From Bifidobacterium breve (GTDB lineage Bacteria; Actinomycetota; Thermoleophilia; Solirubrobacterales; Solirubrobacteraceae): a DNA stretch of 43,770 nucleotides. Below are positions 1 through 43,770 of this stretch, one piece after another. How positions within the stretch are numbered: position 1 is the first letter of the stretch; the number at the start of each line of letters is the position of its first letter. Under the pieces are notes generated by a model that did not search any database, was not told where the DNA came from, and worked only from the letters and a program-made list of their open reading frames with translations. The stretch is taken from contig CAMCUD010000036.1 in the NCBI GenBank assembly GCA_945878865.1, forward strand, positions 1-43,770. Reading direction: 5' to 3'. The translations under genes and the position numbers were made by a program.

Positions 1-44
1 GAACGTCCGATCGCCGTTGCTATGACGACGGTGATCGGACGTTC
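1..44 (+). repeat. 44-nt hairpin repeat, copy A
   Basis: Inverted repeat with arms GAACGTCCGATCGCCGTTG and CGACGGTGATCGGACGTTC and a 6-nt loop CTATGA. The 19-bp stem has two G-T wobbles. It is identical over all 44 nt to the copy downstream of rtcB, and the next five bases (GGCCG) also match. It starts at the window edge, so its left flank and the gene it may terminate are not visible. Confidence 0.9.
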
Positions 45-64
45 GGCCGATCCATCACCGAACC

Positions 65-1345
65 ATGCCTCGCATCACCGTCATCGGGCCGCACGAGGCC
101 CGCACCATCGAGCAGCTCGAGCGCTGCGTCGCCGCCGAGGACGGCGCTGTCGGCGTCCTGTGCGCGGACGGCCACGTCGGCTACTCGCAGCCGATCGGCG
201 GCGCCGTGGGCTACCGCAACCACATCTCCCCGTCCGGCGTCGGCTACGACATCGGCTGCGGCAACAAGGCCGTCCGGACGGACCTGCGGGCCGAGGACGT
301 CGTCGCCGACATCCCGCGCCTCATGGACGAGATCGTCGCGCGGATCAGCTTCGGCGTCGGCCGGCGCAACGACGAGCCCGTCGAGCACCCGGTGCTCGAC
401 GCGATCGCCGCTGCCGACTTCGCGCCGCAGCGCCAGCTCCTGGATCTCGCGGCCAAGCAGCTCGGGACGGTGGGCGCCGGCAACCACTACGTCGACCTCT
501 TCGCCGATGAGGAGGGCTTCGTGTGGATCGGCGTGCACTTCGGCTCGCGAGGCTTCGGGCACAAGACGGCATCGGGCTTCCTCGCGCTCGCGCAGGGCCT
601 CCCGTTCGACGGGCGGGCCCGCGAGGGCGAGATGGACAGCCCGCCCGTGCTGCTGGCGGTCGACTCCGACCTCGGCCAGGCGTACGTCGCGGCGATGACA
701 CTCGCGGGCGCCTACGCGTACGCGGGGCGTGACGTCGTCGTCGACCGCGTGCTCGACATCCTCGGCGCCGAGGCGGTCCTCGAGGTCCACAACCACCACA
801 ACTTCGCCTGGCGCGAGCGTCACGGCGAGGACGAGCTGTGGGTCGTCCGCAAGGGCTGCACGCCCGCGTTCGCAGGTCAGCTCGGCTTCGTCGGCGCGTC
901 CATGGGCGAGGACGCGGTGATCCTCGAGGGCGTCGACACGCCGCAGTCGCGCACGGCGTTGCGCTCGACCGTCCACGGCGCGGGTCGGGCGATGAGCCGG
1001 TCCAAGGCCGCGGGCAAGCTGCGCAAGCGCTGGGTCAACAACGTGCGCGACGACGTCACGGCCTACCCGTCGGAAGCCGAGGCGCTCGCCGCGCCCGGGG
1101 CGACCAAGGCGCGGAAGGTCCTCACGCGGGTCGGCGGCGCCGTCGACTTCGCGGCGGTGCAGCGCGAGTTGCGCGAGCAGCGGATCGAGCTCCGCGGCGG
1201 GGCCGCCGACGAGGCGCCGGCGGCCTACAAGCGCCTCGACGAGGTGCTCACCCACCACGAAGAGAGCGTCGCCGTCCGCCATCGCCTGCGGCCGATCGGG
1301 GTTGCGATGGCGCCGGCGGACACGTTCGATCCGTACAAGGACTGA
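65..1345 (+). CDS. rtcB: RtcB-family RNA-splicing ligase
   Basis: Predicted GTP- and Mn2+-dependent RNA ligase, cytoplasmic, joining 2',3'-cyclic phosphate or 3'-phosphate ends to 5'-OH ends in tRNA or RNA repair. Visible family motifs: DGHVGYSQPIGG (35-46), GVGYDIGCGN (58-67, with metal-binding Asp62 and Cys65), GAGNH (137-141), VHFGSRG (about 156), VHNHHNF (about 241) and VHGAGRAMSR, whose His (about 304) aligns with the guanylylated histidine of the family. At 426 aa it is close to normal bacterial length. The ATG follows copy A by 20 nt and no strong ribosome binding site is seen. The gene stands alone: no archease or RtcR regulator is nearby in the window. Hairpin repeats flank it on both sides. 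The family call is secure; the RNA substrate is unknown. Confidence 0.93.
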   Translation: MPRITVIGPHEARTIEQLERCVAAEDGAVGVLCADGHVGYSQPIGGAVGYRNHISPSGVGYDIGCGNKAVRTDLRAEDVVADIPRLMDEIVARISFGVGRRNDEPVEHPVLDAIAAADFAPQRQLLDLAAKQLGTVGAGNHYVDLFADEEGFVWIGVHFGSRGFGHKTASGFLALAQGLPFDGRAREGEMDSPPVLLAVDSDLGQAYVAAMTLAGAYAYAGRDVVVDRVLDILGAEAVLEVHNHHNFAWRERHGEDELWVVRKGCTPAFAGQLGFVGASMGEDAVILEGVDTPQSRTALRSTVHGAGRAMSRSKAAGKLRKRWVNNVRDDVTAYPSEAEALAAPGATKARKVLTRVGGAVDFAAVQRELREQRIELRGGAADEAPAAYKRLDEVLTHHEESVAVRHRLRPIGVAMAPADTFDPYKD

Positions 1346-1377
1346 ACGCGTCCGGCGCATCAGCCGCCGACCCCGCT

Positions 1378-1421
1378 GAACGTCCGATCGCCGTTGCTAT
1401 GACGACGGTGATCGGACGTTC
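1378..1421 (+). repeat. 44-nt hairpin repeat, copy B
   Basis: Identical to copy A over 44 nt, same orientation, starting 32 nt after the rtcB stop codon. Its position suits an intrinsic terminator or 3'-end stabiliser for rtcB, but no T-tract follows. A -10-like hexamer of the next gene starts 11 nt after it. Confidence 0.9.
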
Positions 1422-1432
1422 GGCCGGCGCGG

Positions 1433-1438
1433 TACGGT
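1433..1438 (+). promoter_or_regulatory. candidate -10 box TACGGT, leaderless type
   Basis: TANNNT hexamer ending 6 nt before the ATG of the downstream gene, so transcription would start at or next to the start codon. No clear -35 box is seen; the hairpin repeat occupies that area. Confidence 0.4.
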
Positions 1439-1444
1439 GCCGCG

Positions 1445-2134
1445 ATGCGCTGCCTCGGCCTCGTCAGCTTCATCGCGCTCGCCGCGGCGTTCCCCACAAC
1501 CGCCCGCGCGAGTCCCGGCGACATCGCCGCCACCCGGTCGGCGATCCGCGCGACGATGACCGCCGATCGGGAGCTGCATGCCGCGGCGCCGCGTGCCGGT
1601 GGCGCCGCGCAGGCGATCCGCCTGGCGGCCAGGCGGTGCCTGCCCGACTTCGAGCGGGTTCCGGTCGTCGAGCAGGAAACCGTGTACGGCTTCTACTTCG
1701 TCAGCCTGTCCAGCGGCCTGTGGTTCGTGGACAAGCCGATGCTGCGGCGCTGGATCGTCGACGGGCTCGCGCCGGCGGCACGGCGCAGCGCAGCGTGGCG
1801 CGACGAACGCCGGCGGCTCCTGCGCGATCTGGCCCTCGTCGATCGCATCTACAGCCTTGGCCGGCCCGACGTGTGCCCGGCGATCACCGCCTGGCGGGGC
1901 AGGGACTTCGCAGCCGACCAGCGCCCCGCCGCCATCGAAGCCATCCGCCGCGCCGTGGAGGACCCGGCGCTCAGCGTGGGCACGTCACCGGCGGCCGCAA
2001 TCGAGCGCCTGCTGCTGCACTCCGGTGATCCGCGGGCGGACCGGGTGATGTTTCTCCTCAACCGGGGCGCCGACGAGCCGGACGACCGGGTCGAGCGGCT
2101 CGACGATCCGATCGTCGACCTCTTCCGCATCTGA
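1445..2134 (+). CDS. secreted protein of unknown function
   Basis: 229 aa with a typical signal peptide (residues 1 to about 22, hydrophobic core then ARAS), so the mature protein is probably exported. I do not recognise the family. The mature part is Arg- and Asp-rich, contains two Cys (in RRCLPDF and RPDVCPAI) that could form a disulfide, and ends in an acidic, Arg-rich stretch. A TANNNT box just upstream supports this ATG. The gene follows the rtcB hairpin repeat and is followed by two small hairpins (GCCGG-GATT-CCGGC at 2146-2159 and GAACG-CCAC-CGTTC at 2161-2174), so it is probably a single transcription unit. Codon bias fits a real gene: third positions are strongly GC. Confidence 0.65.
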   Translation: MRCLGLVSFIALAAAFPTTARASPGDIAATRSAIRATMTADRELHAAAPRAGGAAQAIRLAARRCLPDFERVPVVEQETVYGFYFVSLSSGLWFVDKPMLRRWIVDGLAPAARRSAAWRDERRRLLRDLALVDRIYSLGRPDVCPAITAWRGRDFAADQRPAAIEAIRRAVEDPALSVGTSPAAAIERLLLHSGDPRADRVMFLLNRGADEPDDRVERLDDPIVDLFRI

Positions 2135-2190
2135 TCGGAGGATCGGCCGGGATTCCGGCTGAACGCCACCGTTCGGGCCGTTGGCACGAT

Positions 2191-2298
2191 TTGACAGTCT
2201 GTCAGCGGTCCGTTGTGGCGCCTCACAGAATCCTTCGGACCCGCCCACGTATCTGAAATGGTACGCGCATGGACCGCGCCGTTGGGGGTGCGCGGTCC
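2191..2298 (+). promoter_or_regulatory. candidate promoter, operator and leader hairpin of the glycosyltransferase operon
   Basis: A consensus -35 TTGACA (2191-2196) overlaps the inverted repeat TGACAG-T-CTGTCA (2192-2204), a possible operator. The -10 expected near 2213-2219 is weak (TTGTGG or TGTGGC). Further down, GGACCGCGC (2271-2279) pairs perfectly with GCGCGGTCC (2290-2298), a 9-bp hairpin ending 22 nt before the ATG. The purine run GGGGGAA (about 2309-2315) is the likely ribosome binding site. Confidence 0.4.
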
Positions 2299-2320
2299 GT
2301 CTCTGTCCGGGGGAACACAC

Positions 2321-3616
2321 ATGTCCAAGAGCAGGGCCGTCTGGCTATTCGGCGATACGCCGATCGGCGGCGTCTTCGGTGCGTCATACATGATCGAGTC
2401 GTGGAGCCGTGAGCTGCGCGACCTCGGGTGGAGGACGCGCACGTTCGTCCCCTCCGGCGCCTGGCGTGACCGCACCCGCACCGACCAGGAGGTGCGGTTC
2501 CGCAGCCTCCGTCACGTCGGCTACCGCGGCGATCACCACGCGCGGTTCTCAACGCTGCGCGAACTGCACCGCGCGCGCCACGACCTGCCGGACGTCATCC
2601 TCGTGACCACGCCTCTGCGCATCGGCCTGCTCGGCATGACGATCGCCGCGGCCCATCGGATCCCGCTCGTCATCGCCGTCTCGACGAACACGACCGGGAT
2701 GGCCGAGTACTACAGCGCCACGCGGTTCGTGGCGACGCTCTGGCCGAAGCTCGCGACCCTGCTCGCCGCGAGCCCGGCCAGCCGCCGGGCGCTCTTCCGC
2801 CTGTCGCCGCAGCTGCGCGACGGGACGACGACGCCGTCGCAGCGCGTCGCCTCGCACTGTGTCGTCGCGGTGCAGAGTGATGCCCGCCGGCTCGTCATGC
2901 TCGGCGGTGGCTCGGTCCCGCTGTACGGGGCGAGCGTGCCGGCCGAGCGGATGGTCGTCTTCCCCGCGGGCATCGATCCCCTGCCGCCCTCCCCCGCGCC
3001 CGCGGACCTGGCCTGGCGACCCGGCGCGCTGCGGGTCATCGCGGTCGGCCGGTACTCCCGCGAGAAGCGCCTGCCGGTGCTCGTCGACGCCGTCCGCGCC
3101 GCAACGGATCGCGGGGTCGACGTCCACCTCACCCTCGTCGGGCACGGCCACGAAGAGGAGGCGCTGCGCCAGCAGGCGGCACGGTTGGGCATCGCCGACC
3201 GCGTGACGCTCACCGGCCCGTACGCCCGCGCGCAGCTGCAGGGCGTCTACGCGAGCGCCGACGTGCTCGCGTTCGCCTCCACGGTCGACACCCAGGCGTT
3301 CGTGCTCAACGAGGCCGCGCACGAAGGGCTGCCGCTGCTCGTGGCCGACCCCGACGTCAACCCGGTGGTCGCCGACGGGGCCAGCGCGCTCGTCGTCGAC
3401 CAGAGTGCCGACGGGTTCGCCGGCGGGTTCGCAGCCCTGCGCGATCCGGCGCTGCGCCTGCAGCTCGGCGCCGGCGCCCGGCGCAGAGCCGCCCGGTACA
3501 CCGAGGCCGCACAGACGCGGCGGCTCTCGCATGTGCTCTGCGACGCCGCAGGCCTGCCCGTGCCGTTGCCGGCCGCGCGACGGGCCAGCACCCCGGTCCT
3601 CGCGGCGGCGGAGTAG
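2321..3616 (+). CDS. GT4-family glycosyltransferase (GT-B fold)
   Basis: 431-aa cytoplasmic or membrane-associated glycosyltransferase of the PimB/mannosyltransferase-like GT4 group. The N-terminal domain opens with a glycine-rich acceptor-side loop (DTPIGGVFGAS, about 12-22). The C-terminal Rossmann domain starts at AVGRYSREKRLPVLVDAV (about 241-258), followed by GHGHEEEAL (about 274) and VDTQAFVLNEAAHEGLPLL (about 322-340), which contains the GT4 donor-binding glutamate region. The ATG has GGGGGAA upstream and matches the family N-terminus; the open frame runs further upstream without support. The methyltransferase starts 2 nt after the stop, so the two are coupled. The sugar donor and acceptor cannot be read from sequence; a mannose-type donor is a guess from similarity. 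Confidence 0.85.
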   Translation: MSKSRAVWLFGDTPIGGVFGASYMIESWSRELRDLGWRTRTFVPSGAWRDRTRTDQEVRFRSLRHVGYRGDHHARFSTLRELHRARHDLPDVILVTTPLRIGLLGMTIAAAHRIPLVIAVSTNTTGMAEYYSATRFVATLWPKLATLLAASPASRRALFRLSPQLRDGTTTPSQRVASHCVVAVQSDARRLVMLGGGSVPLYGASVPAERMVVFPAGIDPLPPSPAPADLAWRPGALRVIAVGRYSREKRLPVLVDAVRAATDRGVDVHLTLVGHGHEEEALRQQAARLGIADRVTLTGPYARAQLQGVYASADVLAFASTVDTQAFVLNEAAHEGLPLLVADPDVNPVVADGASALVVDQSADGFAGGFAALRDPALRLQLGAGARRRAARYTEAAQTRRLSHVLCDAAGLPVPLPAARRASTPVLAAAE

Positions 3617-3618
3617 CG

Positions 3619-4263
3619 ATGGCCACCGCCGACGCCACGATCGTCGAGAAGGCGATCCACAGCTGGCTCATGCCCATCGCGTCCGTCGCGCCCGTGCCAC
3701 ACCGCCTCGCGCTCGGGTTCCTCTTGCGCGACAACGACGCGGAGATCCGCCGCGACGGCTGGGGCCGTCTCTGGGACCCGGAGGAGGCTGCGCGGTACGC
3801 CGTCGTGCGCGATGCGGTCGAGCGCTTCGCCGGCCAGGACGGGGAGGTCCTGGACGTCGGCTGCGCGCAGGGCGTCCTGCAGTGCGGGCTGCGCTACGGG
3901 CAGTACACCGGCATCGATCTCGCGCCCGAGACGATCGCCCGGGCCGCGGACCGCGCCGACGCACACACGCGGTTCCTGGTCGCCGACGCGGCCACGTACA
4001 CGCCCGGGCGCACCTACGACGCGATCGTGTTCAACGAATGCCTGTACTACCTGCGCGATCCGGTCGGCGTCGCGCAGCGCTACGTTCGCCACCTCGCACC
4101 GGGCGGCGTCATCGTCGTGTCGATGTTCGACCGCGCGTGGGCGCTGCGGCGCATCCTGCGACGGCTCGAAGCCGTGGGCCCGGTCGTCGCCGGCGCGCGG
4201 GTCATCAACCGCACGGGAGCGGCGTGGACCGTGCAGGTGCACCAGCCGGGAGGGCAGGCGTGA
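3619..4263 (+). CDS. class I SAM-dependent methyltransferase
   Basis: 214 aa. SAM-binding motif I VLDVGCAQG (about 77-85), a motif II-like acidic residue in YTGIDLAPETIARA, and a post-motif block VFNECLYYL followed by LAPGGVIVVSMFDR, which is the usual strand 5 region of methyltransferase domain 11/25 families. It starts 2 nt after the glycosyltransferase and its TGA overlaps the ATG of the next gene (TGATG), so all three form one operon. The pairing with a glycosyltransferase suggests methylation of a sugar or lipid-linked glycan, but the substrate is not shown by the sequence. Confidence 0.82.
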   Translation: MATADATIVEKAIHSWLMPIASVAPVPHRLALGFLLRDNDAEIRRDGWGRLWDPEEAARYAVVRDAVERFAGQDGEVLDVGCAQGVLQCGLRYGQYTGIDLAPETIARAADRADAHTRFLVADAATYTPGRTYDAIVFNECLYYLRDPVGVAQRYVRHLAPGGVIVVSMFDRAWALRRILRRLEAVGPVVAGARVINRTGAAWTVQVHQPGGQA

Positions 4264-5819
4264 TGCGGTGGATGATCGTCGCGCTGCTCGTCGTGCTGGC
4301 GCTTCCGGCCAGCGCGCACGCGGAGACCGTCACAACGTCACGGGCGAAGATCGACCGCGAGCCGGGAGTGCGCCTCGAGGCCTGGGTGACCAAGCCCGTG
4401 CGGCCCGCCGCGCGGCCGCGCCCGCTCGTCGTGCTGGTCGGGTCCTGGAACGGCCAGTCGTGGCTGGATCTCCTCGCGGCACGCCGCCTGGCCGGCCGCG
4501 GCTACGTCGTCGTCACGTATGCGACCCGCGGCGCGCCCGGCTCGGGCGGCTACAACAGCATGGCCGGCCCGGAGGATCTCGCCGACTCGTCGGCGGTGAT
4601 CGACTGGGCGCTGGCGAAGACGGGTGCCGACCCGGCCCGGGTCGGGGTCGGTGGCGCCTCGTACGGGGCGGGCCTGGCGCTGCTGACCGCCGAGCACGAC
4701 CCGCGGGTGCGGTCCGTCGTGGCGCTCAGCGGCTGGGGTGACCTCGCCGCGTCGCTGTACCCGGGCGAGACCCGGAACGCCGGGATCGCACGCATCATGC
4801 GCGACACCGGCAACAACGAGGGCAGCACGGACTTCCGCTTCAACGAGCGCTGGCGGATGCTGCTCAACGGCACGGACATCCCCGGTTTCCTCGCGCTCAT
4901 GCCGGCGCGGTCGCCGATCACGCGGGTCGCCGACCTCAACGATCGCGGCACCGCCGTCTACCTCGCGAACACGTGGAACGAGACCGCGTTCCCACCCGAC
5001 CAGATCATCGACTTCTACGAGCACCTGACCGGGCCGCGGCGCCTGGAGCTGCGGCCGGGCGAGCACATCAGCGCCGAGACGCCCGCGCGTTTCGGCGTCG
5101 AGAACGAGGTGTGGTCCGGCGTGATGCGGTGGTTCGACCGCACGCTGGCCTCCGGCGACCCGTCACAGGGCGGCTCGGGGATCTGGCTGCGCCCGCGCAG
5201 CTCGGGCACGATGCACGCGGCCGAGACCTACGCCGACTGGTCGCAGGTCGGCCCGGGGCGCACGACGTTCCAGCTCGGAGCGGGCACGCTCGGCGACACC
5301 CCGGCTGACCGCGCGTGGCGCATGCAGGTCAACCCGGGCCGCGACCCGGCGCTGCAGGTCGGCATCCCGATCGTGTCGCACTTCGCCGAGTCCTACGCGC
5401 TCTCGCCGCCGTGGACCTCCCTCAAGCTCATCTCGCGGACGAGCAACGGCGTGTTCACGAGCCCGCCGCTGACCGCGCCGTTGCTCGTGCGCGGGCGCCC
5501 GCGGCTGAAGGTCACGCTGACGCCGTCGGCGTCGAAGGCGACGATCATCGTGCACCTTCTCGACGTCGCCCGCGACGGGCGCGCCTACCAGGTCCTTCAC
5601 GAGCCGCATACCTGGCGCGGAGTCACGCCGGGCGCGCCGATCACCGTCGACATGCCGCTGCGCAGCACCGCCTACGACATGCCTCCGGGACACCGGCTCG
5701 TCGTCGCGATCTCGACGTGGGACCTCCTCTACTACCTCGACACGAACCCACGGGGCGCGCCGCTGACCTTCAGCGGCGGTCAGCAGGCGCCGGCGACGCT
5801 GGAGGTGCCCACGCGATGA
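4263..5819 (+). CDS. exported CocE/NonD-type alpha/beta hydrolase with X-Pro peptidase C-terminal domain
   Basis: 518 aa. Signal peptide at residues 1 to about 20 (MRWMIVALLVVLALPASAHA). The alpha/beta hydrolase core carries the nucleophile elbow GGASYGAG (Ser133) after GYVVVTYATRGAPGSGG, typical of the S15 dipeptidyl peptidase/cocaine esterase group. From about residue 390 a beta-sandwich follows (KVTLTPSASKATIIVHLLD to GHRLVVAISTW), matching the X-Pro dipeptidyl-peptidase C-terminal domain. The frame is open well upstream, but the ATG overlapping the methyltransferase stop is chosen because the signal peptide begins there. It is probably an esterase, amidase or aminopeptidase acting outside the membrane. 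Its stop lies 5 nt from the convergent stop of the next gene. Confidence 0.82.
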   Translation: MRWMIVALLVVLALPASAHAETVTTSRAKIDREPGVRLEAWVTKPVRPAARPRPLVVLVGSWNGQSWLDLLAARRLAGRGYVVVTYATRGAPGSGGYNSMAGPEDLADSSAVIDWALAKTGADPARVGVGGASYGAGLALLTAEHDPRVRSVVALSGWGDLAASLYPGETRNAGIARIMRDTGNNEGSTDFRFNERWRMLLNGTDIPGFLALMPARSPITRVADLNDRGTAVYLANTWNETAFPPDQIIDFYEHLTGPRRLELRPGEHISAETPARFGVENEVWSGVMRWFDRTLASGDPSQGGSGIWLRPRSSGTMHAAETYADWSQVGPGRTTFQLGAGTLGDTPADRAWRMQVNPGRDPALQVGIPIVSHFAESYALSPPWTSLKLISRTSNGVFTSPPLTAPLLVRGRPRLKVTLTPSASKATIIVHLLDVARDGRAYQVLHEPHTWRGVTPGAPITVDMPLRSTAYDMPPGHRLVVAISTWDLLYYLDTNPRGAPLTFSGGQQAPATLEVPTR

Positions 5820-5824
5820 GCCGC

Positions 5825-6661
5825 TCAGCCCAGGCGCCAGACCGGCTCGCCGCCACGACGCTCGTGCTGGCGGCGCAGGACGCGCGGCAGGGACCGCGCG
5901 AGCGGGCCGAGCAGCGCGGCCTGGGACCGATAGGCCGCAACGGCGCGGAGCTTCACGTCCTCGAACCCGCGAACCGGAACGACGTCGGCACGCCACGGGG
6001 TCGTGGCGACCGCCGGCGCGTAGCGCTCGAGCGTCGGACCGCGCCCGACCGCGCCCAGCGCTCCGAGCGCGGGCAGGCCCGCGGGAACCGCCAGCCCCGG
6101 GGAGTCGCGCAGCGCGCGCGGCGCCCGGACCGTGACCGGGTGACGCTGGCGGGCGCGCTCGCTCAGCGCGTAGAAGTCCTCGTAGAACGTGACCCGGCGC
6201 TGGCCACCCTCGTCCTCCATAGCCCGCCACGTCGCCAGCGCCAGCTCGACGTGGTCGACGTGTCCGCCGACGCCCAGCGGGGCGTACACGCCGGCGCCCG
6301 GCCGTGCGAGCGCCTCGGCGACGATCGCGCGCACCTCGTCGAGCCGCGCGAAGCCCGACACGTCGGGCGGCGTGCGGAACACCCCGGTTACCCCGCGAAC
6401 TGGCGGCTCGCGCCAGATCCGCTCCCACACGCCCAGATGGCGGGGGCGGGCACCGAGCATGGCGAGCGCCGCCTCGTCCTCGGCCCGGCGGGTCGCGTAA
6501 TCGCCGAACGGCCGCTGGGCCGGCGGGATCTCCTCCAGCGGCGGCCCGGCGGTGTAGACCGTCCAGACCTCGACCTCGTGACCTTCGGCCACCCAGCCGG
6601 CGATGGCCGCCCCGAGCGACAGGACGGCGTCGTCGAGGTGGGGCGACAGGACGATGATCAC
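5825..6661 (-). CDS. PIG-L/LmbE-family deacetylase (first of a pair)
   Basis: 278 aa. The N-terminus has the zinc-binding motif SPHLDDAVLS (6-15), and GVGGHVDHVEL provides the third zinc ligand region, so it is a LmbE-like metal-dependent N-deacetylase of the type acting on GlcNAc-linked lipids, mycothiol precursors or sugars. I chose the GTG that overlaps the TGA of the upstream PIG-L gene (GTGA) because it sits 5 residues before SPHLDD; an ATG 45 nt further upstream would lie inside the upstream gene. It is translationally coupled to the second PIG-L protein. The 3' end faces the CocE hydrolase: the two stop codons form the 11-bp palindrome TGAGCCGCTCA. Confidence 0.83.
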   Translation of the reverse strand: MIIVLSPHLDDAVLSLGAAIAGWVAEGHEVEVWTVYTAGPPLEEIPPAQRPFGDYATRRAEDEAALAMLGARPRHLGVWERIWREPPVRGVTGVFRTPPDVSGFARLDEVRAIVAEALARPGAGVYAPLGVGGHVDHVELALATWRAMEDEGGQRRVTFYEDFYALSERARQRHPVTVRAPRALRDSPGLAVPAGLPALGALGAVGRGPTLERYAPAVATTPWRADVVPVRGFEDVKLRAVAAYRSQAALLGPLARSLPRVLRRQHERRGGEPVWRLG

Positions 6662-7425
6662 GCGGGCGCTCCCAGCAGGGTGCGCGCCGAGGGCGCCGCC
6701 AGCCACACGCCGGCGTCGAGGCCCGACGCGGCGGCGCCATCCAGCGCGGCGGCGGGATCCAGGCAGCGCGCGGCCGCGAGCGGCCAGTCGGTGGCCGTGT
6801 CCGTCAGCAGCTCGCAGAACACTTCGGAGCGCGCAGCGTGAAGGCTGGGCGACCCGAATCCCAGCACGCGCTCGGGGCCGGTGATGGCGTGCATCGCGGT
6901 CCGCAGCTCGAGCAGCGCGCGGTAGTCGTTACGCGCGAGCTCGCCCTCGTGCGCGGCCAGCGCGTGGGCCGCGCGGCCGACGACATCCTCGTCGAGCTCG
7001 ACGAGCAGCGTCGGCGGCGTCGCGTCGCCCCAGAGGTTCCACAGCCACCACCGCGGCCGGACAGGGCGCTCCGCGAGCGTGGCCGCGGTGGCCCGACCGA
7101 CGGCCTCGTGTCCGGGATGTTCGTCGTGCGGGCTCGGCCCGACGAGCAGCTCGGGCGCGAGGTCGTCCATGGCATCGGCGATGTCGCCGGCGAGCGCCGC
7201 GGCCTCCATCGGCGCGCGCGCCGACGGAGCGATGCGCAGGCCGAAGCCGGCTCGCGCGCACGCTTCCTCCAGTTCCTCCTGGCGGCGCGCGCGCTGCGCG
7301 GGGCGCCCCAGGGAACAGGCGAGGTTGACGACGTCCCAGCCGGCGTCGCGCAGCCGCAGCAGCGTCCCGCCCGCGGGCAGCAGCTCGTCGTCGGGATGCG
7401 GGGCGAGATGCAGGACCGTCGGCAC
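6658..7425 (-). CDS. PIG-L/LmbE-family deacetylase (second of a pair)
   Basis: 255 aa. Zinc motif APHPDDELLPAGG (8-20) and the second motif SPHDEHPGHEAV in mid-protein are both complete, so this should be an active metal-dependent deacetylase. The GTG start is supported by a -10 box TAGGGT exactly 7 nt upstream, which predicts a leaderless mRNA. It overlaps the following PIG-L gene by 4 nt. The two paralogues are clearly diverged, so they probably deacetylate different substrates or act in sequence. The 5' end overlaps the 5' end of the divergent esterase gene by 18 bp if the esterase start is right. Confidence 0.83.
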   Translation of the reverse strand: MPTVLHLAPHPDDELLPAGGTLLRLRDAGWDVVNLACSLGRPAQRARRQEELEEACARAGFGLRIAPSARAPMEAAALAGDIADAMDDLAPELLVGPSPHDEHPGHEAVGRATAATLAERPVRPRWWLWNLWGDATPPTLLVELDEDVVGRAAHALAAHEGELARNDYRALLELRTAMHAITGPERVLGFGSPSLHAARSEVFCELLTDTATDWPLAAARCLDPAAALDGAAASGLDAGVWLAAPSARTLLGAPA

Positions 7426-8622
7426 CGGCCCGACCCTATCCGGCGGATCGCGCTGGCAGCGGTGCTCGCCTTCGCCTTCCTGGTCACGCCGGCACAGGCG
7501 GCGCCGCAGCTGCTGACGATAGGCCTGCCGAGCGCCGGCAACGTCGACGCCGCGCAGCCGCTGTTCAACAACCACGTCGTCGGCCTGCGCGCGAAGGTCC
7601 TCCTGCCCGACGGCTACGACCCGCAGCGCCGGTACCCGGTGCTCTATCTCCTGCACGGCATCTCCGACGACTACCGCGTGTGGGCCGACCGGCGGTACGG
7701 CGACATCGCGACAGTCGCCGGGGACCAGGACGCAATCGTCGTGATGCCCGAAGGCGGCCGTGGCTTCTTCGTCGACTGGTACGGGCGGCCGGGCCGCGCG
7801 TGGGCGCGGTACTACCTCGACGAGATCGTGCCGGAGATCGAGCGTCGCTTCCCGATCCTGACCGGTCGCGCGCATCACACGATCGCGGGAATCTCCATGG
7901 GCGGCTACGGCGCGCTCGCGCTCGCCGCGCGCGCCCCGGGGTACTTCGGCGCGGCGGTCAGCATCTCGGGGATCGTCGACATTCGCCAGATGCGCACGCC
8001 GGCGTTGTTCGACTGGTGGGTGCGCGCGCCGTACACCGCGATGCTGGGACCGGTCGGCGGGCCGTTCGCGCGCGCCCACGAGATCGAGCGCCTCGCACCG
8101 AACCTGCGCGACACGCGCGTGCTCATCGCCAGCGGGAACGGCACGGTGGTCCCGCAGGCGCGCGACCCGCTCTGGTCGATGCTCGCGCTCAGCAACACCG
8201 AGCGGTTCCTCGACGGGTCGGCGACGACGATCACCCGATCGCTGCGCGGCGCAGGCGTGGACGTGACGCTGCGACGGGCGTCGGGGATCCACGACTGGTG
8301 GTACTGGCGGCGTGACCTGCGTTGGGCCGAGACGGCGTGGGGCCTGTTCGGGGCCGGCCCCGACTCGCCGTCCTCGTGGACGTACGCGACGATCGACCGC
8401 TCCGGGACGGCGTGGGACCTGCGCTACGCGTTCGCCGAGCGCCCGCGCGCGCTCGTGACGCTCCGCCGCGACGGTGACCTCCTGCGGGCCGAGGGCCGCG
8501 GGACGCTGACGGTCACGACGGTCGCGGGGTGCGCGCTGACCGCCGACCTGCCCTTCACGGTCACGCTGCCGCGCGAACGCTGCCCGGCGTCGTCCCCGTC
8601 CACCGGCGGTACGCCCGGCTGA
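7408..8622 (+). CDS. exported esterase (esterase D/antigen 85-like)
   Basis: 404 aa. The N-terminus has basic residues and a hydrophobic signal sequence (IALAAVLAFAFLVTPAQA, cut near residue 31). The alpha/beta hydrolase domain shows PVLYLLHGISDDYRVW (oxyanion side), the nucleophile elbow GISMGGYG (Ser163) and, late in the protein, ASGIHDWWYWRRDL with the likely catalytic His. This matches the putative esterase family that includes antigen 85 mycolyltransferases. A C-terminal extension of about 90 aa has two Cys that could form a disulfide. The ATG is the nearest start giving a complete signal peptide, but it lies inside the 5' end of the divergent PIG-L gene, so the start is uncertain. Its last 62 nt overlap the convergent AraC gene. 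Confidence 0.78.
   Translation: MQDRRHRPDPIRRIALAAVLAFAFLVTPAQAAPQLLTIGLPSAGNVDAAQPLFNNHVVGLRAKVLLPDGYDPQRRYPVLYLLHGISDDYRVWADRRYGDIATVAGDQDAIVVMPEGGRGFFVDWYGRPGRAWARYYLDEIVPEIERRFPILTGRAHHTIAGISMGGYGALALAARAPGYFGAAVSISGIVDIRQMRTPALFDWWVRAPYTAMLGPVGGPFARAHEIERLAPNLRDTRVLIASGNGTVVPQARDPLWSMLALSNTERFLDGSATTITRSLRGAGVDVTLRRASGIHDWWYWRRDLRWAETAWGLFGAGPDSPSSWTYATIDRSGTAWDLRYAFAERPRALVTLRRDGDLLRAEGRGTLTVTTVAGCALTADLPFTVTLPRERCPASSPSTGGTPG
7433..7438 (-). promoter_or_regulatory. candidate -10 box TAGGGT, leaderless type
   Basis: On the minus strand TAGGGT is followed by 7 nt and then the GTG of the PIG-L gene, the spacing expected when transcription starts at the first base of the start codon. Confidence 0.5.
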
Positions 8623-9577
8623 AGCCCGCGGCGTCGTGGTAGCCCAGGCGGGCGGCGACCTCCTGGACGGTCAGCCCGCCCGCGCCCAGGAGCTCGGTCG
8701 CAAGCGTCGCGCGGACCTCGTCGGCGAGCGCGCGGAACGACGTCCCCTCGTCGGCGAGGTGCCGGCGCAGCGTGCGCACGTCCACATGCAGGGCCGCGGC
8801 GACGTCCTCCATCGAGGGCGGATGCGCGAGGTCGGCGAGGAGCTTGGCGCGCACGGTGGCCGCCATCCCGCTGCGCACGCGGCGGCGGTCGAGCAGCTCC
8901 GCGCACTGGCGCTCGAGCGCCGCGGCGGTGAACGGGTCGGCCTGCGGCAGCGGCGCGTCGAGCGCGGCCCGCTCCACCGAGAGCTCATGGCGTGGCGCGC
9001 CCGCACGCAGGTCCACCCCGGGGAGCGCCGCGCGCAGTGCTTGGACACGCTCGCCGTCGAAGCTCGTGCGCAGGTGCACGGCGGCGGCGCCGCCGAGGAG
9101 CGCGGGGACGAGCCGGCCGACCTTCGTGATCTCGCGCTCGACGAAGAGGGCCCGGACGTCGGCGGGGATCTCCTCGTCGTGCAGCAGCACGACCGCGCCC
9201 GACGCGTCTTCCCGCAGCGACGGGCGGATGAACGCGAACGACAGCGGCGCGTAGCGCACGCCGAGCCGCAGCATGTCGCGCCCGGTCGCCGCGGTGAGCA
9301 GGGCGAAGCCCGCCACGCCGAAGTTCCCCACGGTGTACCGCGATCCGGCGTCGGCGCCCAGGCCGGGGAGATCACCCAGCGCGCCGACGAGGTTCCGGGC
9401 GATCGCCAGCTCCTGGCCGGCCTCCACCTCGGCGTCCTCGCGCCGGAGGTCCACGACGCTCAGGCCGGTGCCGCGCAGCACCGCCGCGGCGTCCATCCCG
9501 TGCGCTTCCCCGACGGCGACGAGATGCCGTGCGCCCGCGGGTCCGCGGCGGAAATCCCAGGCTGGTGCGTCTCCCAT
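8561..9577 (-). CDS. AraC-family transcriptional regulator (AraC_binding_2/OruR-like architecture)
   Basis: 338 aa. The N-terminal part resembles the arabinose-binding-like domain of OruR/ArgR-type AraC regulators (GVAGFALLTAATGRDMLRLG region). The C-terminal AraC DNA-binding domain has two helix-turn-helices: MEDVAAALHVDVRTLRRHL and VQEVAARLGYHDAAGFSRAYRRWTG (split here as seen; the end GTTPGSVR is typical). The ATG is preceded by a good -10 box TATTGT. It is divergent from the flavin monooxygenase with 70 bp between the start codons, so it probably controls that gene and possibly itself. Its 3' end overlaps the convergent esterase gene. Confidence 0.87.
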   Translation of the reverse strand: MGDAPAWDFRRGPAGARHLVAVGEAHGMDAAAVLRGTGLSVVDLRREDAEVEAGQELAIARNLVGALGDLPGLGADAGSRYTVGNFGVAGFALLTAATGRDMLRLGVRYAPLSFAFIRPSLREDASGAVVLLHDEEIPADVRALFVEREITKVGRLVPALLGGAAAVHLRTSFDGERVQALRAALPGVDLRAGAPRHELSVERAALDAPLPQADPFTAAALERQCAELLDRRRVRSGMAATVRAKLLADLAHPPSMEDVAAALHVDVRTLRRHLADEGTSFRALADEVRATLATELLGAGGLTVQEVAARLGYHDAAGFSRAYRRWTGTTPGSVRAAA

Positions 9578-9588
9578 GTCCGAAAATG

Positions 9589-9594
9589 ACAATA
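9589..9594 (-). promoter_or_regulatory. candidate -10 box TATTGT of the araC-type gene
   Basis: TATTGT on the minus strand, 11 nt before the ATG, implies a leader of about 4-5 nt. The 70-bp divergent region also holds tandem GTCC repeats (TCCGTCCGTCCGTC near 9597-9610; CAGTCCGTCCGTG near 9657), a possible AraC-type direct-repeat target. Confidence 0.4.
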
Positions 9595-9647
9595 GTCCGT
9601 CCGTCCGTCGCATGGTGCCGGGCGTCACACATGCCGATGATGTCCGC

Positions 9648-11129
9648 ATGTCCCGCAGTCCGTCCGTGCTCATCATCGGCGCCGGCTTCGGCGGCCTCGC
9701 CGCCGCCGTCGAGCTCAAGCGCCACGGGATCGACACCTTCACCGTGCTGGAACGCGCCGACCACGTCGGCGGTGTCTGGCAGGCCAACGCATACCCCGGC
9801 GCGGCGTGCGACGTTCCGTCGATCATCTACCAGTTCTCCTTCGCGCTGAACGGGAACTGGAAGCACCGGTACGGCCGCCAGGAGGAGATCCGCGACTACC
9901 TCGACGGCGTTGCCCGCGACTTCGGGATCCTCCCCCACATCCGCTTCGACACGAAGGTCACCGCCGCGACCTTCTCCGAGGACTCCGGACAGTGGACCGT
10001 CGAGACCGAGGGCGGCGACACCCACGTCGCCGACGTCCTCGTGTGCGCCACCGGCCAGCTCTCCGAGCCGGCGATCCCCCCGATTCCGGGCCTCGACACG
10101 TTCGCCGGCCACCACATGCACTCGGCCGAGTGGGACGACAGCGTGGACCTCAAGGGCAAGCGCGTGGCGGTCGTCGGCGGCGGCGCCAGCGCAATTCAGC
10201 TCGTCCCGGCCATCGTGGACGAGGCCGAGCACGTCACCGTCGTACAGCGCGACCCGAGCTGGATCGTGCCGAAATACGACTGGAAGGTCGGCGCGCTCGA
10301 GCGGGCGATCATGAAGATCCCCGGCGTCCCGCGGCTCTACCACGACGCGATGTGGTGGTGGTTCGAGGTGCGCTACCCGATGGTTCTCGACCGCTTCGAC
10401 TGGCTGCGCAACGGCTGGGCGGCCATGCGCCGCCGGCACATCCGCAAGGTCATCAAGGACCCGCAGAAGGCCGCCGCGGCGACTCCGGACTACATGTTCG
10501 GCTGCAACCGGCTGCTGCTCTCCAGCGACTGGTACCCCACGCTCGACCGTGACGACGTCGACGTCTACGCCGAGGCGGTCACGGAGATGACGCCCACCGG
10601 CCTGGTCTGCGCGGACGGCACCACCGTGGACGCCGATGTCGTCGTGTGGTGCACCGGCTTCAAGGCCACCGAGTACCTGTCGCCGATCGATATCCGCGGC
10701 CGCGGCGGCAAGCACATCCGCGAGGCGTGGAACGACGGGCCCGAGGCGTACCTCGGCCTGACGACGCCCGGCTTCCCGAACATGTTCATGTCGTACGGGC
10801 CGAACACGGGCAGCCTGACGAACACCATCGTCTACCTCGTCGAGCGCCAGGCGCACTACATCCGACAGGCCGTCGAGCACCTGAGCCGGACGGGCGGATG
10901 GATCGACGTGCGCCCCGAGGTCCACGACGGGTTCAACGCCCGCCTGCAGGACCGCCTGCAGCACACGTCGTTCACCGCGGGCTGCCCCGGCTGGTACACG
11001 ACGGACAGCGGCAAGGTGACGACCGTCTGGGTCGGCTCGCACATCGAGTACGGCCACCGCACGAACGTCTTCGACCCGGTCGCCTACGAGCAGCACCAGG
11101 TCCGCGAGCCGGCAGCGACCCCGGCCTGA
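9648..11129 (+). CDS. flavin-containing monooxygenase, Baeyer-Villiger type
   Basis: 493 aa, predicted FAD- and NADPH-dependent monooxygenase converting ketones to esters or lactones. FAD-binding fingerprint GAGFGGLAA (11-19) is followed by VLERADHVGGVWQANAYPG. The Baeyer-Villiger signature FxGxxxHxxxW(P/D) appears as FAGHHMHSAEWD (about 152-163). A second Rossmann motif VVGGGAS (about 176-182) binds NADPH. The C-terminal ATG-type motif is CTGFKATEYL. I chose the ATG closest to the FAD motif; in-frame ATGs at 9576 and 9612 would add 24 or 12 residues. The divergent AraC gene is the likely regulator. A nearby esterase could hydrolyse its ester product, though it has a signal peptide and the monooxygenase does not. 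Confidence 0.9.
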   Translation: MSRSPSVLIIGAGFGGLAAAVELKRHGIDTFTVLERADHVGGVWQANAYPGAACDVPSIIYQFSFALNGNWKHRYGRQEEIRDYLDGVARDFGILPHIRFDTKVTAATFSEDSGQWTVETEGGDTHVADVLVCATGQLSEPAIPPIPGLDTFAGHHMHSAEWDDSVDLKGKRVAVVGGGASAIQLVPAIVDEAEHVTVVQRDPSWIVPKYDWKVGALERAIMKIPGVPRLYHDAMWWWFEVRYPMVLDRFDWLRNGWAAMRRRHIRKVIKDPQKAAAATPDYMFGCNRLLLSSDWYPTLDRDDVDVYAEAVTEMTPTGLVCADGTTVDADVVVWCTGFKATEYLSPIDIRGRGGKHIREAWNDGPEAYLGLTTPGFPNMFMSYGPNTGSLTNTIVYLVERQAHYIRQAVEHLSRTGGWIDVRPEVHDGFNARLQDRLQHTSFTAGCPGWYTTDSGKVTTVWVGSHIEYGHRTNVFDPVAYEQHQVREPAATPA

Positions 11130-11135
11130 CGCCCG

Positions 11136-11501
11136 CTACTGCGCGCCGGACAGATCGGCGCGCAGCTTGCGCGCCTCGCGCAGGTACACGTGCTTGGTCT
11201 CGTGCCCGTGCTCGGCGTAGAAATGCATGAGGATCCGGATGACGCGCGGCAGCGAGCCGGGCACCGGGATCTCGCGCGTGCACAGCAGCGGCACGGCGTT
11301 GAAGCCCAGCTCACGGGCGGCGACGGCGGGGAACTCGGCGTCGAGGTCCTCAGTCATCGTGAAGATGCAGCTCACCGCGTCCTCGGGCGCGAGCGCGTTG
11401 CGCTCGAGGATCTCCCGCAGGAGCTCGGTGGTGGCGACGAGGATCTGGTCGCGGTCGTTGGCGTCGACGGTCGTCGCGCCGCGCAGGGCGTAGAGGCGCA
11501 T
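11136..11501 (-). CDS. aroH: chorismate mutase, AroH type
   Basis: 121 aa, predicted to convert chorismate to prephenate (first step toward Phe and Tyr). It has the trimeric AroH fold sequence pattern: N-terminal RGATTVDANDRDQI, then SCIFTMTEDLDAEFPAVAARELG and the catalytic arginine segment PLLCTREIPVPGSLPRVIRIL, followed by HVYLREARKLRADL. Length is normal for the family (about 120-127). The ATG lies 17 nt after the rluB stop, so aroH is probably the second gene of an rluB-aroH unit. The last codons form a strong hairpin. Confidence 0.92.
   Translation of the reverse strand: MRLYALRGATTVDANDRDQILVATTELLREILERNALAPEDAVSCIFTMTEDLDAEFPAVAARELGFNAVPLLCTREIPVPGSLPRVIRILMHFYAEHGHETKHVYLREARKLRADLSGAQ
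11139..11165. terminator. 10-bp perfect hairpin between convergent monooxygenase and aroH
   Basis: CTGCGCGCCG pairs with CGGCGCGCAG across a 7-nt loop. It begins 9 nt after the monooxygenase stop and lies in the last nine codons of aroH, so it can end the plus-strand transcript while being part of the aroH coding sequence. No T-tract follows on either strand. Confidence 0.5.
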
Positions 11502-11518
11502 GGGCGGCGTGGATCGTG

Positions 11519-12220
11519 TCACACGCCGGAGCGGCGCAGGCGCTCCACCTCGGCGCCGGTCAGCGGGCGGGCCGCCCCGACGGCCATGTCGCCGAGCTCC
11601 AGCGGGCCGAAGCGGATGCGCTGCAGGGACGTGACGGGGTGCCCGACGGCCTCGCACATCCGCTTGACCTGGTGCTTTCGTCCCTCGTGGATCGTGATCT
11701 CCAGGACGCTCGGTGACACGCGCACCACCCGCGCCGGCGCGGTGCGGCCGTCGTCGAGTCTGACCCCCTGGCGCAGCCGCTCGACCGCGCGCTGGGAGAT
11801 CGGCGACTTCGCGACCTTGACGCGGTAGGTCTTCGGCACCTCGAACGACGGGTGCGTGAGTCGGTGGGCGAGGTCGCCGTCGTTCGTCAACAGGAGCAGG
11901 CCGGTGCTGTCGGCGTCCAGCCGCCCGACGGGATACAGGCGCCCGTGGGAGCCGGGAATGAGATCGGTGACCTTGCGCCGATCGTGGGTGTCCTTCGCGG
12001 TCGACACGTACCCGGCGGGCTTGTGGACCACGAAGACGACCCGGTGCTCGGCCCCGCGCACGGCGACGCCGTCGACCGCCACCCCGCTCGCATCGTCGAC
12101 GTCGCGGGCCGGATCCGTGACGATCTCCCCGCCCACGGTGACCCGCCCCTCCCGGATGATCTCCTCCGAGGCGCGGCGTGACGCGACCCCTCCGTGGGCG
12201 AGGTATTTAGCGAGTCGCAT
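11519..12220 (-). CDS. rluB: 23S rRNA pseudouridine synthase, RluB/RsuA family
   Basis: 233 aa. The N-terminal S4 RNA-binding domain (MRLAKYLAHGGVASRRASEE, 1-20) is followed by the catalytic domain with VVFVVHKPAGYVST and the active-site GRLDADSTGL (Asp102), then the RKHQVKRM motif typical of the RsuA/RluB/E/F branch. It should isomerise a uridine in 23S rRNA (position about 2605 in E. coli numbering for RluB) in the cytoplasm. Downstream aroH is 17 nt away. Upstream, the divergent rlmN means two 23S rRNA modification genes share one short control region. In many Gram-positive bacteria rluB follows scpB; here rlmN and an SCP2 gene intervene. Confidence 0.9.
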   Translation of the reverse strand: MRLAKYLAHGGVASRRASEEIIREGRVTVGGEIVTDPARDVDDASGVAVDGVAVRGAEHRVVFVVHKPAGYVSTAKDTHDRRKVTDLIPGSHGRLYPVGRLDADSTGLLLLTNDGDLAHRLTHPSFEVPKTYRVKVAKSPISQRAVERLRQGVRLDDGRTAPARVVRVSPSVLEITIHEGRKHQVKRMCEAVGHPVTSLQRIRFGPLELGDMAVGAARPLTGAEVERLRRSGV

Positions 12221-12229
12221 GGCGCTGTC

Positions 12230-12235
12230 ACCATA
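12230..12235 (-). promoter_or_regulatory. candidate -10 box TATGGT of rluB
   Basis: TATGGT on the minus strand is followed by 9 nt and the rluB ATG, implying a leader of about 2 nt. It overlaps the region just upstream of the rlmN start on the other strand. Confidence 0.45.
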
Positions 12236-12241
12236 GGAGGC

Positions 12242-13243
12242 GTGGATCTCGTCCTCCTCCAGCAGACGCTCGACGACCTCGGCCAGCCCGGCTTCCGCGC
12301 CAAGCAGGTCTGGGCGTGGGCTGCGCGCGGCGCGCATGGCTACGAGGAGATGACCGACCTCCCGGCTGCCCTGCGCACCGAGCTCGCGGCACGGGTCCCG
12401 TTCAGCACGCTCGAACCCGTCCGCCAGGTCGAGTCGCGCGACGGGACGATCAAGACGCTGTTCCAGACCCACGACGGCCGGGCGATCGAAGCGGTGCTCA
12501 TGCGCTACCGCGACGGCCGCCGTTCCCTGTGCCTGTCGTCCCAGTCGGGCTGCCCGCTGACCTGCACGTTCTGCGCGACGGGCACGATGAAGTTCGGCCG
12601 CAACCTCACGGCGTCGGAGATCCTCGACCAGGCGCTGCACTTCCGGCGCATCGAGGCCGTCGACCACGTGGTCTTCATGGGGATGGGCGAGCCGATGATG
12701 AACCTCGACCACGTCCTGGAGACCTGCCGCCGGCTTCCCGACGTCGGCGTGACGAACCGCCGCACCGCGATCTCCACCGTCGGCTGGATTCCCGGCATCG
12801 AGCGTCTCATGGAGGAGGACATGCCGATCCGCCTCGCGCTCAGCCTCCACGCGCCCGAGGACACGCTGCGCTCGCAGATCATGCCGGTCAACGACCGCTA
12901 CCGGCTCGCGGAGGTCCTGGCGGCGTGCGAGCGGTTCTACGCGCGCAAGCGCCGGCAGATCTTCATCGAGTACGTGATGCTCGACGGCGTCAACGACCGC
13001 TACGAGCAGGCCGTCCAGCTCGCGGAGATCCTCGACCCGAAGATCTACAAGGTCAACCTGATCCCGTACAACCCGACGGGTTCGCCTTACGACGGGTCGG
13101 GCCGAGATGCCATCGCGGCGTTCCGCGACGCACTCGAGGAGCGCGGGCTACGTGCGACCGTGCGTCTCACGCGCGGGCAGGACATCGACGCGGCGTGCGG
13201 CCAGTTGGCGGTGGCATCCGGCGGTGTGGCATCCCGCGGCTAG
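12242..13243 (+). CDS. rlmN: dual-specificity 23S rRNA/tRNA adenine-C2 methyltransferase
   Basis: Radical-SAM enzyme methylating C2 of A2503 in 23S rRNA and A37 in some tRNAs. With the GTG used here it is 333 aa. The iron-sulfur motif CPLTCTFC (Cys104, 108, 111) is followed by GMGEPMMN (SAM-binding GEP), STVGWIPGI, LALSLHAP and VNLIPYNP; the C-terminal Cys in DAACGQL (about 319) matches the conserved mechanistic cysteine. The start is uncertain: AGGAGG lies only 1 nt before this GTG, which is too close for normal Shine-Dalgarno use, and another in-frame GTG lies 48 nt upstream inside divergent rluB. The stop codon sits in the loop of a hairpin. Confidence 0.88.
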   Translation: MDLVLLQQTLDDLGQPGFRAKQVWAWAARGAHGYEEMTDLPAALRTELAARVPFSTLEPVRQVESRDGTIKTLFQTHDGRAIEAVLMRYRDGRRSLCLSSQSGCPLTCTFCATGTMKFGRNLTASEILDQALHFRRIEAVDHVVFMGMGEPMMNLDHVLETCRRLPDVGVTNRRTAISTVGWIPGIERLMEEDMPIRLALSLHAPEDTLRSQIMPVNDRYRLAEVLAACERFYARKRRQIFIEYVMLDGVNDRYEQAVQLAEILDPKIYKVNLIPYNPTGSPYDGSGRDAIAAFRDALEERGLRATVRLTRGQDIDAACGQLAVASGGVASRG

Positions 13244-13288
13244 ACGCCTTGGATGCCATTGCGAGAACTCGCTGGCGCTCCTTCTCGC
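13227..13288. terminator. two hairpins between convergent rlmN and the SCP2 gene
   Basis: First hairpin: TGGCATCC (13227-13234) with GGATGCCA (13251-13258), 16-nt loop holding the rlmN TAG. Second: GCGAGAA (13261-13267) with TTCTCGC (13282-13288). A direct repeat GTGGCATCC (13211-13219 and 13226-13234) gives an alternative left arm. They probably form a bidirectional terminator; no clean T-tract is present. Confidence 0.45.
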
Positions 13289-13295
13289 GGCCTTC

Positions 13296-13742
13296 TCAGC
13301 CGGGGATCGCGAAGAGCGAGCGCAGGCTGCCGGCGGTCTCGATGTCCCCGTCGACCGTCAGCCGCCCCTGCTCGTACAGCGTCAGGCCGCTAACGCCGCC
13401 GAGCACCATGCGCATGAACTCGACCGGCCCGCAGCGCAGGGTCGCCACCGGATCCCCGAGCGGCGAGCGCGAGGTCTCAAGCCCGCCGTCGCGGAAATGC
13501 ACGTCGAACCGGTCGATTCCGCCGTCTTCGCGGCCGTCGATCTCGAATCGTACGAGCGTGTCGACGCCCGCGGCCTGGGTCGTATCGACGTGCTCGCCCA
13601 TCCGCCGGAAGACCTCGTCGAGGACCTGCTGGCGCATGTCGCCGCTCATCATCTCGGCGACGCTGGCGTCATCGAGGTGCCGCAAGTTGCGGGCGACCTG
13701 GTAGACGTCGATCTCTGCGAACGGCTGTTCCGGTACGGACAT
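13296..13742 (-). CDS. SCP2 sterol-binding-domain protein
   Basis: 148 aa. The C-terminal half carries the SCP2 pattern: LVRFEIDGREDGG, then the beta-strand/helix block VATLRCGPVEFMRMVLGG and LYEQGRLTVDGDIETAGSLRSLF, where GRLTVDGD is the typical turn. Such domains bind lipids or hydrophobic ligands. The first 50 residues are helical and may be a dimerisation or regulatory segment. The start has AGGA just upstream and a promoter with an inverted repeat further up. It appears to be a single-gene unit, convergent with rlmN and downstream of scpB on the same strand. Physiological ligand unknown. Confidence 0.78.
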   Translation of the reverse strand: MSVPEQPFAEIDVYQVARNLRHLDDASVAEMMSGDMRQQVLDEVFRRMGEHVDTTQAAGVDTLVRFEIDGREDGGIDRFDVHFRDGGLETSRSPLGDPVATLRCGPVEFMRMVLGGVSGLTLYEQGRLTVDGDIETAGSLRSLFAIPG

Positions 13743-13769
13743 TCCTACGCGGTTCCCTGCGGCCGCGCG

Positions 13770-13798
13770 ACCCTAACAAACAGACACACCAATGTGTC
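13770..13798 (-). promoter_or_regulatory. candidate promoter with operator of the SCP2 gene
   Basis: Minus-strand -10 TAGGGT (13770-13775) with a -35-like TGACAC (13794-13799, 18-nt spacer). The perfect inverted repeat GACACA-CCAA-TGTGTC (13783-13798) overlaps the -35 area, a good position for a repressor. Confidence 0.45.
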
Positions 13799-13829
13799 AG
13801 AACATTCGGACCGCGTGGTACCGCGAAGG

Positions 13830-14483
13830 CTACTCCGCTTCGCCGCCCCCGTCGACCGCCGAGAGCACCGCGCCCGTAGCGGCCGTCGTGGCCTCCCCCT
13901 CGTTGCCCGCCGCGACCCCGGCCCGGGCCTCGCCGGCCCGCAGCAGGCGGTCACGCAGCGCGGCCTGCTCCTCCGGGGTCGGGTCCCAAGCGCTGACGTC
14001 CGGCAGCCCCTTCAGCGACTCGAGGCCGAAGAGCTGGAGGAAGAGCGGCGTCGTGCGGTAGAGGATCGCCCCGAACTGCGACCGCCCGGACTCCTCGATG
14101 AGCCCGCGTTCGATGAGCGTCCCCGTCGCTGAGTCGGCGCTGACGCCGCGGATGCGTGTGATCTCCGGACGGGACACCGGCTGGAGATAGGCGACGATGG
14201 CGAGCGTCTCCGCCTGCGCCGGCGTGAGCGGCGGGGTGCGCGGCTTGGCCAGCAAACGGCGGGCCGCCTGCTCGGCGATCGGGTCGGTCGCCAGCGTGAT
14301 CCCGCCGGCGACGCGCTTGAGCTGGAGCCCGTGCTCACCGGGGGCGAAGCGGCGGTCGAGCTCCGCCATCGCCTCGGCGACCTCGTCCTCGTCGTGCCCG
14401 GTGGCCTCGACGAGGTCCTTCACCGCGACAGGGTCCGGCGACAGGAACAGCAGCGCCTCGATGATCCGCGCCAGCTCGGTCAT
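13830..14483 (-). CDS. scpB: segregation and condensation protein B
   Basis: 217 aa, the winged-helix partner of ScpA and SMC in the bacterial condensin. Typical segments: IIEALLFLSPDPVAVKDLVEATG at the N-terminus, GGITLATDPIAEQAARRLL, then PPLTPAQAETLAIVAYLQPVSRPEITRIRGV, where the YLQP(V/I)(S/T)RxEI block is the strongest ScpB hallmark, and LIEESGR. The C-terminal 40 residues are Ala/Gly/Glu-rich and probably disordered. The ATG overlaps the scpA stop by 4 nt (ATGA), so the two subunits are translationally coupled. Confidence 0.92.
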   Translation of the reverse strand: MTELARIIEALLFLSPDPVAVKDLVEATGHDEDEVAEAMAELDRRFAPGEHGLQLKRVAGGITLATDPIAEQAARRLLAKPRTPPLTPAQAETLAIVAYLQPVSRPEITRIRGVSADSATGTLIERGLIEESGRSQFGAILYRTTPLFLQLFGLESLKGLPDVSAWDPTPEEQAALRDRLLRAGEARAGVAAGNEGEATTAATGAVLSAVDGGGEAE

Positions 14484-15235
14484 GACGCAGCCTGGGCGAG
14501 TGCCCCGCCCGCCTCGACGGCCGCGATGCGGATCTCGCCGAAGCACTCCTCCTGCTGCCAGTCCGCCTGGCCGGTCTTGTACAGCTCGAGCAGCGCCCAC
14601 AGCGTGACCGCCACGGTGACGCGGTCGGCGCCCTGCACCGCCTCGTCGAAGGTCGTCGCGCCGCGCCGCAGCAGCGCCTTGAGGTGGGTCAGCCGCTCGG
14701 CGACGGTCACCCGATGCGTGGTCATGTGCGCGATCGAGACCTGCGGCGGAAGGCGCAGCATGTCGCCGATCGCCTTACCGAGCCGCTCGGGCTTGTAGAC
14801 GGAGACGGCCTCCTCCAGCCGGCTCTCGCGCAGGAACGGCGCGAGCGGCGCCTGGCGGTAGCGCACGCCCTCCTCGCCCTCCAGCCGGGTCGTGAGGTGC
14901 TCGGCCGCGCGCCGGTAGCGCTGCGCGTCGAGCATGCGGGCCAGGAGCTCCTCGGCGGCCTCCTGCGGCTCGAGGTCCAGGAGATCCTCGTCCTCGCGCG
15001 GCAGCATGAGCCGGCTCTTGAGCTCGAGCAGCGCGGCGATGAGCACGAGGAACTCCGTGGCGACCTCGAGATCGAGCTCGCCCTTCGACTCCAGGTGGTC
15101 GAGGTACGTGACGACCACCTCGGCCAGCTGCACCTCCATGAGATCCACCTCGTCGCGCAGGACGAGGGTGAGCAGCAGGTCGAACGGGCCGGTGAAGACC
15201 TCGAGGTCGAGGTCCAGGATGGCGGCGACGTTCAT
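14480..15235 (-). CDS. scpA: segregation and condensation protein A (kleisin)
   Basis: 251 aa. Kleisin subunit linking SMC heads and binding ScpB. The N-terminal signature FTGPFDLLLTLV (14-25) is followed by the DLMEVQLAEVVVTYLDHLE helix and the SRLMLP motif; the C-terminal winged helix is at VTVAVTLWALLELYKTGQADWQQ. The ATG is 12 nt from the trpS stop. A TAGCCT -10 box whose TAG is the trpS stop codon lies 9 nt upstream of the ATG, so scpA-scpB may be expressed both with trpS and from its own near-leaderless promoter. Confidence 0.93.
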   Translation of the reverse strand: MNVAAILDLDLEVFTGPFDLLLTLVLRDEVDLMEVQLAEVVVTYLDHLESKGELDLEVATEFLVLIAALLELKSRLMLPREDEDLLDLEPQEAAEELLARMLDAQRYRRAAEHLTTRLEGEEGVRYRQAPLAPFLRESRLEEAVSVYKPERLGKAIGDMLRLPPQVSIAHMTTHRVTVAERLTHLKALLRRGATTFDEAVQGADRVTVAVTLWALLELYKTGQADWQQEECFGEIRIAAVEAGGALAQAAS

Positions 15236-15244
15236 CTGCCGGGA

Positions 15245-15250
15245 AGGCTA
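15245..15250 (-). promoter_or_regulatory. candidate -10 box TAGCCT of scpA overlapping the trpS stop
   Basis: TAGCCT then 9 nt then ATG on the minus strand. The first three bases are the trpS stop codon. The same hexamer and similar spacing occur before gcvT and murC. Confidence 0.4.
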
Positions 15251-16252
15251 CCGACGCGGTCCGACGCCCATGGCATCGCGCACGTCGGCCAGGACGGGCG
15301 CCGACAGCTCCCGCGCCTTCTCGGCACCGCGGGCCAGGGACTCCTCCAGTGCGTCCTCATCGCCGCGCAGCGCCTCGTAGCGCTCACGCACGGGCGCGAG
15401 GAGCTCCACGACGGCGTCGGCAGCGGCGACCTTGAGGTCCCCGTAGCCGCGCGCGCTGCGCATCTCCTCCTCGACGACCGCCGGAGTGATGTCCCTGGCT
15501 GCCGCGAGGATGTCGATGAGGTTCGACACGCCCGGCTTGTCGGGCGACTTGACGATCTCGTTGCCCGAATCGGTCACCGCGCGCTTGAACTTCTTCTCGA
15601 TCGCCTTCGGCTCATCGAGGACGTAGACCGTGCCCTCGGGCGTGCCGCCGGTGGTCGACATCTTCCGCGTCGGCTCCTGGAGGTCCATGATCCGCGCGCC
15701 GACCTCCGGGGTGCGCTGCTCGGGCACGACGAGGATCTCCTGTCCTTCGGGGGCGAACCGCGCGTTGAAGCGCCGGGCGACGTCGCGCATGAGCTCGAGG
15801 TGCTCGCGTTGGTCCTCGCCCACGGGGACCTCCTGCGCGCGGTAGGCGAGCACGTCGGCGGCCATGAGCTCGGGGTAGAAGAGCAGCCCGGCGCTGACGA
15901 GCTCGCGCTGCGCGGCCGACTTGTCGCGGAACTGGTGCATCCGGTTGAGCTCGCCGATCGCCGTGACCGAGGACAGCAACCAGCAGAGCTCGGCGTGCTC
16001 CATGACGTCCCCCTGGCGGAAGAGGATGCAGCGCTCCGGGTCGAGGCCGGCGGCCAGCAGGATCGCGGTGGTGTCGTACACCCGCTCGCGCAGCTCGGCG
16101 GGGTCGTAGGCGACGGTGATCGCGTGCAGGTCGACGATGCAGAAGATCGCCGGGTCGCCGCGGTCCTGCCCCTCGACGTACTGCCGGATCGCCCCGATGT
16201 AGTTGCCGAGGTGCTTGCGGCCCGTCGGCTGGATCCCGGAGAAGATGCGCAC
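15248..16252 (-). CDS. trpS: tryptophanyl-tRNA synthetase
   Basis: 334 aa class Ic aminoacyl-tRNA synthetase charging tRNA-Trp. N-terminal IFSGIQPTGRKHLGNYIGA contains the HIGH-equivalent TGRKHLGN; FRQGDVMEHAELCWLL and the Trp-pocket segment follow; the KMSKS-equivalent is RKMSTTGG in mid-protein. Length matches the short bacterial TrpRS (about 330). I chose GTG because a TANNNT box (TAGATT) lies exactly 7 nt upstream, predicting a leaderless mRNA; a TTG 9 nt further upstream would fall inside that box's downstream gap. scpA follows after 12 nt. Confidence 0.93.
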   Translation of the reverse strand: MRIFSGIQPTGRKHLGNYIGAIRQYVEGQDRGDPAIFCIVDLHAITVAYDPAELRERVYDTTAILLAAGLDPERCILFRQGDVMEHAELCWLLSSVTAIGELNRMHQFRDKSAAQRELVSAGLLFYPELMAADVLAYRAQEVPVGEDQREHLELMRDVARRFNARFAPEGQEILVVPEQRTPEVGARIMDLQEPTRKMSTTGGTPEGTVYVLDEPKAIEKKFKRAVTDSGNEIVKSPDKPGVSNLIDILAAARDITPAVVEEEMRSARGYGDLKVAAADAVVELLAPVRERYEALRGDEDALEESLARGAEKARELSAPVLADVRDAMGVGPRR

Positions 16253-16259
16253 GGCGGCC

Positions 16260-16265
16260 AATCTA
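16260..16265 (-). promoter_or_regulatory. candidate -10 box TAGATT, leaderless trpS promoter
   Basis: TAGATT is followed by 7 nt and the trpS GTG on the minus strand, the classic actinobacterial leaderless layout. The 150 bp upstream up to the hairpin show no T-box or leader peptide that I could recognise. Confidence 0.5.
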
Positions 16266-16416
16266 GTCGCTGGGCCCGCCGCACCGATCTCCGGTCCGAC
16301 CGGCGGGACGAACGGGCATGGGCAGACGGTCCGTGCCGGGGCTCGAACCCGACTGCGACCATGCGGTTCACGGCGAGATGGACCTCCGCCGAGTGCGTGG
16401 GATGGGACTCGCCGGT

Positions 16417-16450
16417 CCCGGGCGGCGTCGCCCGCGCGACGCCGCCCGGG
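16417..16450 (-). terminator. 15-bp perfect hairpin after the membrane-protein gene
   Basis: CCCGGGCGGCGTCGC and GCGACGCCGCCCGGG pair perfectly around the loop CCGC. It lies 10 nt beyond the stop of the upstream minus-strand gene and well before trpS, as expected for a terminator. No T-tract is present, as is common in GC-rich actinobacteria. Confidence 0.6.
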
Positions 16451-16460
16451 CCGGTGACAC

Positions 16461-17240
16461 TCAGGCCGGTTCGCTGGCCGCCACCCTGACCGTCGCGAGC
16501 GCGACCGTCGCCTGGAGCGAGAGCGCGACCGCGGTGGCCGCGGCGAACGCGCCGGCGATCCCCCAGGGCTCGAGGGTGATCGCGACGATCGTGAAGAAGC
16601 ACAGCACCGACGGCAGGCCGGTGACGATGCCGCGCAGCAGCACGAGCGTGGCGGGCCGCCCCTCCGTGGCGAGCGAGAACCCGCACAACACCGACAGCGC
16701 GATCGGCGAGAGCGCCAGCGCCCCGGAGAGCCGCGGCCCGGCCGCATCGGCCGCCGCCGTCACCGCGAGCACGAGCGCGGCGGCGGCCGCCGCGCGCAGC
16801 GGCAGGTCCCACGCGGGTCGGACCACCCCCACCCCCGCCTGGCCGCCGCGCGGCAACGCGAACGCCGCCGCACCCAGCGCCACCGAGCCGGCAGCCGTCG
16901 CGAGCAGGGGCGGGACATCCACACCCGACAGCACCGCGGCACCGGCGAGGAACACCACCCAGGCCGCGCCGAGCGTCCCGGGCGTCCGCGTCCTGGCACT
17001 GACCCGGCCGACCGTCACGAGGAACCCGCCGACGGCCACCATCGCCAAGAGGGTCCCGACGGCCGCGTCGGCGGCGAACGCCTCGCCCTGGTCGATGGCC
17101 AGTGCCAGCAGCACCGGCGCGGCGACGATCGGCATCGAGCCGAACAGCCCGGCGGCGCGCGGCCCCCACATCCGCCCGGCCAGCGACGCGGCGACCACCA
17201 GCGCCGGGGCGAGCGTGAGCTTCAGGACCAGGGTCGCCAA
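16461..17240 (-). CDS. polytopic membrane protein of unknown function
   Basis: 259 aa with about eight hydrophobic segments spaced evenly along the chain (for example LTLAPALVVAASLAG, GSMPIVAAPVLLALAI, VGTLLAMVAVGGFLVTV, AAWVVFLAGAAVLSGV, LPLRAAAAAALVLAVTAAA, ALALSPIALSVLCGFSLA, GLPSVLCFFTIVAITL, AGAFAAATAVALSLQATVAL). No catalytic motif or known transporter signature is visible. It lies 22 nt downstream of gcvPB on the same strand and may be the last gene of the glycine cleavage operon, ending in a strong hairpin; a role in amino acid or one-carbon metabolite transport is only a possibility. Confidence 0.6.
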   Translation of the reverse strand: MATLVLKLTLAPALVVAASLAGRMWGPRAAGLFGSMPIVAAPVLLALAIDQGEAFAADAAVGTLLAMVAVGGFLVTVGRVSARTRTPGTLGAAWVVFLAGAAVLSGVDVPPLLATAAGSVALGAAAFALPRGGQAGVGVVRPAWDLPLRAAAAAALVLAVTAAADAAGPRLSGALALSPIALSVLCGFSLATEGRPATLVLLRGIVTGLPSVLCFFTIVAITLEPWGIAGAFAAATAVALSLQATVALATVRVAASEPA

Positions 17241-17262
17241 GGCCGCCGGCCCACGGCGCCGC

Positions 17263-18788
17263 TCAGCTCAGCGGCTGGCGGATGACCGGCTGCTTCGCGG
17301 CGCCGGCCTCGTCCAGCCGGCGCACCGGCGTGGAGTACGGCGCGGCCTGCGCGATCGATGGGTCGGTCTTCGCCTCGCGGATGATCGCGCCGATCGCCTC
17401 GGCGAACCCGTCGAGCGTCTCCCGGGTCTCCGTCTCGGTCGGCTCGATGAGCAGCGCTTCGTCGACGAGCAGCGGGAAGTACACCGTCGGCGGGTGGTAG
17501 CCGTGATCGAGGAGCCGCTTGGCCAGATCGAGCGTCTTGATCTGGAGCTCCTTCTTCATCGGCGCGCCCGAGAGCACGAACTCGTGCATGCAGAGCTTGC
17601 CGAAGGCCAGCGGCAAGTACTGCGCGACCTCCGGGTCCTGATGGAGCTTGGCCAGCAGGTAGTTCGCGTTGAGGACCGCGGTCTCCGACGCGTCTCGCAG
17701 GCCCTCGGCGCCCAGGGAGCAGATGTACGCGTAGGAGCGCACGAACGTCCCGTAGTTGCCCTGGAAGCCGCGGAGCTTGCCGATCGACTTCGGTCGGCGC
17801 TCGGTGTCCTCGACGAGGGTGAACGTCGGGCCGGCGCCGTTGCCGGACGCCACGCGCTCGATGATCGGCACCGGCAGGTACGGCTCGATCCGGTCACTGA
17901 CCGCGATCGGGCCCGCGCCCGGGCCGCCACCACCGTGCGGCTGGGTAAACGACTTGTGCAGGTTGAAGTGCACGATGTCGAAGCCCATGTCGCCCGGGCG
18001 GCTGATGCCCATGATCGCGTTGAGGTTCGCGCCGTCGTAGTAGAGCGTCGCGCCGACTCCGTGGACGATCGACGCGATCTCCTCGATGTTCGGGTCGAAC
18101 ACGCCGAGCGTGTTCGGGTTCGTGAGCATGAGGCACGCGACGTTCTCGTCGGCCTTGGCCTTCAGGTCCTCGACGTCGACACCGCCGTCGGGGTTCGTCC
18201 CGACCTTGACGACCTTGTAGCCGGCCATCGTCACGGTCGCCGGGTTCGTGCCGTGTGACGTGTCCGGCGTCAGGACGGTCGTCCTCTGCTGCCCGCGATC
18301 TTCGTGGTAGGCCCGGGTGAGCAGCACGCCGGCGAGCTCGCCGTGGGAGCCGGCGCTCGGCTGCAGCGACACGTGCGGCAGGCCGCTGACCTCGCCCAGG
18401 GCGCGCTCGAGGTTCCACATGAGCTCCAGCGCGCCCTGCGAGCGCGACGGGTCCTGGAACGGGTGCAGCTTCGCGTGGCCCGGCAGCGCGGTCACCCGCT
18501 CGTGCAGGCGCGGGTTGTGCTTCATCGTGCACGAGCCCAGCGGGTAGAAGCCCGAGTCCAGATCGAAGTTGCGGCGCGACAGGCGCACGTAGTGGCGGAC
18601 GATCTCCGGCTCGCTGGCCTCCGGCAGCTTGGGCGCCTCGGCGCGGGCGAACTTCGCGGGGATGAGGCCGTCGACCTGCGGGACGTCCAGCGGCGGCGCG
18701 ACGAACGCGCGGCGGCCGGGGGCGCCCTTCTCGAAGATCGTGGTCGCCTCATCGTCCTGCATGGGGATGCGGGCGTGCTCGGACACGG

Positions 18789-18792
<4 letters not shown>
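17263..18792 (-). CDS. gcvPB: glycine dehydrogenase (decarboxylating) subunit 2
   Basis: 509 aa PLP-binding beta subunit of the split P-protein, which decarboxylates glycine and passes the aminomethyl group to GcvH. The PLP lysine is in NLHKSFTQPHGGGGPG (Lys280); the substrate and cofactor region includes SLQPSAGSHGE, DTSHGTNPATVTMAGY and YYDGANLNAI. C-terminal HEFVLSG and HPPTVYFPLLVDEALLIEPTET are family hallmarks. The ATG overlaps the gcvPA stop by 4 nt. It is the last enzyme gene of the gcvT-H-PA-PB operon. Length is normal for the split form. Confidence 0.96.
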
Positions 18793-20177
<1,385 letters not shown>

Positions 20178-20180
20178 GAG

Positions 20181-20567
20181 CTACGAGAGACTCTCCAGGT
20201 AGGTGGCCTGATCGAGGAGCTGGTCCGTCTCCGATACGTCGCTGAGCTTGACTTTGACCATCCAGCCTTCGCCGTACGGGTCGGAGTTGATCGTCTCGGG
20301 GCTGTCACCGAGCGCGGTGTTGACCTCGATGATCTCGCCGGAGAGCGGGGCGAAGACGTCGCTCACGGCCTTGACGGACTCGACCTCGGCGTAGGGCTCG
20401 TCCTTCGTGACGGTGGTGCCCACCTCGGGCGGGTCGAAGTACACGACCTCGCCGAGCGCGTCCTGCGCGAACCAGGTGACGCCGAAGGTGGCGACGTCGC
20501 CGTCGATCTTCGCCCAGTCGTGCTCGGGGTGGTACAGCAGGTCCTCGGGGTAGGACGCGTCAGCCAT
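20181..20567 (-). CDS. gcvH: glycine cleavage system H protein
   Basis: 128 aa lipoyl carrier that shuttles the aminomethyl group between P and T proteins. The lipoylated lysine lies in AEVESVKAVSDV (Lys66), in the expected hairpin, with upstream GVTWFAQDALGEVVYFDPPEVG and downstream LSGEIIEVNTAL. Length is normal. The ATG overlaps the gcvT stop by 8 nt, and gcvPA begins 3 nt after its stop. Confidence 0.97.
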   Translation of the reverse strand: MADASYPEDLLYHPEHDWAKIDGDVATFGVTWFAQDALGEVVYFDPPEVGTTVTKDEPYAEVESVKAVSDVFAPLSGEIIEVNTALGDSPETINSDPYGEGWMVKVKLSDVSETDQLLDQATYLESLS

Positions 20568-21654
20568 CGGTCTCCTCGTCTGGATACAGGGGCTTCGTGG
20601 CGACGACGGCCGGGCGCACCTTGCCCCGCACGTCGATCTCCAGCGCGGTGCCGGGGGTGGCGAACTCGGGTCGGACGTAGCCGAGCCCGATGCCCACGTC
20701 GAGGCTGGGCGACAGGGTGCCGCTCGTCACGACGCCGACCTCCTCCCCCTCGATGAGGATCGCGTTGCCCTGCCGCGCGATCCCCTTGTCGGTGAGCTTG
20801 AACGGCACGAGCTTCTCGGCGGGGCCGTCCGCGCGGATCTGCGCGATCACGTCGCTGCCGATGAAGCCGGTGTCCTCCTTGACCGCCCAGCCCAGGCCGG
20901 CGGCGATGGGGTCGCGGTCCTCCATGAGGTCGTTGCCGTAGAGGTGGAAGCAGACCTCCGTGCGCAGCGTGTCTCGCGCGCCCAGGCCCACGGGCGTGAC
21001 GCTGCGCTTGAGCAGCTCGTCCCAGATCGCAGGGGCGTCGTCCGGCGCGACGAGGAGCTCGACGCCGTCCTCACCGGTGTAGCCGGTGCCGGCGACGAGC
21101 GCCTCCCGGCCGGCGAGCACCCGCGACGCGATCGTCATGCGGTCGGGCAGCGGCTGGTCGGCGAACGCCTGGACGGCTTCGCGGGCCCGCGGACCCTGGA
21201 CGGCGAGCATCGCGTAGTCGGCCGCGGCGTCGCGCACCACGACGCCGTCGAAGGCGCGAGCCTGCTCGAGGAACCAGGCCAGGTCCTTCTCGTGGTTCGA
21301 CGCGTTCGTGACGGTGAGGTAGCGGTCGGGCTCGAGCCGGTACGTGAAGAGGTCGTCGATGACGCCGCCATCGGGCGCCGTCAGCAGTGCGTACTGGGCC
21401 CCGCCGACGGGGATCTTCGCGACGTCGTTGGAGAGGATCCGCTGGAGGAACTCCAGGGCCTGCTCGCCGCGGGTTTCGATCTCGCCCATGTGCGAGACGT
21501 CGAACACGCCCGCGTCGGTGCGCACCGCGGTGTGCTCGGGCCGGATGCCCTCGTACTGCACGGGCATCTCCCAGCCCGCGAAGGGCACGAGCTTGGCGCC
21601 CGCCGCCTGGTGGCGTTCGAACAGCGGGGTGCGCTTGAGAAGGGTCTGCTCCAC
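20560..21654 (-). CDS. gcvT: aminomethyltransferase (glycine cleavage system T protein)
   Basis: 364 aa folate-dependent T protein that releases ammonia and forms 5,10-methylene-tetrahydrofolate. Hallmarks: N-terminal KLVPFAGWEMPVQYEGI, FDVSHMGEIETRG, QYALLTAPDGGVIDD, ASNHEKDLAWF, TGYTGEDGVELLVAP (folate-binding region) and GLGARDTLRTEVCFHLYGND. The start is GTG; a TAGCCT -10 box lies 9 nt upstream, so the mRNA would be almost leaderless. It is the first gene of the gcvT-H-PA-PB operon. No glycine riboswitch pattern is visible in the 116 bp before it. Confidence 0.96.
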   Translation of the reverse strand: MEQTLLKRTPLFERHQAAGAKLVPFAGWEMPVQYEGIRPEHTAVRTDAGVFDVSHMGEIETRGEQALEFLQRILSNDVAKIPVGGAQYALLTAPDGGVIDDLFTYRLEPDRYLTVTNASNHEKDLAWFLEQARAFDGVVVRDAAADYAMLAVQGPRAREAVQAFADQPLPDRMTIASRVLAGREALVAGTGYTGEDGVELLVAPDDAPAIWDELLKRSVTPVGLGARDTLRTEVCFHLYGNDLMEDRDPIAAGLGWAVKEDTGFIGSDVIAQIRADGPAEKLVPFKLTDKGIARQGNAILIEGEEVGVVTSGTLSPSLDVGIGLGYVRPEFATPGTALEIDVRGKVRPAVVATKPLYPDEETDG

Positions 21655-21663
21655 TCCGCCCGC

Positions 21664-21669
21664 AGGCTA
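21664..21669 (-). promoter_or_regulatory. candidate -10 box TAGCCT of the gcv operon
   Basis: TAGCCT followed by 9 nt and the gcvT GTG on the minus strand. It lies downstream of the ftsZ stop and the two hairpins, so the gcv operon can be transcribed independently of ftsZ. Confidence 0.45.
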
Positions 21670-21721
21670 GCGGAGCAGCGCGTGTGGCAGAGGTCCGCCC
21701 CAGCCCGACCACCACCGGTGT

Positions 21722-21747
21722 GGGAGATCCGCGTCAGCGGATCTCCC
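21722..21747. terminator. 11-bp perfect hairpin between ftsZ and gcvT
   Basis: GGGAGATCCGC pairs with GCGGATCTCCC around loop GTCA. It follows the hairpin that overlaps the ftsZ stop by 1 nt and lies about 50 bp upstream of the gcvT -10 box. Together they look like a tandem terminator for the dcw cluster. Confidence 0.6.
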
Positions 21748-21748
21748 G

Positions 21749-21777
21749 GCGGTAATTCGGCTCTGCCGAATTACCGC
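21749..21777. terminator. 13-bp perfect hairpin overlapping the ftsZ stop codon
   Basis: GCGGTAATTCGGC pairs with GCCGAATTACCGC around loop TCT. On the minus strand the first arm includes the last bases of ftsZ and its TAA stop. A terminating ribosome would cover this arm, so it may also respond to translation. Confidence 0.6.
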
Positions 21778-22880
21778 AGGAAGGGCGGGATGTCGATGTC
21801 GTCGTCGCTGATCTCCAGCGACGAGCGCTGCCGATCGTCGATGCGCGGCCCGCGATCGCGCGGCCGCGGCCGGTCCTCGCGTTCCGCGCTGCGAGCGCGC
21901 TCGGCCGCCCGCGGGGCGAGGCGCCGCGTGCCGCCCTTGTCGAACCCAGTCGCGATGACGGTGACGCGCACCTCGTCGCCGAGGGCCTCGTCGATGACCG
22001 CGCCGAAGATGATGTTCGCGCTGGAGTCCGCGGCGCCCTGGACGATCTCGGCCGCCTCGTTGACCTCGAACAGCCCGAGCTCCCGGCCGCCGGTGATGTT
22101 CAGCAGGATGCCCGTCGCGCCCTCGACGGACTCCTCGAGCAGCGGGCTGGAGATCGCCGCGGTCGCGGCCTCGGCGGCCCGGCTCTCGCCGTTGCTCGAG
22201 CCGATGCCCATGAGCGCAGTGCCGGCGTCCTCCATGATCGTGCGGACGTCCGCGAAATCCAGGTTGATGAGACCCGGGATCGTGATGAGGTCCGTGATGC
22301 CCTGGATGCCCTGGCGCAGGACGTTGTCCGCCTCCTTGAAGGCGTCCATGATCGTCGTGCGGCGCTCGACGATCGAGAGCAGCTTCTCGTTCGGGATCAC
22401 GATGAGCGTGTCGACGACCTCGCGGAGACGGTCGACGCCCTCCTCCGCCTGTCGCGTGCGCTGCGTGCCCTCGAACTCGAACGGCTTCGTCACGACGCCG
22501 ACGGTCAGTGCGCCGATCTCGTTCTTGGCGATCTCGGCGATGACCGGCGCGGCGCCCGTGCCCGTGCCGCCGCCCTCACCCGCGGTGACGAAGACCATGT
22601 CGGCGCCCTTCAGCGCCTCCTTGATCTCGTCGCGCGACTCGGCCGCGGCGCCGAATCCGATGTCCGGGTTCGCGCCCGCCCCGAGCCCCTTCGTGAGCTC
22701 GTGGCCGATGTTCAGCTTGATGTCGGCGTCGTTCATCGCGAGCGCCTGGGCGTCGGTGTTCGCCGCGACGAACTCGACCCCGCGCAGGCCGGCATCGACC
22801 ATCCGCGTGACCGCGTTGGTGCCGCCGCCGCCGACGCCGACGACCTTGATGACGGCGAGGTATGTGCCTGCGCTTTCCAT
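21771..22880 (-). CDS. ftsZ: cell division protein FtsZ
   Basis: 369 aa tubulin-like GTPase forming the division ring. The tubulin signature GGGTGTG is at about 103-109; N-terminal [18 protein letters not shown] binds nucleotide; the T7 loop [14 protein letters not shown] supplies catalytic acidic residues. After the globular core (to about 315) a short Arg/Asp-rich linker leads to the conserved C-terminal peptide [10 protein letters not shown], which binds anchors. ftsA is absent, so another anchor (SepF in most actinobacteria) must be encoded outside the window. The gene has its own strong promoter and a structured leader of about 67 nt, and ends in a hairpin overlapping the stop. Confidence 0.98.
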
Positions 22881-22898
22881 GATGCTCGTTTCCGTCAG

Positions 22899-22934
22899 AC
22901 CCTTGAGTTAGCGTTGAGGGTTTTGCTCACCCTC
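22899..22934 (-). promoter_or_regulatory. alternative hairpins in the ftsZ leader
   Basis: In the minus-strand leader, ACCCTC (22916-22921) can pair with upstream GAGGGT (22929-22934, loop GAGCAAA) or, through ACCCT, with downstream AGGGT (22899-22903). The two hairpins exclude each other. The second ends about 18 nt before the ATG, near the ribosome landing area. Confidence 0.4.
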
Positions 22935-22954
22935 CGGGCGAGTCCGGCAAATCC

Positions 22955-22984
22955 ACAGTAAGCACGGGCCGGAACCGTTGTCAA
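22955..22984 (-). promoter_or_regulatory. ftsZ promoter (-35 TTGACA, -10 TACTGT)
   Basis: On the minus strand TTGACA (22979-22984) and TACTGT (22955-22960) are separated by 18 nt, the best sigma-70-type promoter in the window. The predicted transcript starts near 22948, giving a leader of about 67 nt. Confidence 0.7.
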
Positions 22985-23066
22985 CGACAAGTCTACTCGC
23001 GCACAAGCATTTGCAGGGTCATCCAACCCTCCAGCTGTGCAGGAGATTCGTGATTTCTCCGATATG

Positions 23067-23090
23067 AACCTCGACTTGAGGTCGAGGGTT
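23067..23090 (-). terminator. hairpin after ftsQ
   Basis: AACCTCGAC pairs with GTCGAGGGTT (one bulged G) around loop TTGAG, immediately after the ftsQ stop and upstream of the ftsZ promoter. It may terminate or attenuate read-through from the dcw cluster. Confidence 0.45.
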
Positions 23091-23092
23091 GT

Positions 23093-23881
23093 TCAGGGAG
23101 TGGGTGTTTGTGTGGGAGTCGGGGTGACACCGGTCGCCGCGGCGGCCGGGTCCTGCTCGGTGGCGACCGGCGCCGCGAGCCCGCCCGCGGCCGGCCGCTC
23201 GGGCAGGCGAAGATCGAGGTACGTGGCGCCCTTGGCCTCGTCATCGGCAAGCACGCGGGCGGCGGCCGCCCACTTCGCCGGGAGCCGGTCGCCGCGGCCA
23301 AAGCGCAGCCTCGGGCCGTCGCGGAGGACGACCGTCATGCCATCGGGGCCGATGAACGCGCGCTCGGCACGAGCGCGCAGCGCAGGCGGAGCCGTGGCCA
23401 TGAGCGCGACGAGAGCACTGGCCTTCTCGCCACGCACACGGTGGCCGCCGACCGACGTCCGGACGCGGACCTGGGGCAGGTCGTCGGTCCGGCTGCCCGT
23501 CAGCACGGTGCCGTCGCCCGCCACGGGAATCCTCCGGGTGCCCGTGTCGAGCGCGGCAACGGGGATGCGCGAGCGCACGACGATGCGCAGCCGGTGCGGC
23601 ATGTCGGCCTCGGCGCTGACCGACGCGACGGTCGGGTACTGGCGCACGGCCGCGCGCAGCTCGTCCTCGCGGACGTGCATCGTCGTCATGTCGCGCGCGG
23701 CGCGGGTCAGCGCGCTGCGGACCTCGTCGGCCTGGCTGCCCTGGGCGCCGGTGATCGTGACGTCCTGCACCGCGACGAACGACGAATCGCGCAGCCACAT
23801 CCAGCCGACGCCCAGCAGGACGACGGCGAGAACGGTGACGGCCCCAGCGAGGGCGTAGCGGTTGGCGCGAAGCGCACGCAC
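23093..23881 (-). CDS. ftsQ: cell division protein FtsQ
   Basis: 262 aa, bitopic divisome protein that connects early and late division proteins with FtsL and partners. A short basic N-terminus (RALRANRYALAG), one membrane segment at about 12-31 (AVTVLAVVLLGVGWMW) and a POTRA domain starting SFVAVQDVTITGAQGSQADEVRSAL, then the beta domain with PHRLRIVVRSRIPVAAL. The C-terminus ends in a Pro/Thr tail (TPTPTQTPTP) that is outside the conserved domains. The start is GTG, 37 nt after murB. Length is typical for actinobacteria. Confidence 0.9.
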   Translation of the reverse strand: MRALRANRYALAGAVTVLAVVLLGVGWMWLRDSSFVAVQDVTITGAQGSQADEVRSALTRAARDMTTMHVREDELRAAVRQYPTVASVSAEADMPHRLRIVVRSRIPVAALDTGTRRIPVAGDGTVLTGSRTDDLPQVRVRTSVGGHRVRGEKASALVALMATAPPALRARAERAFIGPDGMTVVLRDGPRLRFGRGDRLPAKWAAAARVLADDEAKGATYLDLRLPERPAAGGLAAPVATEQDPAAAATGVTPTPTQTPTP

Positions 23882-23918
23882 GGCCTCTGGTTCGCCGTGT
23901 CGCGCCCCGTCCCTGCCG

Positions 23919-24995
23919 TCAGGCCGAATCCCACCGATGCCCGACGAACACGGGCTCGGGGACGAGCGCGACGCCGAAGGCCTCCTGCACGCCGTCGGCG
24001 ATCTCCCGTGCGAAGCCGACGAGGTCGGCCGTCTGCGCGCCGCCGAGGTTCACGAGCGCCAGCGCGTGCTTGCCCGACTGGGCGACCTGGCCGCGCCGCG
24101 TGCCGGGACCGAAGCCGGCGCGGTCGATGAGCCAGGCCGCGGAGGTCTTCGTCCGGCCGTCCGCCTCCGGGAACCCTGGCGGTCGCACCTCGGCGCCCAG
24201 GCGCTCGTGCACGCGGGCCGTCAGCGCCGCGAACGCGTCGGCGTCGAGGATGGGGTTCGTGAAGAAGGAGCCGGCACTGCGGGTGTCCGGGTCGGCCGGG
24301 TCGAGCACCATGCCCTTGCCGCGGCGCAGACCGAGCACCGCCTCGCGGGTCTCGGCAAGCGGCGCGCGCTCGCCGGCCTGCACACCGAGGGTCCGGGCCA
24401 GCTCGGCGTAGGCGATCGGCTGCGCGAGCGCCGCGTCGGGCACGAGCGCATACGTCACGCCCAGGACGACGTACCGGTCGTGGCCCTTGAAGGCGCTGTG
24501 GCGATAGCGAAAGCCGCACGCCGCCGCGGGCAGGTCGCCGACCTCTCCGTCCTCCCGGTCGAGGACGCGGACGCTCGTGATCGTCTGCGCCACCTCCTGA
24601 CCGTAGGCGCCGACGTTCTGGATCGGCGTGGCGCCGGCCAGCCCGGGGATCCCGGCGAGGCATTCGATGCCGGCCAGCCGCTCACCGACGGCATGCGCCA
24701 CGAGGGCGTCCCAAGGTTCCCCCGCGGCCACGTCCAGCAGCACCCGGTCGCCCTCGCGCCGCGTGTCGACGCCCCGGGTCGCGATACGGACGACCGTGCC
24801 ATCGAACCCTGCGTCAGCGATCACGACGTTGCTGCCGCCGCCGAGCAGGAGCACCGGCTCGCCCGCCGCATCGGCGTCCCGGATGACGGCGACCAGCTCC
24901 GCCTCGTCGGTGACCTCGAGAAGCTGGCGCGCCGGACCGCCGAGCCCGAGGGTCGTCAGCGGCGCGAGCGGAGCGTCGGGGACGGCGTCGGGCAT
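23919..24995 (-). CDS. murB: UDP-N-acetylmuramate dehydrogenase (MurB)
   Basis: 358 aa FAD enzyme reducing UDP-GlcNAc-enolpyruvate to UDP-MurNAc. FAD-binding segment EPVLLLGGGSNVV, then GIECLAGIPGLAGATPIQNVGAYGQE, which is a MurB hallmark; the insertion YRHSAFKGHDRYVV indicates the type I (E. coli-like) enzyme, and RSAGSFFTNPI holds the catalytic serine. The C-terminal segment has AAWLIDRAGF and QSGKHALALVN. The ATG is preceded by TAGACT at exactly 7 nt, a leaderless-type promoter whose TAG is the murC stop, so murB may have its own start besides read-through from murC. Confidence 0.94.
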   Translation of the reverse strand: MPDAVPDAPLAPLTTLGLGGPARQLLEVTDEAELVAVIRDADAAGEPVLLLGGGSNVVIADAGFDGTVVRIATRGVDTRREGDRVLLDVAAGEPWDALVAHAVGERLAGIECLAGIPGLAGATPIQNVGAYGQEVAQTITSVRVLDREDGEVGDLPAAACGFRYRHSAFKGHDRYVVLGVTYALVPDAALAQPIAYAELARTLGVQAGERAPLAETREAVLGLRRGKGMVLDPADPDTRSAGSFFTNPILDADAFAALTARVHERLGAEVRPPGFPEADGRTKTSAAWLIDRAGFGPGTRRGQVAQSGKHALALVNLGGAQTADLVGFAREIADGVQEAFGVALVPEPVFVGHRWDSA

Positions 24996-25002
24996 CCTGG
25001 CG

Positions 25003-25008
25003 AGTCTA
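25003..25008 (-). promoter_or_regulatory. candidate -10 box TAGACT of murB overlapping the murC stop
   Basis: TAGACT then 7 nt then the murB ATG. The TAG is the stop codon of murC, the same arrangement as at the trpS-scpA junction. Confidence 0.4.
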
Positions 25009-26328
25009 GGAGTCGGCCACGAGCCGGCGGCCGAGCGCGTCGACGTCGCCGGCGCCCATCACCAGGCAGATATCGCCGTCGCGCAGCAGTCCGCGCAGCA
25101 CGGGCTCGGCGTCGTCGAACCCCGGCAGCCAGAGCACCGGCCGGCCGGGCGCCGTGTCCGCGGCGGCCTGCGCGATCAGCCGCCCCGTCACGCCGGGGTG
25201 GTCCTCGGCCCGTTCGCGCGCGGGGTAGACGTCGAGCACGACCACGACGTCAGCGGCGGCGAGCTCGGCGCCGAACCGGCGGCCCAGGAGCTTCGTGCGA
25301 CTGAAGAGGTGCGGCTGGAACACCGCGACGACCCGGCGAGGCGCCAGGGTCCGCGCGGCCGCGATCGTGGCACCGACCTCCGTCGGGTGGTGGGCGTAGT
25401 CATCGACGACGAGCGCGCCGGACGCCGTCTGCCCGAGCCGCTCGAAGCGGCGTCCGGCGCCGCGGAACTCGGCGAGCGCGGCGATCGCGCGGGCCTCGTC
25501 GGCGCCCGCCAGGCGGCACGCCTCCAGTGCGGCGGCCGCGTTGCGGGCGTTGTGCTCGCCGGGAACCGCGAGCGTGACCTCGGTCCCGTGCCACGCGAAG
25601 GCGGTGCCGCCGCCGGGTGCGCCGTGGGCGTCCGCCGTGAACTCGACGATCGGCCCTTCGCCGCGCAGTGGGCGCAGCGCGGGCGGCAGCACGGCAGTCT
25701 GGGATTGGCCGAGGAACGTCGCGAACGTCTGCTCGAGATCCACGGTGGACGCGTACGTCGTGTGGTGGTCGAGTTCGAGATTCGTGACCACGGCGACCTC
25801 CGGATGGAGGTTGAGGAACGAGCGATCGGACTCGTCGGCCTCGACGACCAGCCACTCGCCGCTCCCCCACGCCGCGTTCGTCCCTGTCGTCCGCAGCGCA
25901 CCGCCGATGAGGTACGACGGATCCATGCCGGCGCCGAGCAGCGCATGCGCGATCATCGAGGTCGTCGTGGTCTTGCCGTGCGCGCCGGCGACAGCGATCG
26001 TCCGCTTCTCCGCGCTGACCTGGCCGAGCAGCTGCCCGCGGTGCAGCTCGGTCAGCCCGCGTCGCCTGCCCTCTTCGCGCTCGGGGTTCTCCGCCGCGAT
26101 CGCCGTGGAGACGACGAGCTCGACGTCCTCGCCGGCGGGGACGTTCCCCGCGTCGTGGCCGATGACCGGCTCGATGCCCGCCTCGCGGACCCGCACGAGA
26201 TACGGCGACTCCGCCCGGTCGGAGCCGGTGACGGTGGCGCCGAGCGCCTGGGCGACGATCGCCAAGCCGCTCATCCCGGCGCCCCCGAGACCGACGAAGT
26301 GCAGGCGGCGCGACGACCAGGCGGACAT
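25006..26328 (-). CDS. murC: UDP-N-acetylmuramate-L-alanine ligase (MurC)
   Basis: 440 aa ATP-dependent Mur ligase adding L-Ala to UDP-MurNAc. N-terminal UDP-binding Rossmann motif HFVGLGGAGMSGLA; ATP P-loop AGAHGKTTTTSM; central VVEADESDRSFL and NLELDHHTTY; C-terminal DDYAHHPTEVGATI, all diagnostic of MurC rather than other Mur ligases. It follows the inserted tetR gene by 40 nt and has its own TAGCCT box 8 nt before the ATG, so it can head a murC-murB-ftsQ-(ftsZ) unit independent of the rest of the cluster. Confidence 0.96.
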   Translation of the reverse strand: MSAWSSRRLHFVGLGGAGMSGLAIVAQALGATVTGSDRAESPYLVRVREAGIEPVIGHDAGNVPAGEDVELVVSTAIAAENPEREEGRRRGLTELHRGQLLGQVSAEKRTIAVAGAHGKTTTTSMIAHALLGAGMDPSYLIGGALRTTGTNAAWGSGEWLVVEADESDRSFLNLHPEVAVVTNLELDHHTTYASTVDLEQTFATFLGQSQTAVLPPALRPLRGEGPIVEFTADAHGAPGGGTAFAWHGTEVTLAVPGEHNARNAAAALEACRLAGADEARAIAALAEFRGAGRRFERLGQTASGALVVDDYAHHPTEVGATIAAARTLAPRRVVAVFQPHLFSRTKLLGRRFGAELAAADVVVVLDVYPARERAEDHPGVTGRLIAQAAADTAPGRPVLWLPGFDDAEPVLRGLLRDGDICLVMGAGDVDALGRRLVADS

Positions 26329-26336
26329 GGCGCGCC

Positions 26337-26342
26337 AGGCTA
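26337..26342 (-). promoter_or_regulatory. candidate -10 box TAGCCT of murC
   Basis: TAGCCT then 8 nt then the murC ATG on the minus strand; predicts a leader of 0-1 nt. It lies in the 40-nt gap after tetR. Confidence 0.45.
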
Positions 26343-26368
26343 GTGGACGAGCCCGCCGCGACCGGGGT

Positions 26369-26998
26369 CTACGACGTCGATGCCGCGGCCGGCGCGCCGC
26401 GCAGCGCCGCGTCAAGCCACCCGTCCACGAGCTGCCGCCATCCGCGCACCAGGCGATCGTGGGAGAAGCCCTGATCGATCCGACGTACGTACGCGCAGGG
26501 GTTCAGGACGTCGAGGAAGAACTCCGCGCCCATCTCGGCGTCGGCGTCCGGTGCGGCCTCGCTGAGGAGCACGACGAGGTGCGTCCGGTAGAGCTGCCAC
26601 GGGGGGCTTCCGTTCAGACCCCCGAGGTCGGCCGCCATCGAGAGCAGCTGCCCGTGGCGGGCGACGAAGTCGAGGTACGCCTCGCCGAACGCGTACAGGC
26701 GCTCTCGCGGCGGCGCGCCCGGTCCCAGCGGCGCGTCGCCGCGGATCATCTGCTCCTGCAGGACGCGGTCCTGTTCGTCGAGCAGCGCCAGAGCGAGGCC
26801 GGCCTTGTCACCGAACCGCCGGTACAGCGTGCCCTTGCCGACCCCTGCGCGGCTCGCCACGTCGTCCATCGAGACGTGCTCGACCCCACGCTCGGCGAAC
26901 AGCTCGGCGGCGGCCTGAAGGATCCGCAGCCGGTTGCGCGCCGCATCGGCCCGTTCCACGGGCGCGGGCGAGGCGGTGACCAGGGGCAGTGACTCCAT
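26369..26998 (-). CDS. TetR-family transcriptional regulator
   Basis: 209 aa. N-terminal helix-turn-helix: RLRILQAAAELFAERGVEH, VSMDDVASRAGVGKGTLYRRFGDK (about 25-70), a classic TetR DNA-binding domain. The C-terminal ligand and dimer domain has a conserved helix RLYAFGEAYLDFVARHGQL. I used the ATG giving MESLPLV; an ATG 45 nt upstream would add 15 residues. It is the last gene of the yceI-FMN reductase-tetR unit that interrupts the dcw cluster. The paired operators at the yceI promoter are its likely targets, which would make it autoregulatory; this is inference. Confidence 0.88.
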   Translation of the reverse strand: MESLPLVTASPAPVERADAARNRLRILQAAAELFAERGVEHVSMDDVASRAGVGKGTLYRRFGDKAGLALALLDEQDRVLQEQMIRGDAPLGPGAPPRERLYAFGEAYLDFVARHGQLLSMAADLGGLNGSPPWQLYRTHLVVLLSEAAPDADAEMGAEFFLDVLNPCAYVRRIDQGFSHDRLVRGWRQLVDGWLDAALRGAPAAASTS

Positions 26999-27033
26999 GA
27001 TCACGCCATTCTGATCAATCGCCCCGCCGGATG

Positions 27034-27047
27034 CACGAAACATCGTG
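27034..27047. promoter_or_regulatory. inverted repeat upstream of tetR
   Basis: CACGA-AACA-TCGTG in the 51-bp gap between the FMN reductase stop and the tetR start. It has the same 5-N4-5 layout as the yceI operators but a different sequence, so it may be an unrelated site or a weak hairpin. Confidence 0.3.
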
Positions 27048-27049
27048 TG

Positions 27050-27598
27050 TCACCCCACCTTCGCGCCCTCCGCCAGCTCCACGAGGGCCGCGAGAATCGT
27101 CTCCAGCGCCTGACGCTGGTCGTCGTCGACCGGCAGCCCGCGCTCGTCGAGCGTCTCGTGCGCCTGGCCGATCGGCAGCTCCTCCTCGTGGACGTTCGCG
27201 CCGGCGAACTGCAGCGCCTTCCGGAGCTGATCCTGCGCCCAGATGGCGCCGAACAGGCCCGTGCTCGCGCCGACGACCGCGACGGGGCGGCCCTTCAGGG
27301 CGTTGTCGGGGTACGGCCGGGACAGCCAATCCACGGCGTTCTTCAGCTGGCCGGGGATGCCGGCGTTGTACTCGGGGGTGACGAAAAGGACGGCGTCGGC
27401 CGCCTCCACCGTCGCGCGGAACGCCTCGACGGCGACTCCGGGATCGGACTCGAGGTCCTCGTCGAAGGGGGGCAGGTCGCGAAGGCCGTTCCACACCTCG
27501 AGCTCCACCCCGGACGGCAGCAGATGGGCTGCCGCCCGGAGCAGGCGCGTGTTGTGGGAATCGCGGCGCAGGCTGCCCGAGATGCCCAGGATCCTCAT
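27050..27598 (-). CDS. NADPH-dependent FMN reductase family protein
   Basis: 182 aa flavodoxin-like reductase. FMN phosphate-binding loop GISGSLRRDSHNTRLL (5-20), the middle motif VTPEYNAGIPGQLKNAVDWLSR and PVAVVGASTGLFGAIWAQDQLR match the ChrR/azoreductase/quinone-reductase group. It probably reduces quinones, chromate or azo compounds with NAD(P)H. It begins 2 nt after yceI, so the two are co-translated. The TetR gene follows after 51 nt. The pairing with a lipid-binding YceI protein suggests a quinone- or isoprenoid-related stress function, but the substrate is unknown. Confidence 0.88.
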   Translation of the reverse strand: MRILGISGSLRRDSHNTRLLRAAAHLLPSGVELEVWNGLRDLPPFDEDLESDPGVAVEAFRATVEAADAVLFVTPEYNAGIPGQLKNAVDWLSRPYPDNALKGRPVAVVGASTGLFGAIWAQDQLRKALQFAGANVHEEELPIGQAHETLDERGLPVDDDQRQALETILAALVELAEGAKVG

Positions 27599-27600
27599 GG

Positions 27601-28146
27601 CTACTGGGCGACGAACTCGACGTGGATGTTCAGCGTGACCTCGTCGGCGAGCACGTTGCCGCCCTTGGGCAGCGGCGCGTTCCAGGTCAGGCCGAGCGCG
27701 TTCTTGTCGACGACGGTCGTCAGCTCGACGGCCCCGCGGGTCTCGCCGCCGAGACCCTCGACCGGCTCGGTGTACGTGCCGGTGGCGACGACGTCGACGC
27801 TGTTGTCCTTGACGGTCAGCGTGCCCTCGACACGGGCGGTCCCGTCGGCGTCGAACTCGACCTTGCTCGAGCGGAAGCGGATCTCGGGGTGGTTCGCCGC
27901 GTCGAAGAACTCCGGCGACAGCAGATGGCCGCGGAACTGCTCGGGCTGGACGACGGCGATGCTCTCGGCCTTCGCCGCGCCCTCGATGGCCGTCTCGCCG
28001 TTCTCGCCGACGGTCAGCGTCGCCGTGACGTCGGTGAACGAGGAGCGGAACGTGCTGACGATGTGCTTGACGGCGAAGCCGAAGCTCGAGTGGATCGGGT
28101 CGGCGCCGTAAACACCAGGAGCGAAGGGCTGCGTTGCGGTGGTCAT
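27601..28146 (-). CDS. YceI-family lipocalin-like protein
   Basis: 181 aa, no signal peptide. It shows the YceI pattern: YGADPIHSSFGFAVKHIVSTFRSSF at the N-terminus, HLLSPEFFDAANHPEIRFRSS in the middle and VEGTLTVKDNSVDV further on. The family forms an eight-stranded barrel binding polyisoprenoids or amphiphiles. The ATG has AAGGAGA 8 nt upstream, one of the few clear Shine-Dalgarno sequences in the window, and a leader of about 40 nt containing an operator-like inverted repeat. First gene of the inserted module. Confidence 0.9.
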   Translation of the reverse strand: MTTATQPFAPGVYGADPIHSSFGFAVKHIVSTFRSSFTDVTATLTVGENGETAIEGAAKAESIAVVQPEQFRGHLLSPEFFDAANHPEIRFRSSKVEFDADGTARVEGTLTVKDNSVDVVATGTYTEPVEGLGGETRGAVELTTVVDKNALGLTWNAPLPKGGNVLADEVTLNIHVEFVAQ

Positions 28147-28163
28147 GTGAGGGTTCTCCTTTT

Positions 28164-28235
28164 CGGACTGTGGTCCGGTTGTGCGTGCAACCACCATAGC
28201 GGACCCTAGTCCGGTTGCAATACTTGCGCGCGCAA
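28164..28235 (-). promoter_or_regulatory. yceI promoter with two CGGAC-N4-GTCCG operators
   Basis: Minus-strand -35 TTGCAA (28215-28220) and -10 TATGGT (28193-28198), 16-nt spacer. One inverted repeat CGGAC-CCTA-GTCCG (28200-28213) fills the spacer; a second, CGGAC-TGTG-GTCCG (28164-28177), lies in the leader. Both are followed on the plus strand by GTTG. Between them is GGTTG-TGCGTG-CAACC (28177-28192), and upstream of the -35 a perfect palindrome TTGCGCGCGCAA (28224-28235). The layout fits repression by a dimeric regulator, most simply the TetR encoded in the same unit. Confidence 0.65.
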
Positions 28236-28264
28236 CTTGGCACGCAGACACTCCCCACACTCGC

Positions 28265-28308
28265 GAACGTCTGATCGCCGTCGCTCTGACGACGGTGATC
28301 GGACGTTC
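28265..28308 (+). repeat. 44-nt hairpin repeat, copy C
   Basis: 41 of 44 bases match copies A and B, same strand orientation. Differences: position 8 C to T (C-G pair becomes T-G), position 18 T to C (T-G becomes C-G) and position 22 A to C in the loop. It overlaps the murG TGA by 2 nt, at the junction between murG and the inserted yceI module. Confidence 0.9.
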
Positions 28309-29365
28309 AGCGCGCCGCGGCGGCGGTGACCTGCGCGGCGATGTCCTTCGCCGCGCGGGGTCGGGCCAGGCCGGCGGAGGCGTCCGCCATCGCCCGCAGG
28401 CGCACGGGATCGCCGAGCAGCGCGTCGACCTCTGCGCGCAGCCCCTGTCCCGTGAGCTCGTCGTCGCGGATCAGCACCGCGGCGCCCGCGTCGACCATCC
28501 ACCGCGCGTTCGCGGTCTGGTGATCGGCGGCAGCGTGCGGGTAGGGCACCAGGATCGCCGGTACCCCGTGGGCGGCGACCTCGAACACCGAGCCCCCCGA
28601 CCGGGCCACGCAGAGATCCGCCGCGGCCAAGGCCGGTGCGAACGGCGCGATGTACGCCCGCAGGTCGTAGCCGTCGGGCGGCGGATCGCCCAGCCGTTCG
28701 ACGAGCATCTCGTGATCACGCGTTCCCGACGCGTGCAGGACGTGGAAGTCACCGCCGGCCAGCCCCTCGACGGCGGCGAGGTTCACCGACCGGGCGCCGA
28801 GGGACCCGCCGAAGACCAGCACGCAGCGATCATCCTCACCGATGCCGAACGTCTCGCGCGCGGCGGCCCGCTCCGTGCACGGGTCGGGCACCGGCCGGCC
28901 GGTCACGACGAACGGCGCGCCGTCGTGGCCTTCCAGCGGGAACGCGAGGCACACCGCGCGGGCGAAGCGCGCCAGCAGGCGGTTCGAGACGCCGAGGTGA
29001 CTGTCGGCCTCGGTCAGGACCAAGGGGATGCGCCGCAGGACGGCCGCGATCCCGACCACCCCGGCGACGTACCCGCCGCCGCCCATCACCGCATCGGGCT
29101 TGAGCCGGCCGAGCAGCCGCCAAGCCGAGAACGTCGCCCCGACCGCCATGAGCGCCGCCTTCGCGGCCTTCAGCGGGTTCGTCCGGCTCAGTCCCTGGAC
29201 GCGCAGCTGGTGCAGCTCGTATCCCGCCTCGGGCACGAGCGTGACTTCCGCCCGCTCGCCGCCGGCGAACACGACCTCGGCGCCGTCAGCCCGCAGCTCG
29301 CCGGCGACCGCCAGCGCGGGCACCACGTGCCCCGCCGTTCCGCCCGCTGCGATCACGATCCGCAT
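28307..29365 (-). CDS. murG: UDP-N-acetylglucosamine-lipid I transferase (MurG)
   Basis: 352 aa GT28 glycosyltransferase forming lipid II on the cytoplasmic face of the membrane. N-terminal GGTAGHVVPALAVA (glycine-rich loop), VMGGGGYVAGV, TEADSHLGVSNRLL, VFGGSLGAR and C-terminal ARSGGSVFEVAAHGVPAILVPYPHAAADHQ, the UDP-GlcNAc-binding block. E to D in the usual HEQN-like motif (here TEADSHLG) is seen; the rest is canonical. Its first 80 nt overlap the 3' end of ftsW. The stop is inside hairpin repeat copy C. Confidence 0.96.
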   Translation of the reverse strand: MRIVIAAGGTAGHVVPALAVAGELRADGAEVVFAGGERAEVTLVPEAGYELHQLRVQGLSRTNPLKAAKAALMAVGATFSAWRLLGRLKPDAVMGGGGYVAGVVGIAAVLRRIPLVLTEADSHLGVSNRLLARFARAVCLAFPLEGHDGAPFVVTGRPVPDPCTERAAARETFGIGEDDRCVLVFGGSLGARSVNLAAVEGLAGGDFHVLHASGTRDHEMLVERLGDPPPDGYDLRAYIAPFAPALAAADLCVARSGGSVFEVAAHGVPAILVPYPHAAADHQTANARWMVDAGAAVLIRDDELTGQGLRAEVDALLGDPVRLRAMADASAGLARPRAAKDIAAQVTAAAAR

Positions 29366-30524
29366 GTGGCCTGGATCCTTGCGACTTCGGCTCCGGCGTG
29401 ACGGCTCGTAGGGTCAGCGCCCCGCGCGAGGCGATGTTCAGCAGCAGCCCCATCGACGCCAACAGCACGGTGATGGAGGTCGAGCCGTTGGAGACGAACG
29501 GCAGCGGCTCGCCGGTCAGCGGCGCGATCCCGAGCACCGCGAAGACGTTAAGCAGCGCCTGGCCGACGATCAGTGATGTCACGCCCGTCGCCAGCAGCCG
29601 CTCGTACTGGCTGCGCGCGCCCTTGGCCGTCCGCAGACCCGCGTAGGCGATGAGGCCGTACAGCGACAGCAGCGCGCAGACGCCGATGACCCCGAGCTCC
29701 TCGCCGATGACGGCGAGGATGAAGTCCGTGTGCGCCTCGGGCAGGTAGAAGATCTTCTGCACCGACTGCCCGGGCCCGACGCCGAAGATCCCGCCAGAGC
29801 CCAGGGCGATCTGGCCCTGCACGGCCTGAAAGCCGGTGCCGCCGGCGTCGGCCCACGGGTCGAGGAAGCTCGTCATGCGGTCGCGCATGTAGGGCACCGC
29901 GAAGGCCACGACGGTGACGAGCCCGGCCGACGCGCCCGCGAGCGTTCCCAGCACGCGCAGCGGCGCGCCGGCGACCAGCAGCATCGCGGCGACCGTGCAG
30001 CCGATGATCAGCGTCGTGCCGAGGTCGGGCGTGGCGATGACGGGCAGGAGCGCGGCGCCGACCACGAGCAGCGTCGGGCTGATCAGCGTCTGGACCGTGC
30101 GCATCCGCTGTGGGCGCTCGGCCAGCATCTTCGCGACGTACAGGACGATCGCCAGCTTCATGACCTCCGAGGGCTGGAACGTCAGCGGGCCGACGCCGAT
30201 CCAGCGGCGCGCGCCGTTGACCGACACCCCGATCCCCGGCACGTGGACCAGGACCATGAGGACGAAGCCCGCGACGAGCAGCAGCGGGCCGAACCGGCGC
30301 GCGAGCTCGAGGCCGTGGCGCGCCATGAGCTGCATGACCGCGAGGCCCACCGCGCCGTAGACGAGGTACTTCACGAGGTAGCTCGTGCCGTCGCCGCCCT
30401 GCAGCACGTTCGGCGCGCTCGTCGCGCTGAAGACCATGACCGCGCCGAAGGCCAGGAGGCAGAGGGTCGCCGTGAGGAGCAGATTGTGCTCCAGCGGCTG
30501 GGTACGGCGACGGGGTTCTGCCAT
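29286..30524 (-). CDS. ftsW: septal peptidoglycan glycosyltransferase FtsW
   Basis: 412 aa SEDS-family polymerase with about ten membrane segments. It contains GARRWIGVGPLTFQPSEVMKLAIVLYVA, TPDLGTTLIIGC, the extracellular loop near QGQIALGSGGIFGVGPGQS and EAHTDFILAVIGEELG, then LPFVSNGSTSITVLLASMG near the end, all SEDS hallmarks. It works with FtsI. The ATG overlaps the murD stop by 1 nt. The C-terminal tail of about 30 residues (Arg/Gly-rich) is encoded in the 80-nt overlap with murG, an unusually long same-strand overlap. Confidence 0.95.
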   Translation of the reverse strand: MAEPRRRTQPLEHNLLLTATLCLLAFGAVMVFSATSAPNVLQGGDGTSYLVKYLVYGAVGLAVMQLMARHGLELARRFGPLLLVAGFVLMVLVHVPGIGVSVNGARRWIGVGPLTFQPSEVMKLAIVLYVAKMLAERPQRMRTVQTLISPTLLVVGAALLPVIATPDLGTTLIIGCTVAAMLLVAGAPLRVLGTLAGASAGLVTVVAFAVPYMRDRMTSFLDPWADAGGTGFQAVQGQIALGSGGIFGVGPGQSVQKIFYLPEAHTDFILAVIGEELGVIGVCALLSLYGLIAYAGLRTAKGARSQYERLLATGVTSLIVGQALLNVFAVLGIAPLTGEPLPFVSNGSTSITVLLASMGLLLNIASRGALTLRAVTPEPKSQGSRPHADRDRSGRNGGARGARAGGRRRAAG

Positions 30525-31831
30525 CAGGCGGAGGTTCGACGCGCGGCGACAAGCTCCTTGAAGCGCCTGCCGCGGGCCTCGAAGTTCGGGAACTGGTCGA
30601 ACGACGCGCAGGCGGGCGAGAGCAGCACGACGTCGCCGGGCTTCGCCGCTTCGGCCGCGCGCTGCACGGCGCTCTCAAGGTCCCCGACGGCCGTGCCACC
30701 TCCGATCGCCTCGCCGATGCCCGGGCCGTCCTCTCCTATGAGCCACACCCCGGCGAGCTGCTGCGCCGGCTCGCGCAGCGGGGTGAAGTCCTGCGCCTTG
30801 CCGACGCCACCGAGGATCAGGTGCACCCCCGTTTGCCCGTCGTCGGCCATCGCGCGCATGGCGACCAGCGTGCTCGCGACGTTCGTCGCCTTCGAGTCGT
30901 TGACGAACAGGACGCCGTCGACGCTCCCCACCTCCTCAAGGCGGTGCTCGACGCCGGGAAAGGTGCGCAGCGCCTCGCGCACCGCATCCACGGGCACGTC
31001 GCGGGCGAGCGCGACCGCCGCCGCGGCCGCGGCGTTCGCGCGGTTGTGCGCGCCGCGGATGCGCAGGTCGTCGTGGGCGAGCAGCGGGACGTCCTGCCAC
31101 CACAGGTGCCCGGCGCGGTCGTCGAGGTCGCCGCCCGGGCCGAACGTGATGGTGGTCGCGCCGCCGCCGACCTCGCCGAAGCCGACGGGCAGGACGGCGA
31201 CATCCCCGGGCTGCTGGTGGGCGAACAGCCGGAGCTTCGCCGCGCGATAGGCCTCGAACGTCCCGTGCCGGTCGAGGTGATCGGGCTCGATGTTCAGCAG
31301 CACCGCCGCCTCCGGCGCGAACGCCTCGGTGTCCTCGAGCTGGAAGGACGAGGCCTCACAGACGATCGGCGCCGTGTCGGGCAGCTCGCCGACGAGCGCG
31401 CTCAGCGGCCGCCCGACGTTCCCCGCGACGGCGACGGGCCCACCGGCGGCGCGCAGGATCGCGCCGAGCAGCTCCACCGTCGTCGTCTTGCCGTTCGTGC
31501 CCGTCACGGCGTACCAGGGGTTGGGCAGGCACCGCCAGGCCAGCTCGAGCTCGCCGATCACGGGCACGCCGCGTGCCAGGGCGGCCTGGATGACGGGCGC
31601 CTCGCGCGGCACGCCGGGGGACTTCACGACGGCGCGCGCGTCCTCCAGCGCGTCGAGCCCGTCGCCCCCGAGCCGGACGTCGAGCTCGGGCGGCAGCTCG
31701 ACCGGGCTGCCGCTGTCGACCCCGACCACGTCCTGGCCGAGCCGGCGCAGCAGGCGCATGGCGGCGACGCCCGAGCGGGCGAGGCCGACGACGAGCCACG
31801 GGCCTTCGGGCAGCGGTGGACGGCGGGACAC
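30524..31831 (-). CDS. murD: UDP-N-acetylmuramoyl-L-alanine-D-glutamate ligase (MurD)
   Basis: 435 aa Mur ligase adding D-Glu. N-terminal WLVVGLARSGVAAMRLL, P-loop VTGTNGKTTTVELL, EASSFQLEDTEAF, NIEPDHLDRHGTFEAYRAAK, then EHRLEEVGSVDGVLFVNDSKATN and the C-terminal LSPACASFDQFPNFEARGRRFKEL, where the last block is typical of MurD. I used the GTG at the first recognisable homology (the frame stays open far upstream). Its stop shares one base with the ftsW ATG. Confidence 0.94.
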   Translation of the reverse strand: MSRRPPLPEGPWLVVGLARSGVAAMRLLRRLGQDVVGVDSGSPVELPPELDVRLGGDGLDALEDARAVVKSPGVPREAPVIQAALARGVPVIGELELAWRCLPNPWYAVTGTNGKTTTVELLGAILRAAGGPVAVAGNVGRPLSALVGELPDTAPIVCEASSFQLEDTEAFAPEAAVLLNIEPDHLDRHGTFEAYRAAKLRLFAHQQPGDVAVLPVGFGEVGGGATTITFGPGGDLDDRAGHLWWQDVPLLAHDDLRIRGAHNRANAAAAAAVALARDVPVDAVREALRTFPGVEHRLEEVGSVDGVLFVNDSKATNVASTLVAMRAMADDGQTGVHLILGGVGKAQDFTPLREPAQQLAGVWLIGEDGPGIGEAIGGGTAVGDLESAVQRAAEAAKPGDVVLLSPACASFDQFPNFEARGRRFKELVAARRTSA

Positions 31832-31863
31832 CGTCAGAAGGCTGTCAGGCCGGGCCGACGGCC

Positions 31864-32847
31864 CTACGTGATCGACTGCTGATACAGCGTGAACCCGATC
31901 GCCGCGCACACCGCCGCGACGATCCAGAAGCGCAGGATGATCTTCGTCTCTGACCAGCCCTGGATCTCGAAGTGGTGGTGGATCGGGGCCATGAGGAAGA
32001 CGCGCTTGCGGAACGTCTGGAAGCTGAAGACCTGGATCATCACCGAGGCCGCCTCCACGACGAAGATGCCGCCCAGCAGGATGAGCAGGATCTCGGTCTG
32101 GGTCATGATCGCCAGGCCCGCGACGAGGCCACCCAGGCCGAGTGAGCCCGTGTCCCCCATGAAGATCGTCGCGGGGAACGCGTTGAACCAGAGGAAGCCG
32201 ACGCAGGCGCCGACCATGCACGCGGCGAGCAGCGCGAGTTCCTTCTCCCCCGTCGTGATGAACGTGATCCCGATGTAGGCGAGGCCGACGATCGCCGCGC
32301 AGCCGGCGGCCAGGCCGTCGAGGCCGTCGGTGAGGTTCACCGCGTTCGTCGTGCCCGCCACGACGAGGTAGATCGCGATGAGGTACGGAATCCCGCCGAG
32401 GCCGGAGAGGTCGATGTAGCCGTCGAAGATCCGGAAACGCAGGATCTGCTGGAGGTCGGCCTGGTAGGAGGCGACGTACCAGAGGCCGATCGAGATGAGG
32501 ATCGTCACCGCCAGCTTCGTCCGGCCCTTCAGCCCGAGCGACCGCCGCTTGACGAGCTTCGTGTAGTCGTCGGCGAATCCGAGCGCCGCACACGCGATCG
32601 CGCCGCAGTAGACGCCGACCGCCCGCCAGTCGCTGAAGTCGACGAGGATCAGGAACGAGACGCTGATCGCCAGGAAGATGATCAGCCCGCCCATCGTCGG
32701 CGTGCCCGCCTTGGCGTGATGGCCCTCCGGTCCCTCGGGCCGGATGTGCTGGCCGAACTCGCGGTTGCGCAGGAACTCGATGAACTTCGGCGAGAGGAAG
32801 ACACAGATGAGCAGGGCGGCGGTGCCGCCGATGAGGACCTCGCCCAT
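31864..32847 (-). CDS. mraY: phospho-N-acetylmuramoyl-pentapeptide transferase (MraY)
   Basis: 327 aa polytopic membrane enzyme transferring phospho-MurNAc-pentapeptide to undecaprenyl phosphate to form lipid I. Catalytic motifs: KAGTPTMGGL, GFADDYTKLVKRRSLGL (Asp-Asp metal site), NAVNLTDGLDGLAAG, FMGDTGSLGLGGL and the histidine motif MAPIHHHFEIQGWSE. About ten membrane segments. Start codon shares a base with the murF stop (TAATG). Length slightly shorter than E. coli MraY (360), normal for Gram-positives. Confidence 0.97.
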   Translation of the reverse strand: MGEVLIGGTAALLICVFLSPKFIEFLRNREFGQHIRPEGPEGHHAKAGTPTMGGLIIFLAISVSFLILVDFSDWRAVGVYCGAIACAALGFADDYTKLVKRRSLGLKGRTKLAVTILISIGLWYVASYQADLQQILRFRIFDGYIDLSGLGGIPYLIAIYLVVAGTTNAVNLTDGLDGLAAGCAAIVGLAYIGITFITTGEKELALLAACMVGACVGFLWFNAFPATIFMGDTGSLGLGGLVAGLAIMTQTEILLILLGGIFVVEAASVMIQVFSFQTFRKRVFLMAPIHHHFEIQGWSETKIILRFWIVAAVCAAIGFTLYQQSIT

Positions 32848-34148
32848 TACGAGAGCGCCGCGTCCAGCGCGTCGGCGACGACCTCGAGCCCGACTCCGCG
32901 CGATGCCTTGATCAGCACGTGGTCGCCCGAGCGGACGAGGGACGGCACGAGCGCAGCCGCGGCCTGCGCGTCCGGGACGGCGTGCGCCTCACCGCCGAAC
33001 GGGGGGACCATCGCGGCGGCGCGCATGCCGACCGCGACGAGCACGTCGACCCCACGGGCCTTCGCGTGCGCGCCGACTTCGGCATGGAAGCGCCGCTCGT
33101 CGGGCCCGAGCTCCAGCATGTCGCCCAGCACGGCGACCCGCCGCTGGGGCGGGTTGGTCTCCTCGGCGAGGTGGTTCAGGGCGGCGCGCATCGACATCGG
33201 GTTGGCGTTGTAGCAGTCGTTGATGACCGTCACCTCCCCGGCGAGCACCTGGCGCTGCCCGCGCATCGCGCTGAGCGCCACGTCCACCGGGCCCGCCGGC
33301 TCGACCCCGATCGCGCGGGCGGCCGCCAATGCCGCCATCGCGTTGACCCGCATGTGCTCAGAGGTGAACGGCAACTGCACCGGGCCGAGATCGTCGACGT
33401 CGCCGCCGGGACCGAACGTCACCCAGGTCAGATCCTGCCGGGTCATGTGGGGGCGCAGAAGCGGCTCGTCCGCGGGCACCACCGCGGTCGTCCCGTGAGG
33501 AAGGTCACGGACGAGTTCGGCCTTCGCCGCGGCGATGGCCTCGATCGAGCCGAGCAACTCGAGGTGGACCGGGCCGATGTTCACGATGACGCCGACGTCC
33601 GGCTCGGCGATCTCCGTGAGTTCGGCGATCTGCTCGGGCCCGCGCATCGCCATCTCGAGGACGAGCGCCTCCGTCCCGTCGGGGGCGCCGAGGATCGTCA
33701 GCGGCAGGCCGATCTCCGTGTTGAGGTTCTGGGCGGTCGCCACGGTGCGCAGGTGCGGGGAGAGCATCCCGGCCAGGATGTCCTTCGTCGACGTCTTGCC
33801 GGTCGACCCCGTGATGCCGACCACCTTGGCGCCCAGCGCGCGCCGCCACACCGTCGCGAGGGTCTGCAGCGCCACGAGCGGCTCATCGGAGGCGATCACC
33901 GCGCCGGAGGCCTCCGCGATCTCCGCGTGCTCGGGCGCCACGAGCACGCCCCACGCGCCGTCGCGCAGCGCCTGCTCGGCGAACGTCCCGCCGTCCACGC
34001 GTTCCCCAGGGAGACCGACGAAGAGATCGCCCGGGCGCACGTCGCGCGAATCGATCGTGACCCGCGCAGGACCGCCATCCGCCATTCCGGGCGCGCGCAG
34101 CTCCGCCCGCGCGGCGTCAGCGAGGACCTCGGCGTTCCACGCGCGCAT
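32847..34148 (-). CDS. murF: UDP-MurNAc-tripeptide-D-Ala-D-Ala ligase (MurF)
   Basis: 433 aa Mur ligase adding D-Ala-D-Ala. N-terminal VTIDSRDVRPGDLFVGLPGERVDG, P-loop GITGSTGKTSTKDILAGML, ALVLEMAMRGPEQIAELT, NIGPVHLELLGSIEAIAAAKAEL, and C-terminal INDCYNANPMSMRAALNHLAE and GDMLELG, which are diagnostic for MurF. It shares one base with the murE stop (TGATG) and one with the mraY start, so murE-murF-mraY are tightly coupled. Confidence 0.96.
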   Translation of the reverse strand: MRAWNAEVLADAARAELRAPGMADGGPARVTIDSRDVRPGDLFVGLPGERVDGGTFAEQALRDGAWGVLVAPEHAEIAEASGAVIASDEPLVALQTLATVWRRALGAKVVGITGSTGKTSTKDILAGMLSPHLRTVATAQNLNTEIGLPLTILGAPDGTEALVLEMAMRGPEQIAELTEIAEPDVGVIVNIGPVHLELLGSIEAIAAAKAELVRDLPHGTTAVVPADEPLLRPHMTRQDLTWVTFGPGGDVDDLGPVQLPFTSEHMRVNAMAALAAARAIGVEPAGPVDVALSAMRGQRQVLAGEVTVINDCYNANPMSMRAALNHLAEETNPPQRRVAVLGDMLELGPDERRFHAEVGAHAKARGVDVLVAVGMRAAAMVPPFGGEAHAVPDAQAAAALVPSLVRSGDHVLIKASRGVGLEVVADALDAALS

Positions 34149-35566
34149 CAGGGCCTCAGCGCCTCACGCGCCACGGTCGCGTCGTCGAACGGGACCTTGT
34201 GCCCGCCCGCGAACTCCTGGCCCTGCTCGTGGCCCTTGCCGGCGATGACGACGACGTCACCGGCCTCGGCGGCGTGGATCGCCGCCTCGATCGCCGCACG
34301 GCGATCCTCGATCGCGACGACCCCGTCACGGTCGGTGACTCCGCCGAGGATCTCCTCGATGATCGCCCGCGGATCCTCCGACCGCGGGTTGTCACTCGTC
34401 ACGAACGTCAGATCGGCCAGCCGCGCGGAGATCTCCCCCATCTGCGGTCGCTTGCCCCGATCGCGGTCGCCCCCGCATCCGAACACGCTGATGACCCGGC
34501 CCTCCGTCAGCGGGCGCGCGGCGGTGAGCACGTTCTCCAGCGAATCCGGCGTGTGCGCGTAGTCGACGAGCACCGCGAAGTCCTGGCCTTCGTCGACCGG
34601 CTCGAAGCGGCCAGGGGCCTTCGCCGCGCCCGGCAGGGCCTGCGCGATCGTCTCGTCATCGATGCCCAGCGCGCGGGCCGTCCCGATCGCCGCGAGCGCG
34701 TTGAGGACGTTGAAGCGCCCGGGCAGCGGCAGGCTGCAGGCCAGCTCCCCGACCCGGAACGACGAGCCGCGCAGGTCGAACGTCACGTCCTCGGCCCGCA
34801 GGACCGCGTCGGCGGCGTCGATGCCGTACGTGATCGCTCCCGGCAGATCGGCCGCGAGCCGGCGCCCGTACTGGTCGTCGATGTTGATCACGGTCGCGCG
34901 CGGGTCGGCGAGGAACAGCCGGCGCTTGGCGGCGTAGTAGTCCTCCATCGTCGGATGGAAGTCGAGGTGATCCTGCGTGAGGTTGGTGAAGACGGCCACC
35001 GCCCAGTGGATCGCGTCGGCGCGGCCCAGCGCGAGGGCATGGGAGCTGACCTCCATGACGCAGGCGGTGTCGCCGGCCTCGCGCATCGCGGTGAACGTGG
35101 CCTGCAGATCGATCGCCTCGGGCGTCGTGCGCACGGCGTCGGTCGCCTGGCCGCCGACGATCGCCTGCACGGTCCCCAGCAGCCCGGTGTGCCGCCCGGC
35201 GGCCTCGAGCAGCGTCCGCACCAGGTACGCGGTCGTCGTCTTCCCGTTCGTCCCGGTGATCCCTACGACGTCCATCGCGGCGGTCGGATCGCCCTGGAGG
35301 GCGGCCGCGGCGGGCGCCATCGCGCGACGCACGTCGTCGACGACGACCTCGGGCACCCCGAGGCCGAGGGGTCGATCGACCACGAGGGCCGCCGCGCCGC
35401 GCTCCACGGCGCGGGGCGCGAAATCGTGCCCGTCGCGTGTGAAGCCGGGCACGCAGAAGAACAAGGTGCCGGGAGCCACCTCGCGATCGTCGTAGGCGAG
35501 CGCGGTGATGTCGACGTCGGCCCCGCCGGTGTCGGCGGCGGCCGCAAGGAGATCTCCGAGGCGCAT
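34148..35566 (-). CDS. murE: UDP-MurNAc-tripeptide synthetase, meso-diaminopimelate-adding (MurE)
   Basis: 472 aa Mur ligase. P-loop VGITGTNGKTTTAYLV, EVSSHALALGRADAI, FTNLTQDHLDFHPTMEDYYAAK, and in the C-terminal domain the amino-acid specificity motif DNPRSEDP, which marks meso-diaminopimelate rather than L-lysine as the third stem residue. The ATG is where homology begins; the frame stays open upstream through the end of ftsI in another reading of the same strand. ftsI ends 35 nt upstream. Confidence 0.96.
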   Translation of the reverse strand: MRLGDLLAAAADTGGADVDITALAYDDREVAPGTLFFCVPGFTRDGHDFAPRAVERGAAALVVDRPLGLGVPEVVVDDVRRAMAPAAAALQGDPTAAMDVVGITGTNGKTTTAYLVRTLLEAAGRHTGLLGTVQAIVGGQATDAVRTTPEAIDLQATFTAMREAGDTACVMEVSSHALALGRADAIHWAVAVFTNLTQDHLDFHPTMEDYYAAKRRLFLADPRATVINIDDQYGRRLAADLPGAITYGIDAADAVLRAEDVTFDLRGSSFRVGELACSLPLPGRFNVLNALAAIGTARALGIDDETIAQALPGAAKAPGRFEPVDEGQDFAVLVDYAHTPDSLENVLTAARPLTEGRVISVFGCGGDRDRGKRPQMGEISARLADLTFVTSDNPRSEDPRAIIEEILGGVTDRDGVVAIEDRRAAIEAAIHAAEAGDVVVIAGKGHEQGQEFAGGHKVPFDDATVAREALRP

Positions 35567-35601
35567 CGCGACGATCTTGTCAGGACCGCCGACGGGATCG
35601 C

Positions 35602-37272
35602 CTACCGGGGCGCGATCCCCAGGTACGGAAGGGCGAACTTCGCGATCTCCTCGAACGCCGGCGCCGCCACCTCGCCGCCGTAGATCGACCCGCCGCCCGG
35701 CTCGTCGACCATGACGGTGATGAGCAGCTTCGGGTTGTCGGCAGGGGCGAAGCCGGCGAACGACGCGATGTACTTCGACTTCGAGTACGTCCCCGTCTCC
35801 GGGTCGACCTTGTTCGCCGTGCCGGTCTTGCCCGCCAGGGAGTAGCCCTCGATCTTCACCTCGCTGGCCGTGCCGCCTGCGGCCACGACGCCCTTGAGCA
35901 TGTCGCGCACCTCCTTGGCGGTCTGCGGCGAGATCACGCGGTGCCCCTTCGGATCGGGGACCGTCTTGCCGCCGATCTTGTCGATGAGCCGGGGCTTGCG
36001 CAGAATCCCGCCGTTGGCGATCGCCGCGTAGCCCGCGGCGAGCTGCATCGGCGTCACCGACTCGCCCTGGCCGATCGGGAGGTTGCCCATCGACGAGCCC
36101 GAGTATTTGTCCAGCGGCAGGACGAGGCCGCTCTCCTCGCCGGGCAGGTCGACGCCCGTCGGCTTGCCGAAGCCGAAGCGGCGGACCCACCGGTCGAAGC
36201 GCTTGGCGCCCAGTCGCTGGCCGATCATGATCGTGCCGACGTTCGAGGACTGCGCGAGGATCTGGCTCGTCGTCAGGGACACCCAGCCGCGATCGTGCGA
36301 CTCGCCGATGGTGCGGTCGGCGACCTGGATCTGCGGCGGCAGGTTGAACATCGTGTCCTCGGTGACCTCGCGCTCCTCCAGCGCGCCGGCCACCGTGAAC
36401 GGCTTGAACGTGGAGCCGGGCTCGTACGTGAAGCCGACTGCGCGGTTCTGGCGCGCGTAGTCGGGGGCGCCCGCGAGATCGTTGGCATTGACCTTCGGCC
36501 AGTTGCCCAGCGCGAGAACGTCTCCCGTGTCCGGGTTCATGACGACCGCGGTCGCGCCCTTCGGGCTGTACGTCTCACCGACCTTCCCGAGGACCTCCTC
36601 GACGCGGTCCTGGATGCCCGCGTCGATGGTCAGGCGGATGCTGCGGCCCGGCTTGGCCGGCTTGGGGTCGCGGGTGTTGATCGCTTCGCCGGTCGCGTCG
36701 CGCACGACGCTGCGCTCGCCGTCCTGGCCGTGCAGCACCTTGTCGTAGCGGTATTCCAGCCCCGAGAGGCCGTCGCCGTCGGTGCCCACGGTCCCGAGGA
36801 TCTGGGACGCCAGCCAGTCGCGCGGGTAGGCACGGCGGCTGGTGGGCGTCGTGTCGATGCCCGCGATGTCCAGTTGGTCGACCTTGTGCGCCTGCGCGGC
36901 GGGCACCTTGCGCGCGAGGTACGCGAACCCGCTGCCGCGCTCGGTGAGCTTGCGCAGGATCTCGTCGGACGGCACGCCGATGAGCGGCGCGAGCTTCTCC
37001 GCCGCCTTCGCGGGGTCACGCACGAGATACGGCGTGGCGCTGACGTCGGAGGCCGGCTGGCTGACCGCGAGCTCCACCCCGCGCCGATCGGTGATCGTGC
37101 CGCGCGCGGCGGGCACCTCGACCGTCGCGCGCTGCTGGGTGGCGGCGGCCTGCTTGAGCGTGCTGGCCTTCACGACGCCGAGCCACGCCGCGCGCCCGGC
37201 GGCGATCGCGAAGAACACGCAGAAGACGAGGAACAGCAGGCCGATACGGCGCTGGGACAGCGTCCCGTCCAT
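35602..37272 (-). CDS. ftsI: peptidoglycan transpeptidase FtsI (PBP3-like)
   Basis: 556 aa class B penicillin-binding protein for septal crosslinking. N-terminal cytoplasmic stub and one membrane segment (about 12-30), then the dimerisation domain starting ARGTITDRRGVELAVSQPA. Transpeptidase motifs: SxxK as STFK (Ser287), SxN as SSN in ILAQSSNVG, and KTG (482-484) in LAGKTGTAN. No PASTA repeats at the C-terminus, which ends soon after the core. It starts 2 nt after the ftsL-like gene. Likely target of beta-lactams. Confidence 0.95.
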   Translation of the reverse strand: MDGTLSQRRIGLLFLVFCVFFAIAAGRAAWLGVVKASTLKQAAATQQRATVEVPAARGTITDRRGVELAVSQPASDVSATPYLVRDPAKAAEKLAPLIGVPSDEILRKLTERGSGFAYLARKVPAAQAHKVDQLDIAGIDTTPTSRRAYPRDWLASQILGTVGTDGDGLSGLEYRYDKVLHGQDGERSVVRDATGEAINTRDPKPAKPGRSIRLTIDAGIQDRVEEVLGKVGETYSPKGATAVVMNPDTGDVLALGNWPKVNANDLAGAPDYARQNRAVGFTYEPGSTFKPFTVAGALEEREVTEDTMFNLPPQIQVADRTIGESHDRGWVSLTTSQILAQSSNVGTIMIGQRLGAKRFDRWVRRFGFGKPTGVDLPGEESGLVLPLDKYSGSSMGNLPIGQGESVTPMQLAAGYAAIANGGILRKPRLIDKIGGKTVPDPKGHRVISPQTAKEVRDMLKGVVAAGGTASEVKIEGYSLAGKTGTANKVDPETGTYSKSKYIASFAGFAPADNPKLLITVMVDEPGGGSIYGGEVAAPAFEEIAKFALPYLGIAPR

Positions 37273-37274
37273 CG

Positions 37275-38120
37275 CTACGGCTGGACGGGTGCCGCGCCAC
37301 CCGTTGCGGTTGCGGTGGTTCCGGTCGCTGCGCCGGCCTGGACCGGGGCGCTGGCCTGCGTCGGCGCCGCCGCCTGTTGCTGCGGCTGCGGCGCGGCCGC
37401 CGGCGTCTGGGTGACCACGGGCGTCTCGGTCGCGGCGGGCGTCTGCGTCGTCGCCTGCGCCTGCGCCGTGACGGGCGTCTGGCCGGCTGCCGGATCCTGG
37501 GTGGCCACCGGCGCCGTGGTCCCCGCCGGCGCGGCGGCCTCCGCCGCCGCCGCGGCCTGCGCCGCCGCGTTCGGATCAGGCGCGGTCATGGTCGACGCCG
37601 CGCGCTTGGCATCGACGTCGACCTCACCCGCATCGAGGTAGCGCACCGAGCCAGGCGCGGGCATCGTCATGCCGAGCTGGGCCGCCGCGTCCTCGATGCG
37701 ATCGGAGGCGCCAAGCTGCGAGACCTGCTGGCGCAGCTGCGCGTTCTGACGCTCGAGCGTGCCGGCGGTCTCCACCGCGCGAGAGATGCCCGCGTTGAGC
37801 TTGAGCATGTGGACCTGCATGAAGACGATGCCCAGCAGCAGCGCGGTGAGCAGCGCGATCCAGGCGCGGCCGCGCAGGAGATGGTCGAGCGTGCGGCGCA
37901 GCGAGAAGCCGCGCGCGGCGTGGACGAGGTGCGGGCGGGGCAGTGAGGGCCGGGGCAGCGCGACCCCGCGCGGGGCGACCGCGGCGGCGGCCGACGCACG
38001 GGCACCGCGCACCCCTGCAGCCGGGCCCGACATGCGGCGTGCCGGCCGTGGACGTGCAGGCGTGGTGCGCCGGCGATGCGTGGTCGCGGACTTCCGTGCG
38101 GCGGCCGAGCGGGTGCTCAC
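37275..38120 (-). CDS. FtsL-like divisome protein with long disordered tail
   Basis: 281 aa at the position where ftsL always sits (between rsmH and ftsI). A basic, Arg/Pro/Ala-rich cytoplasmic region of about 85 residues, one membrane segment (AWIALLTALLLGIVFMQV, about 87-104) and a short coiled coil (LKLNAGISRAVETAGTLERQNAQLRQQV, read in parts) match FtsL/DivIC topology, followed by SDRIEDAAAQLGMTMP as in other FtsL proteins. The C-terminal 110 residues are low-complexity Ala/Thr/Pro/Gln with TQTPA-like repeats, much longer than typical FtsL. It overlaps rsmH by 4 nt. The call rests on position and topology, not on strong sequence identity. Confidence 0.72.
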   Translation of the reverse strand: MSTRSAAARKSATTHRRRTTPARPRPARRMSGPAAGVRGARASAAAAVAPRGVALPRPSLPRPHLVHAARGFSLRRTLDHLLRGRAWIALLTALLLGIVFMQVHMLKLNAGISRAVETAGTLERQNAQLRQQVSQLGASDRIEDAAAQLGMTMPAPGSVRYLDAGEVDVDAKRAASTMTAPDPNAAAQAAAAAEAAAPAGTTAPVATQDPAAGQTPVTAQAQATTQTPAATETPVVTQTPAAAPQPQQQAAAPTQASAPVQAGAATGTTATATGGAAPVQP

Positions 38121-39058
38121 ATGCCCTCCCTGAGCTTGCGTGCGCCGCGCAGACGAGCGGAGCGGGCACGCGGGTTGTCGGCGATCTCGCCGGCGGACGG
38201 CTGGATGGAACGGCGCGACAGCAGCGCGGCGGCAGGCTCGCGATCGCAGACGCAGACCGGAAGCTCCGGGGGGCAGATGCAGCCCTGCGCGCGGTCGGCC
38301 AGGAAGCGCTTCACGCGCCGGTCTTCCAGGCTATGGAACGAAATCCCTGCAAACCGGCCACCGACTCGCAGGAGCTCCCACGCGCGCGGGAGTGCCTCGT
38401 CGATCTGGTCGAGCTCGCCGTTGACGGCGATGCGGATCGCCTGGAACGAGCGCTTGGCGGGGTGGCCGCCCGCAAAGCGGGCCGGCGCGGGGACGGCAGC
38501 GGTGATCACGTCGACGAGCTCCGTGGTGGTCTCGATCGGATGGTCCTCCCGCGCGCGGACGATCCCGGCCGCGATGCGCCCCGCGTGCTTCTCCTCGCCC
38601 AGGGTGCGCAGCATCTGGGCCAAGCGCCGCTGATCCCACGTGTTGACGATCTCTCGCGCGTCGAGCTCCTGCGTGGTGTCCATCCGCATGTCGAGCGGCG
38701 CGTCGTACGCGTAGGCGAACCCGCGCTCGCGCGTGTCGACCTGCATCGAGCTGATCCCGAGGTCCATGAGCACCCCGTCGGCGAGCACGCCCTCCTCGAC
38801 GAGGGTCTCGAGGCCCTCGGCGAACGGGGCGCGGACGAAGCGCGTCCGGCACGACGCCTCTGCGGCGAACTCCTCGTAGTGGCGCTCGGCGTCCGGGTCG
38901 CGGTCGATGGCGATGAGCAGGCCGGCCGGCCCGATGCGGTCGGCCAGGAGGCGGCTGTGGCCGCCGGCCCCGAACGTGCAGTCGACGACCGTCTCCCCCG
39001 GCTGCGGATCCAGGAACGCGATGGCCTCGGCGGCCAGGACGGGGATGTGGACGGTCAT
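38117..39058 (-). CDS. rsmH: 16S rRNA (cytosine1402-N4)-methyltransferase RsmH
   Basis: 313 aa SAM methyltransferase modifying C1402 in the ribosomal decoding centre. N-terminal HIPVLAAEAIAFL, SAM motif VVDCTFGAGGHSRLL, MDLGISSMQVDTRERGFAY, NTWDQRRLAQ, HPAKRSFQAIRIAVNGEL and GGRFAGISFHSLEDRRVKRF are all signature blocks. I chose the ATG 1 nt after the mraZ stop (giving MTVHIP); an ATG 12 nt upstream would overlap mraZ by 11 nt. Its end overlaps the ftsL-like start (ATGA). Confidence 0.95.
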   Translation of the reverse strand: MTVHIPVLAAEAIAFLDPQPGETVVDCTFGAGGHSRLLADRIGPAGLLIAIDRDPDAERHYEEFAAEASCRTRFVRAPFAEGLETLVEEGVLADGVLMDLGISSMQVDTRERGFAYAYDAPLDMRMDTTQELDAREIVNTWDQRRLAQMLRTLGEEKHAGRIAAGIVRAREDHPIETTTELVDVITAAVPAPARFAGGHPAKRSFQAIRIAVNGELDQIDEALPRAWELLRVGGRFAGISFHSLEDRRVKRFLADRAQGCICPPELPVCVCDREPAAALLSRRSIQPSAGEIADNPRARSARLRGARKLREGM

Positions 39059-39059
39059 G

Positions 39060-39488
39060 TCAACCAGCATGGCCGAGGGATTGGGTGATCTGCTCGGGGG
39101 ACAGCTCGGCGTCGTACTCCGCCCACTTCGTGCGGTCCCAGATCTCCAGGCAGGTCTCGGCGCCGACGACGACCGTCTCCTTGGAGAGGCCCGCGTGCTC
39201 GAGGAGCTTGGGAGGAACCATGACCCGGCCCGCCGAATCCAGTTCGGCGTCGAAGGCGTTGGCGGAGAAGAAGCGGGTCATCTGGCGGCGCTGCGGTGAG
39301 AGCTCGGGGAACTGGGCGACGGCGCGCTCGACGAAGGCGTCGTAGTCGGCGGCGGGCCAGATCGCGGCACAGGGCTCGATGCCCGCGGCGATGACGATCC
39401 CCCCGCTGAGCGCGGCGCGGAACTTGGAGGGAACCGTGAGGCGGTTCTTCGCATCGAGGGAGTGGTCGAAGGTGCCGCGAAAGGCCAT
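39060..39488 (-). CDS. mraZ: transcriptional regulator MraZ
   Basis: 142 aa, two SpoVT/AbrB-like domains in tandem: GTFDHSLDAKNRLTVPSKFR (4-23) and AFDAELDSAGRVMVPPKLLEHAGL (about 77-100). The DxxxR motifs (DAKNR, DSAGR) contact DNA. In E. coli MraZ represses the dcw cluster by binding TGGGN repeats before its own gene; TGGG repeats are found here at 39577-39621. First gene of the cluster. No convincing Shine-Dalgarno sequence precedes the ATG, and the leader contains a strong hairpin. Confidence 0.95.
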   Translation of the reverse strand: MAFRGTFDHSLDAKNRLTVPSKFRAALSGGIVIAAGIEPCAAIWPAADYDAFVERAVAQFPELSPQRRQMTRFFSANAFDAELDSAGRVMVPPKLLEHAGLSKETVVVGAETCLEIWDRTKWAEYDAELSPEQITQSLGHAG

Positions 39489-39517
39489 TTACAACGGGAT
39501 CCGGCCGGAAAGGAGAT

Positions 39518-39560
39518 GAGCCGAGGTGGAGGGGTGGGAGGAGCCCCTCCACCTCGGCTC
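39518..39560 (-). promoter_or_regulatory. perfect 17-bp hairpin in the mraZ leader
   Basis: Arms GAGCCGAGGTGGAGGGG and CCCCTCCACCTCGGCTC pair without mismatch around a 9-nt loop. It ends 29 nt before the mraZ ATG, between the TGGG array and the gene, so it is probably transcribed as part of the leader. It could act as an attenuator, an mRNA stabiliser or a protein-binding site. Confidence 0.6.
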
Positions 39561-39576
39561 GCAGTGGCGACGGTAT

Positions 39577-39621
39577 CCCACGATCTCCCACATCGCAACC
39601 CACATCGGCACTTTTCTCCCA
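39577..39621 (-). promoter_or_regulatory. mraZ: MraZ-box array upstream of mraZ
   Basis: Four GTGGG repeats on the minus strand (TGGG blocks at 39577-39580, 39587-39590, 39599-39602, 39618-39621) with start-to-start spacings of 10, 12 and 19 bp. A candidate promoter TTGCGA-N17-TACCGT overlaps the first three, so a bound MraZ would block it. The 10-bp spacing matches known MraZ sites. Confidence 0.65.
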
Positions 39622-39716
39622 CTTCACAACACCAGTGGACATCTGTTCGATGCCGAAGACCCCTGTTTGCAGGCGATAACCCCGGGAAACCGGCGCAGGC
39701 ACGACCGGCGGCGGAA

Positions 39717-39732
39717 TGCACGGATCCGTGCA
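39717..39732. promoter_or_regulatory. 16-bp perfect palindrome TGCACGGATCCGTGCA
   Basis: Perfect two-fold symmetric 16-mer midway between the two TGGG arrays. It has the size of a dimeric repressor operator. No gene in the window is an obvious binder. Confidence 0.5.
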
Positions 39733-39755
39733 GGAACCCGCGAGACGGGGCCCAG

Positions 39756-39805
39756 TGGGGGCCCGTGGGTGGCCGTGTGGGGCGTGGTGGTGGGGCGTCG
39801 TGGGA
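39756..39805 (+). promoter_or_regulatory. TGGG-repeat array upstream of the lipoprotein gene
   Basis: Five TGGGN blocks on the plus strand (39756, 39766, 39778, 39791, 39801) with spacings 10, 12, 13 and 10 bp, plus a degenerate TGGTG at 39788 that restores 10-bp phasing. It points toward the lipoprotein gene as the other array points toward mraZ. The region is G/T-rich, so chance occurrence is possible. Confidence 0.4.
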
Positions 39806-39875
39806 CGCCCAGCGCGCCGCCCGCGCAGGTACCCTCAGAGCCCCCGCCGTACCGAATCAGGAGACGTCCTCACCC

Positions 39876-41501
39876 ATGACCGTCAGGATCAGCACCGGCC
39901 TCGCCCGCCGTGCCGTGCTCGGCGCAGCGCTCGCGCTGAGCCTGCCGCTTGCCGCGTGCGGCTCGGACTCATCCGGGGGCGGTGGCCCCGACCCGGCCAC
40001 CGCGGTCCCCGCAAAGGCCCCGATGTACCTCAACGTCACCGTCCGTCCCGAGGGTGACCTCAAGGACAACACGCTCGAGGTCGCGGGCAAGCTGCTGAAC
40101 ACCAAGGACCCGCAGGCGGAGTTCAAGAAGCTGCTCACTGACGCGGGCAGCGAGACCAACACCGCCAAGCTCAACTACGACGAGGACCTCAAGCCGTGGC
40201 TCGGCCAGGAGATCGGCCTGTTCTTCACCAAGCTGTCCGAGGGTGACGACAGCCAGGGCGCGCTCGTGCTGCAGACCACGGACACGGGCAAGGCCCAGGA
40301 CAGCCTCGACAAGCAGCTCAAGCAGCCGTCGAAGCCCGGCCAGCCGACCCCCACCGTCAAGGAGATCGACTACAACGGCGAGAAGGTCCAGGTCGCCAGC
40401 GACGATTCCGCCGCGGCGGTCGTCGACGACCTCGCCCTGATCGGCAGCGTGTCCGGGGTCAAGGCCGCGGTCGACGCGCTGAAGTCCGACGGCGGTTCGC
40501 TCGCGGATTCCTCCACGTACAAGAAGGCCGTGGGCGCGCTGGCCGACGAGGACGAGACCATCGGCTCGGTCTACCTCGACATCCAGGGCACGTTCGACCA
40601 GGTCGCCGCGTCGGGCGAGCTGGACAAGAGCGAGGCCGTCGCGGCCCGCCAGGCGCTGAGCGCCAGCGGCTTCGACAGCGTGGCGATGGGCCTGTCGGTC
40701 GAGGAGAACGCGCTGCGCGTGGACGTCGCCTCGCCGCTGAAAAAGGCGCAGCCCGACCTCGGGGACCCGTCGAAGACCGTGGCCTCGATGCCCGGTGACG
40801 CGTGGTTCGCCGCCGGCGTGGGCGACATCCAGAAGGTCGTCGAGAACCAGCTCAACCAGCTCTCAACGGTGACCGCCCTCGGCGGCGCCGACGTCAACAC
40901 GCTGATCGAGCAGCTCAACCGCCAGCTCGGCACCGACATCCGCGGAGACCTTCTCGCGTGGATGGGTGAAGGCGCCGTGTTCGTGCGCGGGACGAACCTC
41001 GCCGACATCGGCGGCGCGCTCGTCGTCCAGGTCAAGGACACGGCGAAGGCGAAGGCCTCGCTGCCGACGATCCAGCGACTCATCAAGACCTTCGCTGGGC
41101 AGGGCGTGAAGATCCGTCCCCTGTCCGCGTCGGGTGTGGACGCCGGCTTCACCGTGCAGACCGAGCAGATCCCGCTGCCGATCAACGTCGCGCTCGCAGG
41201 TGACAAGTTCATCGTCGCCGTGACCGACACGGCGCTCGCAGCGGCCATCAAGCCGACCGGCACCCTGGCTGACAACGCGGGCTTCAAGGACGCCGCGGAC
41301 GCGCTCGGCGACGGGATCCAGCCGGGCGTGTACCTCGGGTTCCGCCCCGTGCTCGACCTCGTGGAGGGCTTCGGCGCCGCCGAGGACCCCGACTACAAGC
41401 AGGTCAAGCCGACGCTCGATCAGCTCCAGGCCCTCGCCGCCGGAGCGAACAGCGAAGACGACATCTCGCGCCAGCGGATCGTCCTGACGCTCAACGACTA
41501 G
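39876..41501 (+). CDS. DUF3352-type lipoprotein
   Basis: 541 aa. The N-terminal signal ends in a lipobox LAAC (about Cys28), so the mature protein is a lipoprotein on the outer face of the membrane. The rest alternates beta-rich and helical blocks with two similar halves (for example MYLNVTVRPEGDLKDN and, later, GSVYLDIQGTFDQV and VYLGFRPVLDLVEG), as in DUF3352 proteins. Function unknown. The ATG has AGGAG about 12 nt upstream and matches the signal peptide. It is divergent from mraZ and followed by a strong hairpin. The family name is from memory of its layout, so the call is moderate. Confidence 0.7.
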   Translation: MTVRISTGLARRAVLGAALALSLPLAACGSDSSGGGGPDPATAVPAKAPMYLNVTVRPEGDLKDNTLEVAGKLLNTKDPQAEFKKLLTDAGSETNTAKLNYDEDLKPWLGQEIGLFFTKLSEGDDSQGALVLQTTDTGKAQDSLDKQLKQPSKPGQPTPTVKEIDYNGEKVQVASDDSAAAVVDDLALIGSVSGVKAAVDALKSDGGSLADSSTYKKAVGALADEDETIGSVYLDIQGTFDQVAASGELDKSEAVAARQALSASGFDSVAMGLSVEENALRVDVASPLKKAQPDLGDPSKTVASMPGDAWFAAGVGDIQKVVENQLNQLSTVTALGGADVNTLIEQLNRQLGTDIRGDLLAWMGEGAVFVRGTNLADIGGALVVQVKDTAKAKASLPTIQRLIKTFAGQGVKIRPLSASGVDAGFTVQTEQIPLPINVALAGDKFIVAVTDTALAAAIKPTGTLADNAGFKDAADALGDGIQPGVYLGFRPVLDLVEGFGAAEDPDYKQVKPTLDQLQALAAGANSEDDISRQRIVLTLND

Positions 41502-41510
41502 ATCGCGGCG

Positions 41511-41546
41511 CGCTCGTCCGGGGTCACACCAGCCCCCGGACGAGCG
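41511..41546. terminator. 13-bp perfect bidirectional terminator hairpin
   Basis: CGCTCGTCCGGGG pairs with CCCCGGACGAGCG across a 10-nt loop. The loop contains the tadC stop and the right arm is the last codons of tadC; the left arm starts 9 nt after the lipoprotein gene stop. It serves both convergent genes. No T-tract. Confidence 0.6.
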
Positions 41547-42354
41547 ACGCAGCGACCAGCAGCATCACCGCCGGCACGAGCACCAAGGCGATGACGAGCT
41601 GCATCTGGGGCGCGGCGCGAGCTCCGGCGTCCTGCGCCGCCCGGGCACGGTCGGCGCGCGCCTGCACCGCGAGGGCGGCGAGCGCCTCGTCCAACGGCGC
41701 GCCGTGGCGATCGGCACGCCCCAGCGCGGCGACCAGGGCTGCCACGGGCTCGATCGGGCAGCGCGCCGCGAGCTCCATCCACGCCCGCGCGCGCGGCACG
41801 CCGAGCTCGACCTGCCGCGCGGCCCGCCCGAGCTCGGCGGCCAGCATGCCTCGCCGGTGCGCCGCGACCTCGTGCAGTGCCCGGTCGGGCGACTGCCCGG
41901 CGCCCACCGCCACCCGCAGGAGATCCAGCACGTCGGCGACCTCCCGCTCGAGCACCCGGCGGCGCGCCGCGGCAAGGCGATGCAGCAGCAGGTCGGGGAG
42001 CCAGAAGCCGGCCGCCGGCGCGAGCACGAGCGCGGCGATTCCCAGGCGGCCGGGAAGCAGCTGGGCCCAGACGGCCACGAGCCCGAGGCTGACAAGGGCC
42101 GCGCCCGCCTTGACCGCCGCGAGGTCGGCCGGGCTCAGCCCGAGCGGGGACCCGGCGGCGGCGAGCTGTGCGCGCATGCCTCCCCGCGCGCCGGCGGCAC
42201 CCACCCGGCGGCCTACCCCGGCAACGGCCTCAACGAGCGGGCTGCGCCCGCCGCGCGCGCGGGGTCGCCTCCGGCGCGCCAGCGGGGCAGCCTGTGCCAC
42301 GGCCAACACGGCGCATGCCACCGCGGCGCCCGCCGTGAACACGGCGATGCTCAT
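41524..42354 (-). CDS. Tad-type secretion inner-membrane protein, TadC-like
   Basis: 276 aa type II secretion F-domain protein. An N-terminal membrane segment (AVFTAGAAVACAVLAVAQAA), two central hydrophobic stretches (VKAGAALVSLGLVAVWAQL and GIAALVLAPAAGFWLPDLLL), the cytoplasmic T2SSF helices RRRVLEREVADVLDLLRVAVGAGQSPDRALHEV and a C-terminal membrane segment LVIALVLVPAVMLLVAASLV. Order cpaF-tadB-tadC is that of Tad/Flp pilus loci. The ATG overlaps the tadB stop by 4 nt. Works with TadB as the inner-membrane platform. Confidence 0.85.
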   Translation of the reverse strand: MSIAVFTAGAAVACAVLAVAQAAPLARRRRPRARGGRSPLVEAVAGVGRRVGAAGARGGMRAQLAAAGSPLGLSPADLAAVKAGAALVSLGLVAVWAQLLPGRLGIAALVLAPAAGFWLPDLLLHRLAAARRRVLEREVADVLDLLRVAVGAGQSPDRALHEVAAHRRGMLAAELGRAARQVELGVPRARAWMELAARCPIEPVAALVAALGRADRHGAPLDEALAALAVQARADRARAAQDAGARAAPQMQLVIALVLVPAVMLLVAASLVRGLV

Positions 42355-43205
42355 GCCGGCACCACCGCGATCCGTCGCATGAGGACGAAGGCGAGAACCT
42401 CGAGCGCGAAGGCCGCGCCGACGAGCAGCGCCGGGATCGGCTCGCCGAGCAGGCCGAGGAGGTAGCCGGGGCTCGCGAGCTCGGCCAGCGCGAGCGCCGC
42501 CACCGGCAGCGCGGCCACGAGCCAAGCCGTGAAGCGCGCCTGGCCCGTCGCGGATCGCGCGTCAGCCCGCGCTCGCGCGCCGTCCTCCAGCGCCCCCGCG
42601 GTGGCACGGAGCAGCGCCGCGAGGTCCCCGCCGGCGTCGCGCTGCAGCAGGATGGCGGCGACGATCGTGTCGTACGCCGGATCGTCGGCGCGCTGTGCGA
42701 GATCGTGGAGGACGTCCTCCGTCCGCGCGCCCACCGCGAGCGCTCCCGCCGCGGCGCGCAGCTCGCGTCCCGCCGGGCCCGGCACGCCCGCGGCATACGC
42801 CGCCTCGGTGATCGCGCCGCGGATGGAATGCCCTGCGGCGAGCGCGTCAGCGATCCCGCGGGCGATTGCCGCGGCGCCGTCGACGAGCCGCGCGCGCCAG
42901 CGGGCCCGGCGCCAGCGCGCGGCGGTGATGCTCACCCACGGCGCCAGCGCAACGAGGATGAGCGCCGGAACGACTCCCGCCAGAAGCCAGCCGGCAGCGA
43001 GCAGGACGAGCGCCGCGAGCGCCGCGAGCCGGACGTGCTCGCGCTGTGTCGGCGTGCGCCCGGTGCGACCGGCCAGCACGATCGGGGTGACCGCGCGATG
43101 CAGCCGCGTCGACATCGCGCCGCGATCGAGCGCCTGCAGCCCCTCCCATGCGGCGCTGACGCCCGCGATTCCCGCCAGCCCGGCGAGGAGCACCGCGACG
43201 CTCAC
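42351..43205 (-). CDS. Tad-type secretion inner-membrane protein, TadB-like
   Basis: 284 aa T2SSF-domain membrane protein. N-terminal membrane segment ([16 protein letters not shown]), a central pair ([28 protein letters not shown]), the cytoplasmic helical domain with [27 protein letters not shown] and [20 protein letters not shown], and C-terminal hydrophobic segments ([36 protein letters not shown]). Overlaps both neighbours by 4 nt (ATGA), so cpaF-tadB-tadC are coupled. Forms the platform of a Flp-type pilus or Tad secretion machine with TadC. Confidence 0.87.
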
Positions 43206-43770
43206 GCCGCGGACTCCAGCCGCGCGGCCAGCGCGGCGCGCTGGGGCGCCCGCCAGACCGGCCGGCCGTCGCGCAGCCGGTACAGATCGCGCAGCGCTGG
43301 CCCGCCGCCCACGCGGACGACCTCCCCCACCGCCACGACCCGTCGCCCGCCTCCGGGCTGGCGCGCCTGGTGCACCACGAGGTCGACCGCCCCCGCCACC
43401 TGCTCGCGGACCGCCGCGTGCGGCAGCCCGAGATCCGCCATGAGCGCCAGGGTCTCGACGCGCCGCAGCGCCTCCTCCGGCGATCCGGCGTGCACCGTTC
43501 CGAGCGAGCCATCGTGCCCGCTCGACATCGCGCTGAGCATGTCGAGCGCCTCGGGACCCCGGACCTCCCCGACGATGATGCGATCGGGCCGCATCCGCAG
43601 CGCGTTGCGTACGAGGGTGCGAACCGTGACCTCCCCGCGGCCCTCGAGGCTCGCCGGGCGCGCCTCGAGCCGGACGACGTGCGGCTGCTGCAGCTTCAGC
43701 TCGGCGGCGTCCTCGATGGTCACGATCCGCTCCCCGGCCGGGATGAACGCGGAGAGCGCGTTGAGCGTCG
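43202..43770 (-). CDS. Tad pilus assembly ATPase CpaF/TadA (5' part outside the window)
   Basis: The last 188 codons of a secretion ATPase. The reading frame is open to the window edge, beginning just after the expected Walker A site ([20 protein letters not shown] is the Asp-box region). Then [19 protein letters not shown] (Walker B), [19 protein letters not shown] (His box) and [22 protein letters not shown] are visible, all typical of the CpaF/VirB11 family. It powers pilus assembly from the cytoplasm. An internal start codon at 43723 is not the true start. The Walker A motif cannot be checked. Confidence 0.9.

What the first reader, a model, noticed from the sequence alone, without database searches (positions are those of the whole stretch)
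39577..39805. Divergent phased TGGG arrays: MraZ may control a surface lipoprotein as well as the dcw cluster
Four TGGG blocks face mraZ (spacing 10, 12, 19 bp) and five face the lipoprotein gene (10, 12, 13, 10 bp). MraZ is known to bind TGGGN repeats with about 10-bp periodicity in front of mraZ. A second array aimed at a divergent lipoprotein gene would extend the regulon to an envelope protein of unknown function and suggest it works with division. Caution: a similar TGGG pair with 12-bp spacing occurs by chance in the ftsQ coding end (23101-23117).
Basis: partly seen in the sequence, partly recalled or inferred. Interest (0 to 1): 0.6.

Follow-up and report, generated by a model that had tools for sequence, protein, structure and literature searches.

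The report
Conserved second operator array upstream of mraZ
Upstream of the bacterial cell-division regulator gene mraZ there is a second, back-to-front set of the short DNA tags that MraZ probably binds; it is real and conserved among relatives, but it keeps its distance from mraZ whether or not the neighbouring lipoprotein gene is there, so it is more likely an auxiliary control site for mraZ than a dedicated switch for that lipoprotein.

Summary
It is not chance. GTGGG-N5-GTGGG occurs only 7 times in the 4.96-Mb genome, 3 of them in this 387-bp gap. Across 118 genomes of the family, away-facing TGGG pairs at exactly 10 bp occur in 43 (14 genera; shuffles at most 2), with the same preceding G as the mraZ-facing boxes.

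Away-facing pairs are equally frequent with and without the divergent DUF3352 gene (20/53 vs 21/59, p = 0.85). They sit at fixed distances from the mraZ core operator (about 107 bp, and 211-233 bp), including where the neighbour is a co-oriented pilus gene and nothing divergent exists. A genus with DUF3352 next to mraZ in 21 of 21 genomes tested has no pairs, and DUF3352 genes away from mraZ have none (0/10).

Best reading: a conserved auxiliary MraZ operator serving mraZ/dcw autoregulation, possibly by bridging to the core. Co-regulation of the lipoprotein in Svornostia, where the array abuts its putative promoter, remains possible. No binding was tested.

The parts
39060..39488 (-). mraZ, 142 aa, first gene of the dcw cluster (rsmH/mraW, ftsI, murE, murF, mraY, ftsW, murG, ftsQ, ftsZ follow on the same strand)
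   Evidence: PF02381 E 8.5e-35, TIGR00242 above cutoff; downstream genes by Pfam
39577..39622 (-). mraZ-facing array of four GTGGG boxes (CCCAC at 39577, 39587, 39599, 39618); core is the boxes at 0, +10 and +41
   Evidence: core pair in 114 of 120 family genomes, third box at +31 from the second in 101
39570..39598 (-). putative mraZ promoter: TTGCGA (39593-39598), 17 bp, TACCGT (39570-39575); two MraZ boxes fill the spacer
   Evidence: consensus TTGCA..GTGGGagaaAGTGGG.TA..tT conserved across the family; promoter assignment is inference, the generic sigma-70 scan finds nothing
39755..39804 (+). away-facing array of five GTGGG boxes (39755, 39765, 39777, 39790, 39800), offsets 179-224 bp from the core box
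   Evidence: three boxes are kept in both congeners at offsets 200, 213, 223; family-wide enrichment
39717..39732 (.). perfect palindrome TGCACG-GATC-CGTGCA, local form of a conserved GCA-N8-TGC element between the two arrays; unknown factor
   Evidence: spacing-11 GCA/TGC in 100 genomes, 21 groups; 2 copies of this palindrome pattern in the genome
39518..39560 (-). mraZ leader hairpin (17-bp stem, 9-nt loop); the loop carries another away-facing TGGGAGGA
   Evidence: stem supported by compensatory changes in 124 leaders; loop motif in 103 of 114 genomes; no Rfam family
39830..39835 (+). putative -10 (TACCCT) of the DUF3352 gene, 25 bp after the last away-facing box
   Evidence: GGTACCCT and the 25-bp gap are kept in all three genomes of the genus; promoter assignment is inference
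39876..41501 (+). DUF3352 lipoprotein gene (541 aa, lipobox LAAC)
   Evidence: PF11832 E 1.9e-41; signal peptide and lipobox read from sequence

Best explanation
The away-facing GTGGG array is an auxiliary MraZ operator that belongs to the mraZ/dcw control region. Shown here: the same GTGGG boxes with the same 10-bp phasing lie at preferred distances (106-109 bp, and about 211-233 bp) upstream of the mraZ core operator in many genera of the family, independent of which gene lies beyond. Inferred: MraZ, a ring-shaped multimer, occupies the core boxes inside the mraZ promoter spacer and represses; the inverted upstream arrays raise local MraZ concentration or are bridged to the core, which sharpens autorepression of mraZ and the dcw cluster. 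In Svornostia the array also happens to abut the putative promoter of the divergent DUF3352 lipoprotein gene, so that gene may be co-regulated as a side effect.
For: Spacing spectrum: 10-bp away-facing pairs in 43/118 genomes and 14 genera against a shuffled maximum of 2. The 5' G not used in the search is present in 99% and 95% of pairs, as in mraZ boxes (99%, 92%). GTGGG-N5-GTGGG: 7 in the genome with 3 here; in G069 only 2 in the genome, both at mraZ. Preferred offset: up to 11 genera in one 4-bp window at 105-109; genus-wise circular shifts reach at most 8 in 300 trials. Same offset with and without DUF3352: g9 linked 221-223; unlinked G010 223, G069 222, G086 223, G095 223. No association with DUF3352 linkage, p = 0.85. 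Sister family f2, with no DUF3352 hit in any of 17 fetched regions, has GTGGG at 107-119 in seven genomes.
Against: No binding or expression data. Most genomes lack a pair (71 of 112 with enough sequence), so it is not essential for mraZ control. Offsets are not single-valued (107, 119, 187, 213, 222, 232, and 267-293 in g19). Bridging or looping is inference; a helical-phase test on offsets gave no single clear period. Genomes without DUF3352 could be losses that still carry remnants, although that does not explain f2.
Confidence: 0.6

Rival explanations
1. One reading: the array is the operator of the DUF3352 lipoprotein gene, which is a dedicated second target of MraZ.
For: In all three Svornostia-group genomes the array ends 25 bp before a conserved TACCCT; in g1, g3, g4, g6 and most of g9 the distal pair lies 111-167 bp before the lipobox codon; the divergent gene pair is common in the family.
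Against: No association between pairs and DUF3352 linkage (20/53 vs 21/59, p 0.85); g14 linked in 21/21 tested with no pairs; unlinked DUF3352 genes lack arrays (0/10); distance to the lipobox varies more than distance to the mraZ core (sd 54 vs 36 bp over the 12 measured); proximal pairs at 107-119 lie far from the lipoprotein start.
Confidence: 0.15
2. Both: MraZ represses mraZ and, through the same shared operator region, the divergent lipoprotein gene where one is present.
For: Geometry in g1 (array next to the putative lipoprotein promoter) together with the evidence that the array is tied to mraZ.
Against: No conservation signal specific to the lipoprotein side beyond one genus.
Confidence: 0.3
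3. The G-rich plus-strand array acts as DNA or RNA structure (G-quadruplex or hairpin) or as a site of an unrelated protein, not as a MraZ operator.
For: Five GGG runs close together; a GGGCGTC...GACGCCC inverted repeat at the end of the array in the window (sequence).
Against: Exact 10-bp pair spacing with GTGGG identical to the mraZ boxes; the inverted repeat is not kept in congeners; the GGGT control shows no spacing peak.
Confidence: 0.1
4. Chance in GC-rich intergenic DNA.
For: TGGG-N6-TGGG alone reaches 3 per window in 9% of shuffles.
Against: Conservation, genome-wide rarity and positional clustering.
Confidence: 0.01

Closest known systems
MraZ operator of the dcw cluster (E. coli, Burkholderia cenocepacia, Mycoplasma)
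   Same: Direct GTG/TGGG repeats with about 10-bp periodicity in front of mraZ; MraZ multimer; repression of its own cluster (PMC8475190; PMC7761207; PMC5282649).
   Different: In E. coli and B. cenocepacia the repeats lie downstream of the -10 (PMC7761207); here the core boxes lie in the putative -35/-10 spacer, one box is 31 bp further upstream, and inverted arrays lie about 107 and 211-233 bp upstream.
MraZ control outside the dcw cluster (C. glutamicum ftsEX, from my own knowledge; not verified here)
   Same: MraZ acting on an envelope or division gene beyond its own operon.
   Different: Here the second site is next to mraZ and not consistently tied to the other gene.
Auxiliary-operator repression (lac and gal type loops, from general knowledge)
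   Same: A core operator at the promoter plus distant auxiliary operators at preferred spacing.
   Different: Works-like comparison only; no looping shown, and the boxes are direct repeats read by an AbrB-like ring protein.

Membership tests
MraZ operator | TGGG/GTG direct repeats with about 10-bp phasing | tested here: met
   spacings 10, 12, 13, 10; 10-bp pairs enriched across 14 genera
MraZ operator | same box sequence as the operator in front of mraZ in the same genomes | tested here: met
   GTGGG-N5-GTGGG in both; flanking G 99/95% vs 99/92%
MraZ operator | a mraZ gene in the genome, adjacent | tested here: met
MraZ operator | MraZ protein binds it | not testable with these tools
   needs gel shift or footprint
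Lipoprotein-specific MraZ regulon member | array conserved with the gene pair and absent without it | tested here: not met
   20/53 linked vs 21/59 unlinked, p 0.85; 0/10 at unlinked DUF3352 genes
Lipoprotein-specific MraZ regulon member | expression responds to MraZ | not testable with these tools
   needs RNA measurement
DUF3352 (PF11832) | Pfam gathering score | tested here: met
   142.7 bits against 26.8

The most novel reading that the evidence does not exclude
The mraZ control region of this family is a composite, looped repression complex. A MraZ ring bridges core boxes in the promoter with inverted arrays about 10 and about 21 helical turns upstream (and perhaps the inverted box in the leader hairpin loop), with a second unknown dimeric factor on GCA-N8-TGC palindromes in between. 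This would be long-range operator bridging by MraZ, and where DUF3352 is present it would co-silence an envelope lipoprotein.
Probability: 0.25. Interest if true: 0.65.

Novelty: new variant of a known kind. Interest (0 to 1): 0.45.

Why it matters
MraZ is among the most conserved bacterial regulators, yet its logic (no apparent loss phenotype in E. coli, complementation only in cis in Mycoplasma genitalium; PMC8475190) is not understood. A conserved second operator at preferred distances gives a directly testable reason why the ring multimer and the linkage matter, and it corrects the tempting reading that MraZ has acquired a dedicated lipoprotein target.

Tried and rejected
Rfam: no family for the leader or the intergenic region. 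Conserved-ORF search in the gap: no coding signal specific to the array. Helical-phase test of all offsets: peaks at 10.2-10.3 and 11.4-11.5, not interpretable, so no phasing claim is made. MtrA as the second factor (it binds the mraZ promoter in Dietzia, PMC9602371): the MtrA site as I recall it does not resemble GCA-N8-TGC; not tested. G-quadruplex: judged secondary because box spacing and the flanking G are conserved. The E. coli MraZ paper (PMC4010979) is not held, so the exact E. coli box rule is quoted from memory only. Sequence search for solved relatives of DUF3352: none.

Full report
WHAT WAS CHECKED. The window comes from a Svornostia-like member of the Solirubrobacteraceae; the nearest named record is Svornostia abyssi, 91% identical in MraZ. 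mraZ (39060-39488, minus) opens a normal dcw cluster, and a DUF3352 lipoprotein gene (39876-41501, plus) is divergent from it across 387 bp. All nine boxes are present as described, and each is GTGGG, not just TGGG.

NOT CHANCE. TGGG-N6-TGGG is found three times in the window, all in this gap, but shuffles reach that count in 9% of cases, so the window alone is weak evidence. The whole genome and the relatives settle it. GTGGG-N5-GTGGG occurs 7 times in 4.96 Mb, three of them here. In G069 it occurs twice in 3.8 Mb, once on each side of this gap. I assembled the mraZ upstream regions of 122 genomes of the family (three of them). On the away-facing strand, TGGG pairs exactly 10 bp apart are found in 43 of 118 genomes and 14 genera; most other spacings are near the shuffled mean of about one genome, and the other clear peaks, 12-13 and 22-23 bp, are the spacings within the longer arrays. 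The G before TGGG, not part of the search, is present in 99% and 95% of these pairs, as in the mraZ-facing pair (99%, 92%). The shared sequence and phasing make MraZ the likely reader of both arrays; binding itself was not tested.

CORE OPERATOR. The mraZ-facing boxes follow a strict plan: a pair at 0 and +10 in 114 of 120 genomes, a third box at +41 in 101, with extra boxes in some genomes (+22 in the window). The family consensus TTGCA..GTGGGagaaAGTGGG.TA..tT reads as a promoter whose 17-bp spacer is filled by the two core boxes. That fits direct promoter occlusion; it is inference, as no start site is mapped and the generic promoter scan finds nothing.

IS THE SECOND ARRAY AIMED AT THE LIPOPROTEIN? 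Four tests say it is not primarily so. (1) Presence: pairs occur in 20 of 53 genomes with divergent DUF3352 and 21 of 59 without, Fisher p = 0.85; genus g14, DUF3352-linked in all 21 genomes tested, has none. (2) Position: away-facing GTGGG boxes cluster at 106-109 bp and at 211-214, 221-224, 232-233 bp from the core box; up to 11 genera share one 4-bp window near 107, against at most 8 in 300 genus-wise random shifts. The offset is the same where DUF3352 is absent: 223 in G010, 222 in G069, 223 in G086 and G095, against 221-223 in DUF3352-linked g9 species. In g12, g13 and g18 the upstream neighbour is then a TadC/T2SSF-like gene on the same strand as mraZ, so no divergent gene is seen there to control (the name rests on resemblance to the window's PF00482 genes, and was not tested for each genome). 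(3) DUF3352 genes away from mraZ have no arrays, 0 of 10. (4) In the sister family f2, where no DUF3352 hit was found in 17 fetched regions, GTGGG boxes still occur 107-119 bp from the core in seven genomes. Distance to the lipobox codon varies more than distance to the core (sd 54 vs 36 bp, 12 genomes; the 36 is inflated by genus g19).

In the three genomes of the window's genus the last box lies exactly 25 bp before a conserved TACCCT, the plausible -10 of the lipoprotein gene. There the array would sit at about -40 to -85, a normal place for regulation. So co-regulation in this genus is possible, as a local consequence of an element tied to mraZ. A claim that MraZ regulates the lipoprotein would need expression data.

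OTHER ELEMENTS. Between the arrays lies a conserved GCA-N8-TGC palindrome (spacing 11 in 100 genomes, 21 groups), perfect in the window as TGCACGGATCCGTGCA at 39717-39732; within 130-160 bp of the core it is found in 40/53 linked and 33/60 unlinked genomes. The mraZ leader carries a 17-bp hairpin with compensatory changes (for example one pair is A-U in 65 and C-G in 51 leaders) and a nearly invariant loop that, on the other strand, reads TGGGAGGA. Both strengthen the view that this is an elaborate mraZ control region. The DUF3352 model (pLDDT 84.5) matches only the Treponema lipoprotein TP0453 clearly, Z 8.4-9.7 over 195-216 residues; this says nothing firm about function.

VERDICT. Observation confirmed; interpretation partly supported. 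A MraZ-type second operator exists, but conservation ties it to mraZ, not to the lipoprotein. It is a new variant of a known kind of operator. Shown: sequence, spacing, rarity in the genome, conservation, positional constraint, independence from DUF3352. Inferred: MraZ binding, repression, bridging. Limits: pair presence is patchy (41 of 112), genomes are related and often drafts, and the linkage calls rest on Pfam matches and contig neighbourhood.

Noticed in passing
39518-39560 (-), mraZ leader: 17-bp hairpin at the 5' end of the predicted mraZ mRNA, compensatory changes across 124 leaders, nearly invariant 9-nt loop (CUCCUCCCA in the RNA, TGGGAGGAG on the other strand); the loop motif is also present in sister families f2 and f3; no Rfam match. 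Could be an RNA element, or the loop could be one more inverted MraZ box.
   Followed up: partly
39717-39732: Palindrome TGCACGGATCCGTGCA; family-wide GCA-N8-TGC element (one or two copies, about 140 and 168 bp from the mraZ core) in 100 genomes. Looks like the operator of an unknown dimeric factor.
   Followed up: partly
39876-41501: DUF3352 lipoprotein: predicted fold resembles Treponema TP0453 (Z 8.4-9.7), with weaker resemblance to mycobacterial TiME/Rv0999-type proteins. A second DUF3352 gene lies elsewhere in the genome (contig C20).
   Followed up: partly
Genus g12 loci (e.g. L096), offsets about 377 and 432 from the mraZ core: Two further away-facing 10-bp TGGG pairs inside the TadC-like coding region, kept in five species; coding constraint or extra operators is undecided.
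   Followed up: no
G072:C1:2164187-2164201: A consensus-like GTGGGGCGTCGTGGG about 7.7 kb downstream of mraZ on the same strand in one species, within the presumed dcw cluster; not seen in the window.
   Followed up: no
L034, L038, L041: Public MAG records titled Bifidobacterium breve carry mraZ loci of Solirubrobacteraceae type (58-62% identity to the window's MraZ); apparently mislabelled.
   Followed up: no
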